A DNA stretch of 64,000 nucleotides from Massilia psychrophila (lineage in GTDB: Bacteria > Pseudomonadota > Gammaproteobacteria > Burkholderiales > Burkholderiaceae_D). The notes under the pieces are model-generated. The model did not search any database and was not told where the DNA came from. It was given only the letters and a program-made list of their open reading frames with translations. The position numbers were made by a program, and so were the translations under genes. Shown here one piece after another: positions 1 through 64,000 of the stretch (its first letter is position 1; each line of letters starts with the position of its first letter). The stretch is taken from the NCBI RefSeq assembly GCF_002760665.1, contig NZ_PDOB01000003.1:67434-131433 (forward strand). The letters are read 5' to 3'.

Positions 1-590
1 CAATAGCCCCAGGCGCAGGCGACGGTGACCATACCAGCCGCGCGGCCGGCTTCGATGTCGCGCAAATCATCGCCGACGTACCAGCAGTGTTGGGGGAGAA
101 CGCCAAGGCGGCGCGCGCCTTCCAGCAGCGGCTCCGGGTGCGGCTTGGCGTGCGGCGTGGTGTCGCCCGAAACGATGCAGCCGGCGTGCGCCAGGCCGAT
201 CTGCGGAATCAGGGGATCGGTGAAGCGCGCCGGCTTGTTGGTGACGATGCCCCAGGCCATGCCGGCGGCCTTGATGCCGTCGAGCAGTTCGGTGACGCCG
301 CCAAACAGCGTGCTGTGCACCGACATCGCCGACTGGTAGCGGTCGAACCACTGCAGCCGCAGCGTTTCGTAGCCGGCGTCGGCCGGGGTCAGGCCAAAGG
401 CGGCGCCGATCATGCCGCGTGCACCGGCCGACGCGGTCGGGCGCAGCACCGCATACGGCGTCGGCGCCAGGCCGCGCTCGGTGCGCAGGAAATTGACCGC
501 CGCCGCCAGGTCGGGCGCCGTGTCGGCCAGTGTGCCGTCAAGGTCGAACAAGATGGCAAGCGGTGCCTGCAGGAAAGGAGGGCGGGTCAT
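1..590 (-). CDS. gph: Phosphoglycolate phosphatase (HAD family), 3' end cut by window
   Basis: About 196 N-terminal residues are visible, from an ATG at 590 to the window edge; no stop is reached. HAD motif I is clear (LFDLDGTLADTAPDL, near residues 14-28), followed by the cap region, motif II (GIVTNKPARF) and the motif III/IV region with KPHPEPLL and GDDLRDIEAG. This is the layout of Gph, which removes 2-phosphoglycolate in the cytosol. It lies 65 bp downstream of ubiG on the same strand, the usual ubiG-gph pairing of betaproteobacteria. Other HAD phosphatases are possible, but motif spacing and synteny favour Gph. Confidence 0.85.
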   Translation of the reverse strand, partial: MTRPPFLQAPLAILFDLDGTLADTAPDLAAAVNFLRTERGLAPTPYAVLRPTASAGARGMIGAAFGLTPADAGYETLRLQWFDRYQSAMSVHSTLFGGVTELLDGIKAAGMAWGIVTNKPARFTDPLIPQIGLAHAGCIVSGDTTPHAKPHPEPLLEGARRLGVLPQHCWYVGDDLRDIEAGRAAGMVTVACAWGY

Positions 591-655
591 GAATATCTTT
601 GGAAAAGCGGCGCGGTAGGTAGCGGGCGGATGGATGGGAAATGCGTGTTTGCCGT

Positions 656-1351
656 TTATAGCGGACGGTTGCAAGCGACCATGTAGTTGACGCTGGTGTT
701 GTCGTTAAGCGAATAAATCTTACTGAGCGGGTTGTATCCCAGCCCCTTCATTGCGTCCAGTTGCAGCCCGGCCTGGCGCACGAAATGCGACAGCTCGGCC
801 GGGGTGAGGAATTTTGCGTAGTCGTGGGTGCCCTTGGGCAGCATGCGCAGCAGGTACTCGGCGCCGATGATGGCATACAGGTAGGACTTCGGATTGCGGT
901 TCAGGGTCGAAAAGAACACGTGCCCGCCGGGCTTGACCAATGCCGCCGCCGCCCGCACGACCGATGCCGGATCGGGCACGTGCTCGAGCATTTCCATGCA
1001 CGTCACGACGTCGTACTGGCCGGCTTCGCGCGCTGCCATGTCTTCGGCCGCAATCAGCTCGTAGCGCACCTGCACGCCGGACTCCAGGCTGTGCAGGTCG
1101 GCCACCTTCAAGGCTTTTTCGGACAAATCGATGCCGGTGACGATGGCGCCTTTTTTTGCCATCGATTCGGCCAGGATGCCGCCGCCGCAGCCGATGTCGA
1201 TCACCTTGCGTCCGGCCAGCGGCGCGCGCGCGTTGATCCACTCGAGGCGCAGCGGGTTGATGTCGTGCAGCGGGCGGAACTCGGAGGTGGGATCCCACCA
1301 GCGGTGGGCGAGGTCACTGAATTTCTGGATTTCTTGGAGGTCGGCGTTCAT
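656..1351 (-). CDS. ubiG: Ubiquinone biosynthesis O-methyltransferase UbiG
   Basis: 231 residues, the normal UbiG length. The N-terminal [11 protein letters not shown] segment is typical of the family. The SAM-binding motif [15 protein letters not shown], lies near residues 50-64, and the later [11 protein letters not shown] and [13 protein letters not shown] blocks are UbiG signatures. It performs both O-methylations of ubiquinone biosynthesis at the inner face of the membrane. It is followed by gph on the same strand and preceded by the OmpA-like gene with a strong terminator in between, so ubiG-gph probably has its own promoter near 1352-1425. Confidence 0.95.
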
Positions 1352-1404
1352 AGCAGGAATGATAGCGGGAAAATGGGGGAAGGGGCGTACGCGAGCGTAA
1401 AAGG

Positions 1405-1452
1405 CCGGCGCTTGGCGCCGGACTTAAAAAAAAACCCCGCCGAAGCGGGGTT
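1405..1452 (-). terminator. Rho-independent terminator of the OmpA-like gene
   Basis: Read on the minus strand, an 8-bp GC-rich stem (1445-1452 pairing with 1433-1440) with a TTCG loop is followed by a run of T (1426-1432). A second hairpin, CCGGCGC/GCGCCGG (1405-1421), lies just beyond. The position is directly downstream of the gene ending at 1478. Confidence 0.85.
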
Positions 1453-1477
1453 CTCGAGGAGAGCCGAAGCGCCCGGA

Positions 1478-2203
1478 TTACTTATTACGGGTACCGACGA
1501 CTTCGATTTCAACGCGGCGGTTCTTGGCACGGCCGGCGGTCGACTTGTTGTCAGCAACTGGCTGCTTCTCGCCCTTGCCTTCGGTGTAGACGCGGTTGGC
1601 TTCGATACCTTTGGACTGCAGGTATGCCTTGACCGCATCGGCGCGGCGGATCGACAGCTTCTGGTTGTAGGCATCGGTACCGATCGAGTCGGTGTGACCG
1701 ACGGCGATGATGACTTCCAGGTTGATACCTTGCAGCTTCGAGCTCAGGTCGTCCAGGCTGGCTTTGCCGGCTGGCTTGAGTACGGCCTTGTCGAAGTCAA
1801 AGAACGCATCAGCCGAGTAGCTCACTTTTTCCGACGTCGGCACCGGTACCAATGCTGGCGCGGGGGCAGCGGCCGGTGCTGGGGCCGGTGCCTGGGCGAC
1901 GACTGGCGGTGGCGGTGCGACGCACTTGCCATTGACCAGGGTGTCCGGCGCTACGCACAATGGCAGGTCGCAACCTGGCACCGCATCGGCTGGCGTCCAG
2001 TAACCAGTGCGCCAGCACAGGCCGAACGGGTTGCGGGCGATGACGCCGCGCGAATCTTGCACGTAAGCGCTGGTTGGCGACTTCGCTTTGATGTCGGTCG
2101 TCAGCGGTGCGAACGGCGGCGCGGTTGGATACGTGGTCTGCGCGGACGCGATACCGGTGAACGCTGCGGAAGCGGCGAAGATAAGGGCTGCAATTTTATT
2201 CAT
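1478..2203 (-). CDS. OmpA-family outer membrane / peptidoglycan-associated protein
   Basis: 241 residues from an ATG at 2203 preceded by GGAAG. Residues 1-21 form a signal peptide ending ASA. A short region with four cysteines follows, then a Pro/Ala-rich linker (about residues 90-120). The C-terminal OmpA domain carries the peptidoglycan-binding signatures GHTDSIGTDAYN and GRAKNRRVEIEV. There is no room for the eight-stranded barrel of classical OmpA, so this is the short OmpA-C type common in Burkholderiales. It probably tethers the outer membrane to peptidoglycan. Highly expressed genes of this kind often sit divergent from gyrA, as here. Confidence 0.85.
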   Translation of the reverse strand: MNKIAALIFAASAAFTGIASAQTTYPTAPPFAPLTTDIKAKSPTSAYVQDSRGVIARNPFGLCWRTGYWTPADAVPGCDLPLCVAPDTLVNGKCVAPPPPVVAQAPAPAPAAAPAPALVPVPTSEKVSYSADAFFDFDKAVLKPAGKASLDDLSSKLQGINLEVIIAVGHTDSIGTDAYNQKLSIRRADAVKAYLQSKGIEANRVYTEGKGEKQPVADNKSTAGRAKNRRVEIEVVGTRNK

Positions 2204-2562
2204 ATGTTTTTCTTCCTTTCGGGGGTGATATCCGCAGCAAAAACTGCGCAACTTGACGTGCATAGGCAGAATACTAACAGTTTGTCTCGCATTCCTCATT
2301 TCTGATTGCGAAACATGCAATTGGCTTCTGAATCATTTTGCCACAGTGGGCGAAATAGCACGACGCTTGACAAATCAAACGTCGCGCATTATGAAATTTA
2401 CGTTGTTTTCGTGCAACGTGGCACGCGGCGCTTGCGTTGCGCTTGACATCGCGTCAAGTTGCGGCGAGTTGAGCATTGAGACCAATAGGAGGAATTGCGC
2501 TGGTGCTATGGTAAAATCGCCCGCTTGCAGTATAACCACAGCCCGAGACCGCCGCCCAGCCA
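2204..2562. promoter_or_regulatory. Divergent intergenic region between the OmpA-like gene and gyrA
   Basis: This 359-bp AT-rich gap must hold both divergent promoters. A TAAAAT hexamer at 2512-2517, about 45 bp upstream of gyrA, is a plausible -10 element but has no good -35. A 6-bp inverted repeat, CTTGAC/GTCAAG, lies at 2442-2458. I see no RNA gene or convincing ORF here. Confidence 0.5.
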
Positions 2563-5181
<2,619 letters not shown>

Positions 5182-5264
5182 CGCTCTTGAGGCGACGACG
5201 GCGAAGCGCCTATACTGGTGCTTCGCCGATTGCCAGCAAAAGCAGCACCGGTGACTCTTACGTC

Positions 5265-5284
5265 GTTCCCGCGCAGGCGGGAAC
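5265..5284. repeat. Short palindromic (REP-like) element
   Basis: GTTCCCGC, the loop GCAG and GCGGGAAC form a perfect 8-bp stem in the gyrA-serC gap. Such CGTTCCCGCGCAGGCGGGAAC palindromes are dispersed intergenic repeats in many proteobacteria. It could also protect or attenuate the gyrA transcript. No T-run follows, so I do not call it an intrinsic terminator. Confidence 0.6.
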
Positions 5285-5309
5285 CCAATTACTTCGCTGA
5301 TCCGCTACC

Positions 5310-6404
5310 GTGACTCCTATCTACAATTTTTCCGCCGGTCCCGCCGTGCTGCCCAGGGAAGTGCTCGAACAGGCCGCCTCCGAAATGCTCGACTGGCACG
5401 GCTGCGGCATGTCGGTGATGGAAATGAGCCACCGCGGCCCCGAATTCATCTCGATCTACCAACAGGCCGTGGCCGACCTGCGCGAACTGCTCGCCATCCC
5501 GGCCAATTATAAAATCCTGTTCCAGCAAGGCGGCGGCCTTGGCGAAAACGCCATCGTGCCGATGAACCTGGTTGGCCGCTCTGCGCAGCCGGCCACCATC
5601 GATTTTGTCCACACCGGCTCCTGGTCCGGCAAGTCGGTCGCGGAAGCGGCGCGCTACGCCAACGTCAACGTGGCGGCAAAGCCGGCGGGCAGCTTTACCA
5701 GCGTGCCGCCGCAGGAAACCTGGCAGCTGACGCCAGGCGCAGCCTACCTGCACCTGTGCACCAACGAAACCATCGACGGCGTGGAGTATAACCTCGACAA
5801 CTTCGTACCAACGGTCCAGGGCGACACGCCGATCGTCGCCGACATGTCGTCGCACATCCTGTCGCGCGTGTTCGACGTGTCGAAATACGGCGTCATGTTT
5901 GCCGGCGCCCAGAAAAACATCGGCCCGGCCGGCCTGACCCTGGTGATTGTTCGTGACGATTTACTAGGCCACGCGCTGCCGATCTGTCCTTCGGCGTTCA
6001 ACTGGAAGACGGTCGCCGACCACGATTCGATGTACAACACGCCGCCGACCTACGCCATCTACATCGCCGGCCTGGTGTTCGCCCACCTGAAACGCCAGGG
6101 CGGCGTAGCCGCGATGGAACAGCAAAATATCGCCAAGGCCAAGCTGCTGTACGCCGCGCTCGATTGCGACGATTTTTATGCGAACCGGGTGGCGCTTGAT
6201 AGCCGCTCGCGCATGAACGTGCCGTTTTACCTGGGCGACGAAACCCGCAATGAACAATTCCTGGCCGGCGCAAAAGCGCGCGGCCTGTTGCAGCTGAAGG
6301 GCCACAAGTCCGTAGGCGGTATGCGCGCATCGATCTACAACGCGATGCCGATCCAGGGCGTGCAAGCCCTGGTCGATTATTTGAACGAGTTTGCTGGCAG
6401 ATAA
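5310..6404 (+). CDS. serC: Phosphoserine aminotransferase
   Basis: 364 residues from a GTG at 5310, the usual SerC length. It opens with [11 protein letters not shown] and has the PLP-binding Lys202 in [11 protein letters not shown]. It transaminates 3-phosphohydroxypyruvate to phosphoserine, and the same enzyme acts in pyridoxine synthesis. It is the first gene of the mixed-function aromatic block; pheA starts 43 bp after the serC stop. The GTG is chosen because the conserved N-terminus begins there (MTPIYNF). Confidence 0.97.
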
Positions 6405-6447
6405 TTTAAGAAAGCCGGCTCCAATCGAACCAACGCGTGTAAAGACG

Positions 6448-7518
6448 ATGACAGACAAACTGACCCCCTTGCGCGAGCAGATCGACGCCATCGACGCCGA
6501 GCTTCTCGACCTGCTCAACCAGCGCGCCCGCCTTGCCCAGCAGGTCGGCCACGTCAAGGCCGAAACCCGGGCGCCGGTGTTTCGCCCGGAGCGCGAAGCG
6601 CAAGTACTGCGCGGCGTCGCCGCGCGCAACCCCGGCCCGCTCAAAAACGCCGACCTGCAAACCATCTTTCGCGAAGTCATGTCGGCCTGCCGCTCGTTGG
6701 AGAAGCGCGTCACCGTCGCCTATCTGGGGCCGGCCGGCACCTTCAGCGAGCAGGCCGTGTACCAGCAGTTCGGCGGCGCCGTCGACGGCCTGCCGTGCGT
6801 GTCGATCGACGAAGTGTTCCGCGCCACCGAAGCGGGCACCGCCGACTTTGGCGTGGTCCCGGTCGAAAATTCGTCCGAAGGGGCGATCAATCGCACGCTC
6901 GACCTGATGCTCGCCACCACCACCATCATCAGCGGCGAAGTGTCGATCCCGGTCCATCACAGCCTGATGAGCAGTACCGGCTCGATGGATGGCGTCACCG
7001 TCGTCTGCGCCCATTCGCAGGCGCTGGCCCAGTGCCAGGTCTGGCTCAACCAGCACTACCCCAACATCGAGCGGCGTGCGGTGGCGTCGAACGCCGAGGC
7101 GGCGGTGATGGCCAGCACCAATCCGGCGATTGCCGCGATCGCCAGCGAGATGGCGGGCGAGCAGTACAAGTTGGGCGTGGTCCAGGGCCATATTCAGGAT
7201 GATCCGCACAACCGCACCCGTTTTGCCATCATCGGCCACCTGCAGACCAATCCGTCGGGCGAGGACCAGACTTCGCTGGTGCTGGCGGTGCCGAACAAGG
7301 CCGGCGCCGTCTACAATTTGCTGGCGCCGCTGGCCAAACACGGCGTCTCGATGACCCGCTTCGAGTCGCGTCCGGCGCGCATCGGCACCTGGGAATACTA
7401 TTTTTATGTCGACATCGAAGGCCACGTCTTTGATGCCGCCGTCGCCAGGGCGCTCGAGGAACTGAAAGACAACGCCGCTTTTTTCAAGGTGCTCGGTTCC
7501 TACCCGCTCAGCCTCTAA
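6448..7518 (+). CDS. pheA: Bifunctional chorismate mutase / prephenate dehydratase
   Basis: 356 residues from the ATG at 6448; a longer reading would need a start inside serC. An AroQ-type chorismate mutase domain covers about 1-88 (LREQIDAIDAELLDLLNQRA). The prephenate dehydratase domain, about 90-270, includes the NRTRF motif. A C-terminal ACT domain carries the phenylalanine-binding ESRP motif. It converts chorismate to phenylpyruvate and is probably feedback-inhibited by phenylalanine. Position between serC and hisC matches the conserved supraoperon. Confidence 0.97.
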   Translation: MTDKLTPLREQIDAIDAELLDLLNQRARLAQQVGHVKAETRAPVFRPEREAQVLRGVAARNPGPLKNADLQTIFREVMSACRSLEKRVTVAYLGPAGTFSEQAVYQQFGGAVDGLPCVSIDEVFRATEAGTADFGVVPVENSSEGAINRTLDLMLATTTIISGEVSIPVHHSLMSSTGSMDGVTVVCAHSQALAQCQVWLNQHYPNIERRAVASNAEAAVMASTNPAIAAIASEMAGEQYKLGVVQGHIQDDPHNRTRFAIIGHLQTNPSGEDQTSLVLAVPNKAGAVYNLLAPLAKHGVSMTRFESRPARIGTWEYYFYVDIEGHVFDAAVARALEELKDNAAFFKVLGSYPLSL

Positions 7519-7558
7519 GCCAATTGATCAGTTAATTAATACAGATACGAGATCCTCC

Positions 7559-8665
7559 ATGCCCCAGCAATTCGGTCCAGAATACGTCCGCGCCATCGCC
7601 CCTTACCAGGCCGGCAAACCCATCGCCGAAGTGGCGCGCGAGTTCGGCCTCGACGAAGCGAGCATCGTCAAGCTGGCCTCCAACGAAAACCCGTTCGGCG
7701 TGCCCGAATCGAGCAAGCAGGCGATGGCCGCCACCTTGTCCGAGCTTGGCCGCTACCCGGACGCCAATGGTTTCGCGCTGAAAGCGGTGCTCTCAAAACG
7801 CTACGGCGTGTCCCCCGACTGGATCACGCTGGGCAACGGCAGCAACGACATTTTAGAGATCGCCGCCCACGCGTTTGTACAGGGCGGACAGTCGGTGGTG
7901 TATTCGCAGTATTCGTTCGCGGTGTACGCGCTGGCCACCCAGGGCGTCGGCGCGCGCCCGATCGTGGTGCCGGCCAAGGCCTACGGCCACGACCTGGACG
8001 CCATGGCCGCAAGCATCGAAGACGACACCCGCCTGATCTATATTGCCAACCCCAACAACCCGACCGGCACCTTCATCGCCCCAAGCGAGATCGAAGCGTT
8101 CCTGAAACGCGTGCCGGCCCACGTCGTCGTCGTGCTCGACGAAGCCTATAACGAATACCTCGCGCCCGAGCAGCAGTTCGAGTCGAGCCAATGGGTGCGC
8201 ACCTACCCGAACCTGCTGGTTTCGCGCACGTTCTCGAAAGCCTATGGGCTGGCCGGCCTGCGGGTCGGTTTCGCCATCGCCCAGCCGGCTCTCACCGACT
8301 TGATGAACCGTATCCGCCAGCCGTTCAACGTCAACTCGCTGGCGCAGGCAGCGGCGATTGCCGCCCTGGGCGACAAGGATTTCCTTGCGCAGGGCGCGGC
8401 CAACAACGCTGCCGGCTACCGCCAGTTCGTCGAGGCGTTCGCAGAACTCGGCCTGGAGTACGTGCCGTCGTTCGGTAACTTCGTGCTGGTGCGGGTCGGC
8501 ATGGACGACAGCGCCGGTGCGCGGATCAACCTGGCGCTGCTCAAGCAAGGCGTGATCGTGCGCCCGGTCGGCAATTACGGGCTGCCGCAATGGCTGCGCA
8601 TCTCGATCGGCCTGCCGCGCGAAAACGCGTTGTTCTTGGCCGCGCTCAGGAAGGCGCTGGCCTGA
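7559..8665 (+). CDS. hisC: Histidinol-phosphate / aromatic aminotransferase HisC
   Basis: 368 residues, a class I/II PLP aminotransferase of the HisC family. SNENPFG lies near the N-terminus, NPNNPTGT mid-protein, and the PLP lysine is Lys227 in SRTFSKAYGLAGLR. Lying between pheA and tyrA rather than in a his operon, it is the HisC paralogue (HisHb type) thought to transaminate aromatic keto acids as well as histidinol phosphate. That dual role is family knowledge, not visible here. Its TGA stop overlaps the tyrA ATG, which suggests translational coupling. Confidence 0.93.
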   Translation: MPQQFGPEYVRAIAPYQAGKPIAEVAREFGLDEASIVKLASNENPFGVPESSKQAMAATLSELGRYPDANGFALKAVLSKRYGVSPDWITLGNGSNDILEIAAHAFVQGGQSVVYSQYSFAVYALATQGVGARPIVVPAKAYGHDLDAMAASIEDDTRLIYIANPNNPTGTFIAPSEIEAFLKRVPAHVVVVLDEAYNEYLAPEQQFESSQWVRTYPNLLVSRTFSKAYGLAGLRVGFAIAQPALTDLMNRIRQPFNVNSLAQAAAIAALGDKDFLAQGAANNAAGYRQFVEAFAELGLEYVPSFGNFVLVRVGMDDSAGARINLALLKQGVIVRPVGNYGLPQWLRISIGLPRENALFLAALRKALA

Positions 8666-9582
8666 TGGCCGGCGCGGTCGTGTTCGACAAGGTCGTCATT
8701 TTCGGCGTCGGTCTGATCGGCGGCTCGTTCGCGCTGGCGTTGAGAACCGCGGGCGTTGTCGGTCACATCGTCGGCATGGGCCGCTCAAAAGAAGCGCTCG
8801 GCCGCGCCCTCGAGCTGGGCATCGTCGACAGCGTCGGTGACTCGATCGCTGCTGCCTTGAACGGCGCCAGCCTGGTGCTTATTGCGGCGCCCGTCGCCCA
8901 GACCGAAGCGATCCTCGCATCGATGCTGCCGCACCTGGAAGCGGGCACCATCGTCACCGACGCCGGCAGCACCAAGGCCGACGTCGCCGCCGCGGCCCGC
9001 CGCGCCCTTGGAGCCCGGATTTCTCAATTTGTGCCGGGCCACCCGATCGCCGGCGGCGAATCGAACGGGCCGGACGCTGCCGTCGCGAACCTGTACCAAG
9101 GGAAAAAGACGGTGCTCACGCCGCTGCCGGAAAACAGCGCCATTGACATCGCCCGGGTGGCTGGCGCCTGGACTGCCTGCGGCGCGGTGGTGCGCCAGCT
9201 TGAACCGGGCGAACACGACAAGGTGTTCGCCGCCGTCAGCCATTTGCCGCACCTGCTGGCCTACGCCCTGGTCGACGACATCGCCAACAAGCGGCACGCC
9301 GGCCTGCTGTTTCAGTATGCAGCCAGCGGTTTTCGCGACTTTACCCGCATTGCCGCGTCTTCGCCCGAAATGTGGCGCGACATCAGCCTGGCCAACCGCG
9401 ACGCGCTGCTCGGTGAGCTCGACGCATATCTGGCACAATTGATCGGAATGCGCGCGATGCTGGCCGCCGGCGACGGCGCCGCCCTCGAAACCGTCTACGC
9501 CAACGCCCAGCGCGCCCGGCGTCAGTGGACCGGCGCGATCGAAGCGGCCGAGGCGTCGCAGGCGCCGGACGTTACGCAATAA
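8665..9582 (+). CDS. tyrA: Prephenate (arogenate) dehydrogenase
   Basis: 305 residues from the ATG at 8665, sharing one base with the hisC stop. The NAD(P)-binding Rossmann motif IFGVGLIGGSFALAL lies near residues 11-25, and GHPIAGGE and HLPHLLAYAL follow, as in TyrA. It oxidatively decarboxylates prephenate towards tyrosine. There is no ACT or chorismate mutase fusion, unlike the enteric T-protein. It is followed by aroA after 44 bp. Confidence 0.95.
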   Translation: MAGAVVFDKVVIFGVGLIGGSFALALRTAGVVGHIVGMGRSKEALGRALELGIVDSVGDSIAAALNGASLVLIAAPVAQTEAILASMLPHLEAGTIVTDAGSTKADVAAAARRALGARISQFVPGHPIAGGESNGPDAAVANLYQGKKTVLTPLPENSAIDIARVAGAWTACGAVVRQLEPGEHDKVFAAVSHLPHLLAYALVDDIANKRHAGLLFQYAASGFRDFTRIAASSPEMWRDISLANRDALLGELDAYLAQLIGMRAMLAAGDGAALETVYANAQRARRQWTGAIEAAEASQAPDVTQ

Positions 9583-9626
9583 CGCGCACAGAATAGCGCA
9601 GCATAGATTCACGAAAGACTTTTCAA

Positions 9627-10970
9627 ATGCCCCAGAACAACCCAAAAATTTACCCGCACTACCTCGACCTGAAACCCGTCATGCACGTCGCGGGCACGGT
9701 GCGCCTGCCGGGCTCGAAAAGCATCTCGAACCGCACCTTGCTGCTGGCCGCGCTGGCCGGCGGCACCACCACCATCGTCGACCTGCTGGCGTCCGACGAC
9801 ACCATGGTCATGCTCGGCGCGCTGCATTCGCTCGGCATCAAGTGGGAGCAGCTAGATGAGCGCACCCATATCGTGCACGGGGTTGACGGCGTGTTGCCGG
9901 TCCACCAGGCCGACCTGTTCATGGGTAACGCCGGCACTGCGATCCGCCCGCTGACGGCGGCGCTGGCGGTGATCGGCGGCGACTACACGCTGCATGGCGT
10001 CTCGCGCATGCATGAGCGGCCGATTGGCGACCTGGTGGAAAGCCTCAACGCCGTCGGCGCCCAGATCGAATACACCGGCGAAGCGGGTTTCCCGCCACTG
10101 CGCATCCGGCGCGGCCATATCCACGCCCACGCCGCGCCGATCCTTGTCCGCGGCAACGTCTCGAGCCAGTTCCTCACCGCGCTGCTGATGGCCGCGCCCC
10201 TGATGGCCAACGAACATCCGGTCAGCATCGAGGTCGAGGGCGAGCTCATTTCCAAGCCCTATATCGAAATCACGCTGAACCTGATGCGCCGCTTCGGCGT
10301 GACGGTCGAGCAGGACGGCTGGCGCTCGTTCACGGTGCAGCCGGGCCAGCGCTACGTTAGTCCAGGCACCATCCACGTTGAAGGCGACGCCTCGTCGGCC
10401 TCGTATTTCCTGGCGGCGGGGGCGATTGGCGGCGGTCCGGTACGCGTGGTTGGCGTCGGGCGCGACAGCATCCAGGGCGACGTGCGTTTTGCCGACGCGC
10501 TCGAACAGATGGGCGCGACTGTTACCCGCGGCGACGACTGGATCGAAGCGACGTCGAATGGCGTGCTCAAAGCGATCGACGCCGACTTCAACCACATTCC
10601 CGACGCCGCGATGACGATCGCCATTGCCGCGCTATATGCCGACGGCACCAGCACGCTGCGCAATATCGCCAGCTGGCGCGTCAAGGAAACCGACCGCCTG
10701 GCCGCGATGGCGAAGGAACTGCGCAAGCTCGGCGCCACCGTCGAAGAGGGCCTCGACTATATCGCCATCACGCCGCCGGTGCAAATCGCGGCCGCCACCA
10801 TCGACACCTACGACGATCACCGCATGGCGATGTGCTTTTCGCTTGCCAGTCTGGACGGCGCCGCCCGGCGCGGCAACGCCATCCGCATCAACGAACCGCA
10901 ATGCGTCGCCAAGACCTTCCCCGACTATTTCGAGGCCTTTGCCGGCATCGCCAAAGGCGAATTATTCTGA
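9627..10970 (+). CDS. aroA: 3-phosphoshikimate 1-carboxyvinyltransferase (EPSP synthase)
   Basis: 447 residues. The phosphoenolpyruvate/shikimate-site motif [10 protein letters not shown] is near residue 30, [12 protein letters not shown] near 95-106, and the C-terminal [13 protein letters not shown] and DDHRMAM motifs are present. It makes EPSP in the shikimate pathway, upstream of the chorismate used by PheA and TyrA encoded just before it. The gene is followed by an unusual repeat block before cmk. Confidence 0.97.
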
Positions 10971-10987
10971 TTACCGCTGGTACCGCT

Positions 10988-11120
10988 GGGGTCAGTTCCG
11001 ACATTCGGACACGGTCCCATCATTAGAAGTTCCGCTAGCGAAGAGGCCGTGTCCGAATGTCGGAACTGACCCCAGGGTTCCGCTAGCGAAGAGGTCGTGT
11101 CCGAATGTCGGAACTGACCC
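10988..11120. repeat. Compound inverted/direct repeat block between aroA and cmk
   Basis: A 27-bp sequence at 10988-11014 (GGGGTCAGTTCCGACATTCG and on) recurs as an exact inverted copy at 11047-11073. The unit 11029-11073 is then repeated directly at 11077-11120 over 44 bp with a single C/T difference, a 48-bp period. Each direct unit also contains the palindrome CGCTAGCG. The block lies in the aroA-cmk gap, where a strong hairpin could form in the transcript. The outer GGGGTCAG/CTGACCCC ends resemble REP-type repeats moved by Y1 transposases; that link is inference. Confidence 0.9.
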
Positions 11121-11182
11121 TGGAGTTCCATTGAGGCAAAATTGTTGCCAGGGCTCTAGATTAAATTTAATAAGTGATAACA

Positions 11183-11854
11183 ATGCAAAATTCCTTGATA
11201 CCAGTCATCGCCATCGACGGCCCGACCGCTTCCGGCAAGGGCACCGTCGCGCACAAGGTAGCGCTGCGTCTTGGCTTTCATTACCTCGATTCGGGCGCGT
11301 TGTACCGGCTGACGGCCTTGTCGGCGCTGCGCCGCGAGACAGATCTTGCCGACGAACACGCGCTGGCGAAAGTAGCCGAGCACATGCAAGTGAACTTCGA
11401 CGGCGCCGAGATCCTGCTGGCGAACGACAACGTCAGCGCTGCCATCCGTGCCGAGGAGGTTGGCAACCTGGCATCGAAGATCGCCGCGCTGCCGGCCGTG
11501 CGCCAGGCGCTGTTTGCCGTGCAGCTCGGTTTCCGGCGTGCGCCCGGGCTGGTGGCCGACGGGCGCGACATGGGGACGGTGATTTTTCCCCATGCCAAAT
11601 TAAAGGTGTTCCTTACCGCAAGTACTGAGGCGCGCGCGCAACGTCGATATAAGCAATTGATTGACAAGGGGATTTCTGCTAATATGGAAGACCTCCTGTC
11701 GGATTTGAAAGCGCGCGATGACCGTGACACACATCGGGCAATCGCACCTTTGGCGCCGGCAGAAGGGGCGCATATCCTCGATACTTCCAACATGACGGCC
11801 GAGCAGGCCATTGAGGAAGTTCTCTCGTTGTATGCACGCAGGGTCCCGAAATAA
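11183..11854 (+). CDS. cmk: Cytidylate kinase
   Basis: 223 residues from ATG 11183; an in-frame GTG at 11174 would add three residues. The P-loop [13 protein letters not shown] is near the N-terminus, and [20 protein letters not shown] and RARDDRD-like segments follow as in bacterial Cmk. It phosphorylates CMP and dCMP. It precedes rpsA as in most proteobacteria. The ribosome-binding site is weak and the upstream repeat block may separate it from aroA transcription. Confidence 0.95.
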
Positions 11855-12087
11855 GGGGCGCGGCGCGGCTCCAGGGCACACTGTCCAACATGACGGCCAG
11901 GGAAGGTTTTGGCCTTTGAGGAAGTGGGTATTGGTGGGCGCGCAGCAGGCGGCAAGCAGTAGTAATAACAGTAATAACAGTAATTGTGGTGCCTGGTCCG
12001 GCAATGGTGTCGATCTCAGGCGTGGTTCAACCTAACCCAGTTTAAGTCGCATCGTGCGAACTCTGCTGGATCACTCGTGTACAAACT
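11855..12087 (+). other. cmk-rpsA intergenic leader with partial duplication of the cmk 3' end
   Basis: This 233-bp stretch carries no gene. TCCAACATGACGGCC from the cmk 3' end (11786-11800) recurs at 11884-11898, and a following GGCC-(A/T)-TTGAGGAAGT also recurs (11807-11820 and 11911-11925). A run of AGTAATAAC units follows at about 11950-11982. The region must contain the rpsA 5' leader, which in other bacteria mediates S1 autoregulation. Confidence 0.5.
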
Positions 12088-13800
12088 ATGTCAACAGCAA
12101 CAACTGAAGCAACTGGTATGGAAAGTTTTGCAGCGCTCTTCGAGGAATCGTTGTCGAAGCAAGATATGCGCTCCGGCGAAGTTATTTCCGCTGAAGTCGT
12201 GCGCCTCGACCACAATTTCGTGATCGTCAACGCCGGCCTCAAGTCCGAAGCTTTCATTCCTATCGAAGAATTCAAGAACGACCAGGGCGAACTGGAAGTT
12301 CAAGTCGGCGATTTCGTTTCCGTAGCGATTGAGTCGCTGGAAAACGGTTTCGGCGATACCATCCTGTCGCGCGACAAGGCAAAACGCCTGGCGTCGTGGC
12401 TGGCCCTGGAAAAAGCAATGGAATCCGGTGAGATCGTCATCGGTACCGTGAACGGTAAAGTCAAGGGCGGCCTGACCGTCCTGACCAACGGCATCCGCGC
12501 ATTCCTGCCCGGTTCGCTGGTCGACACCCGTCCAGTCAAGGACACCACCCCGTTCGAAGGCAAGACCCTGGAATTCAAGGTCATCAAGCTCGACCGTAAG
12601 CGCAACAACGTGGTGCTGTCGCGCCGCGCCGTCATCGAAGCTTCGATGGGCGAAGAGCGCCAGAAGCTGATGGAAACGCTGAAGGAAGGTACCGTCGTTA
12701 CCGGTATCGTCAAGAACATCACCGACTACGGCGCCTTCGTCGACCTCGGCGGTATCGATGGCCTGCTGCACATCACCGACCTGGCTTGGCGTCGCGTGCG
12801 TCACCCGTCGGAAGTGCTGACGGTTGGCCAGGAAATCACTGCCAAGGTTCTCAAGTACGACCAGGAAAAGAACCGCGTCTCGCTGGGTGTCAAGCAGCTC
12901 GGCGACGATCCTTGGACCGGCCTGTCGCGTCGTTACCCGCAAAGCACCCGCCTGTTCGGTAAAGTCACCAACCTCACCGACTACGGCGCCTTCGTCGAAG
13001 TCGAGCAGGGCATCGAAGGCCTGGTCCACGTTTCCGAAATGGACTGGACCAACAAGAACGTCGCTCCTAACAAGGTCGTCCAACTGGGCGACGAAGTAGA
13101 AGTGATGGTCCTGGAAATCGATGAAGAGCGTCGCCGTATTTCGCTGGGCATGAAGCAGTGCAAAGCAAATCCGTGGGATGACTTCGGCGTGACCCACAAG
13201 AAGGGTGACAAAGTCCGTGGCGCCATCAAGTCGATCACCGATTTCGGCGTGTTCATCGGCTTGGCCGGCAACATCGACGGCCTGGTGCACCTGTCCGACC
13301 TGTCGTGGACCGAGACGGGCGAAGAAGCCGTCCGCCGCTTCAAGAAAGGTGACGAACTCGAAGCCATCGTGCTGGCAATCGACGTTGAGCGCGAGCGTGT
13401 TTCGCTGGGCGTCAAGCAGCTCGAAGGCGACCCGTTCAACAACTTCGCGGCAATGAACGACAAAGGCTCCCTGGTAACGGGTACGGTCAAGTCGGTCGAG
13501 CCTAAGGGCGCTGTCGTCCAGCTGTCCGAAGAAGTCGAAGGCTATCTGCGTGCTTCCGAAATTTCGCGCGACCGCGTTGAAGATGCCGGTACCCACCTGA
13601 AGGTCGGCGATTCGGTCGAAGCCCTGGTGATCAACATTGACCGCAAAGCGCGCAGCATCCAGCTGTCGATCAAAGCGAAAGACAATGTCGACACCCAGGA
13701 AGCGATGCAGAAAAACGCCTCGTCGGCCGACAACAACGCAGCTTCCGGCACCACCAGCCTGGGCGCGCTGTTGAAGGCCAAGTTCGATAACAAGAACTAA
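12088..13800 (+). CDS. rpsA: 30S ribosomal protein S1
   Basis: 570 residues with six S1 RNA-binding repeats, recognisable by recurring [25 protein letters not shown] and [12 protein letters not shown] segments. The first two repeats, which bind the ribosome, are the most divergent, as expected. S1 recruits mRNA to the 30S subunit. The N-terminus [22 protein letters not shown] is typical of Burkholderiales. Codon choice is strongly biased, fitting high expression. ihfB follows after 17 bp. Confidence 0.98.
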
Positions 13801-13817
13801 GTGTTCGAGCAACCCAG

Positions 13818-14123
13818 ATGACGAAGTCCGAACTGATCAACCGCCTCGCTGAACGTTATTCCCAGCTGGTTGCCAAGGATGCGGAGTACGCTGTCAAGAC
13901 CATTCTCGATGCAATGACCAATGCCCTGGCAACCGGTCAACGCATCGAGATCCGTGGTTTCGGCAGTTTTTCCCTGAATAGCCGGCCGCCTCGGATTGGA
14001 CGCAATCCGAAGTCCGGCGACAAAGTAATGGTGCCCGAAAAACGGGTGCCGCACTTCAAGCCTGGCAAACAGCTGCGCGAGCGCGTAGACGCGACGGTCG
14101 GGCAGCCGATCATCGAAGATTAA
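13818..14123 (+). CDS. ihfB: Integration host factor subunit beta
   Basis: 101 residues, a DNABII-family protein. The N-terminus [17 protein letters not shown] and the DNA-intercalating arm [15 protein letters not shown] identify IHF-beta rather than HU. With IHF-alpha it bends DNA at WATCAANNNNTTR sites. It forms the conserved rpsA-ihfB pair and is closed by a terminator. IHF half-sites recur in the repeat region at 46270-46953 of this same window. Confidence 0.97.
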
Positions 14124-14150
14124 GTCTTCTGGCAGCACAGCATGTAAAGA

Positions 14151-14177
14151 ACGGCGTCCCTGGATGCCGTTTTTTTT
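14151..14177 (+). terminator. Terminator after ihfB
   Basis: ACGGC (14151-14155) pairs with GCCGT (14166-14170), followed by a long T-run. It lies 27 bp after the ihfB stop. Confidence 0.75.
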
Positions 14178-14371
14178 CGTTTTGGCCGCTGAATCGTCGT
14201 CCGCGCGCACGCGGGGACCTCATTTGCGAGAATGACGTGCTTTTGGTTTTACATTAAGCGGTTAGTTCGCTATTTCCGTTTCGCTCCGGCTTCACGCCAC
14301 CGTGGTTTTCTTTGAATAATCGTTATGTTGTGCCACACTTCGCACTTCGACTCAACAGAGGGCCCGGGCTG

Positions 14372-14683
14372 ATGAAATTTGTTTCCACCATCGTTGGATT
14401 GGTGCTGTTTATCCTGTTTTTCGGCTTCGCGCTGAAGAACACGCAGGCGGTCGACCTGCATTTTTTCCTCAATTACGAATTGCGCGGCCCGCTGGTGCTG
14501 ATGCTGCTGGCGTTTTTCATCGCCGGCGCCGCTCTCGGCATCCTCGCCGTCACGCCGACCGTGTTCCGCCATCGGCGCGAACGCACCCGCGCCGAAGACC
14601 GCATTACCGCGCTGCAAAACAACGGCAGCAACGGTGCTACGCCGGTCCAGCCGCAGCCGGACAGCGTGAGCCCGCGGCGCTGA
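14372..14683 (+). CDS. lapA: LapA-domain inner membrane protein
   Basis: 103 residues from ATG 14372. Two hydrophobic segments (about residues 3-21 and 43-65) flank the NTQAVDLHFF motif of the LapA/DUF1049 family, and the tail is basic and polar. In E. coli LapA sits with LapB and helps tune LPS assembly. The lapB start follows 34 bp downstream, matching the conserved pair. Confidence 0.88.
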   Translation: MKFVSTIVGLVLFILFFGFALKNTQAVDLHFFLNYELRGPLVLMLLAFFIAGAALGILAVTPTVFRHRRERTRAEDRITALQNNGSNGATPVQPQPDSVSPRR

Positions 14684-14717
14684 CATTTTTTTCCATCAAA
14701 CCAACAAAAAGAAACGC

Positions 14718-15893
14718 ATGGATTTCGAACTCTGGTGGCTGCTTGGCATCCCCGTCTTTTTTGCCCTCGGCTGGATTGCCGCGCGGGTCGATATCGCGCA
14801 ACTGCTGGCCGAGTCGCGCAGTCTGCCGACCAGTTATTTCAAAGGTCTCAATTTCCTTCTTAACGAACAGCCCGACAAGGCGATCGACGCCTTCATCGAA
14901 ATCGTCAAGCTCGACCCTGAAACGGCCGACATGCACTTCGCGCTCGGCAACCTGTTCCGCCGCCGCGGCGAGATCGAGCGCGCCATCCGGGTCCACCAGA
15001 ACCTGCTGGCGCGGCCCGACTTGCCGCTCGAGCAGCAGCAGCACGCGCAGTACGAGCTGGGCATGGACTACCTGAAAGCCGGCCTGCTGGACCGCGCCGA
15101 AGAAACCTTCAACCTGCTGCTCGAATCGAGCTACGGCGTGCAGGCGCGCCGCGCGCTGCTCGAGATCTTCCAGCGCGAAAAAGAATGGCGCCGCGCGATC
15201 GATGCCGCGCGCGGCCTGCAGGAGTCCGGCGCCGGCGCGCGCCAGAAGGAAATCGCCCAGTTCTACTGCGAGCTGGCGCAGGACGCGCTGGTGCACATGC
15301 AGGTCGCCGAGGCCAGGGAGCTGCTCGACGAAGCGCTGCACGCCGACCGCAAGAACGTGCGCGCCACCATGCTGTCGGGTGACGTCCAGCTGGCCCAGGG
15401 CGACGTCGAAGGCGCCCTGAAGACCTGGCGCCGCGTCGAGCAGCAAAGCGTGCCGCACGTGGCGCTGGTCGCAGCGCGGCTGATGGACGGCTACAAGCGG
15501 GTCGGACGGGCTCAGGAAGGCGTCAACCTGCTGCGCTCCTACCTGGCCGAAGCATCGTCGGTCGACCTGATCGAAGTCGTGTTCAAGGCCGTGATCGATC
15601 TCGACGGCGTCGAGGCGGCCAAGGATCTGGTGGTCCAGGAGCTGCGCCGCAGTCCGACCTTGCTGGGCCTGGACAAGCTGCTCGAGGCGCGCCTGATGGA
15701 CGCCCGCGCCGACATCTGGGAAGAGCTGTCGATGGTGAAGAACCTGGTGCACGGCTATACCCAGAAGCTGGCGCGCTACCAGTGCAGCCATTGCGGCTTT
15801 AAGGCGCGCCAGTTTTACTGGCAATGCCCCGGCTGCAGCCGCTGGGAGACTTACCCGCCGCGCCGCACCGAAGAACTCAATGTGATGAACTAA
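14718..15893 (+). CDS. lapB: Lipopolysaccharide assembly protein LapB (YciM)
   Basis: 391 residues. One N-terminal membrane anchor (about 5-20) is followed by a series of TPR helices. The C-terminal rubredoxin-like zinc knuckle CSHCGFKARQFYWQCPGC lies near residue 355. LapB links LPS synthesis and transport and, in enterics, presents LpxC to FtsH. Length, anchor and metal-binding tail all match the family. Genes for heptose and UDP-glucuronate supply follow on the same strand. Confidence 0.95.
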   Translation: MDFELWWLLGIPVFFALGWIAARVDIAQLLAESRSLPTSYFKGLNFLLNEQPDKAIDAFIEIVKLDPETADMHFALGNLFRRRGEIERAIRVHQNLLARPDLPLEQQQHAQYELGMDYLKAGLLDRAEETFNLLLESSYGVQARRALLEIFQREKEWRRAIDAARGLQESGAGARQKEIAQFYCELAQDALVHMQVAEARELLDEALHADRKNVRATMLSGDVQLAQGDVEGALKTWRRVEQQSVPHVALVAARLMDGYKRVGRAQEGVNLLRSYLAEASSVDLIEVVFKAVIDLDGVEAAKDLVVQELRRSPTLLGLDKLLEARLMDARADIWEELSMVKNLVHGYTQKLARYQCSHCGFKARQFYWQCPGCSRWETYPPRRTEELNVMN

Positions 15894-15920
15894 GCATAGA
15901 CCGAGAACAGAGATAACCCC

Positions 15921-17288
15921 ATGAAAATTACGATTATCGGCACCGGCTACGTAGGCCTGGTGACCGGCGCCTGCCTGGCCGAACTGGGCAACGACGTGTT
16001 CTGCCTCGACATCGACGCCGACAAGATCGCGCTGCTCAACAGCGGCGGCATCCCGATCCACGAGCCGGGCCTGGAAGAAGTCGTCGCCCGCAACCGCGCC
16101 GCTGGCCGGCTGCAGTTTTCGACCGACGTCGCCGCCAGCGTGGCGCACGGGGCGCTGCAGTTCATCGCGGTCGGCACGCCGCCCGACGAGGACGGCTCGG
16201 CCGACCTGCAATACGTGCTGGCGGCGGCGCGCAACATCGGCCGCCACATGGCGGGCTTCAAGGTCATCGTCGACAAGTCGACCGTCCCGGTCGGCACCGC
16301 CGACAGGGTCAGCACCGTCGTGGCCCAGGAAATCGCCGCCAGCGGCAGCGGCGCGACGTTCTCGGTGGTGTCGAATCCCGAATTTCTGAAAGAGGGCGCG
16401 GCGGTCGAGGACTTCATGCGGCCCGACCGCATCGTCATCGGCCACGACAGCGGCGCCCAGGGGCTGCGCGCGCGCGAATTGATGAAAAAGCTGTATGCGC
16501 CGTACAACCGCAACCATGAACGCACTTTCTGGATGGACGTGCGCTCGGCCGAGTTCACCAAGTACGCGGCGAACGCCATGCTGGCCACCCGTATCTCGTT
16601 CATGAACGAACTGGCCAACCTGGCCGACAAGGTCGGCGTCGACATCGAGGCGGTGCGCCATGGCATCGGCTCCGACCCGCGCATCGGCCACAGCTTCCTG
16701 TATGCCGGTGCCGGTTATGGCGGCTCGTGCTTCCCGAAGGACGTTCAGGCGCTCGAGCGCACCGCCCGCCAGTACGACCAGGACCTGTTCATCCTGCGCG
16801 CGGTCGAGGCGGTCAACGACCGCCAGAAGCAGGTGCTCGGCAAGAAGGTCGTCGCCAACTTCGGCGAAGACCTGGCCGGCCGCCACTTTGCCATCTGGGG
16901 TTTGGCGTTCAAGCCGAACACCGACGACATGCGCGAAGCGCCGGCCCGCGTGCTGCTGCGCGAGCTGATCGAGCGCGGCGCCAGCGTCGCGGTGTACGAC
17001 CCGGTGGCGATGCTCGAGGCGCGCCGTGTGCTGGCGCGCGACCTCGACCCGGCCCAGTTTGCGCAAGTGCGCTTCGCCGCCAACCCGATGGACGCGCTCG
17101 ACGAGGCCGACGCCCTCGTCATCGTCACCGAATGGAAGGCTTTCCGTAGTCCCGATTTCGAGCAGATCAAGGCGCGCCTGAAAAACCCGATCGTGTTCGA
17201 CGGGCGCAACCTGTTCGAGCCGGAGCAGATGGCCGAACACGGCATCGAATATCACGGCATCGGCCGCTCCGTGCTGACGCGCAGGTGA
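15921..17288 (+). CDS. ugd: UDP-glucose 6-dehydrogenase
   Basis: 455 residues with the UDP-sugar dehydrogenase layout. The N-terminal Rossmann motif is [19 protein letters not shown]. The catalytic Cys270 sits in [10 protein letters not shown], and a C-terminal UDP-binding domain begins around [18 protein letters not shown]. It oxidises UDP-glucose to UDP-glucuronate for LPS or exopolysaccharide. Its stop is four bases from the next gene's ATG. Confidence 0.96.
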
Positions 17289-17292
17289 CTTG

Positions 17293-18285
17293 ATGACCAT
17301 TGCCGACGAAACCGCAATCAGCCGCCTGTTGACCCCTGACAGCAACCCGAACATCGGCGCGCCGCTGCTGGACGCGGTGCGCATCCTGGTGGTGGGCGAC
17401 GTCATGCTGGATCGTTACTGGTTCGGCGACGTCAGCCGGATTTCGCCGGAGGCGCCGGTGCCGGTGGTGCGCATCGAACGGCGCGAAGAGCGCCTCGGCG
17501 GCGCCGCCAACGTCGCGCGCAACGTCGCTTCGCTGGGCGCCCATTGCGGCCTGCTCGGCGTGGTCGGCGCCGACGAAGCCGGCGCGCAGGTCGAGCAATT
17601 GCTGGCCGAGTCGAGCATTTTCAGCTACCTCAAGCGCGACGCGGCAATTTCGACCATCATCAAGCTGCGCGTGATCGGCCGCAACCAGCAACTGCTGCGG
17701 ATCGACTTCGAAGACGCGCCGAGCGACACCGTGCTGCGCGACAAGCTGACCCAGTTCAACAGCGTGCTGGACGACTACAGCGTGATCATCTTGTCCGACT
17801 ACAACAAAGGCAGCCTGGTCAACGTTGCCGAGATGATCCGCGCCGCCCGCGCCGCCGGCAAAGTGGTGATGGTCGATCCGAAGGGCGACGATTTCGCGCC
17901 CTACGCCGGCGCCACCATTCTCACGCCCAACAAGTCCGAACTCAAACGCATCGTCGGCTCCTGGAGCAGCGAAGAGCAGCTGACCGCGAAGGCCCAGTCG
18001 CTGCGCCAGCAACTGGGACTGGACGCCTTGCTGCTGACCCGTTCAGAAGAGGGCATGAGTCTTTACAGCGCCACCGAAGTGTTGCACATGCATGCCGCCG
18101 CGCGCGAAGTGTTCGACGTTTCCGGCGCCGGCGACACGGTGATTGCGACGATGGCGGCGATGTTAGGGGCCGGCATGCCGATGGCCGACGCCTTGATCAC
18201 CGCCAACCGTGCCGGAGGCATTGTCGTCGGCAAGCTGGGCACTGCGACAGTCACCCGCGAGGAATTGTTCGGCGCGGGGCGCTAG
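17293..18285 (+). CDS. rfaE1: D-glycero-beta-D-manno-heptose-7-phosphate kinase
   Basis: 330 residues from ATG 17293, with AGGTGA (overlapping the ugd stop) as ribosome-binding site. It is a PfkB/ribokinase-family kinase: GDVMLDRYWFGDVSRISPEAPVPVV near the N-terminus and the catalytic SGAGDTV motif near residue 275. It lacks the nucleotidyltransferase half of enteric HldE, so it is the stand-alone kinase (RfaE1/HldA) of ADP-heptose synthesis for the LPS core. Tight spacing to ugd suggests co-translation. Confidence 0.93.
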   Translation: MTIADETAISRLLTPDSNPNIGAPLLDAVRILVVGDVMLDRYWFGDVSRISPEAPVPVVRIERREERLGGAANVARNVASLGAHCGLLGVVGADEAGAQVEQLLAESSIFSYLKRDAAISTIIKLRVIGRNQQLLRIDFEDAPSDTVLRDKLTQFNSVLDDYSVIILSDYNKGSLVNVAEMIRAARAAGKVVMVDPKGDDFAPYAGATILTPNKSELKRIVGSWSSEEQLTAKAQSLRQQLGLDALLLTRSEEGMSLYSATEVLHMHAAAREVFDVSGAGDTVIATMAAMLGAGMPMADALITANRAGGIVVGKLGTATVTREELFGAGR

Positions 18286-18296
18286 CGCTGCTTGAG

Positions 18297-18382
18297 CCGG
18301 GTCAGACAACGGCGTCGACCCGGGGTCAACCGTGGCCGTGGTCAGCCGTTAAGCAGCTGAGGGCAGCGCCCGCCGCCCTCAG
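18297..18382 (+). other. Two hairpins between rfaE1 and the ComEA-like gene
   Basis: CCGGGTC/GACCCGG (18297-18303 with 18317-18323) is followed by a perfect 8-bp stem CTGAGGGC/GCCCTCAG (18357-18364 with 18375-18382). Neither has a T-run. They lie 28 bp or more upstream of the next start and could attenuate or stabilise the transcript. Confidence 0.5.
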
Positions 18383-18410
18383 TTACCCAACAACAACGGA
18401 GAATACGGAC

Positions 18411-18770
18411 ATGATCAAGAAACTGATGCTCGCAGTCGCAACGATGATTGTCACGATGGGTTTTGCATTTGCGCAGGTCGACGTCAACAAAGCTGACCTT
18501 GGCGCGCTCGATACCATCAAAGGGATTGGCCCGAAGACCGCCAAGCTGATCATCGACGAGCGCACCAAGGGCGGCCCCTTCAAGGACTGGGCCGACCTCG
18601 AGAGCCGGGTTAAGGGTGTGGGTACGAAAAATGCCCAAAAAATGTCGGCTGCCGGCCTGCAGGTGGGCGGCAAATCGATCGACGGCGCCGCTGGCGCCAA
18701 GCCAGCCGCGAAGCCTGTCGCCGCCAAGGCATCCAAGCTAGCCCCCGCCGCCACGCCCGCCAAAATTTAA
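18411..18770 (+). CDS. ComEA-like helix-hairpin-helix protein, exported
   Basis: 119 residues from ATG 18411, with GGAG upstream. A signal peptide ends near residue 22 (FAFAQ). A ComEA-type helix-hairpin-helix module follows (VDVNKADLGALDTIKGIGPKTAKLI, then GVGTKNAQKM), and the tail is rich in Ala, Lys and Pro. Such proteins bind double-stranded DNA non-specifically in the periplasm; a role in DNA uptake is inference, and no other competence gene is adjacent. It stands between rfaE1 and cysM with its own leader. Confidence 0.8.
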   Translation: MIKKLMLAVATMIVTMGFAFAQVDVNKADLGALDTIKGIGPKTAKLIIDERTKGGPFKDWADLESRVKGVGTKNAQKMSAAGLQVGGKSIDGAAGAKPAAKPVAAKASKLAPAATPAKI

Positions 18771-18788
18771 TCCGCGCCGAACCTACGA

Positions 18789-18814
18789 GAGCCCCGCCGG
18801 CAACCGCGGGGCTC
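18789..18814 (+). terminator. Probable terminator hairpin after the ComEA-like gene
   Basis: GAGCCCCGC (18789-18797) pairs perfectly with GCGGGGCTC (18806-18814), 18 bp after the stop. No T-tract follows, so it may act with Rho or merely stabilise the RNA. Confidence 0.55.
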
Positions 18815-18933
18815 CGTTACGTCCTGCGACCGTTAAATAGTCGTCCTCGCGCCCGGCCCGGCCCCGCGTATACGCGTTAATGCATCCCGACATACAATGA
18901 AGCTTGTTCGAACTGCCTGAGAGTAGAGTACCT

Positions 18934-19836
18934 ATGCCTTACAAGACAATACAAGACACCATCGGCAACACGCCGCTGGTGCAGCTGGTGCGCCTGCCGG
19001 GCGCTGCTGCCGCCGCGCGCAACAACATCATCCTCGGCAAGATGGAAGGCGACAATCCGGCCGGCTCGGTCAAGGACCGCGCGGCGCTGTCGATGCTGGT
19101 GCGTGCCGAGCAGCGCGGCGACATCAAGCCGGGCGACACCCTGATCGAAGCGACCAGCGGCAATACCGGCATCGCGCTGGCGATGGTGGCCGCGGTGCGC
19201 GGCTACAAGATGGTGCTGCTGATGCCGGACAACCTGTCGGTGGAGCGGCGCCAGAGCATGGCCGCCTACGGCGCCGACATCGTGCTGACGCCGAAAACCG
19301 GCGGCATGGAATACGCCCGCGACATGGCCGAGCAGATGCAACGCGAGGGCAAGGGCATCATCCTCGACCAGTTCGGCAACCAGGACAATCCGCGCGCGCA
19401 CTTCGAGACCACCGGCCCGGAAATCTGGCGCGACACCGAAGGGCGGGTCACCCATTTTGTCAGCGCGATGGGCACCACCGGCACCATCATGGGCGTGTCG
19501 CATTACCTGAAAGAGCAGAACCCGGAGATACGCATCATCGGTGCCCAGCCGGAAGAGGGTTCGTCGATTCCCGGCATCCGCAAGTGGCCTGAAGCTTACC
19601 TGCCGAAAATTTTCGACAAGGCGCGCGTCGACCAGGTCGAAAGCGTGAGCCAGGCGCAAGCCGAACACATGGCGCGAAGACTAGCGGCGGAAGAGGGAAT
19701 TTTCTGCGGAATTTCAGCGGCGGGCGCCTGCGAAATTGCCCTGCGTGTCGCACAGAGCGTGGAGAACGCCACCATCGTGTTCATCGTCTGCGACCGCGGG
19801 GATCGCTATCTGTCGACAGGAGTTTTTCCGGCCTGA
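18934..19836 (+). CDS. cysM: Cysteine synthase B (O-acetylserine sulfhydrylase)
   Basis: 300 residues from ATG 18934. PLP-binding Lys47 sits in NPAGSVKDR. The substrate loop TSGNTG and the phosphate-binding GTTGT are present. Length (E. coli CysM is 303) and the short C-terminus favour CysM over the longer CysK. It makes cysteine from O-acetylserine and sulfide or thiosulfate in the cytosol. Confidence 0.93.
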   Translation: MPYKTIQDTIGNTPLVQLVRLPGAAAAARNNIILGKMEGDNPAGSVKDRAALSMLVRAEQRGDIKPGDTLIEATSGNTGIALAMVAAVRGYKMVLLMPDNLSVERRQSMAAYGADIVLTPKTGGMEYARDMAEQMQREGKGIILDQFGNQDNPRAHFETTGPEIWRDTEGRVTHFVSAMGTTGTIMGVSHYLKEQNPEIRIIGAQPEEGSSIPGIRKWPEAYLPKIFDKARVDQVESVSQAQAEHMARRLAAEEGIFCGISAAGACEIALRVAQSVENATIVFIVCDRGDRYLSTGVFPA

Positions 19837-19852
19837 GGTACGAATGATTATG

Positions 19853-19919
19853 TAAAAAACGCCCAGGTCCTTTCAGGGAAGGGACCTGGGTGAGCATTGG
19901 TCCGGGTCTGAACCCGGAC
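19853..19919 (-). terminator. Double hairpin with T-tract, terminator of the HTH gene
   Basis: On the minus strand, downstream of the gene ending at 19924, comes first GTCCGGGT/ACCCGGAC (19900-19919). A second stem GGACCTGGG/CCCAGGTCC (19862-19890) follows and ends in a T-run (19854-19859). It probably also stops cysM transcription coming the other way. Confidence 0.75.
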
Positions 19920-19923
19920 TGGC

Positions 19924-20253
19924 TCAAGCTTGCGGTTCGCCTTCTTTTGGCTTGAACTGCTTGTCGCTGATGCGGAACTTGTTGCGGCGGTCACCCATCA
20001 GGTAACGCAGGTCGCGGATCGACAGGTCACTCACTTCGTGCATGCGGATCAGCAGCGATGCGCCGACCGGCAAACGGTGGTGGCGGATTTTGGAAATGAC
20101 CGGCGGCGCCACTTCAAGGGCGCGCGACAGCGCTGCGTCGTTTTTCAGGCGCAGGTTTTCGATGAGTGTGTCGAGCAACCGGTTAGGGTTGTACTGCAAC
20201 AGATCATCCGAATCCGAATCGCTGTTTATATCAATGCCGACTTGGTTTGTCAT
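19924..20253 (-). CDS. Small DNA-binding (lambda-repressor-like HTH) protein
   Basis: 109 residues from ATG 20253. The core, LLDTLIENLRLKNDAALSRALEVAPPVISKIRHHRLPVGASLLIRM, reads as a Cro/CI-type helix-turn-helix (about residues 25-75). An acidic N-terminus (DINSDSDSDD) precedes it and a basic C-terminal tail follows. It is probably a small transcriptional regulator; target unknown. A longer upstream reading exists but lacks conservation-like features, and this ATG follows an AT-rich untranslated stretch. The AT-rich region upstream may hold its own operator. Confidence 0.65.
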   Translation of the reverse strand: MTNQVGIDINSDSDSDDLLQYNPNRLLDTLIENLRLKNDAALSRALEVAPPVISKIRHHRLPVGASLLIRMHEVSDLSIRDLRYLMGDRRNKFRISDKQFKPKEGEPQA

Positions 20254-20741
20254 GATTTCTAATATTCCTATCTTGAGTTGTCCTGCTGGTTCGTACACTC
20301 GGCGTTGCGGTGCTACAACCGTAATTTGTTTTATCGACTGCGAAGGCTTTGCTAACACTTTGGAAAATCTGTACACAATAATACAACGTTTCCTGATGTA
20401 ATACCTGAAAGCAATAAAAATCGGATTGACAGCGTCGGCCGTTCGTTGTCAAGTTGCAACGTAGCCCATATGCAATTCTCTCACATTATCACTCTCTTGC
20501 AATTGTTTTTCAAGTACAGTTAAGTGTAGGGTAATTATCGATGATCAGCCGCACAATTCCGACCCGCATGGCCTGGTGCGCTTGTATAGGGGAGTATCTT
20601 GCCAGGTCGACAAATTTAGCCCTCCGCGAGCCAGAAAAAATCGACATACACGGGGGTGTATGTGCCAACGGCGACGGCTGGGCCTTGTGATTGGCCGCGG
20701 CCCGTTACACCTGATTACAAAGTTTTTCCTAAAAACAACTT
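20254..20741. other. Non-coding AT-rich region between the HTH gene and mltB
   Basis: 488 bp with no supportable gene. It includes a perfect hairpin ACATACAC-GGGG-GTGTATGT (20644-20663). TTGTCAAGTTGCAAC-type sequence near 20448-20460 could belong to the HTH promoter. The mltB stop lies at 20742 and I see no clear terminator for that operon here. Confidence 0.5.
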
Positions 20742-21983
20742 TTACATACCCCGTGCAAGACGCAGTGCGCGTCCGAGTTCGACCACTGACATGGCATAAA
20801 AATAACTGCGGTTGTAATGGGTAATTGCAAAAAAATTATCTGTTGCCAGCCAGTATTCTGTTGCCTCAGCGCCGTTCTGGAGGTCGATCAATCCGAACAG
20901 CTTGCCGGCGGGAAGTGCCAGACTGCTGATTGCACCAGCTGCCGCCAGTTCTTCGGCGCTGTTTCTGGCTGCCAGTGCCTGGCCGATGAGGGGCTCCCAT
21001 GCACGGTTCAGCGACACCTCGGCCGGGTAAGCAAGCGGCCCGGTCTGGTCGGCCTTCCAGCCGTGCTGGACGAGGAAGTTGGCAACGCTGCCGATGGCGT
21101 CGACTGCCGAGTCGCGCAGGTCGACCCGGCCGTCGGCGTCGAAGTCCACGCCCCAGGCGAGGATGCTGCCCGGCATGAATTGCGGCAGGCCGACGGCGCC
21201 GGCGAACGAGCCGACCAGCGACAAGGGATCCATGTTCGACTTGCGCGCCAGCAGCAGCGTGTTTTCGAGCTCGCCACGGAAAAAGCGCATGCGCGCCTCG
21301 CGGTTCGGCGTTTCCGGATAGGCAAAGGCGAGCGTCGTCAATACATCCATCACCCGGAACCGCCCGGTGTTGCGGCCGTACACGGTTTCGACGCCGATGA
21401 TGGCGACGATCGTTTCGGCCGGCACGCCGTAGGCTGCTTCGGCGCGCGCCAGCGCCGCGGCGTTGTCGTTCCAGAAGCTCACGCCGGCGTCGATCCGCAC
21501 CGGCTCGATGAAACGGTCGCGGTAGGCTTGCCAGTTCTTCGCCTTGCCCGGCGGCGCCGGCTTGACCAGTTGCACCGCCGAGTCGATGTAGTTCACCTGC
21601 GACATCAAGGCCTTGAGTGCCTCGGTGTCGAAGCCGTGCTTGCCAGCCATCTCCTGCTCGAAATCGGCGACCGCTTTCCACTCGCGGAAGTTGACCGGTT
21701 CGCCGGCGTAATCGACCGCGCGCGCAAGCGGCTTCGGCCTGGGCGCCGCCTTGACGATTGTCGCCGCCCTGGTGGCCTTGGCAACCTTCAAGGCCTTGGC
21801 GGCCTTGGCCGTTTTAGGCGTGGCCGTGGCCGATTTGGTCTGGGCTGCCGACGCGGCGGCGATAGCGCCGGTGGGGGGAGCCGCAGCGCAGGCCAACGCC
21901 AGCAGCAGGGGGAGAGCGCGCCAGCAACGCGGTAAAGGGCGGCGCAAGAGACGGCGTGAGAGCGGGTGCGGCAAGAATGTCAT
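20742..21983 (-). CDS. mltB: Lytic murein transglycosylase B
   Basis: 413 residues from ATG 21983, which overlaps the tgpA stop (ATGA). The N-terminus is hydrophobic after basic residues (a signal peptide), followed by an Ala/Lys-rich linker. The MltB catalytic domain has IIGVETVYGRNTGRFRV, containing the catalytic glutamate, AGAVGLPQFMPGS, and AWGVDFDADGRVDL. It cleaves peptidoglycan with 1,6-anhydro product formation. It is the last gene of the moxR-DUF58-transglutaminase run. Much longer in-frame readings upstream are antisense-like and Arg/Ala-rich, so they are not used. Confidence 0.92.
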   Translation of the reverse strand: MTFLPHPLSRRLLRRPLPRCWRALPLLLALACAAAPPTGAIAAASAAQTKSATATPKTAKAAKALKVAKATRAATIVKAAPRPKPLARAVDYAGEPVNFREWKAVADFEQEMAGKHGFDTEALKALMSQVNYIDSAVQLVKPAPPGKAKNWQAYRDRFIEPVRIDAGVSFWNDNAAALARAEAAYGVPAETIVAIIGVETVYGRNTGRFRVMDVLTTLAFAYPETPNREARMRFFRGELENTLLLARKSNMDPLSLVGSFAGAVGLPQFMPGSILAWGVDFDADGRVDLRDSAVDAIGSVANFLVQHGWKADQTGPLAYPAEVSLNRAWEPLIGQALAARNSAEELAAAGAISSLALPAGKLFGLIDLQNGAEATEYWLATDNFFAITHYNRSYFYAMSVVELGRALRLARGM

Positions 21984-24004
21984 CGGAATTTCGTCAACAG
22001 GTTTGTGAGGGTGGCGACCAGGCCCGCGGCGGACGGCCGGGGACCGTATCTGTAGGCGCTGTAGAGGCGCAGGAATTCGGTGGCGGCCTGGGTTTGCGGC
22101 GCGGCCAGGGGCGAGGTACCAAGCTGCGCAAGCGTTGCCAACCGCGCACGGTAGGCGTTCGGCCCTTCGTCGGCGCCGCGCGCAAGGCCCATGCGGCCCA
22201 GTTGCAGGCATAGCGCCAAGTATAGCGCATCGACCGGATCGCCCCTGCGCCGCGCGCGCCGCGCGTGCGCCAGCCACACCAGCAGCGCGACCGCCGCCAG
22301 CGCCGCGAACGTGCGCAGGTTCAGCGCGCCCGACTTGATCGACTCGATGACGCCGTGCCGGCGTTCGGGCGTGTAATTGAGCACCCACTGGTTCCAGCCG
22401 TTGTTGAGCGCACCGACCCGGAAGCGCAGCTGCGAGAGCAGCGAGCCAGTGTCGTCGAAGCCGAAGCCGCCGATGCCAAATGGATTGGCGCCCGGCAGCG
22501 CGCTTGCCAAGCCGCGCCGTACCCGTTCCGGCGCCACCGCCGCGGTCGGATCGACGCGCAGCCAGCCGCGCCCGGCCAGCCACACTTCGGCCCAGGCGTG
22601 GGCATCGGACTGGCGCACTGTCAGGTAACCGTCGACCGGATTCGCTTCGCCGCCCTGGTAGCCGGTCACCACCCGCGCCGGCACGCCGGCCGCGCGCATC
22701 AATACGACAAAGGCGCTGGCGTAGTGTTCGCAAAAGCCGGCGCGGGTCTGGTACAGGAATTCATCGACCGAATGGCGCCCGAGCAGCGGCGGCTCCAGCG
22801 TGTACGAGTAGGCTTCGTCATGAAAGCGGCGCAGCACGGTATTGATGCGCCGGATCGGATCGCCAAGCCGGCGCAGCGCCGCGCCGTCTGCAAGCGCGCG
22901 CGGATTGAAACCGTCGGGCAGTGCCAGCCACAGCTCGGCCCCGGGTAGCTCAACGCCGGCCTGCAGGCTGTAGCCGGGATGCGACACGGCGTCGTAGCGC
23001 ATCCGCTGCTCGATCGGAGCGGCCGCCGTCAGCTCGATTTCCGGCGACATGGCGGCTGGATTGCCGTCCAGGCGCGGCAGCCCGGCCGGCAGATCGAGTA
23101 CGAACAGCCAGTGCCGGCCGGTCGGCTCCAGCGTGACCTGGTGGCGCACGGCGCGCCCGCGCATGGCAACATCGATGGTGGCGCCCGGCGGCAGGCCCGC
23201 GCCGACCTGGACCCAGGTCCGGCCATCGAACGCGCCCAGCACCACGCCGCGCCAGTACAGCTGCTCCTGTGGCGGGGCAGGGTCGATGAAGCGGACCGTG
23301 AACGCGGTGTCTTGCGACAGGGCCAGGCTCGACATGTTGCCCGGCGCCATGCTGTTCGACAAGCCGGTGCGGCCGGACCTGGCGTCGCCCGGCATGCCCC
23401 ACAGCGGTCCCTGGAGGCGCGGGAAAAGAAAAAACAGCGTTACGGCGAGCGGCGCCGCCAGCAGCACGACGCGCGTGCCGAGCCACAGCCGGCGCCGCAG
23501 CGGCGGCGCCGCGCCGGTGAACTGGAACGACAGCTGGGCGCCGAACAGCAGGGCGATCGAGGCGGCCATCATCAGCGCGCTGCCGATGCCCTGGGCGTAG
23601 AAGAAAGTCGTCAACAGCAGGAAGAAGCAGAGAAAAATTACCACGAACAAGTCGCGCCGGGCGCGCATTTCGAGCATCTTGAAAGCTACCAGCAACACCA
23701 GCATCGCCACCCCGGCGTCGCGCCCGAGCACTGTCCGGTAAGTGAGGAACACGCCGCCGACCGCCGCCATCGCCAGCGGCAGTAGCAGGATCGGCGGCGG
23801 CAGGCGCGTGCCGCGCAGGGTGATCACGGTACGCCACGCCAGCGTGGCGGCGCACAGCGCCGACACCCAAGGCGGCAAGTGGCCGGCGTGCGGCGCCAGC
23901 ACCGTCAGCGCGCCGGCCAGCAGCAGCAAGGTGTCGGCCTTGTCGCGCGACAATGATTGCACCAGGCCGGCGGCGCGCGCGCGCAGTGCGGCAAGCGCGA
24001 TCAA
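21980..24004 (-). CDS. TgpA-family membrane transglutaminase-like protein
   Basis: 674 residues. About five N-terminal membrane helices (residues 20-190) are followed by a periplasmic transglutaminase-like domain: Cys in RAGFCEHYASAF, His in SDAHAWAEVW and Asp in RVDPTAA form the expected triad. One more helix lies near residue 570, with a cytoplasmic C-terminal DUF4129-like tail. TgpA is essential in Pseudomonas, but its substrate is unknown. It overlaps both neighbours by ATGA junctions, implying tight translational coupling with the DUF58 protein and MltB. Confidence 0.9.
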   Translation of the reverse strand: MIALAALRARAAGLVQSLSRDKADTLLLLAGALTVLAPHAGHLPPWVSALCAATLAWRTVITLRGTRLPPPILLLPLAMAAVGGVFLTYRTVLGRDAGVAMLVLLVAFKMLEMRARRDLFVVIFLCFFLLLTTFFYAQGIGSALMMAASIALLFGAQLSFQFTGAAPPLRRRLWLGTRVVLLAAPLAVTLFFLFPRLQGPLWGMPGDARSGRTGLSNSMAPGNMSSLALSQDTAFTVRFIDPAPPQEQLYWRGVVLGAFDGRTWVQVGAGLPPGATIDVAMRGRAVRHQVTLEPTGRHWLFVLDLPAGLPRLDGNPAAMSPEIELTAAAPIEQRMRYDAVSHPGYSLQAGVELPGAELWLALPDGFNPRALADGAALRRLGDPIRRINTVLRRFHDEAYSYTLEPPLLGRHSVDEFLYQTRAGFCEHYASAFVVLMRAAGVPARVVTGYQGGEANPVDGYLTVRQSDAHAWAEVWLAGRGWLRVDPTAAVAPERVRRGLASALPGANPFGIGGFGFDDTGSLLSQLRFRVGALNNGWNQWVLNYTPERRHGVIESIKSGALNLRTFAALAAVALLVWLAHARRARRRGDPVDALYLALCLQLGRMGLARGADEGPNAYRARLATLAQLGTSPLAAPQTQAATEFLRLYSAYRYGPRPSAAGLVATLTNLLTKFR

Positions 24005-25014
24005 CGTGCCTCCGGCGCGAAACCGTGCAGCGCCAGCGCGCGCAGGCAGGCCGCCTGGTGCGCCGCGCCGACGGCGGGGGCAAGCTCGTGCGCGCCGATG
24101 CGAAAGGCATATGGCAAGCCGCGCTGTTCGGCGTCGAGCACCCAGCGCGTCATGCGCGACAGGCGCAGCTCGAGGTTCATCATCAAAGGCATGGCGTTAA
24201 AGTCGAGCACCAGCTGGTCGCCGCCGCCGCCCTCGAAATGCTTGGTGACCAGCTGGCCGCCATATGCCAGGTCGAGCCGGGCGATCTGGCGCCACGCCAG
24301 GCTGCGCATCGAGTCGCCCGCCTGGTAGCTGCGGATGCCGGCGAAGTCGTCGCTGCCGGCCACGCCGCGGCCGTCGAGCCGCGCGCTGCCCGCCATCGGC
24401 AGCGGCGGCGCTTCCGGTTCCGGTTCCGGAAAAGGATAGACCAGCACGCGCAGGTCCGGCCGCCAGTAGCTCCAGGCGCGGAACAGGCCGAGCGGGAAGC
24501 GTGTGACCAGCCGCACCCGCGGCGCCGGCAGATAGCCGCGTTGTTCGGTCGCGCAGCTCAATACCAGCGCGGCGCTGCCGCCGGCCGGCGCGTCGACCAC
24601 GTAATGCGGCCAGTTCGCGTCGGCAAAATCGACGCCGATGGCGTAGCGGTCGAGCCGCGTGCGATTGTTCAGGTGCAGCTCGAAACGGGCCGCTTCGCCG
24701 GCAAACACGCTGGCCACGCGGCCCGGGCGCAAGTGCAGCTGGCCGAGGTTGCGGTAAGTGAGAACCATGTCGACCAGCGCGCACGAGGTGAGCAGGAACG
24801 TCAGGGCGAAGCCGAGAGCGAGATTGTAATTGGTGGCGCCCACCAGCAGCACCAGCAGCAGCACGGCGAAGCCCAATCCGGCCTTGGTGGGCAGGATGAA
24901 GACTTGGCGCCGGTGCAGGAATACTTCGCCGCGTTTGTCGGCTGCGCCTTCGCGCGGCCGGGACAGCCAATGCCAGGCCGTGCGCGTGGTGCGGTTTGTT
25001 TTCGGGAGGTTCAT
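24001..25014 (-). CDS. DUF58 domain protein
   Basis: 337 residues. Two membrane helices lie near residues 40-80. The DUF58 signature follows: SDDFAGIRSYQAGDSMRSLAWRQIAR around residues 225-250, then HFEGGGGDQLVLDF with a vWA-like acidic end. Such proteins accompany MoxR ATPases and transglutaminase-like proteins in a conserved three-gene system whose function is undefined. It starts 32 bp after moxR and overlaps tgpA. Confidence 0.9.
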   Translation of the reverse strand: MNLPKTNRTTRTAWHWLSRPREGAADKRGEVFLHRRQVFILPTKAGLGFAVLLLVLLVGATNYNLALGFALTFLLTSCALVDMVLTYRNLGQLHLRPGRVASVFAGEAARFELHLNNRTRLDRYAIGVDFADANWPHYVVDAPAGGSAALVLSCATEQRGYLPAPRVRLVTRFPLGLFRAWSYWRPDLRVLVYPFPEPEPEAPPLPMAGSARLDGRGVAGSDDFAGIRSYQAGDSMRSLAWRQIARLDLAYGGQLVTKHFEGGGGDQLVLDFNAMPLMMNLELRLSRMTRWVLDAEQRGLPYAFRIGAHELAPAVGAAHQAACLRALALHGFAPEAR

Positions 25015-25046
25015 GGGAACTTCATGCGAACTTCATGCGGGACAGC

Positions 25047-25967
25047 CTACACCGGCACCGATTTTTGCAGTTGCAGCACCAGTTCGCGGCTGGCCAGCGC
25101 CACGCCGTGCGCCGACTTGAGCGGGCGCAGTCGGTGTGCGCAGACCGGCACCAGCACCGCCTGCACGTCTTCCGGCACCACATGGTCGCGTCCTTCCAGC
25201 GCGGCCCAGGCGCGCGCCGCCTGCAGCAGCGCGATCGCGGCGCGCGGCGACAGGCCTTCGGTGAACAAACCGTCGCGGCGCGAAGCCTGCGCCAGCGCCT
25301 GCACGTAATCGATCAGCGAGGCCGACGCATGCACCTGGCGCAGCGCCTGCTGGGCTGCGGCCAGTTCGGCCGGCTGCATCGCCGCCGGCAGCGACTTGAG
25401 CATGCTGCGGCGGTCCTCGCCCATCAGCAGCGCGCGCTCGGCGCTGGCGTCCGGATAGCCCAGCGAGAGGCACATCAGGAAGCGGTCGAGCTGCGATTCG
25501 GGCAGCGGGAAAGTGCCGACCTGGTGTGCCGGGTTCTGCGTGGCGATGACGAAGAACGGCTCGGGCAGCGCGCGCGTGACGCCGTCGGCGCTGACCTGGC
25601 GCTCCTCCATCGCTTCGAGCAGGCCCGATTGGGTCTTCGGCGTGGCGCGGTTGATTTCGTCGGCCAGCAGCACCTGGGTGAAAATCGGCCCTGGATGGAA
25701 TACGAAGCCGTTTTTTTCGCGCTCGTAGACGGAGATGCCGGCGATGTCGGCCGGCAGCAGGTCGCTGGTGAACTGCACCCGGTTGAATTTGAGGCCAAGC
25801 GAAATGGCCAGCGCGTGCGCCAGCGTGGTCTTGCCGACTCCTGGCACGTCCTCAACCAGCAGGTGGCCGCCGGCCAGCAGGCACGTCAGCGCCTGGCGAA
25901 CCTGCAAATCCTTGCCGACCACGATCTGGCTGACCTGGCGTGCTACCGCGTGCATTTTTTTAAACAT
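25047..25967 (-). CDS. MoxR-family AAA+ ATPase
   Basis: 306 residues from ATG 25967. Walker A GVGKTTLAHA is near residue 45, Walker B LLADEINRATPKTQ near 105, and the sensor segment ATQNP follows, with FPLPESQLDRF downstream as in MoxR. These ATPases act as chaperones for vWA/DUF58 partners, and the partner gene is next in the operon. Residues upstream of this ATG read into the promoter side and are not family-like. Confidence 0.93.
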   Translation of the reverse strand: MFKKMHAVARQVSQIVVGKDLQVRQALTCLLAGGHLLVEDVPGVGKTTLAHALAISLGLKFNRVQFTSDLLPADIAGISVYEREKNGFVFHPGPIFTQVLLADEINRATPKTQSGLLEAMEERQVSADGVTRALPEPFFVIATQNPAHQVGTFPLPESQLDRFLMCLSLGYPDASAERALLMGEDRRSMLKSLPAAMQPAELAAAQQALRQVHASASLIDYVQALAQASRRDGLFTEGLSPRAAIALLQAARAWAALEGRDHVVPEDVQAVLVPVCAHRLRPLKSAHGVALASRELVLQLQKSVPV

Positions 25968-26174
25968 GGGCCTGTCTTTTTGAAGAAGAGAAGAATGCCG
26001 TGCCTGCCGATATTGAATCTGAGTGCCGAACCGGAGCAAAAAGGTGTCATGGCGTGGTAGATTGTCGGCATTCGGACAATTTTCATCGCTTCTCACCACC
26101 AGTTAAAAAGATTTTATGCGAGAACGCCAGGTCTGGTGTGATATTGATGTGAACCAGCATACGAAAACAGGACC

Positions 26175-27104
26175 ATGAGAACAGCCATTTACAGTCATCC
26201 GGATTGCCGGCGCCACGAGATGGGCGAGTGGCACCCCGAATCGCCGGCCCGCTTGCAGGCCATCGAAGACCAACTGATCGGCGCCCGTCTCGATGGCCTG
26301 ATCGAGCGGCGCGAGGGTCCCCTGGCCGAACTGCCGGCGGTGATGCGCAACCACACGCAGGCGGCGATCGCCCTGGTGCGCGACAACCTGCCGGGGCCGG
26401 GCGCGTATTATCCCCTCGACGACGACACGCTGCTCAATGAATACAGCTACCAGGCCGCGCTGCGCGCCGCCGGCTGCGCGATGGCCGCCACCGACGCCGT
26501 CATCGCCGGCGACATCGACAACGCCTTCTGCGCCATCCGCCCGCCGGGCCATCACGCGCGCCCCAGTGGCGCGATGGGTTTCTGCCTGTTTAACAACGTC
26601 GCGCTGGCGGCGCTGCATGCGCTCGATTCGCACGGCCTCGAGCGCGTGGCGATCATCGACTTCGATGTCCATCACGGCAACGGCACGGCCGAATCGTTCC
26701 GCGACGACGATCGCGTACTGATGGCCAGCTTCTTCCAGCATCCGTTCTATCCGTTCACCGCGCCAGAGCCGATCACCGCCACCTGCGTCAATATCCCGCT
26801 GCCGGCGCGCAGTGGCGGCGACGCCGTGCGAACGCTGGTGCGCGAACATTGGCTGCCGGCGCTGCACGCGTTCAAGCCGGAGATGATTTTCATATCGGCC
26901 GGCTTCGACGCCCACCGCGAGGACGACCTCGGCGAAATGGGGCTGGTCGAAGCCGACTACGCCTGGATGACGCGCGAGATCATGGCGGTGGCGCGTGAGC
27001 ATGCGGGCGGGCGCATCGTCAGCTGCCTGGAAGGCGGCTACAACCTGTCTGCGCTCGGCCGCAGCGTCGCCGCCCACGTCAAGGCGCTGGCGCAGCTCGA
27101 CTAA
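26175..27104 (+). CDS. Class II histone-deacetylase-like amidohydrolase
   Basis: 309 residues from ATG 26175 with CAGGA upstream. Family motifs are complete: IRPPGHHARPS, the zinc-binding DFDVHHGNGT, SAGFDAHREDDLGEM and a glycine-rich end LEGGYNLSALG. Bacterial members act on acetylpolyamines or other acyl amides; the actual substrate cannot be told. It is divergent from moxR and stands alone. Confidence 0.9.
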   Translation: MRTAIYSHPDCRRHEMGEWHPESPARLQAIEDQLIGARLDGLIERREGPLAELPAVMRNHTQAAIALVRDNLPGPGAYYPLDDDTLLNEYSYQAALRAAGCAMAATDAVIAGDIDNAFCAIRPPGHHARPSGAMGFCLFNNVALAALHALDSHGLERVAIIDFDVHHGNGTAESFRDDDRVLMASFFQHPFYPFTAPEPITATCVNIPLPARSGGDAVRTLVREHWLPALHAFKPEMIFISAGFDAHREDDLGEMGLVEADYAWMTREIMAVAREHAGGRIVSCLEGGYNLSALGRSVAAHVKALAQLD

Positions 27105-27146
27105 GAGCCGACTCTAGCAGGCCGGTGCGGCGCACGCAGGGCGCCG

Positions 27147-27175
27147 TTGACTTCGCGCCTGGTCGGGCGTAAATT
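27147..27175 (+). promoter_or_regulatory. Candidate sigma-70 promoter
   Basis: TTGACT (27147-27152) and TAAATT (27170-27175) are separated by 17 bp. The site lies 94 bp upstream of the leader ORF at 27269, so it would drive the following three-gene set. Confidence 0.5.
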
Positions 27176-27268
27176 TGCTGCATGCGGCCCGCACGCTCGT
27201 TATTCTGCTACCAGCCCCGGATTGCCGCCGCGGGGCCGGCCGGCCAATCGCGTCGCGAGGAGGAAGCA

Positions 27269-27337
27269 ATGAGCACGTCGAAGCGGTTCGCACGCGTGCC
27301 GGCAGCGCGCGGCGTTGTTGTCAGCAATGCCTTTTAA
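27269..27337 (+). CDS. 22-residue leader ORF overlapping the next start
   Basis: ATG at 27269 is preceded by a very strong Shine-Dalgarno (GAGGAGGAA, five bases away). It encodes MSTSKRFARVPAARGVVVSNAF and ends at TAA 27335-27337. The start of the following 429-residue gene (ATG 27327) lies inside its last codons and has no ribosome-binding site of its own. This suggests a translated leader that delivers ribosomes to the downstream start. The peptide itself has no recognised family. Confidence 0.45.
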   Translation: MSTSKRFARVPAARGVVVSNAF

Positions 27338-28616
27338 AAAGATGGGCGCTCCGCCGCGCCGACGCTTCGCCGCGCGCCAGCACTGGCGCCGGATCGGGCC
27401 GGTGGCGGTGATTGTGGCGCTGGTGGCGCTGGTGGTGCTGTTCGCCTGGCTGACGCACGAGGAGGGCGCTGCCCCCGCCCCCGGTTCCGCCGCCGCCGCC
27501 GCCGCCGCGCCCGGGCGGCAAATTTTCGGCCGGATCGACAGTGGTGCCGCCTCCGGCCGGCCTGCCGCGGCGCCAGGCCGGCGGGCCCGACTCGTCGAAA
27601 ACCTGCAACTGGCCGACCGCACCTTTTGCAGCTACCGCAACAGCACCAGGTATCCGCACACCTCGCGCCCGATCGCCGAGCAGCCCGACCAGGTGTATCC
27701 GAACGCGCCCGTCATCGATACCCAGGCCATGCGGCAGGGCAGCGGCGCCAGCGACCCGAACGTGCAGATCCAGGCCTCGCAGTCGCGCGTCTACATGGCG
27801 GCCGGCGAAACCGTGTCGTTTTCGCTGCGCGCGCTCGACACCGGAGGCCAGGTGCTGCCGCTGATGGTCACCCGCGCCGTCGCCCAGGGCATTACCTTCA
27901 AAGGCAGCCGCGCGGCGGCCCAGGTGGCGCTCTCGTTCGCCGACGACGGCGCCGGAGCCGATGCGTTCGCCGGCGACGGCGCCGTCGCCGCCGTGCTGGC
28001 GCCGGCCCAAACCGGCCTCGCTTCGTTCAACGGCACCATCCGCGCCGAGGTGCGCTACAGCGTCGGCGGCAACGCCGGCTCGGTGCTGTTCGACGTCATC
28101 TATTCGCCGGAGCTGCCGGCCAGGTGGACCGGCCAGGTGCGCGAGGCGCTCGAAGACGGCTCGCTCAATTTTTACCTGAAGGCCGAAGTGCGCCAGGCCG
28201 GCCGCTACGTCGTCAGTGGCCGGGTCGACGACGCCAGGGGCAAGCCGTTCGCGCTGGTTAGCTCCAACGACGTGCTCGACGCCGGGCCGAACGAAGTGCG
28301 GCTCACCATGTTCGGCAAGCTGCTGCGCGACCAGGAGGCGGCGCTGCCATTGACCTTGCGCGACGTCGACGGCTACCTGCTGAAGGAAAACGCCGACCCC
28401 GACCGCGCGCTGATGCCTCGCCTCGAGGGCAAGGTCTTCACCGGCAAGCCGCATCCTTTACCGGCGTTTTCGGACGCCGAATGGCAGGGCGAGGAACGCA
28501 GCCGCTACCTGGCCGAGTTCGGCAAGGACCTGGCGCGCGCCCGCAGCGAACTGGCCGGCTTCGATCCGTCCGCGCCGTTGCCGCCGAGCGAATGCGCAAA
28601 AACGGAGAACCGCTGA
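27327..28616 (+). CDS. Membrane-anchored protein of unknown function
   Basis: 429 residues from ATG 27327. The N-terminus is basic, with one membrane helix near residues 27-44, followed by an Ala/Pro-rich spacer. The large region beyond (about 60-425) should be periplasmic. Residues 130-330 are rich in alternating hydrophobics (VSFSLRALD, GTIRAEVRYSVGG, YVVSGRVDD) suggestive of immunoglobulin-like beta sandwiches. A TTG at 27315 is an alternative start. I do not recognise the family. The secreted protein that follows after 46 bp is probably co-transcribed. Confidence 0.75.
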   Translation: MPFKKMGAPPRRRFAARQHWRRIGPVAVIVALVALVVLFAWLTHEEGAAPAPGSAAAAAAAPGRQIFGRIDSGAASGRPAAAPGRRARLVENLQLADRTFCSYRNSTRYPHTSRPIAEQPDQVYPNAPVIDTQAMRQGSGASDPNVQIQASQSRVYMAAGETVSFSLRALDTGGQVLPLMVTRAVAQGITFKGSRAAAQVALSFADDGAGADAFAGDGAVAAVLAPAQTGLASFNGTIRAEVRYSVGGNAGSVLFDVIYSPELPARWTGQVREALEDGSLNFYLKAEVRQAGRYVVSGRVDDARGKPFALVSSNDVLDAGPNEVRLTMFGKLLRDQEAALPLTLRDVDGYLLKENADPDRALMPRLEGKVFTGKPHPLPAFSDAEWQGEERSRYLAEFGKDLARARSELAGFDPSAPLPPSECAKTENR

Positions 28617-28662
28617 ACGGTTGCGCTGTCAAATACTGATTCAATCTCCTCGGGAGTACGAC

Positions 28663-29556
28663 ATGAATACATCGATGCGTCCGCTGGTGCTGGCGTGCCT
28701 GTTGCTTGCCAGCGCCATATCGAGCCAGGCCGGCGCGACCAATTATTCACTGTGGATCAACGGCCGCGGCGCTGGCGGCGCGGCCGGCAGCTACGCCGAT
28801 TTCTCGTACTGGGGGCCGGCCCGGTCCGGCCTCGGCGTCAACCCACGGGCCGTCAACTGGGACGGCTACAACAGCATTGCCTCGCAAAACGGCAAGGTGC
28901 GCGACGCGCTCGACTGCTTTTGTACCGGCACCAACTGGTGTTATATCGCCACCTTCAGCGCGGGCGACCCGATGATCGGCTACACGCTGGCAAATTTCGG
29001 CGGCTCGTCGCGCCAGGTCAGCAATGCGGCGCCGAATGCGGCCGGGGTATGCGGCGTCAGTGGCGGCGCCAAGCAGACGCAGATCGGCTGGAACATCCGC
29101 TGGGTGCGGGCGGCGGCCGGCGCGGCGGGCGGCACCGAACTAGCCGATGCGGGCCGCTGGACTACCGGCGAACCTCTCGTGCATGACCTGAAGACGACAA
29201 CGGTCCGGGCAATGTACAACCATAACGATACCCGCGGCACCTGGTTTTACATGTACGCCGGCGCGCGCGGATCCGCCTACTCGCTTCTGCTGCCCGGCCA
29301 GGACGACGAAGTGGTGGCGTATCACAGCTCGGGCGGGGTAGCGGGCAGCTCGGGCGGCTCTTACTGCAATCCGCGCGACTGGTGGTGCAACGACCTGACA
29401 CTGGGCGCTGCCGTCAACGAGGGCGGACGGCCGAAGTGGAACAATCATTACGTGCATTACCGCGACGACGCCGAACAGTTCAAACACTACCTCAATAACA
29501 ACTGGGAAGGCATCACCATCCCCCTGCGCGCCGATATGGAGGCGTTTGCTAGGTAG
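28663..29556 (+). CDS. Secreted alpha/beta-hydrolase-like protein
   Basis: 297 residues from ATG 28663 with CGGGAG upstream. A signal peptide ends near SQAGA (about residue 27). The segment CYIATFSAGDPMIGYTL resembles a nucleophile elbow (Ser in FSAGD) of alpha/beta hydrolases. Several paired cysteines (CFCTGTNWC, YCNPRDWWC) fit an extracellular protein, and a histidine-rich NNHYVHYRDD lies near the end. The enzyme class is inferred only from these motifs; a substrate is not suggested. It pairs with the anchored protein upstream. Confidence 0.65.
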   Translation: MNTSMRPLVLACLLLASAISSQAGATNYSLWINGRGAGGAAGSYADFSYWGPARSGLGVNPRAVNWDGYNSIASQNGKVRDALDCFCTGTNWCYIATFSAGDPMIGYTLANFGGSSRQVSNAAPNAAGVCGVSGGAKQTQIGWNIRWVRAAAGAAGGTELADAGRWTTGEPLVHDLKTTTVRAMYNHNDTRGTWFYMYAGARGSAYSLLLPGQDDEVVAYHSSGGVAGSSGGSYCNPRDWWCNDLTLGAAVNEGGRPKWNNHYVHYRDDAEQFKHYLNNNWEGITIPLRADMEAFAR

Positions 29557-29583
29557 CGCGGCCCCGCTTGGCGGCGCCGTCAG

Positions 29584-29805
29584 CTACCCGTTCGCGCCTT
29601 TGTCGCGGGCGGCAGTGTTGGCGCCGCTCAACTCGCGTTTTTCCAGCGCGCTCAAGCGCTTGCCCTTGATCACGACCACCGGCATGCGTGCTGCCACCGC
29701 CTCGGACCGCGCGTGCGCGCCGATGTTGCCGGGCAGTGCGGCGGCCACGCATATGGCCACTGCCGCCACGCCAAAAGTAAGTTCCATGTGCCTGAGCGCG
29801 TTCAT
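29584..29805 (-). CDS. Small exported protein of unknown function
   Basis: 73 residues from ATG 29805, preceded by GAAAGGG. A hydrophobic segment (FGVAAVAICVAAALPG, about residues 10-26) resembles a signal peptide, and the rest is short, basic and polar. No family is recognised. Minus-strand location between plus-strand genes and the decent ribosome-binding site argue that it is real. Confidence 0.5.
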   Translation of the reverse strand: MNALRHMELTFGVAAVAICVAAALPGNIGAHARSEAVAARMPVVVIKGKRLSALEKRELSGANTAARDKGANG

Positions 29806-29984
29806 GACTGACCCTTTCGAAAATGTGGGTCTATTGTTGGCCTTTCCTTGCGTCAACTTATTGCGGCGAATCAAAATTCACTGTCGATAGCGTGGGCGGT
29901 GCAAACCAATTCGTGCCCGCTTTTTTGCGAACCCGGTGCGAACCCGTAAAATAGCGCCATTCTTCGAGATTTTGAAAGCTACGC

Positions 29985-30932
29985 ATGTCGATACAATGGT
30001 ACCCGGGCCACATGAACGCCGCCCGCAAGAAGGCGGCGGAACAGATGGAAAATATCGACATGGTCATCGAGGTGCTCGACGCGCGCCTGCCCGAGGCCAG
30101 TTGCAACCCGATGGTCGAAGAGCTGCGCCTGTTTCGCCAGCGGCCGTGCCTCAAAATCCTCAACAAGGTCGACCTGGCCGACCCGGCCGTCACCGCCGCC
30201 TGGAGCGCCTATTACGACGCCCAGCAGGGCGTCACCGCCTATCCGATGACGACCAAGAAGCCGGCCGACGTCGCGCGCATCCCGGACCTGTGCCTGTCGC
30301 TGGCGCCGCATCGCGGCGTGCCGACCAAGCCTTTGCGGATCATGATCATGGGGATCCCGAACGTCGGCAAGTCGACCTTGATGAACGCGCTGCTGAAAAA
30401 GAAGGTGGCCAAGGTGGGCGACGAGCCGGCCGTCACCAAGATGCAGCAAAAGCTCTACCTCGGCAAAAACACCATTCTGGTCGATACCCCCGGCATGCTG
30501 TGGCCGAAGATCGCCCTTGCCAGCGACGGCTTGATGCTCGCCGCCAGCCACGCGATCGGCTCGAATGCGCTGATCGAAGATGAAGTCGCGGTGTTCCTGG
30601 CCGAGGTCCTGCTCGAGCGCTACCCGCAGCTATTGGCGGCGCGCTACGGCTTCAAGACCGACGGCATCGACGGCATTTCCGTCATCGAGGGCGTCGCCGC
30701 GCGGCGCGGCTACCGGCAAAAAGGCGGCGACCTCGATTTCGACAAGGCGGCGCACACATTCCTGCAGGACTACCGCACGGGCGTGCTGGGCCGGATCAGC
30801 CTGGAGACGCCGGAAACGCGCGCGAACGCCCTGGCCACGCACGCGCAGGCGATGGCGGAGAAGGCGGCCAAGGCTGCTGCGATTGCCGCCGAAAAGGCTG
30901 CCAACTCGGCACGCGGCAAGCGCGGCAGCTAA
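29985..30932 (+). CDS. ylqF: Ribosome biogenesis GTPase YlqF/RbgA
   Basis: 315 residues. It is a circularly permuted GTPase: the G4 motif NKVDLAD (near residue 60) precedes the P-loop GIPNVGKST (near 123-131) and DTPG (G3). The N-terminal MSIQWYPGHMNAARKK is the family hallmark. It assists late 50S subunit assembly. The C-terminus is Ala/Lys-rich. It stands alone between small genes. Confidence 0.93.
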   Translation: MSIQWYPGHMNAARKKAAEQMENIDMVIEVLDARLPEASCNPMVEELRLFRQRPCLKILNKVDLADPAVTAAWSAYYDAQQGVTAYPMTTKKPADVARIPDLCLSLAPHRGVPTKPLRIMIMGIPNVGKSTLMNALLKKKVAKVGDEPAVTKMQQKLYLGKNTILVDTPGMLWPKIALASDGLMLAASHAIGSNALIEDEVAVFLAEVLLERYPQLLAARYGFKTDGIDGISVIEGVAARRGYRQKGGDLDFDKAAHTFLQDYRTGVLGRISLETPETRANALATHAQAMAEKAAKAAAIAAEKAANSARGKRGS

Positions 30933-30968
30933 AGATTGACGAGGTTGACGAGGTTGACGACGCGAGCG

Positions 30969-31781
30969 CTACGCCGCCGCCCCGAACCGAAAACTCGACA
31001 CCGCCAGGCTGCCGAAAAAATCGTCTTCGTGATACACGCAGCTGGCCGGCTCGTTCTCTGCCGCGCCGAGCGCCACCATCAGCGGCATCAGGTGGTCTTC
31101 GCGCGGATGGGCCAGGCGCGCGTACGGCGCCTCGCTCCAGTGCAGCATGGCGGCGCCGCGTTCGGCCGGCGGCAACTTGCGCAGCACGTGTTGCAGCCAG
31201 GCGTCGAAGCCGTGCGACGCCTTCTGGCCGCCCGGCCCGAACTGGCGCAGGTTGTGGTAACTCAGGCCGCTGCCGATGATCAAGACGCCTTCGCTGCGCA
31301 GCGGCGCGAGCGCGCGGCCGATATCCATGTGCGTCTGCGGATCGTAACCAAGCTTGATCGACAGCTGCACCACCGGCATGTCGGCCTGCGGGTACACCGG
31401 ATAGAGCATCGAGAACGTGCCGTGATCGAACCCGCGCAGTGGATCGGGACTGACCGCGTGGCCGGCTTGCCCGAGCAGGTCCGCCACCTGGCGCGCCAGC
31501 TCCGGCGAGCCGGGAGCCGGATAGCTTACATGGTAGGTATGTGGCGGGAAGCCGCCGTAATCGTAGATCATCCCCGGCGCGGCGCTCGAGGAGACCATCA
31601 GCCCGGCTTGCTCCCAGTGGCTGCTGACCACCAGCACTGCTTTCGGGCGCACGCCGACTTGGCGCCGCATATCGATGAGCGACGCTTCCAGCTTGTCGTA
31701 GGTAGAACCGTACTGGTCCTTCATGAACGGCCAAGGACCGCCGCCATGGGAGACGAAAAAAGTGGGCAGGGCATTTGGCAT
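30969..31781 (-). CDS. ygiD: DODA-type extradiol aromatic ring-opening dioxygenase
   Basis: 270 residues from ATG 31781 with a strong GAGGAG ribosome-binding site. The family's metal-binding histidines are evident: FFVSHGGGPW at the N-terminus, SSHWEQAG near residue 53, and GFDHGTFSMLYPVYP. It belongs to the LigB/DODA group that includes E. coli YgiD (4,5-DOPA dioxygenase); the physiological substrate is unknown. It is convergent with ylqF. Confidence 0.9.
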   Translation of the reverse strand: MPNALPTFFVSHGGGPWPFMKDQYGSTYDKLEASLIDMRRQVGVRPKAVLVVSSHWEQAGLMVSSSAAPGMIYDYGGFPPHTYHVSYPAPGSPELARQVADLLGQAGHAVSPDPLRGFDHGTFSMLYPVYPQADMPVVQLSIKLGYDPQTHMDIGRALAPLRSEGVLIIGSGLSYHNLRQFGPGGQKASHGFDAWLQHVLRKLPPAERGAAMLHWSEAPYARLAHPREDHLMPLMVALGAAENEPASCVYHEDDFFGSLAVSSFRFGAAA

Positions 31782-31937
31782 GGTGACTCCTCAAGAAACG
31801 ATCTACCGAGAAGGGTTGAAAACAAATTGTACTAGTTAGGACTAATGTGCGCGCGCGGGTAAAGCGCAAAAAAATCCATTGGGCCGGCGGTGGCAATGCC
31901 AATTCGGTACGACGCCTTGTTGCGTTTATAATGTCCT

Positions 31938-32183
31938 GGTTTTGGTGCCCGCACGCGTGATCACGCGTGCAGTTAAACGGGAAACACCACGCTGCCGCGC
32001 CACCATCCGGCGCAGCGGTCCAGGGTGTGCTGCCCCCGCAACGGTAAACAAGCGTTGCCGCGATTGGCGACTGGCTGTCTCAATGACCACTGTGCGTTGC
32101 ATTGCACAGGAAGGTGGGGCGGTCCGACTTGCGAGCCCGGATACCGGCCAGGACAGGTGGAAGCGCCGGCGCCTTGGCGCCGG
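31938..32183 (+). ncRNA. Cobalamin (B12) riboswitch
   Basis: Conserved pieces appear in the right order: GGTGCCCGCA near 31944, CGGGAAACACC near 31978, GTGCTGCCCCCGCAACGGTAA near 32027-32047, and the B12 box AGCCCGGATACCGGCC at 32134-32149. A perfect 8-bp stem CCGGCGCC/GGCGCCGG at 32166-32183 follows and is a good candidate for the expression platform. It precedes a TonB-dependent receptor, so B12 should repress uptake when abundant. Confidence 0.93.
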
Positions 32184-32246
32184 TATCTTCCGTTGAATCC
32201 GGCTTGCGGGGACGCATGGCCGGAGACTCTTTCGAAGACCGACACC

Positions 32247-34247
32247 ATGATTTTTCCAGCTGCACTGCGCCACGCGCGGGCCACCCGACCGCTCGCCCTT
32301 GTTTCCTCTTTTTCCGCCGCTTCGGTCGCTTCGGCCATTTCTCTCCTTTTTTGCGTCCAGCCGGTTTACGCCCAGGACGCCGCCATGCCGTCGGTGCTGA
32401 TCAGCGGCGCGCGCTTTGCCAGCGTCCCTGAACTGGCGCCGATCGGCGCCACCGTCATCACCGCCGACGAGATCCGGCGCGCCGGCGTGTCCGACGTCAA
32501 CCAGGCGATCCGCAAGATCGGCGGCGTGTACGGCCGCCAGAGCCTCGACGCAAGCCCTGATTTTGCGCTCGATTTGCGCGGTTTCGGTTCGAACAGCAGC
32601 CAGAATATGGTCGTCGTGCTCGACGGCGTGCGCATGAGCGAAAACGAGTTGGCCAGCCCGGTGTTGTCGACCATTCCGATCGAGACGGTGGAACGGATCG
32701 AGATTATCCGCGGCGGCAGCTCGGTGCTGTACGGCGAAGGCGCCACCGGCGGCGTGATCCGGATTGTCACCAAGCGGTCTGCCAAGCGCGCGCGCCAAGG
32801 TTCGGTGTTTGCCGAGGCCGGCCAGTTCCGCCAGCACGACGTGCGCGCCTCGGTGGCGCAAAGCTGGGATGCGGTATCGCTCGACGCGTCGATCGGCAAC
32901 CAGGCCAGCGACAACTACCGCGCCAACAGCCGCTTTCGCCAGAGCGCCTTCAGCGGCGGCGCGCAGTGGGCATTAGGCGCAGGCCGCATCGGCGTGCGCA
33001 TCGACAGCGCGCGCCAGGATTCGCGCCTGCCGGGATCATTGTCCCTGGCGCAGTTCCTGGCCAACCCGCGGATAAGCCGCACGCCAGACGATTTCGGCTC
33101 GCTCGACTCCAATCGGATCAGCGCGTTCGTCGAGCAGCGCATCGGCGCCATCGACCTGGCGGCGGAACTGTCGCACCGCGAAAAAACCGTCAAGGGCCAT
33201 TATGTGTCCAGTTTCGGCATCACCGACGTCGCCTACGACAGCGAGCAGATCCAGTTCTCGCCGCGCCTGCGTCACCTCGCAAAGTTTGGCGGCGTCCTCA
33301 ATGAACTCGTCGCCGGCGTCGACCTGATTCGCTGGAACCGGGTCACGAAGTCGGATTTTTCAAAGGCCGACGCCAGCCAGGATTCGAAGGCGATCTACCT
33401 GCGTAACGAGATCCGCTGGGACCCGGCCCACAACGGCCGCTTGGCACTGGGTGTGCGGCGCGAGGTGTTCGACAAGGATTACACCGATCCACTGGCGCCG
33501 GTTGCGGAAACCAGCGCGCAGGCGCAGAACGCCTGGGAGGCGCAGGCCAGCTACAGCGTGCTGCCGCAGGTGAACCTGCATGCAAAAGCCGGCCAGAGCT
33601 ACCGCATGGCGAATGCCGACGAAAACAGCTTCCGTTCGTCGTCGACGGTGCTCAAGGCGCAAACCTCGCACGACCTCGAGCTGGGCGTGACGTTCGGTAC
33701 GGCAGGCGCCGGCCATACCATCAGCGCGCGCGTCTTCCGCCATCGCCTGGTCAACGAGATCTTCTACAACCCGACGCTGAACTACGGCACCAACACCAAC
33801 CTCGACCCGACCCGTCGCCAGGGTGTCGAAATCGACGCCGAAGCGCGCCTGGCCACGGACTGGCGCCTTACGGGCCACCTGCAGCACGTCGACGCCAGCT
33901 TCACGGGCGGTGCCAACGCCGGCCGCGAGATGGTGCTGGTGCCGAAAAACCTGGTGTCGGCGCGGCTGACGTGGGCACCGGCCAACGGTCACAGCGTTGA
34001 CGTCGGCGCGCAATGGGTCGACAGCCAGCGTTACGGCAGCGATTTTACCAACGCCTGCGCAGCCCGCATCCCGTCCTACACCACGCTCGATGCGCGCTAT
34101 GCCCGCACCATTGGCCGGTGGGAGCTGGCGGTATCAGGCCTGAACCTGGCCGACAAGCGCTACTTCAGCAATGCGTTCGCCTGCCAGGACGCGATTTACC
34201 CGTCCGACGGGCGCCAGCTCAAGCTTTCGGCGCGCTACGCTTTTTAA
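32247..34247 (+). CDS. btuB: TonB-dependent outer membrane receptor, probably cobalamin uptake
   Basis: 666 residues from ATG 32247. A signal peptide ends YAQDA (about residue 45). A TonB-box-like SVLISGAR, the plug domain (IRRAGVSDVNQAIRKIGGVYGR, ILRGGSSVLYG-type IIRGGSSVLYGEGATGGVI) and a beta-barrel ending in a terminal aromatic (ARYAF) follow. The substrate is assigned because of the B12 riboswitch directly upstream. The weak ribosome-binding site fits riboswitch control at translation. A decayed BtuF-like gene follows. Confidence 0.85.
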   Translation: MIFPAALRHARATRPLALVSSFSAASVASAISLLFCVQPVYAQDAAMPSVLISGARFASVPELAPIGATVITADEIRRAGVSDVNQAIRKIGGVYGRQSLDASPDFALDLRGFGSNSSQNMVVVLDGVRMSENELASPVLSTIPIETVERIEIIRGGSSVLYGEGATGGVIRIVTKRSAKRARQGSVFAEAGQFRQHDVRASVAQSWDAVSLDASIGNQASDNYRANSRFRQSAFSGGAQWALGAGRIGVRIDSARQDSRLPGSLSLAQFLANPRISRTPDDFGSLDSNRISAFVEQRIGAIDLAAELSHREKTVKGHYVSSFGITDVAYDSEQIQFSPRLRHLAKFGGVLNELVAGVDLIRWNRVTKSDFSKADASQDSKAIYLRNEIRWDPAHNGRLALGVRREVFDKDYTDPLAPVAETSAQAQNAWEAQASYSVLPQVNLHAKAGQSYRMANADENSFRSSSTVLKAQTSHDLELGVTFGTAGAGHTISARVFRHRLVNEIFYNPTLNYGTNTNLDPTRRQGVEIDAEARLATDWRLTGHLQHVDASFTGGANAGREMVLVPKNLVSARLTWAPANGHSVDVGAQWVDSQRYGSDFTNACAARIPSYTTLDARYARTIGRWELAVSGLNLADKRYFSNAFACQDAIYPSDGRQLKLSARYAF

Positions 34248-34257
34248 GCGCTGATAC

Positions 34258-34596
34258 GACAGTGACGCTGGCGGCGGCGAACGCATGGTCGGCGCGATCA
34301 ACTTCAGCGACTACCCGGAGGCGGCGAAAAAATCCTCCTGGTCGGCGCAGTTCCGCGCCAGCATCGTAGACCTCCAGCGGCGCTATGGCAAGCGCGCGCT
34401 GGTGCCGGTGTTTTGCCAGGTATGGGACAAGCCGATCTATACCCTTAGCAGCAAGCACATCATCAACGACGCGGTGCTGCAGGCCAACCTGTTCCGGATC
34501 GACGGCGAACTGCTGACCCGGCCCGGGCCGCGCATTGCCCGGGGCGCGGCGCAATTGTGCGAAAAAATTGAACTGGCGCGTCAACGGCGCAAGTAA
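34258..34596 (+). pseudogene. BtuF-like cobalamin-binding protein, truncated and internally deleted
   Basis: The reading encodes GERMVGAINFSDYPEAAKK, which resembles the N-terminal lobe of BtuF. It then jumps directly to FRASIVDLQRRYGKRALVPVFCQVWDKPIYTLSSKHIINDAVLQANLF, the C-terminal lobe. Signal peptide, N-terminal strands and a central stretch of over 100 residues are missing; BtuF is normally about 270-300 residues. It sits in the expected operon position behind the riboswitch-controlled receptor. An ATG at 34285 gives a 103-residue product unlikely to bind B12. Confidence 0.75.
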
Positions 34597-34705
34597 GCCC
34601 ACGTTAAAGTAGTAAGCATTTGCAATATCCGGCCCATGCGCCGGAGAAATCGTCGAAAAAGTGGTATCTTGCGATCGTTCGTCAACAAACATGATAAGGA
34701 TTTCC

Positions 34706-35368
34706 ATGCGTTTCCTGCGTTTTGCCATTGCCGCCATCGGGCTGGTCGCCTCTACCGCGTTCGCCTCGCCTGCCGATCCGAAGCTGGGTGCCGAATATGT
34801 TCAGTTGGGAAGTCCCCAGCCGGCCCAGGTCGTCGGCAAGAAGGTTGAAGTCATCGAATTTTTCATGTACCACTGCCCGCATTGCAACGTGCTGGAACCT
34901 TACCTGGCCGAATGGGTCAAAAAGCAGGGTGCCAACATTAACTTCCGGCGCGTACACATGCCGCAGACGGGTCCGAAAGATCCGGAAGCGCATTTGTACC
35001 TGACGCTTGAAGCGATGGGCAAGCTCGACGACATGCATGTCAAGGTCTTCAAGGCGATTCACGTCGACCGCGTCCGCATGAACACGGATGCGGTCGTGCT
35101 TGACTGGGCCGTCAAGAATGGTCTCGACAAAACAAAATTCCTCGACGCCTGGAATTCTTTCGGCGTCATGACCAAGCTGAACCGCTTGCCGAGTGTCCTT
35201 AACGCCTACAAGGTCAACTCGGTGCCGACACTGGTCGTCGATGGCCGCTTCATGACGTCGCCGTCGGTGGTCGATGCGGCAAACAAGGGCATGAACGAGG
35301 CCGCGCTGTCGAAGGCGACCGTACAAGTACTCGATGGCATGGTGGCGAAAGTGGCCAAGACAAAATGA
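34706..35368 (+). CDS. dsbA: Thiol:disulfide interchange protein DsbA
   Basis: 220 residues from ATG 34706, with AAGGA upstream. The signal peptide ends AFAS (about residue 21). The redox motif CPHC is at 57-60, followed by a helical insert and the cis-proline loop NSVPTLVVDG. It oxidises substrate cysteines in the periplasm. The next gene overlaps its stop codon. Confidence 0.95.
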   Translation: MRFLRFAIAAIGLVASTAFASPADPKLGAEYVQLGSPQPAQVVGKKVEVIEFFMYHCPHCNVLEPYLAEWVKKQGANINFRRVHMPQTGPKDPEAHLYLTLEAMGKLDDMHVKVFKAIHVDRVRMNTDAVVLDWAVKNGLDKTKFLDAWNSFGVMTKLNRLPSVLNAYKVNSVPTLVVDGRFMTSPSVVDAANKGMNEAALSKATVQVLDGMVAKVAKTK

Positions 35369-35685
35369 GCGATGTCGAACGGGAAGTCCTGAAGATGTAC
35401 GACCGGTCCAAGCCGGTCGACGAGGACTTGTTTGAAACCAGCAACGTAAACCAGCTGGCGTGGACCCTGGTGGCGCTGCTTGCCGGCCTCGTCATGTGGC
35501 TATGCATCGCGCTGGTGAACGCCGAAAACCAGCGCCATGCACTGATGACAAACAAGTGCGCCGATCCGCTGTTCAAGGGCGAACTGGACCAGCAATGCCT
35601 GGTGATGGTGCGCTCGCGCGACCATTGGTGGCAGCACCTGGGCTACGCGCTGACACACGTGACGCCTGCGGCGGCGCCGAAGTAA
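35365..35685 (+). CDS. Single-pass membrane protein of unknown function
   Basis: 106 residues, with its ATG overlapping the dsbA stop (ATGA), so it is translationally coupled to dsbA. An acidic N-terminal segment precedes one membrane helix (LAWTLVALLAGLVMWLCIALV, about 31-51). A short periplasmic tail with two cysteines (NKCADP and QQCLVM) follows. The paired cysteines and coupling suggest a DsbA-linked role, but this is inference. Confidence 0.7.
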   Translation: MSDVEREVLKMYDRSKPVDEDLFETSNVNQLAWTLVALLAGLVMWLCIALVNAENQRHALMTNKCADPLFKGELDQQCLVMVRSRDHWWQHLGYALTHVTPAAAPK

Positions 35686-35696
35686 AGGAGAACATT

Positions 35697-35725
35697 AAAA
35701 ACTTCGCTGCGGCGAAGTTTTTTTT
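35697..35725. terminator. Bidirectional terminator between dsbA operon and kinase gene
   Basis: AACTTCGC (35700-35707) pairs with GCGAAGTT (35712-35719) around a TGCG loop. It has a T-run on the plus side and an A-run on the other side, so it serves both convergent units. Confidence 0.85.
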
Positions 35726-35732
35726 CGCCCCC

Positions 35733-37026
35733 TTACGCCGGCCAGCGCAGCACAAACCGTGCCCCGCCGAGGGTGGATGGCTCGGCGGCGACCGCGCCGC
35801 CATGCTGCTCGAGCGCCTTGCGCGCAATCGACAGCCCCAGGCCGAAGCCGCCGGTCGCGCGGTCGCGGCTGCGGTCGAGCCGGTAAAGCGGCTCGAAAAT
35901 GCGCTCCCGTTCCTCCTGCGCAATACCGGGACCATCGTCCTCCACCACGATCTCGACCATGTCGACCTTGCGCGCCGCCATGGCGATGCGCGAGTGCGCA
36001 TATTTGCGGGCATTGCGCAGCACGTTGCCGATCGCCCGCATCAGCAGTCGCTGCTCGCCGCCGACGTTGCGCAGGGCGGGATCGATGTCGACTTCGACTT
36101 CGATCCCAGCCCCGGCCCCGGCCTGCCCATCGAGTAAGGCAAGGCATTCGGCCAGCGCCGGCGCCAGCGCGAACGGCGTCGACTGCACGGTTCGCTCGCT
36201 GCCGATCCTGGCCATTCCGAGCAGTTCTGCCACCAGCGCGTCGAACTCGGCCAAGTCGCCTTGCATGGCGTCGATACGCGCCGCCAGCGCGGCGTCGGGC
36301 GCGGCCAAGCGCAGCAGTTCGATCGCGAATTCAAGCCGCGCGATCGGCGTGCGCAGCTCGTGCGATACCGAATGGAGCAGGCTGGCCTGCGACGCGACCA
36401 GGCTTTCGATGCGCCCGGCCATGTGATTGATGCATTGCGCCAGCGGGTAGATGCTGGCGCCGCTGTTGACGTTGGTGCGCGAGGACAGCTTGCCGGCGCC
36501 GATCTCGTCCGCTACCGTCGACAAAGCCTGCAAGCCCTGCCAATGGGCGCGCGACCATAGCGCAATCGGAATCAGCAAGGCCAGCGCGACGATCGCGTAA
36601 CACAAAGCTTCCATCTGCAGCGCCACGGCAATGTCGATCGGCAGGTCGCGCGCGTGGATGACTTCATCCATGCTGCCGATGTACTTGTCGCCCTTGACGT
36701 CGACGCGCCGGAAGAACGCCTTGTTGGTGGCGTCGAGCACGACGTCGCCGCGCTCGAGGGCGCCCTGCTGGCGCGCTGGTGAGCGGCATCAGTTCGAGGC
36801 GAACCCGCGACACTTCGCGCACCTTGTTCAGGCGCACCAGCCATTCGTCGGCCGGGGCCTGGTCGACATAGTGTTCGAGCAGGAAAATTTGCGCCGCCGC
36901 CTGGCGCCGCGCGATCTCGGCCAAAGGGTCGCCGAACAGGCGGCTGATGGCAAAGTAAATGGCGAAGGTCGCCACGGTGATCGACAACATCACCAGCACG
37001 AAAAAACGGAAAAACAGGCGGTTCAC
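35733..37026 (-). pseudogene. RstB-like sensor histidine kinase, frameshifted
   Basis: The N-terminal part reads from a GTG at 37026 (VNRLFFRFFVLVMLSI, a membrane helix), through a periplasmic segment to LMPLTSA near 36775. The remainder continues in another frame (ALERGDVVLDATNK and on) to the stop at 35733. That part holds the second helix, HAMP, the H-box HSVSHELRTPIARL, and N/G boxes DDGPGI and GGFGLGLSI. The frames meet at a (GC)3 run, 36771-36776; one more GC would restore a continuous protein. No response regulator is adjacent: an IS element lies upstream. Confidence 0.75.
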
Positions 37027-37171
37027 GCCGCCATTCCGGCAGCGCACAAGGTCAACGACATAGTTTTCTCTATGGCCGCATTGGAGCGGAGCCAAGGCGG
37101 CACCGCGGGATTACATATTGATGACAATTGGGGGACAAATCGTAGGGGATTTTTCATTGGCAACCGGATAA

Positions 37172-38649
37172 GGTAACTATTCAGCCGCAGTGAGCCCCGC
37201 GATTAGTAGTTGTAAACAATGCTGGTTTGCCGCATCATTCCGCCATGCCACCGAAGCCACCCCGGCCCGATTTGACTCAACTGTCCGATACCGACAAGGA
37301 ACGGCTCATCGATGCGCTGTTCGCGCGCCTGGACGCGGTCGAAGCGAAGCTGGGCACGAACAGCGACAATTCGAGCAAGCCGCCATCGTCCGACGGGCTG
37401 GCCAAGAAGACGAGCTCGTTGCGCGAGTCGTCGGGCAAGAAGGTCGGAGGCCAGAAGGGCCGCAAGGGTACGACGCTCAGGCAAGCAGAGCAGCCCGATG
37501 AGGTCGTGAAGCATCCGTTGCCGGGACAGTGTGAACGCTGCCATGCAGCCTTGCCGACGCAGCACGCGCGGGTATGGGCTCGCCGCCAAGTAGTCGATGT
37601 GCCAACCGTCGCTTTCAATGTCGTCGAGCATCACGCTTTGGCCCTTACCTGCGCTTGCGGGCAATTTCATACGAGCTCTTTTCCAGGCGGCGTGAGCGAA
37701 TCGGTCCAATATGGTCCCAACGTGCGTGCACTGGGCGTGCATCTGACGCAAGGCCAGATGCTGCCGTATGCGCGTGCGGCCGAACTGATCCATGACGTGT
37801 ACGGCCTTGCGGTGTCGCCGGGTACGCTGGTGGCATGGGTGGCCGAGGTGAGCGCTGCCCTGCAGGAAACGGCGAACTTGATCGCCAGCCAACTGAGCGC
37901 GGCACAGCTGGTCCACGCCGACGAATCAGGTCTGCGCGTGGCCGGCAAACTCCATTGGCTGCACATCGCCGCCAATGAGACGCACACCTGGTACGGCATG
38001 CACGGCAAGCGCGGCATGGCCGCGATCGAAGAGCACGGCATTCTCGCCGGGCGCACTGGCGTACTCGTGCACGATTGCTGGGCCCCATATTGTCGCCTCG
38101 ACGACAGTACCCATGCCCTGTGCAATGCTCACCTCCTGCGCGAATTGTTGTACGCGAAAGAAACCACCGGCCAGCCGTGGGCGCAGGCGATGACCGACTT
38201 CCTGCTCAACGCAAACAAGTTATGCACGGCGGCGCGTGAGCGGCAAATCGTCTTCAGCGCCGACGACGTGCGCGCCTTGCGCACCGTCTACGACAACATC
38301 GTGCGGGAAGGCGAAAGGGCCAATCGCGTCGCCAGCGGGCGCGTCAAGCAATCCACCACGGTCAATCTGCTGCGCCGCTTCCGCCAGTACGGCGACGCCG
38401 TCTTGCGCTTCGTCGGCAACTTCGTCGTCCGATTTACCAACAACGCGGCCGAACGTGTAGTCCGAATGCCCAAGGTGAAACAGAAGGTTTCTGGCTGCTT
38501 CCGCACGCTCGATGGCGCCGAGTATTTCTGCGTCATCCGCTCCTGCCTCGATACCCTGCGCAAGCAAGGCCACAACATGCTTGCCGTGCTGCAGCAGGCC
38601 TTCGCCGGCACTCCTATTCAATCAGCTGCATAGCGGCTGAATAGTTACC
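37172..38649 (+). mobile_element. IS66-family element (single-transposase type), 1478 bp
   Basis: A 17-bp perfect terminal inverted repeat, GGTAACTATTCAGCCGC, lies at 37172-37188 and in reverse complement at 38633-38649. The interior holds one transposase gene and no tnpA/tnpB, as in the ISBst12-like subgroup. The flanks (CCGGATAA on the left, AGCAGTTT on the right) do not form the 8-bp target duplication usual for this family. Confidence 0.9.
37245..38633 (+). CDS. IS66-family transposase (TnpC type)
   Basis: 462 residues from ATG 37245 (a TTG at 37227 is an alternative). The order is a helical/leucine N-terminus, the NSSKPPSSDG motif, a basic linker (GGQKGRKG), the zinc-finger-like CERCHAALP and CACGQFH region, then a DDE core (HADESGLRV; HDCWAPY; NNAAERVVRMPKVKQKVSG). 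The C-terminal IS66 motif GCFRTLDGAEYFCVIRS completes it. It appears intact, so the element may still move. Confidence 0.95.
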   Translation: MPPKPPRPDLTQLSDTDKERLIDALFARLDAVEAKLGTNSDNSSKPPSSDGLAKKTSSLRESSGKKVGGQKGRKGTTLRQAEQPDEVVKHPLPGQCERCHAALPTQHARVWARRQVVDVPTVAFNVVEHHALALTCACGQFHTSSFPGGVSESVQYGPNVRALGVHLTQGQMLPYARAAELIHDVYGLAVSPGTLVAWVAEVSAALQETANLIASQLSAAQLVHADESGLRVAGKLHWLHIAANETHTWYGMHGKRGMAAIEEHGILAGRTGVLVHDCWAPYCRLDDSTHALCNAHLLRELLYAKETTGQPWAQAMTDFLLNANKLCTAARERQIVFSADDVRALRTVYDNIVREGERANRVASGRVKQSTTVNLLRRFRQYGDAVLRFVGNFVVRFTNNAAERVVRMPKVKQKVSGCFRTLDGAEYFCVIRSCLDTLRKQGHNMLAVLQQAFAGTPIQSAA

Positions 38650-38746
38650 AGCAGTTTTTCGTTCGGTTTTCCGCATCGGTATTTCCGAACGTTCTGCCCA
38701 AGGAAGTCGAATCCTTCCGAGATATGCGTCACGCGGGTTTTTTCTG

Positions 38747-38842
38747 TTGAGACGCTGCGCAGGCGGGGCACTTGCCGGCATTGAGCTCATCCACAGGATA
38801 CCCCAGGGCGAGTTTGCAATCGACAGTGCGTCGATTTTTCTG
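38747..38842 (+). pseudogene. IS6-family transposase, C-terminal remnant
   Basis: About 32 codons read RRCAGGALAGIELIHRIPQGEFAIDSA. This matches the C-terminal RSARCVLAGIELMHMIRKGQFAIDGA of the second, longer IS6 remnant at 42612-43204. The orientation is opposite to that copy, and both C-termini face the fdhD/ydeP genes between them. Everything upstream of this stretch has been lost. Confidence 0.65.
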
Positions 38843-38844
38843 CT

Positions 38845-39693
38845 TCAGCCTGGCTTAAAACGATGCGGATGCGAATATATTACATGCTTGTTTGCACGCA
38901 CGAAGCCGGCCAAAGACACACCTGCCTGGTCGGCCATGCGAACCGCAAGTGCGGTCGGCGCAGAAACGGCAGCCAAAACACTAATTCCAGCACGCGATAC
39001 CTTCTGTACCATCTCAAAACTTGCACGGCTGGTAATGACTGCAAAGCCCGAAGCGGGGCAGGTGCCGGCCCGGCTGAGCGCACCGATCAATTTATCAAGC
39101 GCGTTATGGCGACCGACATCTTCCCGTGCCAGCGCCACCCTTCCATCCCACGTAGCCCAGCCGGCAGCGTGCGCCCCGCCGGTTGCCGTGTGAATTAACT
39201 GAAGCTGGCACAAGCCGGCCATGGCCGTGTGCAACGCGCCAGCGTCGAGCATGCCGCCGGCGGGCACGGTCATTGGGTCGGGACTGAACTGCTCCAGGCT
39301 TTCGATGCCGCACAAACCGCAGCCGGTTTTACCAGTGCGCATGCGCCGCGCTTGCTTGATCCGGAACATGGCTGAAGCGGCGATGCGCATTTGAATTTCG
39401 ATGCCGCTAAGATGGCTAACGATGTCGATCTCGTAAATATCACTGGCACAGGCAACGAGCCGTTCGCTCACGCTAAATCCTATCGCAAAATCTTCCAGAT
39501 CCTGCGGCGTGGCGAGCATAACTGCCTGTGAAATACCATTGTAGACGAGTGCAACCGGTGTCTCTTCCACTACTTCTTCGCTGGTGACGTCCTGCACGCA
39601 AGTGCGTGGGCCGACGCACCAGCGCTGCACTGGCACGCGCCGCAGCGCTGGCGGCAATTCACGATCGTCTTGCACGGCGTCGTTCGGCGCCAT
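38845..39693 (-). CDS. fdhD: Formate dehydrogenase accessory sulfurtransferase FdhD
   Basis: 282 residues from ATG 39693. The functional CxxC motif is visible in GKTGCGLCGIES near residue 125, and later GGAHAAGWATWDG, AREDVGRHNALDKLIG and VITSRASFEMVQK blocks are FdhD signatures. It carries sulfur from IscS to the molybdenum cofactor of formate-dehydrogenase-type enzymes; a substrate enzyme of that class is encoded 55 bp upstream. An in-frame start further upstream would overlap that gene. Base composition is more AT-rich than the core genes. Confidence 0.93.
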   Translation of the reverse strand: MAPNDAVQDDRELPPALRRVPVQRWCVGPRTCVQDVTSEEVVEETPVALVYNGISQAVMLATPQDLEDFAIGFSVSERLVACASDIYEIDIVSHLSGIEIQMRIAASAMFRIKQARRMRTGKTGCGLCGIESLEQFSPDPMTVPAGGMLDAGALHTAMAGLCQLQLIHTATGGAHAAGWATWDGRVALAREDVGRHNALDKLIGALSRAGTCPASGFAVITSRASFEMVQKVSRAGISVLAAVSAPTALAVRMADQAGVSLAGFVRANKHVIYSHPHRFKPG

Positions 39694-39748
39694 GTTCGTC
39701 CGCTCGGGGAATGCATCGAAAGCATCTTCACGCACACCCGGCTCCGGT

Positions 39749-42067
39749 TCAGACCCTAGCGGCAGCTGCCGCCGCAACGGATCGGCTATCGAGCCGCAAC
39801 TGCACTTCAATGGCTTTTGCGGCTGGCACCATGCTCGTTTCGGCATGGTGCCAAAGCGGAATCAAGGGATTGCATTCGGGGTAATAACCGGCAATGCAAC
39901 CGAGCGGAATATCGTACGGCGTAATACGCAAACCAGAAACGCTTCGCGCGACGCCGTCGTCAGACGGCGTGCTGACTGTTACCAAGTCGCCTTCAGCCAA
40001 GGCCAGGCGGGTCATGTCATGACGCGATATGAACAGCACCATGCGCGTGCCGTAGACGCCGCGAAAACGATCATCGTTATTATAGATGGTAGTGTTGAAC
40101 TGACCATCGGTGCGCACGGTAAACAGACGCAAGGTGTCGGGCGCGGGGCGCATGTCCGGGTTTGCGTCCAGCGCGGTTGGGACGATGAAGTTTGCTTTGC
40201 CAGTGTCGGTTTTCCAAATCCGTTCGGACGCGGCAACTGGCTTGCGAAAACCGCCAGGCTGCCACATTCTCGCATTAAAGTCGCGAAAAATTTCGGGATA
40301 AGTGGCTTCAATTGCCGTACGTACCAGGCCATAGTCGGCGCACCAGGCGTCCCAATCGACACGCGGATTAGGGTCCAGCGTCGCTTTGGCAATGCCGGCA
40401 ATAATTGCCGGCTCTGATAGCAGCTGCTTGCTGGCAGGCTCGGCTCTTCCGCGCGAGCCATGGATGCAGGCGGTGCTATCCTCGATCGACACCGATTGCT
40501 CGATGCCGTTCTGGCGATCAATCTCGATGCGGCCAAGGCAGGGTAATATAAAGGACACTTGGCCATGGATCAAGTGACTGCGGTTGAGCTTGGTTGATAT
40601 CTGCACCGTCAGGCGCATGTCGCGCCAGGCTTTTTCCATTAGAACGGTCTCAGGCACTGCGCGTATGAAGTTACCACCCAGGCTGACAAACGCTTTTACC
40701 TTTTTCTCGAGAATGCCCTGACAAGCTTCGACCGTATTCATGCCTTTTTTACGCGGCGGCGCAAAATTGTATAATTCGGCCAGTTTGTCCAGCGGCGCCA
40801 GTTCTGGTTTTTCGGTAATGCCGACAGTGCGTTGGCCTTGAACGTTCGAATGTCCACGCACCGGACAGATGCCTGCCCCGCTCTTGCCGATATTGCCACG
40901 CAAGAGCAATAGATTCGACAGCATCTGCACATTCTGCACGCCGTTTCGATGCTGCGTCAGGCCCATACCGTAGACGCCGATTACGGCATCCGCTTTTGCG
41001 TAGATGGCGGCAGCTTCCTCAAGCGATGCGCGTGCGAGACCAGACTCGCGTTCGATGTCATCCCAGCGATAGGACCGGGTAGCCGCCGCAAAAGCGACGA
41101 AGCCATGGGTGTGCTGCGTTAAAAATGCCTGGTCCAATAAGCGCGCGGTACCTGCTGCAAGCGCTGCATCATCGGCCTCAATCAAACTTTTGCAGATGCC
41201 CATGATGGCTGCGATGTCGCCGCCTGCCTTCAGTTGATGGTAATGGGTGCTGATAATGGTTTCATCGCCACTCAGCATTTCGCCTGGCGACTGTGGATTG
41301 ACGAAGCTGACCAAGCCACGTTCGCGCAGTGGATTGAATGTAATAATCGGCACACCGCGCTTGCGCGCCTCCTGAAGCTGATGCAACATGCGCGGACTGT
41401 TGGTACCGACATTTTGGCCGAAAAATAAAACACAGTCGGTCTTTTCGAAATCTTCAATGAGGACAGTGCCAACACCACTCCCAATTGTCGTCGGCAAGGC
41501 AACCGACGTGCTCTCATGGCACATATTGGAACTGTCGGGCAGATTGTTCGAGCCGTACATACGCACCATCAGCTGATACAGATACGATGTTTCAAGCGAG
41601 GCGCGCCCGGAGCTGTAGAACACGACCTCCTGCGCATTCAAGCGCTTTAGCTCGGCGCCGATTTCCGCGAACGCCGCACCCCAGGTAATTTCCAGATATT
41701 TGTTGCTATCAGCATCCCAGCGCATCGGCGCGGTTAACCGGCCAGCGGCCTCCAGCGCATGGTCGCTCCAGCGTTCCAGTTCGGCCACCGTGTGCTGCTC
41801 AAAAAATGCAGGTGGCACGCGTTTGCTGGTGACCTCCCAAGCAGTAGCCTTGGCGCCGCTTTCACAAAATTCAAAAGGATGCGGATTAGCTGGCTTTGCC
41901 CAAGCGCAGCTGACGCAAGCGTAGCCGTTTGCCTTGTTTTGCAAATTGAGCAAATAGCTGCCTTTTAGAATGACATGTTCGTTAAACAAGCTAGACGCGA
42001 CTTTACGTACCGAACCCCAGCCGCCCGAAGGTGCGGTATTCGGCTTGATTGTTAACCGGTCACTCAT
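39749..42067 (-). CDS. FdhF/YdeP-family molybdopterin oxidoreductase
   Basis: 772 residues, a molybdopterin-dependent oxidoreductase of the YdeP group. The N-terminus has only a reduced cysteine set (YACVSCAWAKP), unlike the four-Cys cluster of classical FdhF. The likely Mo-ligand cysteine is in NMCHESTSVALP (near residue 182). FNPLRERGLVSF, GNIGKSGAGICPVRGHSNVQG and a C-terminal dinucleotide-binding domain (LFTVRTDGQFNTTIYN) follow. In E. coli YdeP is linked to acid resistance; its reaction is unknown. Downstream fdhD fits its maturation. Confidence 0.9.
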   Translation of the reverse strand: MSDRLTIKPNTAPSGGWGSVRKVASSLFNEHVILKGSYLLNLQNKANGYACVSCAWAKPANPHPFEFCESGAKATAWEVTSKRVPPAFFEQHTVAELERWSDHALEAAGRLTAPMRWDADSNKYLEITWGAAFAEIGAELKRLNAQEVVFYSSGRASLETSYLYQLMVRMYGSNNLPDSSNMCHESTSVALPTTIGSGVGTVLIEDFEKTDCVLFFGQNVGTNSPRMLHQLQEARKRGVPIITFNPLRERGLVSFVNPQSPGEMLSGDETIISTHYHQLKAGGDIAAIMGICKSLIEADDAALAAGTARLLDQAFLTQHTHGFVAFAAATRSYRWDDIERESGLARASLEEAAAIYAKADAVIGVYGMGLTQHRNGVQNVQMLSNLLLLRGNIGKSGAGICPVRGHSNVQGQRTVGITEKPELAPLDKLAELYNFAPPRKKGMNTVEACQGILEKKVKAFVSLGGNFIRAVPETVLMEKAWRDMRLTVQISTKLNRSHLIHGQVSFILPCLGRIEIDRQNGIEQSVSIEDSTACIHGSRGRAEPASKQLLSEPAIIAGIAKATLDPNPRVDWDAWCADYGLVRTAIEATYPEIFRDFNARMWQPGGFRKPVAASERIWKTDTGKANFIVPTALDANPDMRPAPDTLRLFTVRTDGQFNTTIYNNDDRFRGVYGTRMVLFISRHDMTRLALAEGDLVTVSTPSDDGVARSVSGLRITPYDIPLGCIAGYYPECNPLIPLWHHAETSMVPAAKAIEVQLRLDSRSVAAAAAARV

Positions 42068-42123
42068 AAGATTAGTCTTTCAATAAAGAACGACGTCAGC
42101 ACCCTTGATTTTGACAGTTGCCT

Positions 42124-42532
42124 CATTTAAGTATTTTAATTTATCAATTATTTCTAATTTTCAACGCGATGAAATGACACGTTTTATTAAAATAATTACT
42201 TTCAGCCAAATGTCGAACTTTGGAATACTGCCTTGTAAACTATTAAACCGCGCTAAGTTGGGACGCGACAAACACAAAATATTGTTCATGCCAGAGCCAG
42301 TATAGGAGAATTGAGGTGTCGCGTATGTTTAATAGCGCACATCGAGTGCGGTTACGCCCAGGATACTGTCAACTTCTGGAGTGTTGTTGCAAAGATATGG
42401 ACCACCCGGCTTTGGCAATTGGTGCAAATAAATATTTAAAATTATTCATTATTTTTATTGGTTAACGCCATGTAATTGCACGTTTTTCTATTAAAAATCA
42501 ATCACTTACAACCAATTTTCGAACTTCAGGTG
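42124..42532. repeat. Pair of diverged ~108-bp direct repeats
   Basis: Copy 1 spans about 42124-42232 and copy 2 about 42426-42532, roughly 300 bp apart and in the same orientation. Aligned by eye they share an AT-rich first half, a central ACGTTTT block and an end TCGAACTT. Boundaries are approximate. They could be duplicated regulatory DNA or ends of a lost element. Confidence 0.55.
42316..42465 (+). CDS. Possible small ORF, 49 residues, doubtful
   Basis: A GTG at 42316 (or ATG 42325) follows AGGAGAATTGAG and opens a reading to TAA 42463-42465. It carries a CCC cysteine cluster and a hydrophobic end (LKLFIIFIG). No family is recognised, and the AT-rich repeat context makes chance likely. 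Confidence 0.2.
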   Translation: MSRMFNSAHRVRLRPGYCQLLECCCKDMDHPALAIGANKYLKLFIIFIG

Positions 42533-42611
42533 CCAAGGCCCGGGCTTTGTCGCGTTGTTGACAACTACCGTTGATCGAAAAATGAGATCCCCTCGAAAGG
42601 GTACAGCGCCC

Positions 42612-43204
42612 TCAAACTGGACGGACCTGTCCTGCCAGCGCATAAAATTGGTCGGCGAACGAGGTCGTATCTGCGCCATCGATGGCGAACTGGCCCTTGC
42701 GGATCATGTGCATGAGCTCGATGCCGGCAAGCACGCAGCGAGCAGAGCGAAATGATTTGAAGTTGAGCATCGGCCTGGTGACCCGCTTAATGGCGCGGTG
42801 ATCTTGCTCGACAATGTTGTTGAGGTATTTGACCTGGCGCACCACGATCGGCACGTCACGTCCGGCGTTGATCGCATCAATGGCGGCCTTGTTAGCGCCG
42901 CTCTTATCCATCACGACTTTCTCGGGATCGCCATTGGTTTGCATGGTCTTGTCGAAGAAACGCTTCGCCGCGACCATGTCGCGCTGTGCGGTCAGCAAAA
43001 AATCAACGGTTGGCCCTGCTTGTCGACAGCGCGGTAGAGGTATTTCCAGACACCTTTGACCTTGATGTAGGTCTCATCCATGCGCCAGCTGGCCCCGACC
43101 GGGCGCTTGTGTTTGCGGGCCGTCTTCTCGATGAGCGGCAAGAACCGGATCGCCCATCGGTTGATTGATGAGTGGTCTACAGACACGCCGCGCTCTGCCA
43201 TCAT
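42612..43204 (-). pseudogene. IS6-family transposase, 5'-truncated and frameshifted
   Basis: The N-terminal segment reads MMAERGVSVDHSSINRWAIRF, then WRMDETYIKVKGVWKYLYRAVDKQG, an IS6 DDE domain containing the first Asp. The frame is lost near 43010-43020 (one base missing before ACCGTTGAT). It resumes as TVDFLLTAQRDMVAAKRFF, AIKRVTRPMLNFKSF and the C-terminal RSARCVLAGIELMH. About 35-40 N-terminal residues are missing where the sequence abuts an IS66 tnpA fragment at 43205. Inactive. Confidence 0.85.
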
Positions 43205-43505
43205 TTTTCATGCCGTGACCAAGGTCGAGGCGAACTGCCAGCGCCACACCGACCGACGCAAGCTGGCGCATCGATTGCGCTTCGGGCGTAGCTGCCATCA
43301 CGCCGACGTCGATGAAACCTGCTGCCGGCGTCGCGTCAACTGTCCCTGCCAACTTCGTGCGCCAGCGGTAGAGCGCGGCCTCCGACACCAGCTCTGCCTG
43401 GCAGAACGGCTTGATTTGCTTAGCGCTGGCAGCAAACCGGGCCAGCCGCTGGCACCATTCCAATTCCTTGCGCGATCGTCTTACGAGCATTGCATGCATG
43501 GTCAA
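43205..43505 (-). pseudogene. IS66-type TnpA (accessory protein) fragment
   Basis: Reading from 43505: ELEWCQRLARFAASAKQIKPFCQAELVSEAALYRWRTKLAG, then GFIDVGVMA and VGVALAVRLDLGHG. This resembles the small IS66 accessory protein with its W-x-R-R..FC..E..S..A.YRWR signature. It breaks off at the junction with the IS6 remnant. The intact IS66 copy in this window has no tnpA, so this comes from a different element. Confidence 0.65.
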
Positions 43506-43592
43506 TCTCTATCGTGTTGAACATGGATGAGATTGTGCCGTCGCGGACGTTTGTCGGATATAACGCCGCTGGCTTACCGCTTACGCGCCGCT

Positions 43593-43799
43593 GTGCCAAT
43601 ACGTTTCAAGATCAGTTCGTCAACAAATATTGATGACATCGTCCGGCTCGCCTTGCCGGGTGTGAAGCTCACGCACATGGTGCAGGTGCAGGTGCCGGTG
43701 CGACTAAACACGCACTACTTCAGCCTGGAAAACAAGGGCATGCTATTCGAGGCGATGCTGAAAACGCAAACGCTGACCCTGGATGACCTGAAGGTCTAA
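43593..43799 (+). pseudogene. Probable C-terminal remnant of type VI secretion protein TssK
   Basis: The stretch RFKISSSTNIDDIVRLALPGVKLTHMV, then VPVRLNTHYFSLENKGMLFEAMLKTQTLTL, follows the pattern of the TssK C-terminus (FKIG...LV..ALPGV.L.H....IPV....YF.L...G..WE.). Only about 68 residues of a ~440-residue protein remain and the last strand is short. No other T6SS gene is visible. The identification is by remembered family pattern and needs a profile search. Confidence 0.5.
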
Positions 43800-44058
43800 C
43801 TTTTTTGCCTTGCGCAGTAATCGAGTTGATTGCTTGGACAGGAGGGCGGCAATGCAACATGAAGGACGCCGGGGGGATACGCATGGGGGGTAAAACCGAC
43901 CATGGCGGGAAGGGCGCAAAGCATGAGGGGCGGGCATACGCGTATCACGACGATGTGACGGAATGCGGCGCGCTTGGTCGTCTCGCCGTAGGCCGCCGGG
44001 CGGCCTACGTATGCGGGCAAAAACTCAGATTCTATTTTTAATCGACAGCGCTAAAAAT
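43800..44058. other. Intergenic stretch with a perfect hairpin downstream of sodB
   Basis: 259 bp between the tssK-like remnant and the sodB stop. GTAGGCCGC and GCGGCCTAC (43988-44008) form a perfect 9-bp stem with a 3-base loop but no T-run. A reading with ATG 43859 exists on the plus strand but is Gly-rich and unfamiliar, and I do not call it. Confidence 0.4.
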
Positions 44059-44637
44059 TCAAGCGGCGCAGGCGTTGACTTCTTCCCAGTTAACCAGGCC
44101 CCAGAACGATTCAACATACTTGGCGCGGGCGTTGCGGTAGTCGATATAGTAAGCGTGCTCCCAGACGTCGCACGTCAGCAGCGGCTTGTCGCCGGTGGTC
44201 AAAGGGCAGCCGGCATTCGAGGTGTTGACGATGTCGACGCCGCCGTCGGCTTTTTGCACCAGCCAGGTCCAGCCGGAGCCGAAGTTGCCCAGGCACGACT
44301 TGGTGAATTCTTCCTTGAACTTGTCGAACGAACCCCACTTGGCGTTGATCGCGTCAGCTACTTTTCCGCTCGGGACGCCGCCGCCGGCCGGCTTCATGCC
44401 GTTCCAGTAGAAGGTGTGGTTCCATACCTGCGCCGCGTTGTTGAAAATGCCGCCGGACGATTTCTTGATGATCTCTTCGAGCGGCAGGTTGTCGAACTCG
44501 GTGCCCTTGATCAGGTTGTTCAAGTTGGTCACGTAGGTGGCGTGGTGCTTACCGTAGTGGAATTCCAGCGTTTCTTTGGAGATGTGCGGCGCCAGGGCGT
44601 CTATCGCGTACGGCAGGGGTGGCAGTGTATGTTCCAT
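44059..44637 (-). CDS. sodB: Superoxide dismutase [Fe]
   Basis: 192 residues from ATG 44637. Metal-ligand contexts are all present: [22 protein letters not shown] and [12 protein letters not shown], with FGSGWTWLV between. Length and the [10 protein letters not shown] pattern are those of SodB (iron type). It removes cytosolic superoxide. It follows xseA on the same strand, but 106 bp away, probably with its own promoter. Confidence 0.95.
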
Positions 44638-44743
44638 ATCTTGTCCTTTGGTCGATTGAAAAGCGTTAATCACTCACAAACAGATTCTATTGTAAAACGG
44701 ATGCCGTTTCGTTGCTGATTTGTCTTGCGAACGACGTTGGCGC

Positions 44744-46105
44744 CTAGACCAGCTTCGCCTGCACGCTGGCCACGCCGACTTCGGCGCTGCCTTCGGCGAG
44801 GCGCAGCGTCAGCTTTTCCCCGGCCTTGACCGCTGTTGGTACGCGCAGCACCTGGCCGTGGGCGTCGCTGACAATGGCGTAACCGCGCTCGAGCGTGCGC
44901 TGCGGATTGAGCAGCTCGAGCTGGGCGGCCAGCGCGCCCAGCGCATGGCGGCGCGCGCCCATCTGGCTGGCCAGGCTGGCGCTGAAATGGCGCTGCTGCG
45001 AGGCGATCTCGGCGCGCAGCGCGCGCACGTCCGGGCGATGGCGCAGGGCGCGCGCGCGCAACTGGGCCAGCGCCAGGCCGTGGCGATTGAGCGGGGCGCG
45101 CACCGCGTGCGTGATTGCCGTCGACAGTGCCAGCAGCTCGAGGCGCTGGTGGCCGATGCGCGCCAGGGGGCTGACCAGGCGGCGGGTGTGATTGTCCAGG
45201 CTTAAGTTCGCTTCCGACAAGGTGCGGCGCATCGCCCGGCGCAAGTCGGTGCAGTCGGCGGCCAGCGAATTGATCCAGTCGGTGCGCGCGGTGGCGGCCA
45301 GCTCGGCGGCGGCGGTGGGGGTGGCGGCGCGCATGTCGGCGGAAAAATCGGCGATGGTGAAGTCGGTCTCGTGGCCGACGCCGGCAATCACCGGCATGCT
45401 GGCGCCGACGATCGCGCGCGCCACCACTTCTTCATTGAAACTCCACAAGTCCTCGATCGAGCCGCCGCCGCGGCACACCAGCAGCACGTCGACTTCGGCG
45501 CGGCGCGAAGCGGTGTTGATGGCCTCGGCGATCTTGTCGGCCGCGCCCTGGCCTTGCACCGGGCTCGGATAGAGCACGATGCGCACGTGCGGGGCGCGGC
45601 GCTTGAGGGCGCTGAGGATATCGCGCAGCGCCGCTGCCTGCGGGCTGGTGACGATGCCGATGCTGCGCGTAAACAGGGGTAGCGGGCGCTTGCGGTCCTG
45701 GTCGAACAAGCCCTGGGCCCCAAGTGTTTCCTTGAGCCTTAAAAAGGCCTCGAACAGGGCGCCGACGCCGGCGCGCCGGATCGACTCGACATTGATCTGG
45801 TAGTCGCCACGCGCGCCGTACAGGGTGACCAGCGCGCGCACCTCGACCTTGTCGCCTTCGCGCGGGATGAAACCGGCGAACTGGGCGCGTCCGCGGAACA
45901 TGACGGCGCGCACCTGGGCGGCGTCGTCCTTGAGCGTGAAATACCAGTGGCCGGAGCTGGCGCGGGTGAAATTGGAAATTTCGCCGCCAATCCAAGTCAG
46001 CGGAAAGCTACGCTCGAGCAAGCGGGCGACCTGCTGGTTGAGGGCCGTGACGGACAGGACGGGCGGCGCGGCGTAACTGGAATCGGGATCGAAACTGATC
46101 TGCAT
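44744..46105 (-). CDS. xseA: Exodeoxyribonuclease VII large subunit
   Basis: 453 residues. An N-terminal OB-fold domain ([25 protein letters not shown], then [10 protein letters not shown]) is followed by the catalytic domain ([45 protein letters not shown]). A long coiled-coil and a C-terminal [13 protein letters not shown] segment complete it, the full XseA layout. It degrades single-stranded DNA with XseB, which is not nearby. Confidence 0.96.
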
Positions 46106-46337
46106 GAAATTGGCTGGGGGAGGGCGTTGTGTCGATTGACCTCGATTATATCCTTCAGCGCTTGGGGGGACCGCCGCGCGAGCCGGCGTGCGGGTTTTGC
46201 CTCACTATCTGCCCGGGGTGGCTCGAACAGGCGAGGTGGACAAGTCCTGCGCCGGAGCCTGCCACTAATTTGGGCATGCAGAAAATATTCAATTAAATCA
46301 AGCCCTTGATGCAGTGTTACCACCCTTGCGCACAATC

Positions 46338-46346
46338 TTATCCACA
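46338..46346 (+). promoter_or_regulatory. DnaA box 1
   Basis: Perfect TTATCCACA. The AATCAA 42 bp upstream is followed by GCCCTTG, giving a full match to the IHF consensus WATCAANNNNTTR at 46296-46308. Confidence 0.8.
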
Positions 46347-46519
46347 GAAGGTGTGCAGAAGCTGGGACCGATTTCACATTGATGAGCTAACAGGCGGGCG
46401 CGAGCCTAAAAAAATCCCGATTTTGCCGCTATCCGGCCACTTGCCTTGTTTTTGCGCAATAGCAAAATAGGTAAACGAATCAAGGCTTTCCGGGGGAGTC
46501 AAAGTGCTTGCGCACAATC

Positions 46520-46528
46520 TTATCCACA
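46520..46528 (+). promoter_or_regulatory. DnaA box 2
   Basis: Perfect TTATCCACA, 182 bp after box 1; AATCAA starts 42 bp upstream. Confidence 0.8.
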
Positions 46529-46688
46529 AAAGATGTGCAAAACCTCGGTAGCGGAAGTTTGCAGGTGATTGCCTGCCTCAAAAGCGCTTTTTGGCCGCCA
46601 TATCCCGCTTTGCCCTTTTTTTGCGCAATAGGAATTTTCCTATAAGAATCAAGCTGATGAACCATGGTCACCGCGCTTGCGCACAATG

Positions 46689-46697
46689 TTATCCACA
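46689..46697 (+). promoter_or_regulatory. DnaA box 3
   Basis: Perfect TTATCCACA, 169 bp after box 2; AATCAA starts 42 bp upstream. A palindrome TAGGAATTTTCCTA lies just before that AATCAA. Confidence 0.8.
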
Positions 46698-46929
46698 GAA
46701 GGTGTGCAGAACATTTGACGCGATACCGGCGCCGGCGCCAATTCTGCGATGTTGGCTAAATTGCCAAAAACGCCGAACGAGTGTCGCCGCGTTGGCGCCC
46801 AAACCGGCGATTCGATGGGCTGGTCCCCGGTATTGCCAAGAATTGAACGGCTGCCTCAAATTTACGCATCAGGAATTTTCCCATAAGAATCAATGTACTT
46901 ACCGACAGTCGAGTACATTGCTCACAATC

Positions 46930-46938
46930 TTATCCACA
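46930..46938 (+). promoter_or_regulatory. DnaA box 4
   Basis: Perfect TTATCCACA, 241 bp after box 3 and 138 bp upstream of the exbB start; AATCAA starts 42 bp upstream. Confidence 0.8.
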
Positions 46939-47011
46939 GAAGATGTGCAGAACTTTACTTGCCGTTCAGCTGGCAACAAGATACATTGCCGGATTAACTG
47001 ATTGCCGCTTT

Positions 47012-47044
47012 TCACTTAGTTGTCACTTAGTTGTCACTTAGTTT
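47012..47044 (+). repeat. Three 11-bp tandem repeats upstream of exbB
   Basis: TCACTTAGTTG twice and TCACTTAGTTT once, head to tail, ending 23 bp before the exbB TTG start. One unit per helical turn would place identical faces on one side of the DNA. Confidence 0.85.
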
Positions 47045-47067
47045 TTTACTTAACTTCAGGAGTTCTT

Positions 47068-47673
47068 TTGCTCGCCATTCTCCAAGCTGCAGGCTGGCCG
47101 ATCTGGCCGTTGCTGATTGCCTCCATCATCGCGCTGGCCCTGATCATCGAACGCCTGATCTACCTGCGCCGCACCAAAATCCTGCCGAGGCAACTGCTGG
47201 GCGAGGTCATCCGCGTGTATCACAACGGCCAGGTGACCCCGGACATCATCGACAAGCTCGAAAACAGCTCGCCGCTGGGCGCCGTACTCGCCGCCGCGCT
47301 GCGCAACATCGATTCGCCGCGCGAGATCATGAAGGAGTCGATCGAGGAAGCCGGCCGCGGCGTCGCCCACGTGCTCGAGCGCTTTCTTACCACCCTCGGC
47401 ACCATCGCCTCGCTGGCCCCCTTGATGGGCCTGTTCGGCACGGTGGTCGGCATGATCGAGATCTTCGGCGCGCAAAATGCCACCGGCACCAACCCGGCCC
47501 AGCTGGCGCACGGCATTTCGGTGGCGCTGTATAACACCGGTTTCGGCTTGGCGATCGCCATGCCGGCGCTGGTGTTCTACCGCCACTTTCGCGCCCTGAT
47601 CGACAGCTTCATCATCGACATGGAAGGGCAGGCGGTGAAATTCGTCGACGTCGTTCACGGTACCCGCAAATGA
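47068..47673 (+). CDS. MotA/TolQ/ExbB proton-channel family protein
   Basis: 201 residues from a TTG at 47068, chosen because AGGAG (47058-47062) lies five bases upstream. Three membrane segments and the family motif LAPLMGLFGTVVGMIEIF followed by GISVALYNTGFGLAIAMPALVFY are present. Paired with the ExbD-like gene overlapping its stop, it should form an energy-transducing complex at the inner membrane. No tonB is adjacent. This gene pair directly before lpxK and kdsB is common in betaproteobacteria. Confidence 0.9.
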   Translation: MLAILQAAGWPIWPLLIASIIALALIIERLIYLRRTKILPRQLLGEVIRVYHNGQVTPDIIDKLENSSPLGAVLAAALRNIDSPREIMKESIEEAGRGVAHVLERFLTTLGTIASLAPLMGLFGTVVGMIEIFGAQNATGTNPAQLAHGISVALYNTGFGLAIAMPALVFYRHFRALIDSFIIDMEGQAVKFVDVVHGTRK

Positions 47674-48128
47674 TGGATTTTCGGCGCGGGCGCAAACGCG
47701 AGGATCCGGAAATTAACCTGATCGCGTTCATCGACGTGCTGCTGGTGGTGCTGATCTTCCTGATGGTCACTACCAGTTACAGCAAGTTTACCGAACTGCA
47801 GATCACGCTGCCGACCGCCGACGCCGAAAAGGCGCTCGACCGGCCGTTCGAGATCAACGTCACCATCGACGCCAAGGGCAACTACACGGTCAACAACGTG
47901 GCGGTGTCCTTCCATGGTGTTGCTGGCCTGGCCGACGACCTGAAGGCGGCGGCAAAAGCCGGTCAACCAGGCGCCGGTCAGCAAAGTGTTGCCGACAAAA
48001 GCCCGGTGGTGATCGTCAACGCCGATCAGTTCGCGATGCACCAGATGGTCATCAACGTGCTGGAAGCTGCGCGGATCGCCGGCTACGACAAGCTGACCTT
48101 CGCGGCCCAGACCGCCGGCAAGAAGTAA
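47670..48128 (+). CDS. ExbD/TolR-family biopolymer transport protein
   Basis: 152 residues, overlapping the exbB stop by ATGA. After a basic start (MMDFRRGRKREDPEINL) comes one membrane helix (IAFIDVLLVVLIFLMVTTSY) carrying the channel aspartate in FID. A periplasmic domain typical of ExbD follows. It works with the preceding channel protein in proton-driven force transfer across the periplasm. Confidence 0.9.
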   Translation: MMDFRRGRKREDPEINLIAFIDVLLVVLIFLMVTTSYSKFTELQITLPTADAEKALDRPFEINVTIDAKGNYTVNNVAVSFHGVAGLADDLKAAAKAGQPGAGQQSVADKSPVVIVNADQFAMHQMVINVLEAARIAGYDKLTFAAQTAGKK

Positions 48129-48159
48129 GCTGCAATCAAATGAGCTGCAATCAATTAAG

Positions 48160-49206
48160 CTGAAATCGTTCCTCGAATCCACGCTGACCCGCGCCTGGCT
48201 GCACCGCGGCGCGCTGGCCTGCGCGCTGTGGCCGGTTTCGCTGCTGTTCCATGCCGTCTCGCGCCTGCGCGCGCGCCTGTTCGGCGCCGGCCTGCTTACA
48301 TCGCACCGGCTGCCGGTGCCGGTTGTAGTAGTTGGCAACATTTTTATCGGCGGCACCGGCAAGACGCCGCTGACGATCTGGCTGGCGGTTACGCTGCGCG
48401 CGGCGGGTTTTAATCCCGGCATCATTTCGCGCGGCCATGGCGCGGCGGGCAGCGCGCCGCGCGCCGTCACTCCCGACTCGCTGGCCCAAGACGTCGGCGA
48501 CGAGCCGCTGTTGATCGCGCGCCGTACCGGCTGCCCGGTGATGGTCGGGCGCGACCGTCCGGCCGCGGGCAGGGCGCTGCTGGCGGCCAATACGCAGGTG
48601 GACGTCATCATCAGCGACGACGGCCTGCAGCATTACGCGCTCAAACGCGACGTCGAAATCGTCCTGTTCGACGGCCGCGGCGCCGGCAACGGTTTTCTGC
48701 TGCCGGCGGGGCCGCTGCGCGAACCGGTATCGCGCCAGCGCGATTTTACGATCGTCAACGCACCGCTGCTGACACCAAGGCTGGCCGCCACCGTGGGCGG
48801 CCAGCCATTTCGCATGCAACTGGCCGGCACGGTGGCCGAGCGATTGACGGCGCGCGCCACCCGCATGGCGCTCGCCGATCTCGCCGATCTTGCCGATTTA
48901 AAGGGCAAGCGCATCCTTGCTGCGGCCGGCATCGGCAACCCGGGGCGCTTTTTTGCCATGCTGCGCGCGCAAGGTCTTCACTTTGCCGAACTGCCCTTGC
49001 CGGACCATCACGATTTCCTCGACCAGCCGTTTGCACGGGTCGACGCCGACTTCATCTTGATCACCGAGAAGGATGCAGTAAAATGTGGGCAAATTGAACA
49101 TCTCAGAAACGACCCGAGACTGTGGGTCGTACCGGTGACGGCGCAGCTCGATGGCGCGCTGGCCGAACAAATTGTGGAGAAATGTCGTGGATGCTCGACT
49201 GCTTGA
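48160..49206 (+). CDS. lpxK: Tetraacyldisaccharide 4'-kinase, non-standard start
   Basis: The conserved reading begins [24 protein letters not shown] and runs through the P-loop [12 protein letters not shown] to the stop at 49206, about 348 residues with the membrane-proximal N-terminus included. It phosphorylates the lipid A disaccharide. No ATG, GTG or TTG occurs in frame between the exbD stop and this N-terminus. A CTG at 48160, or ATT at 48154, is the best available start; a GTG at 48316 would cut off the conserved N-terminus. [10 protein letters not shown] near residue 240 reflects a 9-bp triplication. Confidence 0.9.
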
Positions 49207-49357
49207 TATCCTGGTCTGCCCGCTGTGCAAGGGACCGCTCGAATACGACAAGAAGGCGCAGGAACTGATCTGCAAGCCTGACCGCCTGGCCTACCCGATC
49301 CGCGACGGCATCCCGATCATGTGGGCCGACGAGGCGAGAAAAGTCGAGCCGGTTTGA
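49187..49357 (+). CDS. Trm112-family zinc-ribbon protein
   Basis: 56 residues from a GTG at 49187 with GGAG eleven bases upstream, overlapping the lpxK end. It reads [20 protein letters not shown], then [20 protein letters not shown], the small Trm112/YcaR family that in other systems supports methyltransferases. It is regularly found between lpxK and kdsB. Its TGA overlaps the kdsB ATG. Confidence 0.9.
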
Positions 49358-50121
49358 TGGCCGCCGGCGCACAATTTACCGTCATCATCCCGGCGCGGCT
49401 GGCTTCAACCCGGCTGCCCGGCAAACCGCTGGCCGACCTCGGCGGCAAACCGATGGTGGTGCGGGTGGCCGAACGGGCGGCGCAATCGGGCGCCGGGCGC
49501 ATCGTCGTCGCTACCGACCATGCCGACATCGCCGCCGCCTGCGCGGCCCACGGCGTCGAAGTGTGCATGACGCGCGCCGACCATCCGTCGGGCACCGACC
49601 GCATCGCCGAAGTGGCGCGCGCATTGAAACTGGCGCCGGATGCGGTGGTGGTCAACCTGCAGGGCGACGAGCCGCTGATCGATAGCGTGCTGCTGGCGGC
49701 CTGCGCCAGCCGTATTTCGTCTGACGTGCCGATGGCCACCTGCGCCCATCCGATTGTCGAGGTGGCCGACGTCTTCAATCCGAACGTGGTCAAGGTCGTG
49801 CTCGACAAGAACGGCCGCGCGCTGTATTTTTCGCGCGCCCCGATTGCGTGGCACCGCGACGGTTTCGCCTTGTCGCTGCACGCAATGCCGGCCGGTTATG
49901 CGCCGTTGCGCCACATCGGCCTGTACGCCTATAGCAACGAGTTCCTGCAATGCTACCCGACCCTGGCGCCGGCGCCGCTCGAATCGATCGAGGCGCTCGA
50001 ACAGTTGCGGGTGCTGTGGCACGGTTACCCGATCGCGGTCCACGTCACCGATGCGGCGCCGGCGGGCGGGGTCGATACGCCGGACGACCTGGCTCGGGTG
50101 CGCCTGCATTACACCGGCTGA
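49357..50121 (+). CDS. kdsB: 3-deoxy-manno-octulosonate cytidylyltransferase
   Basis: 254 residues from ATG 49357 (TGATG junction with the previous gene). The nucleotide-binding [36 protein letters not shown] and NLQGDEPLI motifs identify KdsB. It makes CMP-Kdo for the LPS inner core. It is translationally coupled to the lpxK-trm112 pair, so lipid A and Kdo supply are encoded together. Confidence 0.96.
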
Positions 50122-50182
50122 GTCCGCAGCCTTCCCGATCGCGTTTGCCACGTGTGCGCTCGTCCTGTTGCGCATCAAGTAA

Positions 50183-50971
<789 letters not shown>

Positions 50972-50986
50972 AGCAGCACGGAAAAC

Positions 50987-51013
50987 AGCGGACCTCGTGT
51001 CCGCTATTTTTTT
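50987..51013 (+). terminator. Terminator after adk
   Basis: AGCGGAC (50987-50993) pairs with GTCCGCT (50999-51005), loop CTCGT, then A and a T-run. It lies 16 bp after the stop. Confidence 0.9.
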
Positions 51014-51171
51014 GCGCGCTAATGTCCAGGCCGCCATCGTCGCACAAGTCTTATTTTAAATTTTTCAACGTTTTGCAGTGCGCAGTATCGCTGGCCATGT
51101 CTCCAACCCTTGGGGGCCGGTCTTTCGAAGTGTGTGGTTGTGTCACTTGATAATAAAACTAAGGGGGCGAA

Positions 51172-53379
51172 ATGGCAGCAAATTACCTGGTATTTGCAGT
51201 AGTGTGTGGCGTCATCGCAGTCGTGTACGGTTTATGGTCGCGCAGCTGGATCCTGCGCCAGGATCCCGGCAACGCCCGGATGCAGGAGATCGCCCAGGCG
51301 ATCCAGGAAGGGGCCGCCGCTTATCTGGCGCGCCAGTACCGCACCATCGCCATTGTCGGCGTCGTGCTGTTCATCGCCATTTTCGTGCTGCTCAAGTGGC
51401 AGACCGCCCTCGGATTTTTAATCGGCGCGGTGCTCTCGGGCGCCTGCGGCTTCATCGGCATGAACGTGTCGGTGCGCGCCAACGTACGCACCGCCCAGGC
51501 CGCAACGCGCGGCATGAATGAAGCGCTCGACGTCGCCTTCAAGGGCGGCGCCATTACCGGCATGCTGGTGGTCGGCCTGGGCTTGCTTGGCGTGACGCTG
51601 TTCTACTGGATGTTGACGGTGCAGGCAGAGGGCACCGCGCTGACCCAGCACGACATCTTGAAACCGCTGATTGGCCTGGCCTTCGGTGCTTCGCTGATTT
51701 CGATCTTCGCGCGGCTGGGTGGGGGCATCTTCACCAAGGGCGCCGACGTCGGCGCCGACCTGGTCGGAAAAGTCGAAGCCGGCATTCCCGAGGACGATCC
51801 GCGCAATCCGGCGGTAATTGCCGACAACGTCGGCGACAACGTCGGCGACTGCGCCGGCATGGCCGCCGACCTGTTCGAAACCTACGTCGTCACCCTGATC
51901 GCCACCATGCTGCTGGGCGCCCTGGTGATCACCGGCTATGGCACCTCCGCCATCGTCTATCCGCTGCTGTTGGGCGCGGTGTCGATCATCGGCTCGATCG
52001 TCGGCTGCTCGCTGGTCAAGCACACGCCGGGCAAAAAAATCATGGCGGCGCTGTACACCGGCCTATGGTGGGCCGCCGGCCTGTCGCTGCTGGGATTTTT
52101 CGGCGTCACCTGGATGGTCTGGGACGAGCCGGCGATGCGGCTGAACATGATGGGCTGCGCGCTGGTCGGCATCGTCCTCACCGGCCTGATGGTCTATATC
52201 ACCGAGTACTACACCGGCACCGACTTCAAGCCGGTGCGCCACATCGCCGAGGCATCGACCACTGGCCACGGCACCAACATCATCGCCGGTTTAGGGGTGT
52301 CGATGAAGTCGACCGCCTACCCGGTGCTGGTGGTATGCGCGGCGATTCTGGCGTCGTACCAGATGGGCCAGTTGTACGGCATCGCGATTGCCGCCACCTC
52401 GATGCTGTCGATGGCCGGCATCATCGTCGCCCTCGACGCCTACGGCCCGATCACCGACAATGCCGGCGGCATCGCCGAGATGGCCGGCATGCCCGAATCG
52501 GTGCGCGCGATTACCGACCCGCTCGACGCCGTCGGCAACACCACCAAGGCCGTCACCAAGGGTTATGCGATCGGCTCGGCGGGGCTTGCCGCGCTGGTGC
52601 TGTTCGCCGATTACACCCACGCCCTCGAATCGGTGAACAACGTCGTCACGTTCGACCTGTCGAACCCGATGGTGATCGTCGGCTTGTTCATCGGCGGCCT
52701 GATTCCCTACCTGTTCGGCGCGATGGCAATGGAAGCGGTAGGGCGCGCGGCCGGCGCTGTTGTGGTTGAAGTGCGCCGCCAGTTCCGCGACATCAAGGGC
52801 ATCATGGACGGCACCGGCAAGCCTGAATACGACAAGGCGGTCGACATGCTGACGGCGTCGGCGATCCGCGAGATGATCCTGCCGTCGCTGCTGCCGGTGG
52901 TGGTGCCGATCGTGGTCGGCATGCTGCTGGGGCCGGCCGCACTGGGCGGCTTGCTGATGGGGACCATCGTGACGGGCCTGTTCGTGGCGATCTCGATGAC
53001 CACCGGCGGCGGCGCCTGGGACAACGCCAAGAAATACATCGAGGACGGCAATTTCGGCGGCAAAGGTTCCGATGCCCACAAGGCGGCCGTCACCGGCGAC
53101 ACGGTGGGCGACCCGTACAAGGACACCGCCGGCCCCGCCGTCAACCCGTTGATCAAGATCATCAACATCGTCGCACTGCTGCTGGTGCCGCTGCTGCCGG
53201 CCACCGGTTATTTTGCGGTAACGGCGGCGCCGTTGGCGCACGTGGCTGCGCCGGCACTGTCGGCCGATGAGACGGTCACGCTGGCACCGGCGGCGGGCGA
53301 ATTGGCGCCGCCGATGGATCCGATGCTCACCAAGCCGATGCCGAAAAGCGAAACGGACGAGCCAAAGCCGTTGAAGTAG
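51172..53379 (+). CDS. hppA: Membrane proton-translocating pyrophosphatase
   Basis: 735 residues with about 16 membrane helices. Substrate-site motifs [35 protein letters not shown] and, near the end, [22 protein letters not shown] are complete. [12 protein letters not shown] carries the lysine that marks the K+-independent class (alanine in the K+-dependent class). It couples pyrophosphate hydrolysis to proton export. The C-terminal ~45 residues, rich in Ala, Pro and Lys, extend beyond the core. Confidence 0.96.
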
Positions 53380-53429
53380 CGCTAAAGTAGAGCCCGGGCA
53401 TCAGGTACTGCTGGTACAGGCCGGGGTGG

Positions 53430-53951
53430 TCACGCCACGAAACGCATGATCGCCGTCGCCAGCGACGCCTCGTCCGAGTCGCCCGTGTGCCGTTCGCCGT
53501 TGATGAAAAAAGTCGGCGTCCTGGCCGCGCCAAGGTGGGTGCCTTCGGCGGCCATGCGCTCGACAACCGGCTGGAAGCGGCGGCGCTTGAGGTCATCGAG
53601 AAGCTGGTCATGGTCGATTTCCATCCGGTCGGCCAGGTCGGCGACCAGGTGCGGACCGAACTGCGGCTGCAACGCGAACAGCGCATCGTGCATGTCCCAG
53701 AACCTGCCCTGCACGCCGGCCGCCTCGGCCGCTTCGGCCGCCATTTCTGCGTACGGATGCATGTTGGTCAGCGGAAAATGCCGGTAAGCAAACAACAATT
53801 GTTTGCCCAAACGGCGCTGCAAGTGCTTGACCGCGGCGTGCGCCCGGCGGCAGTACGGACATTGGTAATCGCCGTATTCGATCAGCACGATGGTGGCATC
53901 CCTGCTGCCGATCATGTGATCGTCTTGGTGAATGGAAACGATTGCTGGCAT
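53430..53951 (-). CDS. DsbA-family thioredoxin-fold oxidoreductase, cytoplasmic
   Basis: 173 residues with no signal peptide. The redox motif CPYC is at residues 31-34 in YGDYQCPYCRRAH, and a helical insertion and the cis-proline loop RTPTFFINGERH follow, as in thioredoxin_4/DsbA-like proteins. Without export it is likely a cytosolic reductase or stress protein. It is convergent with hppA and divergent from a DUF1059 gene across a short tandem repeat. Confidence 0.85.
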   Translation of the reverse strand: MPAIVSIHQDDHMIGSRDATIVLIEYGDYQCPYCRRAHAAVKHLQRRLGKQLLFAYRHFPLTNMHPYAEMAAEAAEAAGVQGRFWDMHDALFALQPQFGPHLVADLADRMEIDHDQLLDDLKRRRFQPVVERMAAEGTHLGAARTPTFFINGERHTGDSDEASLATAIMRFVA

Positions 53952-53963
53952 GTTTTTCGCTCC

Positions 53964-53996
53964 TTGACGTTAGCTTGACATTAGCGTGACCTTAGC
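53964..53996. repeat. Three 11-bp near-identical tandem repeats
   Basis: TTGACGTTAGC, TTGACATTAGC and GTGACCTTAGC stand head to tail, 12 bp before the start of the DsbA-like gene (minus) and 49 bp before the DUF1059 gene (plus). They are possible binding sites for a shared regulator. Confidence 0.75.
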
Positions 53997-54045
53997 CCGG
54001 CGCAGCCGGTACTGTAATCCCGCACCGGCCGATCTGCAGGCCATC

Positions 54046-54240
54046 ATGACACGTAAATATATCGATTGCCGCGAGATTCCGGGCGAGTCCAGATGCACCG
54101 TGACGATCGCCGCCGACAGCGAGCAGGCGTTGGTGGCGGTCGCGCTCCAGCACGCCGTGGCCAGGCATGGCCACCAGGACACGCCGAAATTGCGCCAGCA
54201 GCTGACGGCTGCAATCAACACCGGTGCGCCATCGGCATAA
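54046..54240 (+). CDS. DUF1059-like small protein
   Basis: 64 residues from ATG 54046. It reads TRKYIDCREIPGESRCTVTIAADSEQALVAVALQHAVARHGHQDTP, the compact pattern of DUF1059 (one early Cys, a second Cys, then an HAV..HG helix). The function of the family is unknown. It is divergent from the DsbA-like gene. Confidence 0.75.
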   Translation: MTRKYIDCREIPGESRCTVTIAADSEQALVAVALQHAVARHGHQDTPKLRQQLTAAINTGAPSA

Positions 54241-54288
54241 GAACAGCACCGGCGTGGTGCGCCTGTCGTGGACGGCGCTCGAACTGCG

Positions 54289-55587
54289 TCAGAATACGCA
54301 CATCTTGTTGGCCGCTTCGCGCAGCGTTGCCCGGAAATCCGGATGGGCGATCGCGATCAGCGCCTGAGCCCGCTGCTTGGCCGACTTGCCGCGTAATTGG
54401 GCCACGCCGTATTCGGTGACGACGTAATTGACGTCGTTCTTGCTGGTGGTGGCGTGGGTGCCGGGGGTGAGCGTGGGAACGATGCGCGAGATCGTGTTGT
54501 CCTTGGCGGTCGACGGCAGCACGATGAACGATTTACCGCCGCGCGAACGGTTTGCCGCCCGCACAAAATCGACCTGGCCGCCGGTGCCCGAGTAGGGCAG
54601 GTGGGCGATGCTTTCCGAGCCGCACTGGCCGAGCAAGTCCACTTGCAAACTGGCGTTGATCGACATCAGCTTGTCGTTCAGGGCCGCGTTGTACGGGTCG
54701 TTGGTGAAATTGGACGGGTGCATCTCGATGATCGGATTGTGGTGCATGAACTGGTACAGTTTGCGCGAACCGAGGGCGAAGGTGGCGACCATTTTGCCGG
54801 GTAGTAGCGTTTTCTTGCGGTTGGTGACGGCGCCGCATTCGACCAGGGTCAATATGCCGTCGCCGATCATCTCGGTATGGATGCCGAGGTCATGCTTGGC
54901 GGTCAGCTGCATTACCACTGCGTCCGGGATGCCGCCGTAACCGATCTGCAAGGTCGAGCCGTCGTCGATCATTTCCGCCACGTACTTGCCGATCGCTTCC
55001 TGCACCGGCCCGATGGCCGGCAGGCCAACTTCGAGGATCGGTTCATCGCTTTCGATGATGGCGTGCACCTGCGACACGTGGACATGGCATTGGCCGTGGG
55101 CGAACGGCACGTTCGGGTTCACTTCCAGCACCACCACGCGCGCCTTGTCGATCGCCGCCATGGTGTAATCGGTACCGAGGCTGATGGCAAAATAGCCTTG
55201 TTCGTCCATGCTGGAGGCCATCGCGAAGACGACGTCAGACGGCATGAAGCCGCGCTCGATCATGCTCGGCAGCTCGGAAAAATAATTCGGAATAAAATCG
55301 CACCAGCCCGCCTGGCCGGCCGCGCGCGAGGCGCCGCCCAAAAACAGCGCGGCGTGGCGCACGTGATGCGACGTCTCACTGTCGAAATAGGCGAATTTGC
55401 GCATCGCCAGGATCTGCGCCACCTTGATGTCGTTAAAGCGGCGCCGCTGCCCGGACAGCGCGGCGAGCAGCGCCGGCGGCTCGCCGACGCCGGTCGGCAC
55501 GATGATCATGTCGCCGTCTTGCAGCAGGTCGAGCGCCTCATCGGCGCTCCTGCGTTTGTTTTGGTACATCTGGTGCGCCGTTTGCAT
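54289..55587 (-). CDS. Acetyl-CoA hydrolase / CoA-transferase family protein
   Basis: 432 residues, similar in layout to 4-hydroxybutyrate and acetate CoA-transferases. An N-terminal PTGVGEPPALLAAL region, the central GYGGIPDAVVMQL and IHTEMIGDG (likely holding the catalytic glutamate), and a C-terminal GTGGQVDFVRAANRSRGGKSFI block are present. It moves CoA between short acyl groups; the exact acyl substrate is not deducible. It stands alone with its own upstream direct repeat. Confidence 0.88.
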   Translation of the reverse strand: MQTAHQMYQNKRRSADEALDLLQDGDMIIVPTGVGEPPALLAALSGQRRRFNDIKVAQILAMRKFAYFDSETSHHVRHAALFLGGASRAAGQAGWCDFIPNYFSELPSMIERGFMPSDVVFAMASSMDEQGYFAISLGTDYTMAAIDKARVVVLEVNPNVPFAHGQCHVHVSQVHAIIESDEPILEVGLPAIGPVQEAIGKYVAEMIDDGSTLQIGYGGIPDAVVMQLTAKHDLGIHTEMIGDGILTLVECGAVTNRKKTLLPGKMVATFALGSRKLYQFMHHNPIIEMHPSNFTNDPYNAALNDKLMSINASLQVDLLGQCGSESIAHLPYSGTGGQVDFVRAANRSRGGKSFIVLPSTAKDNTISRIVPTLTPGTHATTSKNDVNYVVTEYGVAQLRGKSAKQRAQALIAIAHPDFRATLREAANKMCVF

Positions 55588-55612
55588 GTTGTCGCTTCCT
55601 CAATTGGCTGGT

Positions 55613-55638
55613 GATGTAGCTATATGACGTAGCTATAC
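55613..55638. repeat. Two 13-bp direct repeats upstream of the CoA-transferase
   Basis: GATGTAGCTATAT and GACGTAGCTATAC are adjacent, 26 bp upstream of the start at 55587, each with the palindromic core TAGCTA. They may be an operator or overlap the promoter. Confidence 0.6.
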
Positions 55639-55738
55639 TATATCCAGCGATGCTACTCCACGATACTGACCGTGGCCTGACGGCTGTCGCCTGGTGATAG
55701 CGCGCCGGCGTGTCGGCAACGGTGGTAATGTCGGAAAC

Positions 55739-56143
55739 ATGAAAACCGCAAAACCTGATTTCAGGGGGCCGGCACTGGCGTCGGTGCTGGCCTCGGTGCT
55801 GGCCCTGGCGCTCGGGCCGGCCGCGGCGCAAGCGCCGGCGCCGGCCACGGCGAAGGAGGCGGGCGTCAAGCCGCCGCCGGTGCCCAAACCGATCAAGCGC
55901 CGATCGGTTCAGCAGGCGATCGAACCGACACCGCGCATCGTCACCGAAGGGTATCGGCCGACCGCGACGGTACGTCCGCCCGCGGCAGCGCCGCAGCCGC
56001 CGGCGCGCATGAACAGCTGCGGCCCCGGCGGCTGCTTCGACACCGGCGGCGCGCGCTACAACGGTAACGGCGGCGGCAACACCTTGCTCAGTCCGAATGG
56101 CCAACTGTGCGTCAAGGGCGTGGTCAATGCCCAGTGCTTTTGA
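55739..56143 (+). CDS. Secreted Pro/Ala-rich protein of unknown function
   Basis: 134 residues from ATG 55739. A signal peptide ends PAAAQA (about residue 31). A Pro/Lys/Ala-rich stretch follows, then a Gly/Asn/Cys-rich end (NSCGPGGCFDTGGARYNGNGGG; CVKGVVNAQCF) with four cysteines that could form two disulfides. No family is recognised, although short proteins of this pattern are common in Oxalobacteraceae. Confidence 0.7.
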   Translation: MKTAKPDFRGPALASVLASVLALALGPAAAQAPAPATAKEAGVKPPPVPKPIKRRSVQQAIEPTPRIVTEGYRPTATVRPPAAAPQPPARMNSCGPGGCFDTGGARYNGNGGGNTLLSPNGQLCVKGVVNAQCF

Positions 56144-56192
56144 TCACCAGTTTCCGGCTACGCCACGCAAAACTTCGCTACAATCCTGAAGG

Positions 56193-56214
56193 TTGACGTT
56201 TACGTAAACGTCAA
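56193..56214. promoter_or_regulatory. Perfect 22-bp palindrome, probable operator
   Basis: TTGACGTTTAC immediately followed by its reverse complement GTAAACGTCAA, 21 bp upstream of the SDR start. From memory it resembles sites of the MerR-family regulator LiuR, which controls branched-chain amino acid catabolism genes. TTGACG could also be a -35. Confidence 0.75.
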
Positions 56215-56235
56215 AACGACTTCGGGGGGAAATTC

Positions 56236-56994
56236 ATGCAAATTCAAAACAATGTTTTCATTATCACCGGCGGTGCATCCGGCCTCGGCGCCGCCACCGC
56301 GCGCATGATTGTTGCTGCCGGCGGCAAGGTGGTGCTGGCCGACGTGCAGGTCGAAGCCGGCACCGCGCTGGCGGCGGAACTGAACGGCCGCTTCCTCAAG
56401 TGCGACGTCACGTCCGAGTCCGATGGCCTGGCCGTGGTCGCCGCGGCGCAGGCGATGGGCACGCTGCGTGGCCTGGTCAACTGCGCCGGCGTGGCGCCGG
56501 CCGTCAAAACCGTCGGCAAGGACGGCCCGCACCCGCTCGACGTGTTCCAGCGCACCGTCAACGTCAACCTGGTCGGCACGTTCAACATGGCGCGCCTGGC
56601 GGCCGACGCCATGGGCAAGCTTGACGCGCTCGACTCGGGCGAGCGCGGCGTCATCATCAACACCGCGTCGGTGGCGGCTTACGATGGCCAGATCGGCCAG
56701 GCGGCCTATGGTGCATCGAAAGCGGCGGTGGTCGGTTTGACCTTGCCGATGGCGCGCGACCTGGCCCGCAGCGGCATCCGCGTGATGACGATCGCTCCCG
56801 GCATCTTCGAGACGCCGATGCTGATGGGTATGCCCGACGAGGTACGCGATGCGCTCGGCAAGATGGTGCCGTTCCCATCGCGCCTGGGCCGGCCAAGCGA
56901 GTACGCCCACCTGGCGCGCACCATCATCGAAAACACCATGCTCAACGGCGAAACCATCCGCCTCGACGGCGCCATCCGCATGCAGCCAAAGTAA
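56236..56994 (+). CDS. SDR-family 3-hydroxyacyl-CoA dehydrogenase (HSD10-like)
   Basis: 252 residues. The NAD-binding motif [13 protein letters not shown] is at 11-23, NCAGVAPA near residue 82, and the catalytic YGASKAAV motif near 155-162 with an upstream Ser in [10 protein letters not shown]. The end [17 protein letters not shown] is typical of the HSD17B10/2-methyl-3-hydroxybutyryl-CoA dehydrogenase group. It probably works in isoleucine or fatty acid breakdown; the palindromic operator in front agrees with a catabolic regulon. It ends in a strong terminator. Confidence 0.88.
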
Positions 56995-57051
56995 GTTCGA
57001 TGTGAGGCAGCGCTCAATGTAAGGTAGGATGTTCGCAGTACACGGGCACAC

Positions 57052-57083
57052 GGGCGCGCGGCTTCGGTAGCGCGCCCTTTTTT
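57052..57083 (+). terminator. Terminator after the SDR gene
   Basis: GGGCGCGC (57052-57059) pairs with GCGCGCCC (57070-57077), then six T. Confidence 0.9.
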
Positions 57084-57130
57084 ATCGTCACATTTTTTGC
57101 CATGTTTTGTCGCCACCCTGCTGGAGAATT

Positions 57131-58918
57131 ATGATCAAACTGAGGATGCTCGCCTTCGCCGCCGCGCTAACGGGCGCATTCACCGCTGTTCCCGCGCTGT
57201 CGCAGGAAGTCCAGGCCCAGGCCCAGCAGGCGCCGGAGGTGGCTACCGGATATAACGACAAGCCCGGTTGGGCCGCCAAAAAATACATGGTGGCCGCCGC
57301 CAATCCGCTGGCGGTCGACGCCGGCTACCAGATGCTCAAACGGGGCGGCAGCGCGATCGACGCTGCCATCGCCACCCAGCTCGTGCTGTGCCTGGTCGAG
57401 CCGCAATCGTCGGGCATCGGCGGCGGCGCCTTCCTGATGTACTACGACGGCAAGCGCGTGCAAGCCTTCGACGGCCGCGAAACGGCACCCATGGCGGCCG
57501 ACGAACACCTGTTCAAAAACCCCGACGGCACGCCGCTCGCGCGCGCGGCCGGCGTCGTCGGCGGCCGTTCGGTGGGCGCCCCCGGCGTGCTGCGCATGCT
57601 CGAAATGGCGCATAGGCAGCACGGCAAACTGGCGTGGAAGACGCTGTTCGAGCCGGCCATCCGGCTCGCCAAACAGGGCTTCGCGGTGAGTCCGCGCTTG
57701 AATGGCCTCTTGACGTGGGACCAGCACATCCGCAAGGACCCGGTGGCGGCAAAGTATTTTTATGACGCCGGCATGAAGCCGTGGCCGGTCGGCCATATCC
57801 TCAAGAACCCGGCGCTGGCCAGTACCCTGCGCGAGATCGCCCGCGGCGGCGCCGACGCCTTCTATACCGGCCACATCGCGCGCGACATCGCCGCCAAGGT
57901 GGCCAACCATCCGACCAATCCGGGTAAGCTCACCGCGCTCGACATCGCCGGCTACCGGCCGAAGCTGCGGGTGCCGGTATGCAGCGACTACCGCGCCTGG
58001 ACCGTGTGCGGCATGCCGCCGCCTTCGTCGGGCGGCATAGCGGTGGCGCAGATGCTCGGCATCCTCGAAACGCACGACATGCGCCAATACGCGCCAGGCA
58101 ATGGCGTGCCCGGCGCCGACGCCGTCCACCTGTTTGCCGAAGCCGGGCGGCTGGCCTACGCCGACCGCAACCGCTACGCCGCCGACACCGATTTCGTGCC
58201 GCTGCCGGGCCGCGGCGTGCCTGGCCTGATCGACAAAAACTACCTTGCCAGGCGCGCCGCCCTGATCGGCGAAAAATCGATCGGCGTGGCCGAGCCGGGC
58301 CACCCGTTCGGCATCGAGGTGGCCTGGGGCCGTGACACCGCCATCGACAACCCGTCCACCTCGCACCTGGCCGTGGTTGACCGCCACGGCGCCGGCCTGT
58401 CGATGACGACCACGGTGGAAGACGCCTTCGGCTCGCGCCAGATGGTCGGCGGCTTCATCCTCAACAACCAGCTGACCGACTTCTCGTTCGATTCAAGCGA
58501 CAAGGACGGCCCGATCGCCAACCGGGTGCAGGCCGGCAAGCGCCCGCGCAGCGCGATGTCGCCCACCATCGTGTTCGACAAGGCCACCGGCAAGCTGGTG
58601 CTGGCGCTCGGCTCGCCCGGCGGGCCGGCGATCATCAACTACGTCGCCAAGGTGTTGGTCGGCACGCTCGACTGGGGCTTGAACGTGCAGCAGGCAATCG
58701 CACTGCCCAATTTCGGCAGCCGCAACGGACCGACCGAACTGGAAGAGCGGCGCTTTCCGCCGGCGACGGTCGACGCCCTGAAGGCGCGCGGCCATACGGT
58801 GCGCCTGACGGAGCAGAACTCCGGGCTGCACGGCATCCAGCGCTTGTCGATCCACGGCGCAGATTTCTGGTTCGGCGGGGCGGACCCGCGGCGTGAAGGT
58901 GTGGCGAAGGGTGATTGA
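57131..58918 (+). CDS. ggt: Gamma-glutamyltransferase (glutathione hydrolase)
   Basis: 595 residues from ATG 57131 with TGGAG upstream. The signal peptide ends near ALSQE (about residue 24). The large-subunit signature is QSSGIGGGAFLMYYDG, near residues 92-107. The autocatalytic cleavage site is NPS/TSHLAVVD, which makes Thr410 the nucleophile of the small subunit. The downstream GSPGGPAIINYV oxyanion motif is present. It hydrolyses glutathione and gamma-glutamyl compounds in the periplasm. Confidence 0.95.
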   Translation: MIKLRMLAFAAALTGAFTAVPALSQEVQAQAQQAPEVATGYNDKPGWAAKKYMVAAANPLAVDAGYQMLKRGGSAIDAAIATQLVLCLVEPQSSGIGGGAFLMYYDGKRVQAFDGRETAPMAADEHLFKNPDGTPLARAAGVVGGRSVGAPGVLRMLEMAHRQHGKLAWKTLFEPAIRLAKQGFAVSPRLNGLLTWDQHIRKDPVAAKYFYDAGMKPWPVGHILKNPALASTLREIARGGADAFYTGHIARDIAAKVANHPTNPGKLTALDIAGYRPKLRVPVCSDYRAWTVCGMPPPSSGGIAVAQMLGILETHDMRQYAPGNGVPGADAVHLFAEAGRLAYADRNRYAADTDFVPLPGRGVPGLIDKNYLARRAALIGEKSIGVAEPGHPFGIEVAWGRDTAIDNPSTSHLAVVDRHGAGLSMTTTVEDAFGSRQMVGGFILNNQLTDFSFDSSDKDGPIANRVQAGKRPRSAMSPTIVFDKATGKLVLALGSPGGPAIINYVAKVLVGTLDWGLNVQQAIALPNFGSRNGPTELEERRFPPATVDALKARGHTVRLTEQNSGLHGIQRLSIHGADFWFGGADPRREGVAKGD

Positions 58919-59201
58919 GGATGCCTGGACTAATGCCCACATTTTTGAAATACTTGCGCAGCCATCGCCGGTGCCTTTTGGGTATGGCGCAATTGACGCA
59001 AATCGGGTCCCCGCGCGTGTGCAGTTCGCTGATGTTATTGACTGTTTCAACGATGTAGGCTCAGCCTGGCGCGCATGCGGCGACCCCATTCGCACGCATC
59101 GTCGACGAGCTCGAAAAATGGGGTCCCTTCGTTCGCGCCGACGACCGGAATATGTAATTTTTTACTAGCTGGAATTACTCTCTCCCTGCTAATCTTGGCT
59201 C
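58919..59201. other. Intergenic region between ggt and the patatin-like gene
   Basis: 283 bp without a supportable gene. It contains GGGTCCCC and GGGGTCCC segments about 125 bp apart (near 59007 and 59120), similar in flavour to dispersed GGGGTC-type repeats. The promoter of the following gene should lie in the AT-rich last 50 bp. Confidence 0.4.
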
Positions 59202-60371
59202 ATGGGAATAAATGAGAAAACCGGCTTGATCCTGTCCGGGGGCGGGGCGCGCGCGGCCTACCAGGTTGGGGTGCTGCAGGCGATTTCGCACATATTGCGC
59301 GAACAGGGCTGGTCGCCGGCACGCAATCCTTTCGATATCATTTGCGGCACGTCCGCCGGCGCCATCAATGCGGCGGCGCTCGCTTGTCGCGCCGATCATT
59401 TCGGCGAGGGCGTGCAAAAGCTGCTCGACGTCTGGAAAAATTTCTCAGTCGACCAGGTCTACCGCGCCGATTCGATCGGCGTGCTGCGCTCCGGCGCGCG
59501 CTGGCTGTCGCTGCTGTCGTTCGGCTGGCTGCTGCGCAAATGGCGGGCGGCGCCGCCCAGCTCGCTGCTCGACAACACCCCGCTGGCCGGCCTGCTGCAC
59601 CGCATGCTCGACTTGCCGCGCCTCGACGACGCGCTGGCCGACGGCAAGCTGCACGCACTCGCCGTCACCGCTTCCTCATACACGCTGGGCCACCACATCA
59701 CGTTTTACCAGAGCGCCGCTGAAATCGCGCGATGGGTGCGCATGCACCGCATCGCGCTGTACGACCAGATCGGCGTCGAGCACCTGCTGGCGTCGTCGGC
59801 GATCCCGTTCATCTTCCCGGCCGTGCCGCTGTACCTCGGCGGCAACCTCGAATATTGCGGCGACGGTTCGATGCGCCAGCTGGCGCCGATTTCGCCGGCG
59901 ATCCATCTCGGCGCTACCCGCGTGCTGGTCATCGGCGCCGGGCGCATGAACGAGCCGCTGCGCCAAGCGCCACGCACGACCCGCTACCCGAGCCTGGCGC
60001 AAATCGCCGGTCACGCCATGTCTTCGATCTTCCTCGATAGCCTGGCGGTTGACGTCGAGCGCTTAAACCGGATCAACGCCACCTTGTCGCTGATGCCGCG
60101 TGAGCACCACGCCGGGACCGCGCTGCGGCCGATCGAGCTGCTGGTGATCGCGCCGTCCGAGCGGCTCGACGACATCGCCGCGCGCCACATCGCCAGTTTG
60201 CCGGCGCCGGTGCGCGCGCTGCTGTCGGGAATTGGCGCGACCGAGGCGCGCGGTTCGGCGCTGGCTTCCTATCTGTTGTTCGAATCGAGTTACACTGGCG
60301 AACTGATTAGTCTTGGCGTGCGCGACACCCAGGCCCGCAAGGCCGATGTGCTGGCTTTTTTCGGCTCCTGA
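59202..60371 (+). CDS. Patatin-like phospholipase
   Basis: 389 residues. The oxyanion motif is [11 protein letters not shown] near residues 13-23, the nucleophile elbow GTSAG (Ser near residue 51), and the catalytic Asp occurs in CGDGSMRQ (near 225). These are the three patatin signatures, with Ala in place of the usual second glycine after Arg. No signal peptide is present, so it is probably cytosolic or membrane-associated. The C-terminal ~100 residues resemble the DUF3336-free RssA-like group. The kinase gene follows seven bases later and may be co-transcribed. Confidence 0.88.
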
Positions 60372-60378
60372 AAGCGCC

Positions 60379-63300
60379 ATGATGCTTATGTTTTTCCATC
60401 CCCACCTCCGCTTCCGCTTCCGCCTCTGTTGGCGCTTGCTCCTGTTGCTGCTCCTGTGCTGCTTCGGCTTTGCTGCCGTCGCCGCGCAGCCGGCGCGCAG
60501 CCTGCAATTCGAGCAGCTCAGCGTCGCCGATGGCCTGGCCCAGGAATCGATCCTGTCGATGGTGCAGGATGGCGACGGCTTCATGTGGTTCGGCAGCCAG
60601 ACCGGCCTGTCGCGCTTCGACGGTTACCGCGTGACGACTTACCGCAATGAACCCGGCAACCCGCGCAGCATGATCAACAACTGGGTGCGGGTGCTGCACG
60701 TCGACCGCGCCGGCCGGCTCTGGATCGGCACCGACGGCGGCCTCGAACGCTTCGATCCGATCACCCGCACCTTCGTTCATTACACGCCGAACGATGCGGA
60801 CAAGCGCGGCAACGGCAACCGCCATATCCACGCGATGGAAAGCGACGGCAAGGACGGCTTGTGGATCGCCACCGCCGACGGCTTGCAGCATTTCGACATG
60901 AAAACAGGCGTCTTCAAGGTCTGGCATCACTTGCCAGGCAAGGCGTCGAGCCTGGCCAACGACCAGGTCAACGCGCTGGCGCTGGACGCCAGCGGGCGCC
61001 TGTGGGTCGGCACCGCGCTCGGCCTCGACAGCATGGCGCCGGGCGCCAGCGCCTTCGAGCATCACGCGCTGGCCGGCGCTGGCGCCAAGCACAACACCGT
61101 GCGCGCGCTGCTGGTGGACGCCAGCCAGACGCTGTGGATCGGCAGCCTGGCCGGTCTCGAAAGCTGGAAGCTGGCCGCCGGCGCGGCCGATCGCCACCTG
61201 CTGGGCCCGGGCGATGGCATCGCGCGCGGTGAAATCAGCGTGCTGTTCCAGGACAGCGACACCACTTTGTGGGTCGGCAGCCAGGACGACGGCCTGTATC
61301 GCTGGAACCCGCAGGCGCGGCGCTTCGCCAACTTCCGCCATCAGCCGGCCGACAGCCGCAGCCTGGCCGACAACCGCGTCTCGTCGCTGTTTCGCGACCG
61401 CGTCGGCACCTTCTGGGTCGGCACCTGGTACGCCGGCGTGAGCCGGGTCGACCTCGGCAGCGGCGGCTTTACCCGCATCGTCAAGCTGGCCGACGGCCCG
61501 GCCTCGCTGTCGAACAACAAAGTGCGCGCCATCGTCGACGACGGCACCGGCAAGCTGTGGCTTGGCACCAGCGACGGCCTGAACCTGCTCGATCCGGCCA
61601 CCGGCGTAGCAAGCGTGCTGCGCCATCAGCCGGGCAACCCGAACAGCCTGGCCGACGCGCTCGTCAATGCGGTGGCGCGCGACCGCCGCGGCATTGTCTG
61701 GGCCGGCGGGGGCGCCGGCGTCACCAGCTTCGACCCGGCCAGCGGGCGTTTCAACCGGTTTTCGCTGGCCAACGGCGATCCGGACAGCGACAGCATCCGC
61801 GGCATGCTGGTCGCCCGCGACGACGTGTTGTGGATTTCTTCGCGCGGCGGCCTGCACCGGCTCGACCTGGCCACGCGTGCGGTCCAAACGTTTCGCCATA
61901 ACCCGGCCGACAGCGCCAGCCTGGCCGACAACGTGACGCGCCCGATTCTCGAGGACCGGCGCGGCCGGCTGTGGATCGGCACCTTCAACGGCCTCGATTT
62001 GCTGGACCGCACCACCGGCAAATTCCGTCATTATCGCCACCACCCGGCCGACCCGTCGAGCATCAGCCACGACGAGATCCATTATTTGATGGAAGACCGG
62101 CGCGGCGACATCTGGGTCGGCACCGCGATGGGCCTGAACAAGATGAGCGTCGCGCCCGACGGCAGCGCGCGCTTCAAGCGCTACACCACCGCCGACGGGC
62201 TGGCCGACGACGGCGTCGCGGCGATGCTGGAGGACGAGGACGGCAACCTGTGGACCAGCTCCTCGACCGGCCTATCGCGCTTTACGCCGGCGAGCGGCAA
62301 GTGGCGCGTCTATAATGCCGGCGACGGCACCATCGAAGGCGCCTATTTCGACGGCTCGGCGCTGAAGGGGCGCGACGGCACCCTCTATTTTGGCGGCTTC
62401 AACGGCATCACCGCCTTCAACCCGCGCACCATCAACGACAATCTGATCGCGCCGCGCGCCGTGATCACCGGCTTCCAGGTGTTTAACAAGCCGATCGAGC
62501 AGGTCCATCCGGGTTTGCTCACCGGACCGATCGAACACGCTTCCGAGATCACGCTGGCGGCCGGCGATTCGGTGTTTTCGCTCGAGTTTTCGGCCTTGCA
62601 CTACGCCGCGCCGCAGCGTAACCGGTTTGCCTACCAATTGGTCGGCTTCGACACCAACTGGGTAGTCACCGACGCTGCCAGGCGCTTTGCCACCTACACC
62701 AATCTCGATCCGGGCAAGTACACCTTTCGCGTCAAGGCAGCCAACAAGGATGGCGTCTGGGGCGCTTCCGGTGCAACATTGGCGATCACGATCCTGCCGC
62801 CGTTCTGGAAGACCTGGTGGTTGCGCGGCGGCGTGGCGCTGCTGGTGCTGGGCAGCGCGTTCGGCGCGTTCCGCTTTCGCGTGCGCGGCCTGCGCCGCCA
62901 GAAGGAACTGCTGGAGCACCAGGTACGCGCGCGCACCGCCGAAATCGGCCAGCAGAACCGCATGCTCGAGAGCCAGAAGCTGGAACTCGAATCGCGCCGC
63001 ATCGAGGCCGAATTGCAGCGCGCGGAGGCCGAGCAGCGCCGCTTCGACGCCGAGCGCCAGACCGAGGAAGTCGAGCTGCAAAAAGAAAATGTCGAACTGG
63101 CGCACCGCAACATCTCGATCCTGTCCGAAATCGGCCGCGAAATGACCGCCACGCTGGACATGGAAACCATCATGGAAACGGTCTACCTGCACGTGCACCA
63201 GTTGATGGACGCGCGTATTTTCGGCATCGGCATCTACCGCGAGGACCTCGACGTGATCGAGTACCCGTTCGCCATCGACCATGGCGTGCGCAGTCCGCGC

Positions 63301-64000
63301 TACAGCCGCACGGTGAACCAGCCGAACCAGCTGGCAGTATGGTGCCTGACTCACCGGCGCGAGGTGTTCATCAACGATCTCGACGCCGAGTACGACAACT
63401 ACATCAGCGCCGCTACCCCCGATCCGCTGGCGGCGTTGCGGCGGGTCGACGGCAGCAGCGGCTCGGTGGTGGCCTCGACCATGTACGTGCCGCTGATCGT
63501 CAAGGAACGCGTGATGGGGGTGATCGGCGTGCAAAGCGTCGACAAGAATGCCTACCGCCGGGTCCACCTGGATATGCTGCAGACGCTGGCCGCGCATGCC
63601 GCGGTGGCGCTCGACAACGCGCGCGCCTACCGCCAGCTCGAAGAGATGGAAAAGCAGGTGCGCTTGAACACCGACGAACTGGCGCTGGCCAACCGCGCCT
63701 TACAGGACAATGACGAGCGGCTGCGCCTGGCCAAGCAGAAGGCGGAAGACGCGACGCGCCAGAAGTCCGAATTTTTGGCCAACATGAGCCACGAAATGCG
63801 CACCCCGCTGGCCGGCGTGATCGGCATGCTCGGCTTTGCGCTGCGCGACGCCAGGCTGGGCGACGGCACCCGCGAGCAGATCTTGCGCGGCCAGGCCAAC
63901 GCCGAGTCGCTGCTGTCGATCATCAACGACCTGCTCGATTTTTCCAAGATCGAGGCCGGCAAGCTGACCATCGAGAACATCGACTTCGCGCTCGCCGGCG
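60379..64000 (+). CDS. Large hybrid-type sensor histidine kinase with beta-propeller sensor, 3' end cut
   Basis: Over 1200 residues from ATG 60379 to the window edge. A signal peptide (Leu-rich, ending near AVAAQ) is followed by about 14 two-component-propeller repeats of the type LWIGTDGGLERFDP...FVHY. A Y_Y_Y domain (about 740-800), a membrane helix (about 812-830), a coiled coil (about 840-900) and a GAF domain (about 915-1060) come next. The HisKA box NMSHEMRTPLAGVIG has His1138. The ATPase domain and any receiver lie beyond the edge. This HTCS-like layout senses periplasmic ligands, often polysaccharide fragments; the ligand is unknown. Confidence 0.92.
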   Translation, partial: MMLMFFHPHLRFRFRLCWRLLLLLLLCCFGFAAVAAQPARSLQFEQLSVADGLAQESILSMVQDGDGFMWFGSQTGLSRFDGYRVTTYRNEPGNPRSMINNWVRVLHVDRAGRLWIGTDGGLERFDPITRTFVHYTPNDADKRGNGNRHIHAMESDGKDGLWIATADGLQHFDMKTGVFKVWHHLPGKASSLANDQVNALALDASGRLWVGTALGLDSMAPGASAFEHHALAGAGAKHNTVRALLVDASQTLWIGSLAGLESWKLAAGAADRHLLGPGDGIARGEISVLFQDSDTTLWVGSQDDGLYRWNPQARRFANFRHQPADSRSLADNRVSSLFRDRVGTFWVGTWYAGVSRVDLGSGGFTRIVKLADGPASLSNNKVRAIVDDGTGKLWLGTSDGLNLLDPATGVASVLRHQPGNPNSLADALVNAVARDRRGIVWAGGGAGVTSFDPASGRFNRFSLANGDPDSDSIRGMLVARDDVLWISSRGGLHRLDLATRAVQTFRHNPADSASLADNVTRPILEDRRGRLWIGTFNGLDLLDRTTGKFRHYRHHPADPSSISHDEIHYLMEDRRGDIWVGTAMGLNKMSVAPDGSARFKRYTTADGLADDGVAAMLEDEDGNLWTSSSTGLSRFTPASGKWRVYNAGDGTIEGAYFDGSALKGRDGTLYFGGFNGITAFNPRTINDNLIAPRAVITGFQVFNKPIEQVHPGLLTGPIEHASEITLAAGDSVFSLEFSALHYAAPQRNRFAYQLVGFDTNWVVTDAARRFATYTNLDPGKYTFRVKAANKDGVWGASGATLAITILPPFWKTWWLRGGVALLVLGSAFGAFRFRVRGLRRQKELLEHQVRARTAEIGQQNRMLESQKLELESRRIEAELQRAEAEQRRFDAERQTEEVELQKENVELAHRNISILSEIGREMTATLDMETIMETVYLHVHQLMDARIFGIGIYREDLDVIEYPFAIDHGVRSPRYSRTVNQPNQLAVWCLTHRREVFINDLDAEYDNYISAATPDPLAALRRVDGSSGSVVASTMYVPLIVKERVMGVIGVQSVDKNAYRRVHLDMLQTLAAHAAVALDNARAYRQLEEMEKQVRLNTDELALANRALQDNDERLRLAKQKAEDATRQKSEFLANMSHEMRTPLAGVIGMLGFALRDARLGDGTREQILRGQANAESLLSIINDLLDFSKIEAGKLTIENIDFALAG

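Follow-up and report, generated by a model that had tools for sequence, protein, structure and literature searches.

How a gene for a YdeP-type molybdoenzyme and its neighbour fdhD came to lie between two facing remnants of IS6-family elements, and whether a single transposon could have brought them there, are the questions that this locus raises. The earlier note had answered them with a decayed IS6-type pseudo-compound transposon. Our analysis considered the window, i.e., the whole stretch of 64,000 nucleotides (G000:C3:67434-131433), taken from a draft genome of 4.73 Mb in 113 contigs that is rated as 100% complete. The named homologues of ydeP indicate the Massilia/Duganella/Rugamonas group of the Oxalobacteraceae, and the genus sample comprised five genomes, four of which (including G002 and G003) are genus mates of the source. 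The pieces of the locus, whose order can be read directly along the DNA, are as follows:

35733..37095, minus strand: histidine kinase of the ancestral two-component locus (HisKA, HATPase_c), broken
37172..38649, plus strand: complete IS66-family element with one transposase ORF (37227-38633) and 17-bp perfect terminal repeats
38650..38756, minus strand: scrap of a group II intron reverse transcriptase/maturase gene (ltrA), 35 codons (TIGR04416, E=2.6e-5)
38753..38823, plus strand: scrap from the C-terminal part of an IS6-family transposase gene, lacking any IS end; 54/71 positions match the right copy
38845..39693, minus strand: fdhD, intact (TIGR00129, PF02634; E. coli-type FdhD 4pde, E=1e-61)
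39749..42067, minus strand: ydeP-like gene for an FdhF/YdeP oxidoreductase, intact, 772 aa (TIGR01701)
42541..43204, minus strand: remnant of an IS6-family element that retains its right end but not the first ~170 bp on the left; a 1-bp deletion interrupts its ORF
43209..43584, minus strand: left end of a second, different IS66-family element, with terminal repeat and tnpA (NF047593)
43587..43799, plus strand: C-terminal fragment of the type VI secretion gene tssK (TIGR03353/PF05936)
44059..44673, minus strand: sodB, the conserved right flank of the replaced block

The identity of the two framed genes, claimed earlier as fdhD and a YdeP-type molybdoenzyme gene, is well founded. The fdhD product scores 208.2 bits against the FdhD sulfurtransferase model TIGR00129 (cut-off 140.9) and keeps the CGxCG motif, its CGLCG aligning with the CGVCG of E. 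coli FdhD. The YdeP product scores 938 bits against the FdhF/YdeP family model TIGR01701 (cut-off 582) over residues 14-757, and its Cys183 occupies the selenocysteine position of formate dehydrogenases (FDHs). With NF007406, the model for the acid-resistance YdeP of E. coli, it reaches only 751.7 bits against a cut-off of 1473. The fdhD reading frame is open from 39846, but comparison with the homologue in G018 makes a start at 39693 likelier, and ydeP and fdhD therefore do not overlap. We also considered that fdhD might have lost its C-terminus to the IS6 scrap; this was rejected, as the gene ends much like the G018 homologue.

The surroundings of the pair yielded several side observations. 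Upstream of ydeP lies a diverged, AT-rich direct repeat (42110-42220 and 42411-42526, 84/116 identical), which occurs nowhere else in the genome at the DNA level and is possibly a duplicated upstream region; the ydeP upstream sequence had no matches in other Oxalobacteraceae. In G021 and G011 a gene for a catalase-like protein adjoins ydeP (L078:7125-8234; L012:2772-3607), an adjacency that might reflect a functional link, where the catalase-like call comes from a Pfam run on the G021 protein only, with a score just under the cut-off. No structured RNA exceeded the Rfam thresholds within the locus, and promoter and terminator scans of it gave results near chance level. Elsewhere in the window, a cobalamin riboswitch (31926-32166, 77.6 bits) lies upstream of the ORF of a TonB-type receptor (32025-34247).

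Two IS6 remnants do face inward around the pair, the left one on the plus and the right one on the minus strand, and both are dead, as had been claimed. The right remnant, placed earlier at 42612-43204, is a real IS6 piece of greater extent, reaching its right terminal repeat (IRR) at about 42541, while IRL was lost with the first ~170 bp; two copies at other places in the genome match it at about 95% identity. The left remnant, given as 38747-38842, is likewise real, as its match lies well above chance (E about 3e-8 against the whole genome), but it is shorter (38753-38823) and includes no IS end. To call the two the same IS6 was too strong. In these 71 nt the left scrap is 70-76% identical to any IS6 copy compared, with 17 mismatches to the right copy and 18-21 to seven others, whereas those seven differ from the right copy at only 4-9 positions.

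In IS6 pseudo-compound transposons the copies belong to one IS and lie in direct repeat, which follows from their cointegrate mechanism, and an inverted pair would halt at the cointegrate stage (PMC7986276). The locus resembles such a transposon in having genes between two IS6-family remnants, and differs from it in that the copies are inverted, non-identical and truncated, with terminal repeats reduced to the IRR of the right copy. As such transposons consist of direct repeats of one IS, the pseudo-compound reading fails, and the unequal divergence of the two remnants is not what joint deposition would lead one to expect. That a decayed transposon of this kind delivered the pair in one step, though the pair is flanked by IS6 pieces and looks acquired, is thus very improbable, since apart from the inversion (PMC7986276), the divergence of the left scrap and its lack of an end, the foreign segment continues beyond both IS6 pieces. 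Intramolecular transposition of IS6 in trans does yield inverted IS copies (PMC7986276), and could in principle have inverted a segment of resident genes between them. Near-identical copies, each with its ends, would then be expected, and neither holds here; moreover, the relatives lack ydeP-fdhD at this place in either orientation, so that we give this route hardly any credence. The genome holds 25 IS6 matches, and with IS6 pieces so common, a second one within a field of debris is unremarkable. The IS6 remnants are passengers of this debris and not the ends of one transposon.

Several other mobile pieces had been overlooked earlier, namely the complete IS66, the ltrA scrap, the left end of the second IS66 and the tssK fragment. 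The complete element (37172-38649) belongs to the IS66 family, with 290.5 bits against the TnpC model NF033517 (cut-off 180) together with terminal inverted repeats, and it is this element, not an IS6, that forms the left border of the foreign segment. Members of the IS66 family produce an 8-bp target duplication. None is seen here, as the 8-bp flanks (ccggataa and agcagttt) differ, and at least one flank has therefore probably been replaced since insertion; as the duplication is expected to be missing in such a case, family membership is not in doubt. Directly to the right of the IS66 follows the ltrA scrap, which matches plasmid ltrA genes by blastn (78-80%, E=2e-7). A Pfam match of its 35 residues to HLH (E=0.12) was set aside as a chance match, the NCBIfam model and the plasmid ltrA genes having settled its identity. 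On the other side, the second IS66 was inserted in tssK and is cut by the IS6 junction; a larger copy on contig C5, which has both ends, matches what is left of it at 87.5% identity. The tssK fragment shows 80% DNA identity to a tssK of G002, a genus mate. The genome itself has three full-length tssK genes elsewhere (G000:C33, C6 and C9), and the scrap is closest to a further one, found in G002.

An empty site in close relatives had been proposed as a check, and the site proved not to be empty. In G001, G014 and G021, xseA and sodB are clustered with the genes for a response regulator, a DUF protein, MipA and (if one was found) a lipoprotein, followed by the histidine kinase gene and dsbA; G004 presents the same order from xseA to the histidine kinase, up to the edge of the stretch read, and G002 and G003 carry pieces of the same block on split contigs. 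Some relatives have an extra hemerythrin or GGDEF/EAL gene beside sodB. Neither ydeP nor fdhD occurs at this site in G001, G004, G014 or G021, nor in the split-contig genomes G002 and G003. The earlier note had named, as evidence against its own reading, the pair at this same place in all relatives without IS remnants; this was not found, the pair being absent here from every relative examined. Simple insertion at an empty site was rejected all the same, as a different gene block stands there in relatives. Homology to them breaks off near 37151, with 20 bp left to the IS66, and is found again from about 44063, where sodB ends. The block replaced between these points is made up of the lipoprotein, MipA, DUF and response regulator genes, in some relatives with the GGDEF/EAL gene.

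Two genes of this block are missing from the genome as a whole. The response regulator is 86-100% identical in four genus mates, and its best match in this genome reaches only 42%; MipA is present in the four genus mates and in G014, and was not found in this genome in a search with the relatives as control. The histidine kinase, in turn, stayed behind with a frame-shifting deletion of 20 bp near 36778, seen by tblastn in two frames and in a DNA alignment with three intact orthologues, whereas it is uninterrupted in relatives where it was read. Given the length of the deletion, a sequencing error is unlikely. Relatives share an intergenic stretch between the kinase gene and the lipoprotein-MipA genes that diverge from it, in which the words TTTGTC/TTGTCA recur (window 37110-37151; L069:18297-18337; L070 upstream of the kinase). 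The window has kept this stretch despite the loss of the regulator, which perhaps bound there.

As the left joint falls at a repeated element, one should also consider that it was made by the assembly. Relatives of the IS66 lie at several contig ends, and the copy at 37172-38649 lacks a target duplication; against this, the contig-end copies are 93-98% identical to the window copy and not identical, the right border at sodB lies in unique DNA, and neither the regulator nor MipA turns up anywhere in the assembly. An assembly error at this joint thus has a very low probability.

That the framed genes and their flanks are AT-rich, as noted earlier, is confirmed by a GC content of 0.47 in the 42-43 kb bin, compared with 0.60-0.70 across most of the window, and by the GC content at third codon positions (GC3). 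For ydeP and fdhD it amounts to 0.62 and 0.63, while most window genes lie at 0.80-0.88 and eight Oxalobacteraceae orthologues of ydeP at 0.86-0.94. Codon adaptation to the window background is likewise low (0.49 for ydeP and 0.47 for fdhD, against a mean of 0.65, sd 0.09), although this background includes mechanically chosen ORFs, some of which may not be genes, and GC3 should therefore be considered the stronger measure. The codon-usage and phylogeny check proposed earlier thus gave a composition foreign to this genome, but a YdeP that stays within its own group: in the protein tree it falls among Massilia/Duganella/Rugamonas homologues (support 96/84), and its terminal branch is of normal length. 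In G018 (L077) and Massilia sp. 9I (L106), ydeP is followed by fdhD in the same order as in the window, and the three FdhDs form one clade (97/97). In these pairs YdeP is 71-72% and FdhD 57% identical to the window proteins; they differ from the window pair in their GC3 of 0.89 against 0.62, their other locations and their lack of framing IS6 remnants. Plasmid DNA matched the pair at about 66-68% at best among the matches listed, and a close plasmid donor at the DNA level was accordingly rejected.

The position of YdeP within the family's homologues and the presence of a ydeP in genus mate G003 might suggest that the genus inherited the pair from its ancestor and that the relatives lost it, so that only the debris is new. 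The ydeP of G003 (70% identical), however, lies elsewhere and is not accompanied by fdhD, and the three other genus mates carry no ydeP; with the GC3 of 0.62 against 0.86-0.94 in orthologues, we consider an ancestral pair improbable. On the best reading, the pair would have been imported from an Oxalobacteraceae-type donor of lower GC3, although relaxed mutation pressure could account for part of the low GC3 in place of the donor.

Taken together, we are fairly confident that an intact, acquired ydeP-fdhD pair sits at 37172-44058 of the window (~6.9 kb) amid a patchwork of mobile-element pieces unrelated to one another, and that this patchwork replaced a conserved block between the histidine kinase and sodB. 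Of the earlier reading, the imported cargo within mobile debris stands, given the absence of the pair here in every relative examined, its foreign composition and the debris around it; the IS6 transposon falls away, and the replacement had not been foreseen. The feature is real and of known kinds: debris of mobile elements forms a patchwork, the FdhF/YdeP-FdhD pair within it is acquired, and a deletion deprived a sensor kinase of its regulator. It may have arisen stepwise, as insertion sequences entered, DNA next to them was deleted and recombination took place; the left IS66, which lacks a target duplication, would be one of the joints. Nested insertions would have come first, with an IS66 entering tssK, the IS6 junction cutting that IS66 and the left IS66 abutting the maturase debris, while later deletions and recombination would have carried the pair into the gap between the kinase and sodB and removed the resident block. 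The kinase would have decayed after the loss of its regulator; this sequence of events is probable, but its order, like that of the other steps, is unproven, as no intermediate genome was found among those compared.

As to function, the nearest studied system is PP_0256-PP_0257 of Pseudomonas putida, where PP_0256 and fdhD are transcribed together and a strain lacking both tolerates formate much less well (PMC10308882). In both cases the gene for a soluble FdhF/YdeP-family enzyme adjoins fdhD on the same strand, and the window genes, too, are likely to form one transcript. The parallel is drawn from the description of the P. putida pair, around which mobile debris is not mentioned. If the homologous pair is a guide, FdhD would supply sulfur for the molybdenum cofactor in the YdeP-type enzyme, and formate oxidation by this enzyme would help the cell to tolerate formate. 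For E. coli YdeP the link is with acid stress, which makes formate oxidation uncertain for the window protein. The two share the broad family TIGR01701, while the window YdeP is not an acid-resistance equivalog by NF007406. By analogy with P. putida, we lean slightly towards an enzyme that oxidises formate, and leave as the alternative that, like its E. coli counterpart, it serves under acid or redox stress. A second FdhD is encoded on contig C8, with 21% identity to the linked one. We regard it as doubtful that the linked FdhD matures YdeP alone, in a role separate from that of the other FdhD of the host, which would make the pair a module that works on arrival in a new host.

For other loci, it should be considered that a pair of IS remnants facing each other does not necessarily mark the two ends of a single transposon, and that orientation, relative divergence and IS ends should be checked first. 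Here, mobile-element turnover removed a response regulator, left a broken, partnerless sensor kinase and brought in a metabolic gene pair, of which this locus is a clear natural example, and the ydeP-fdhD pair of the Oxalobacteraceae presents itself as a testable candidate for a formate-tolerance module.
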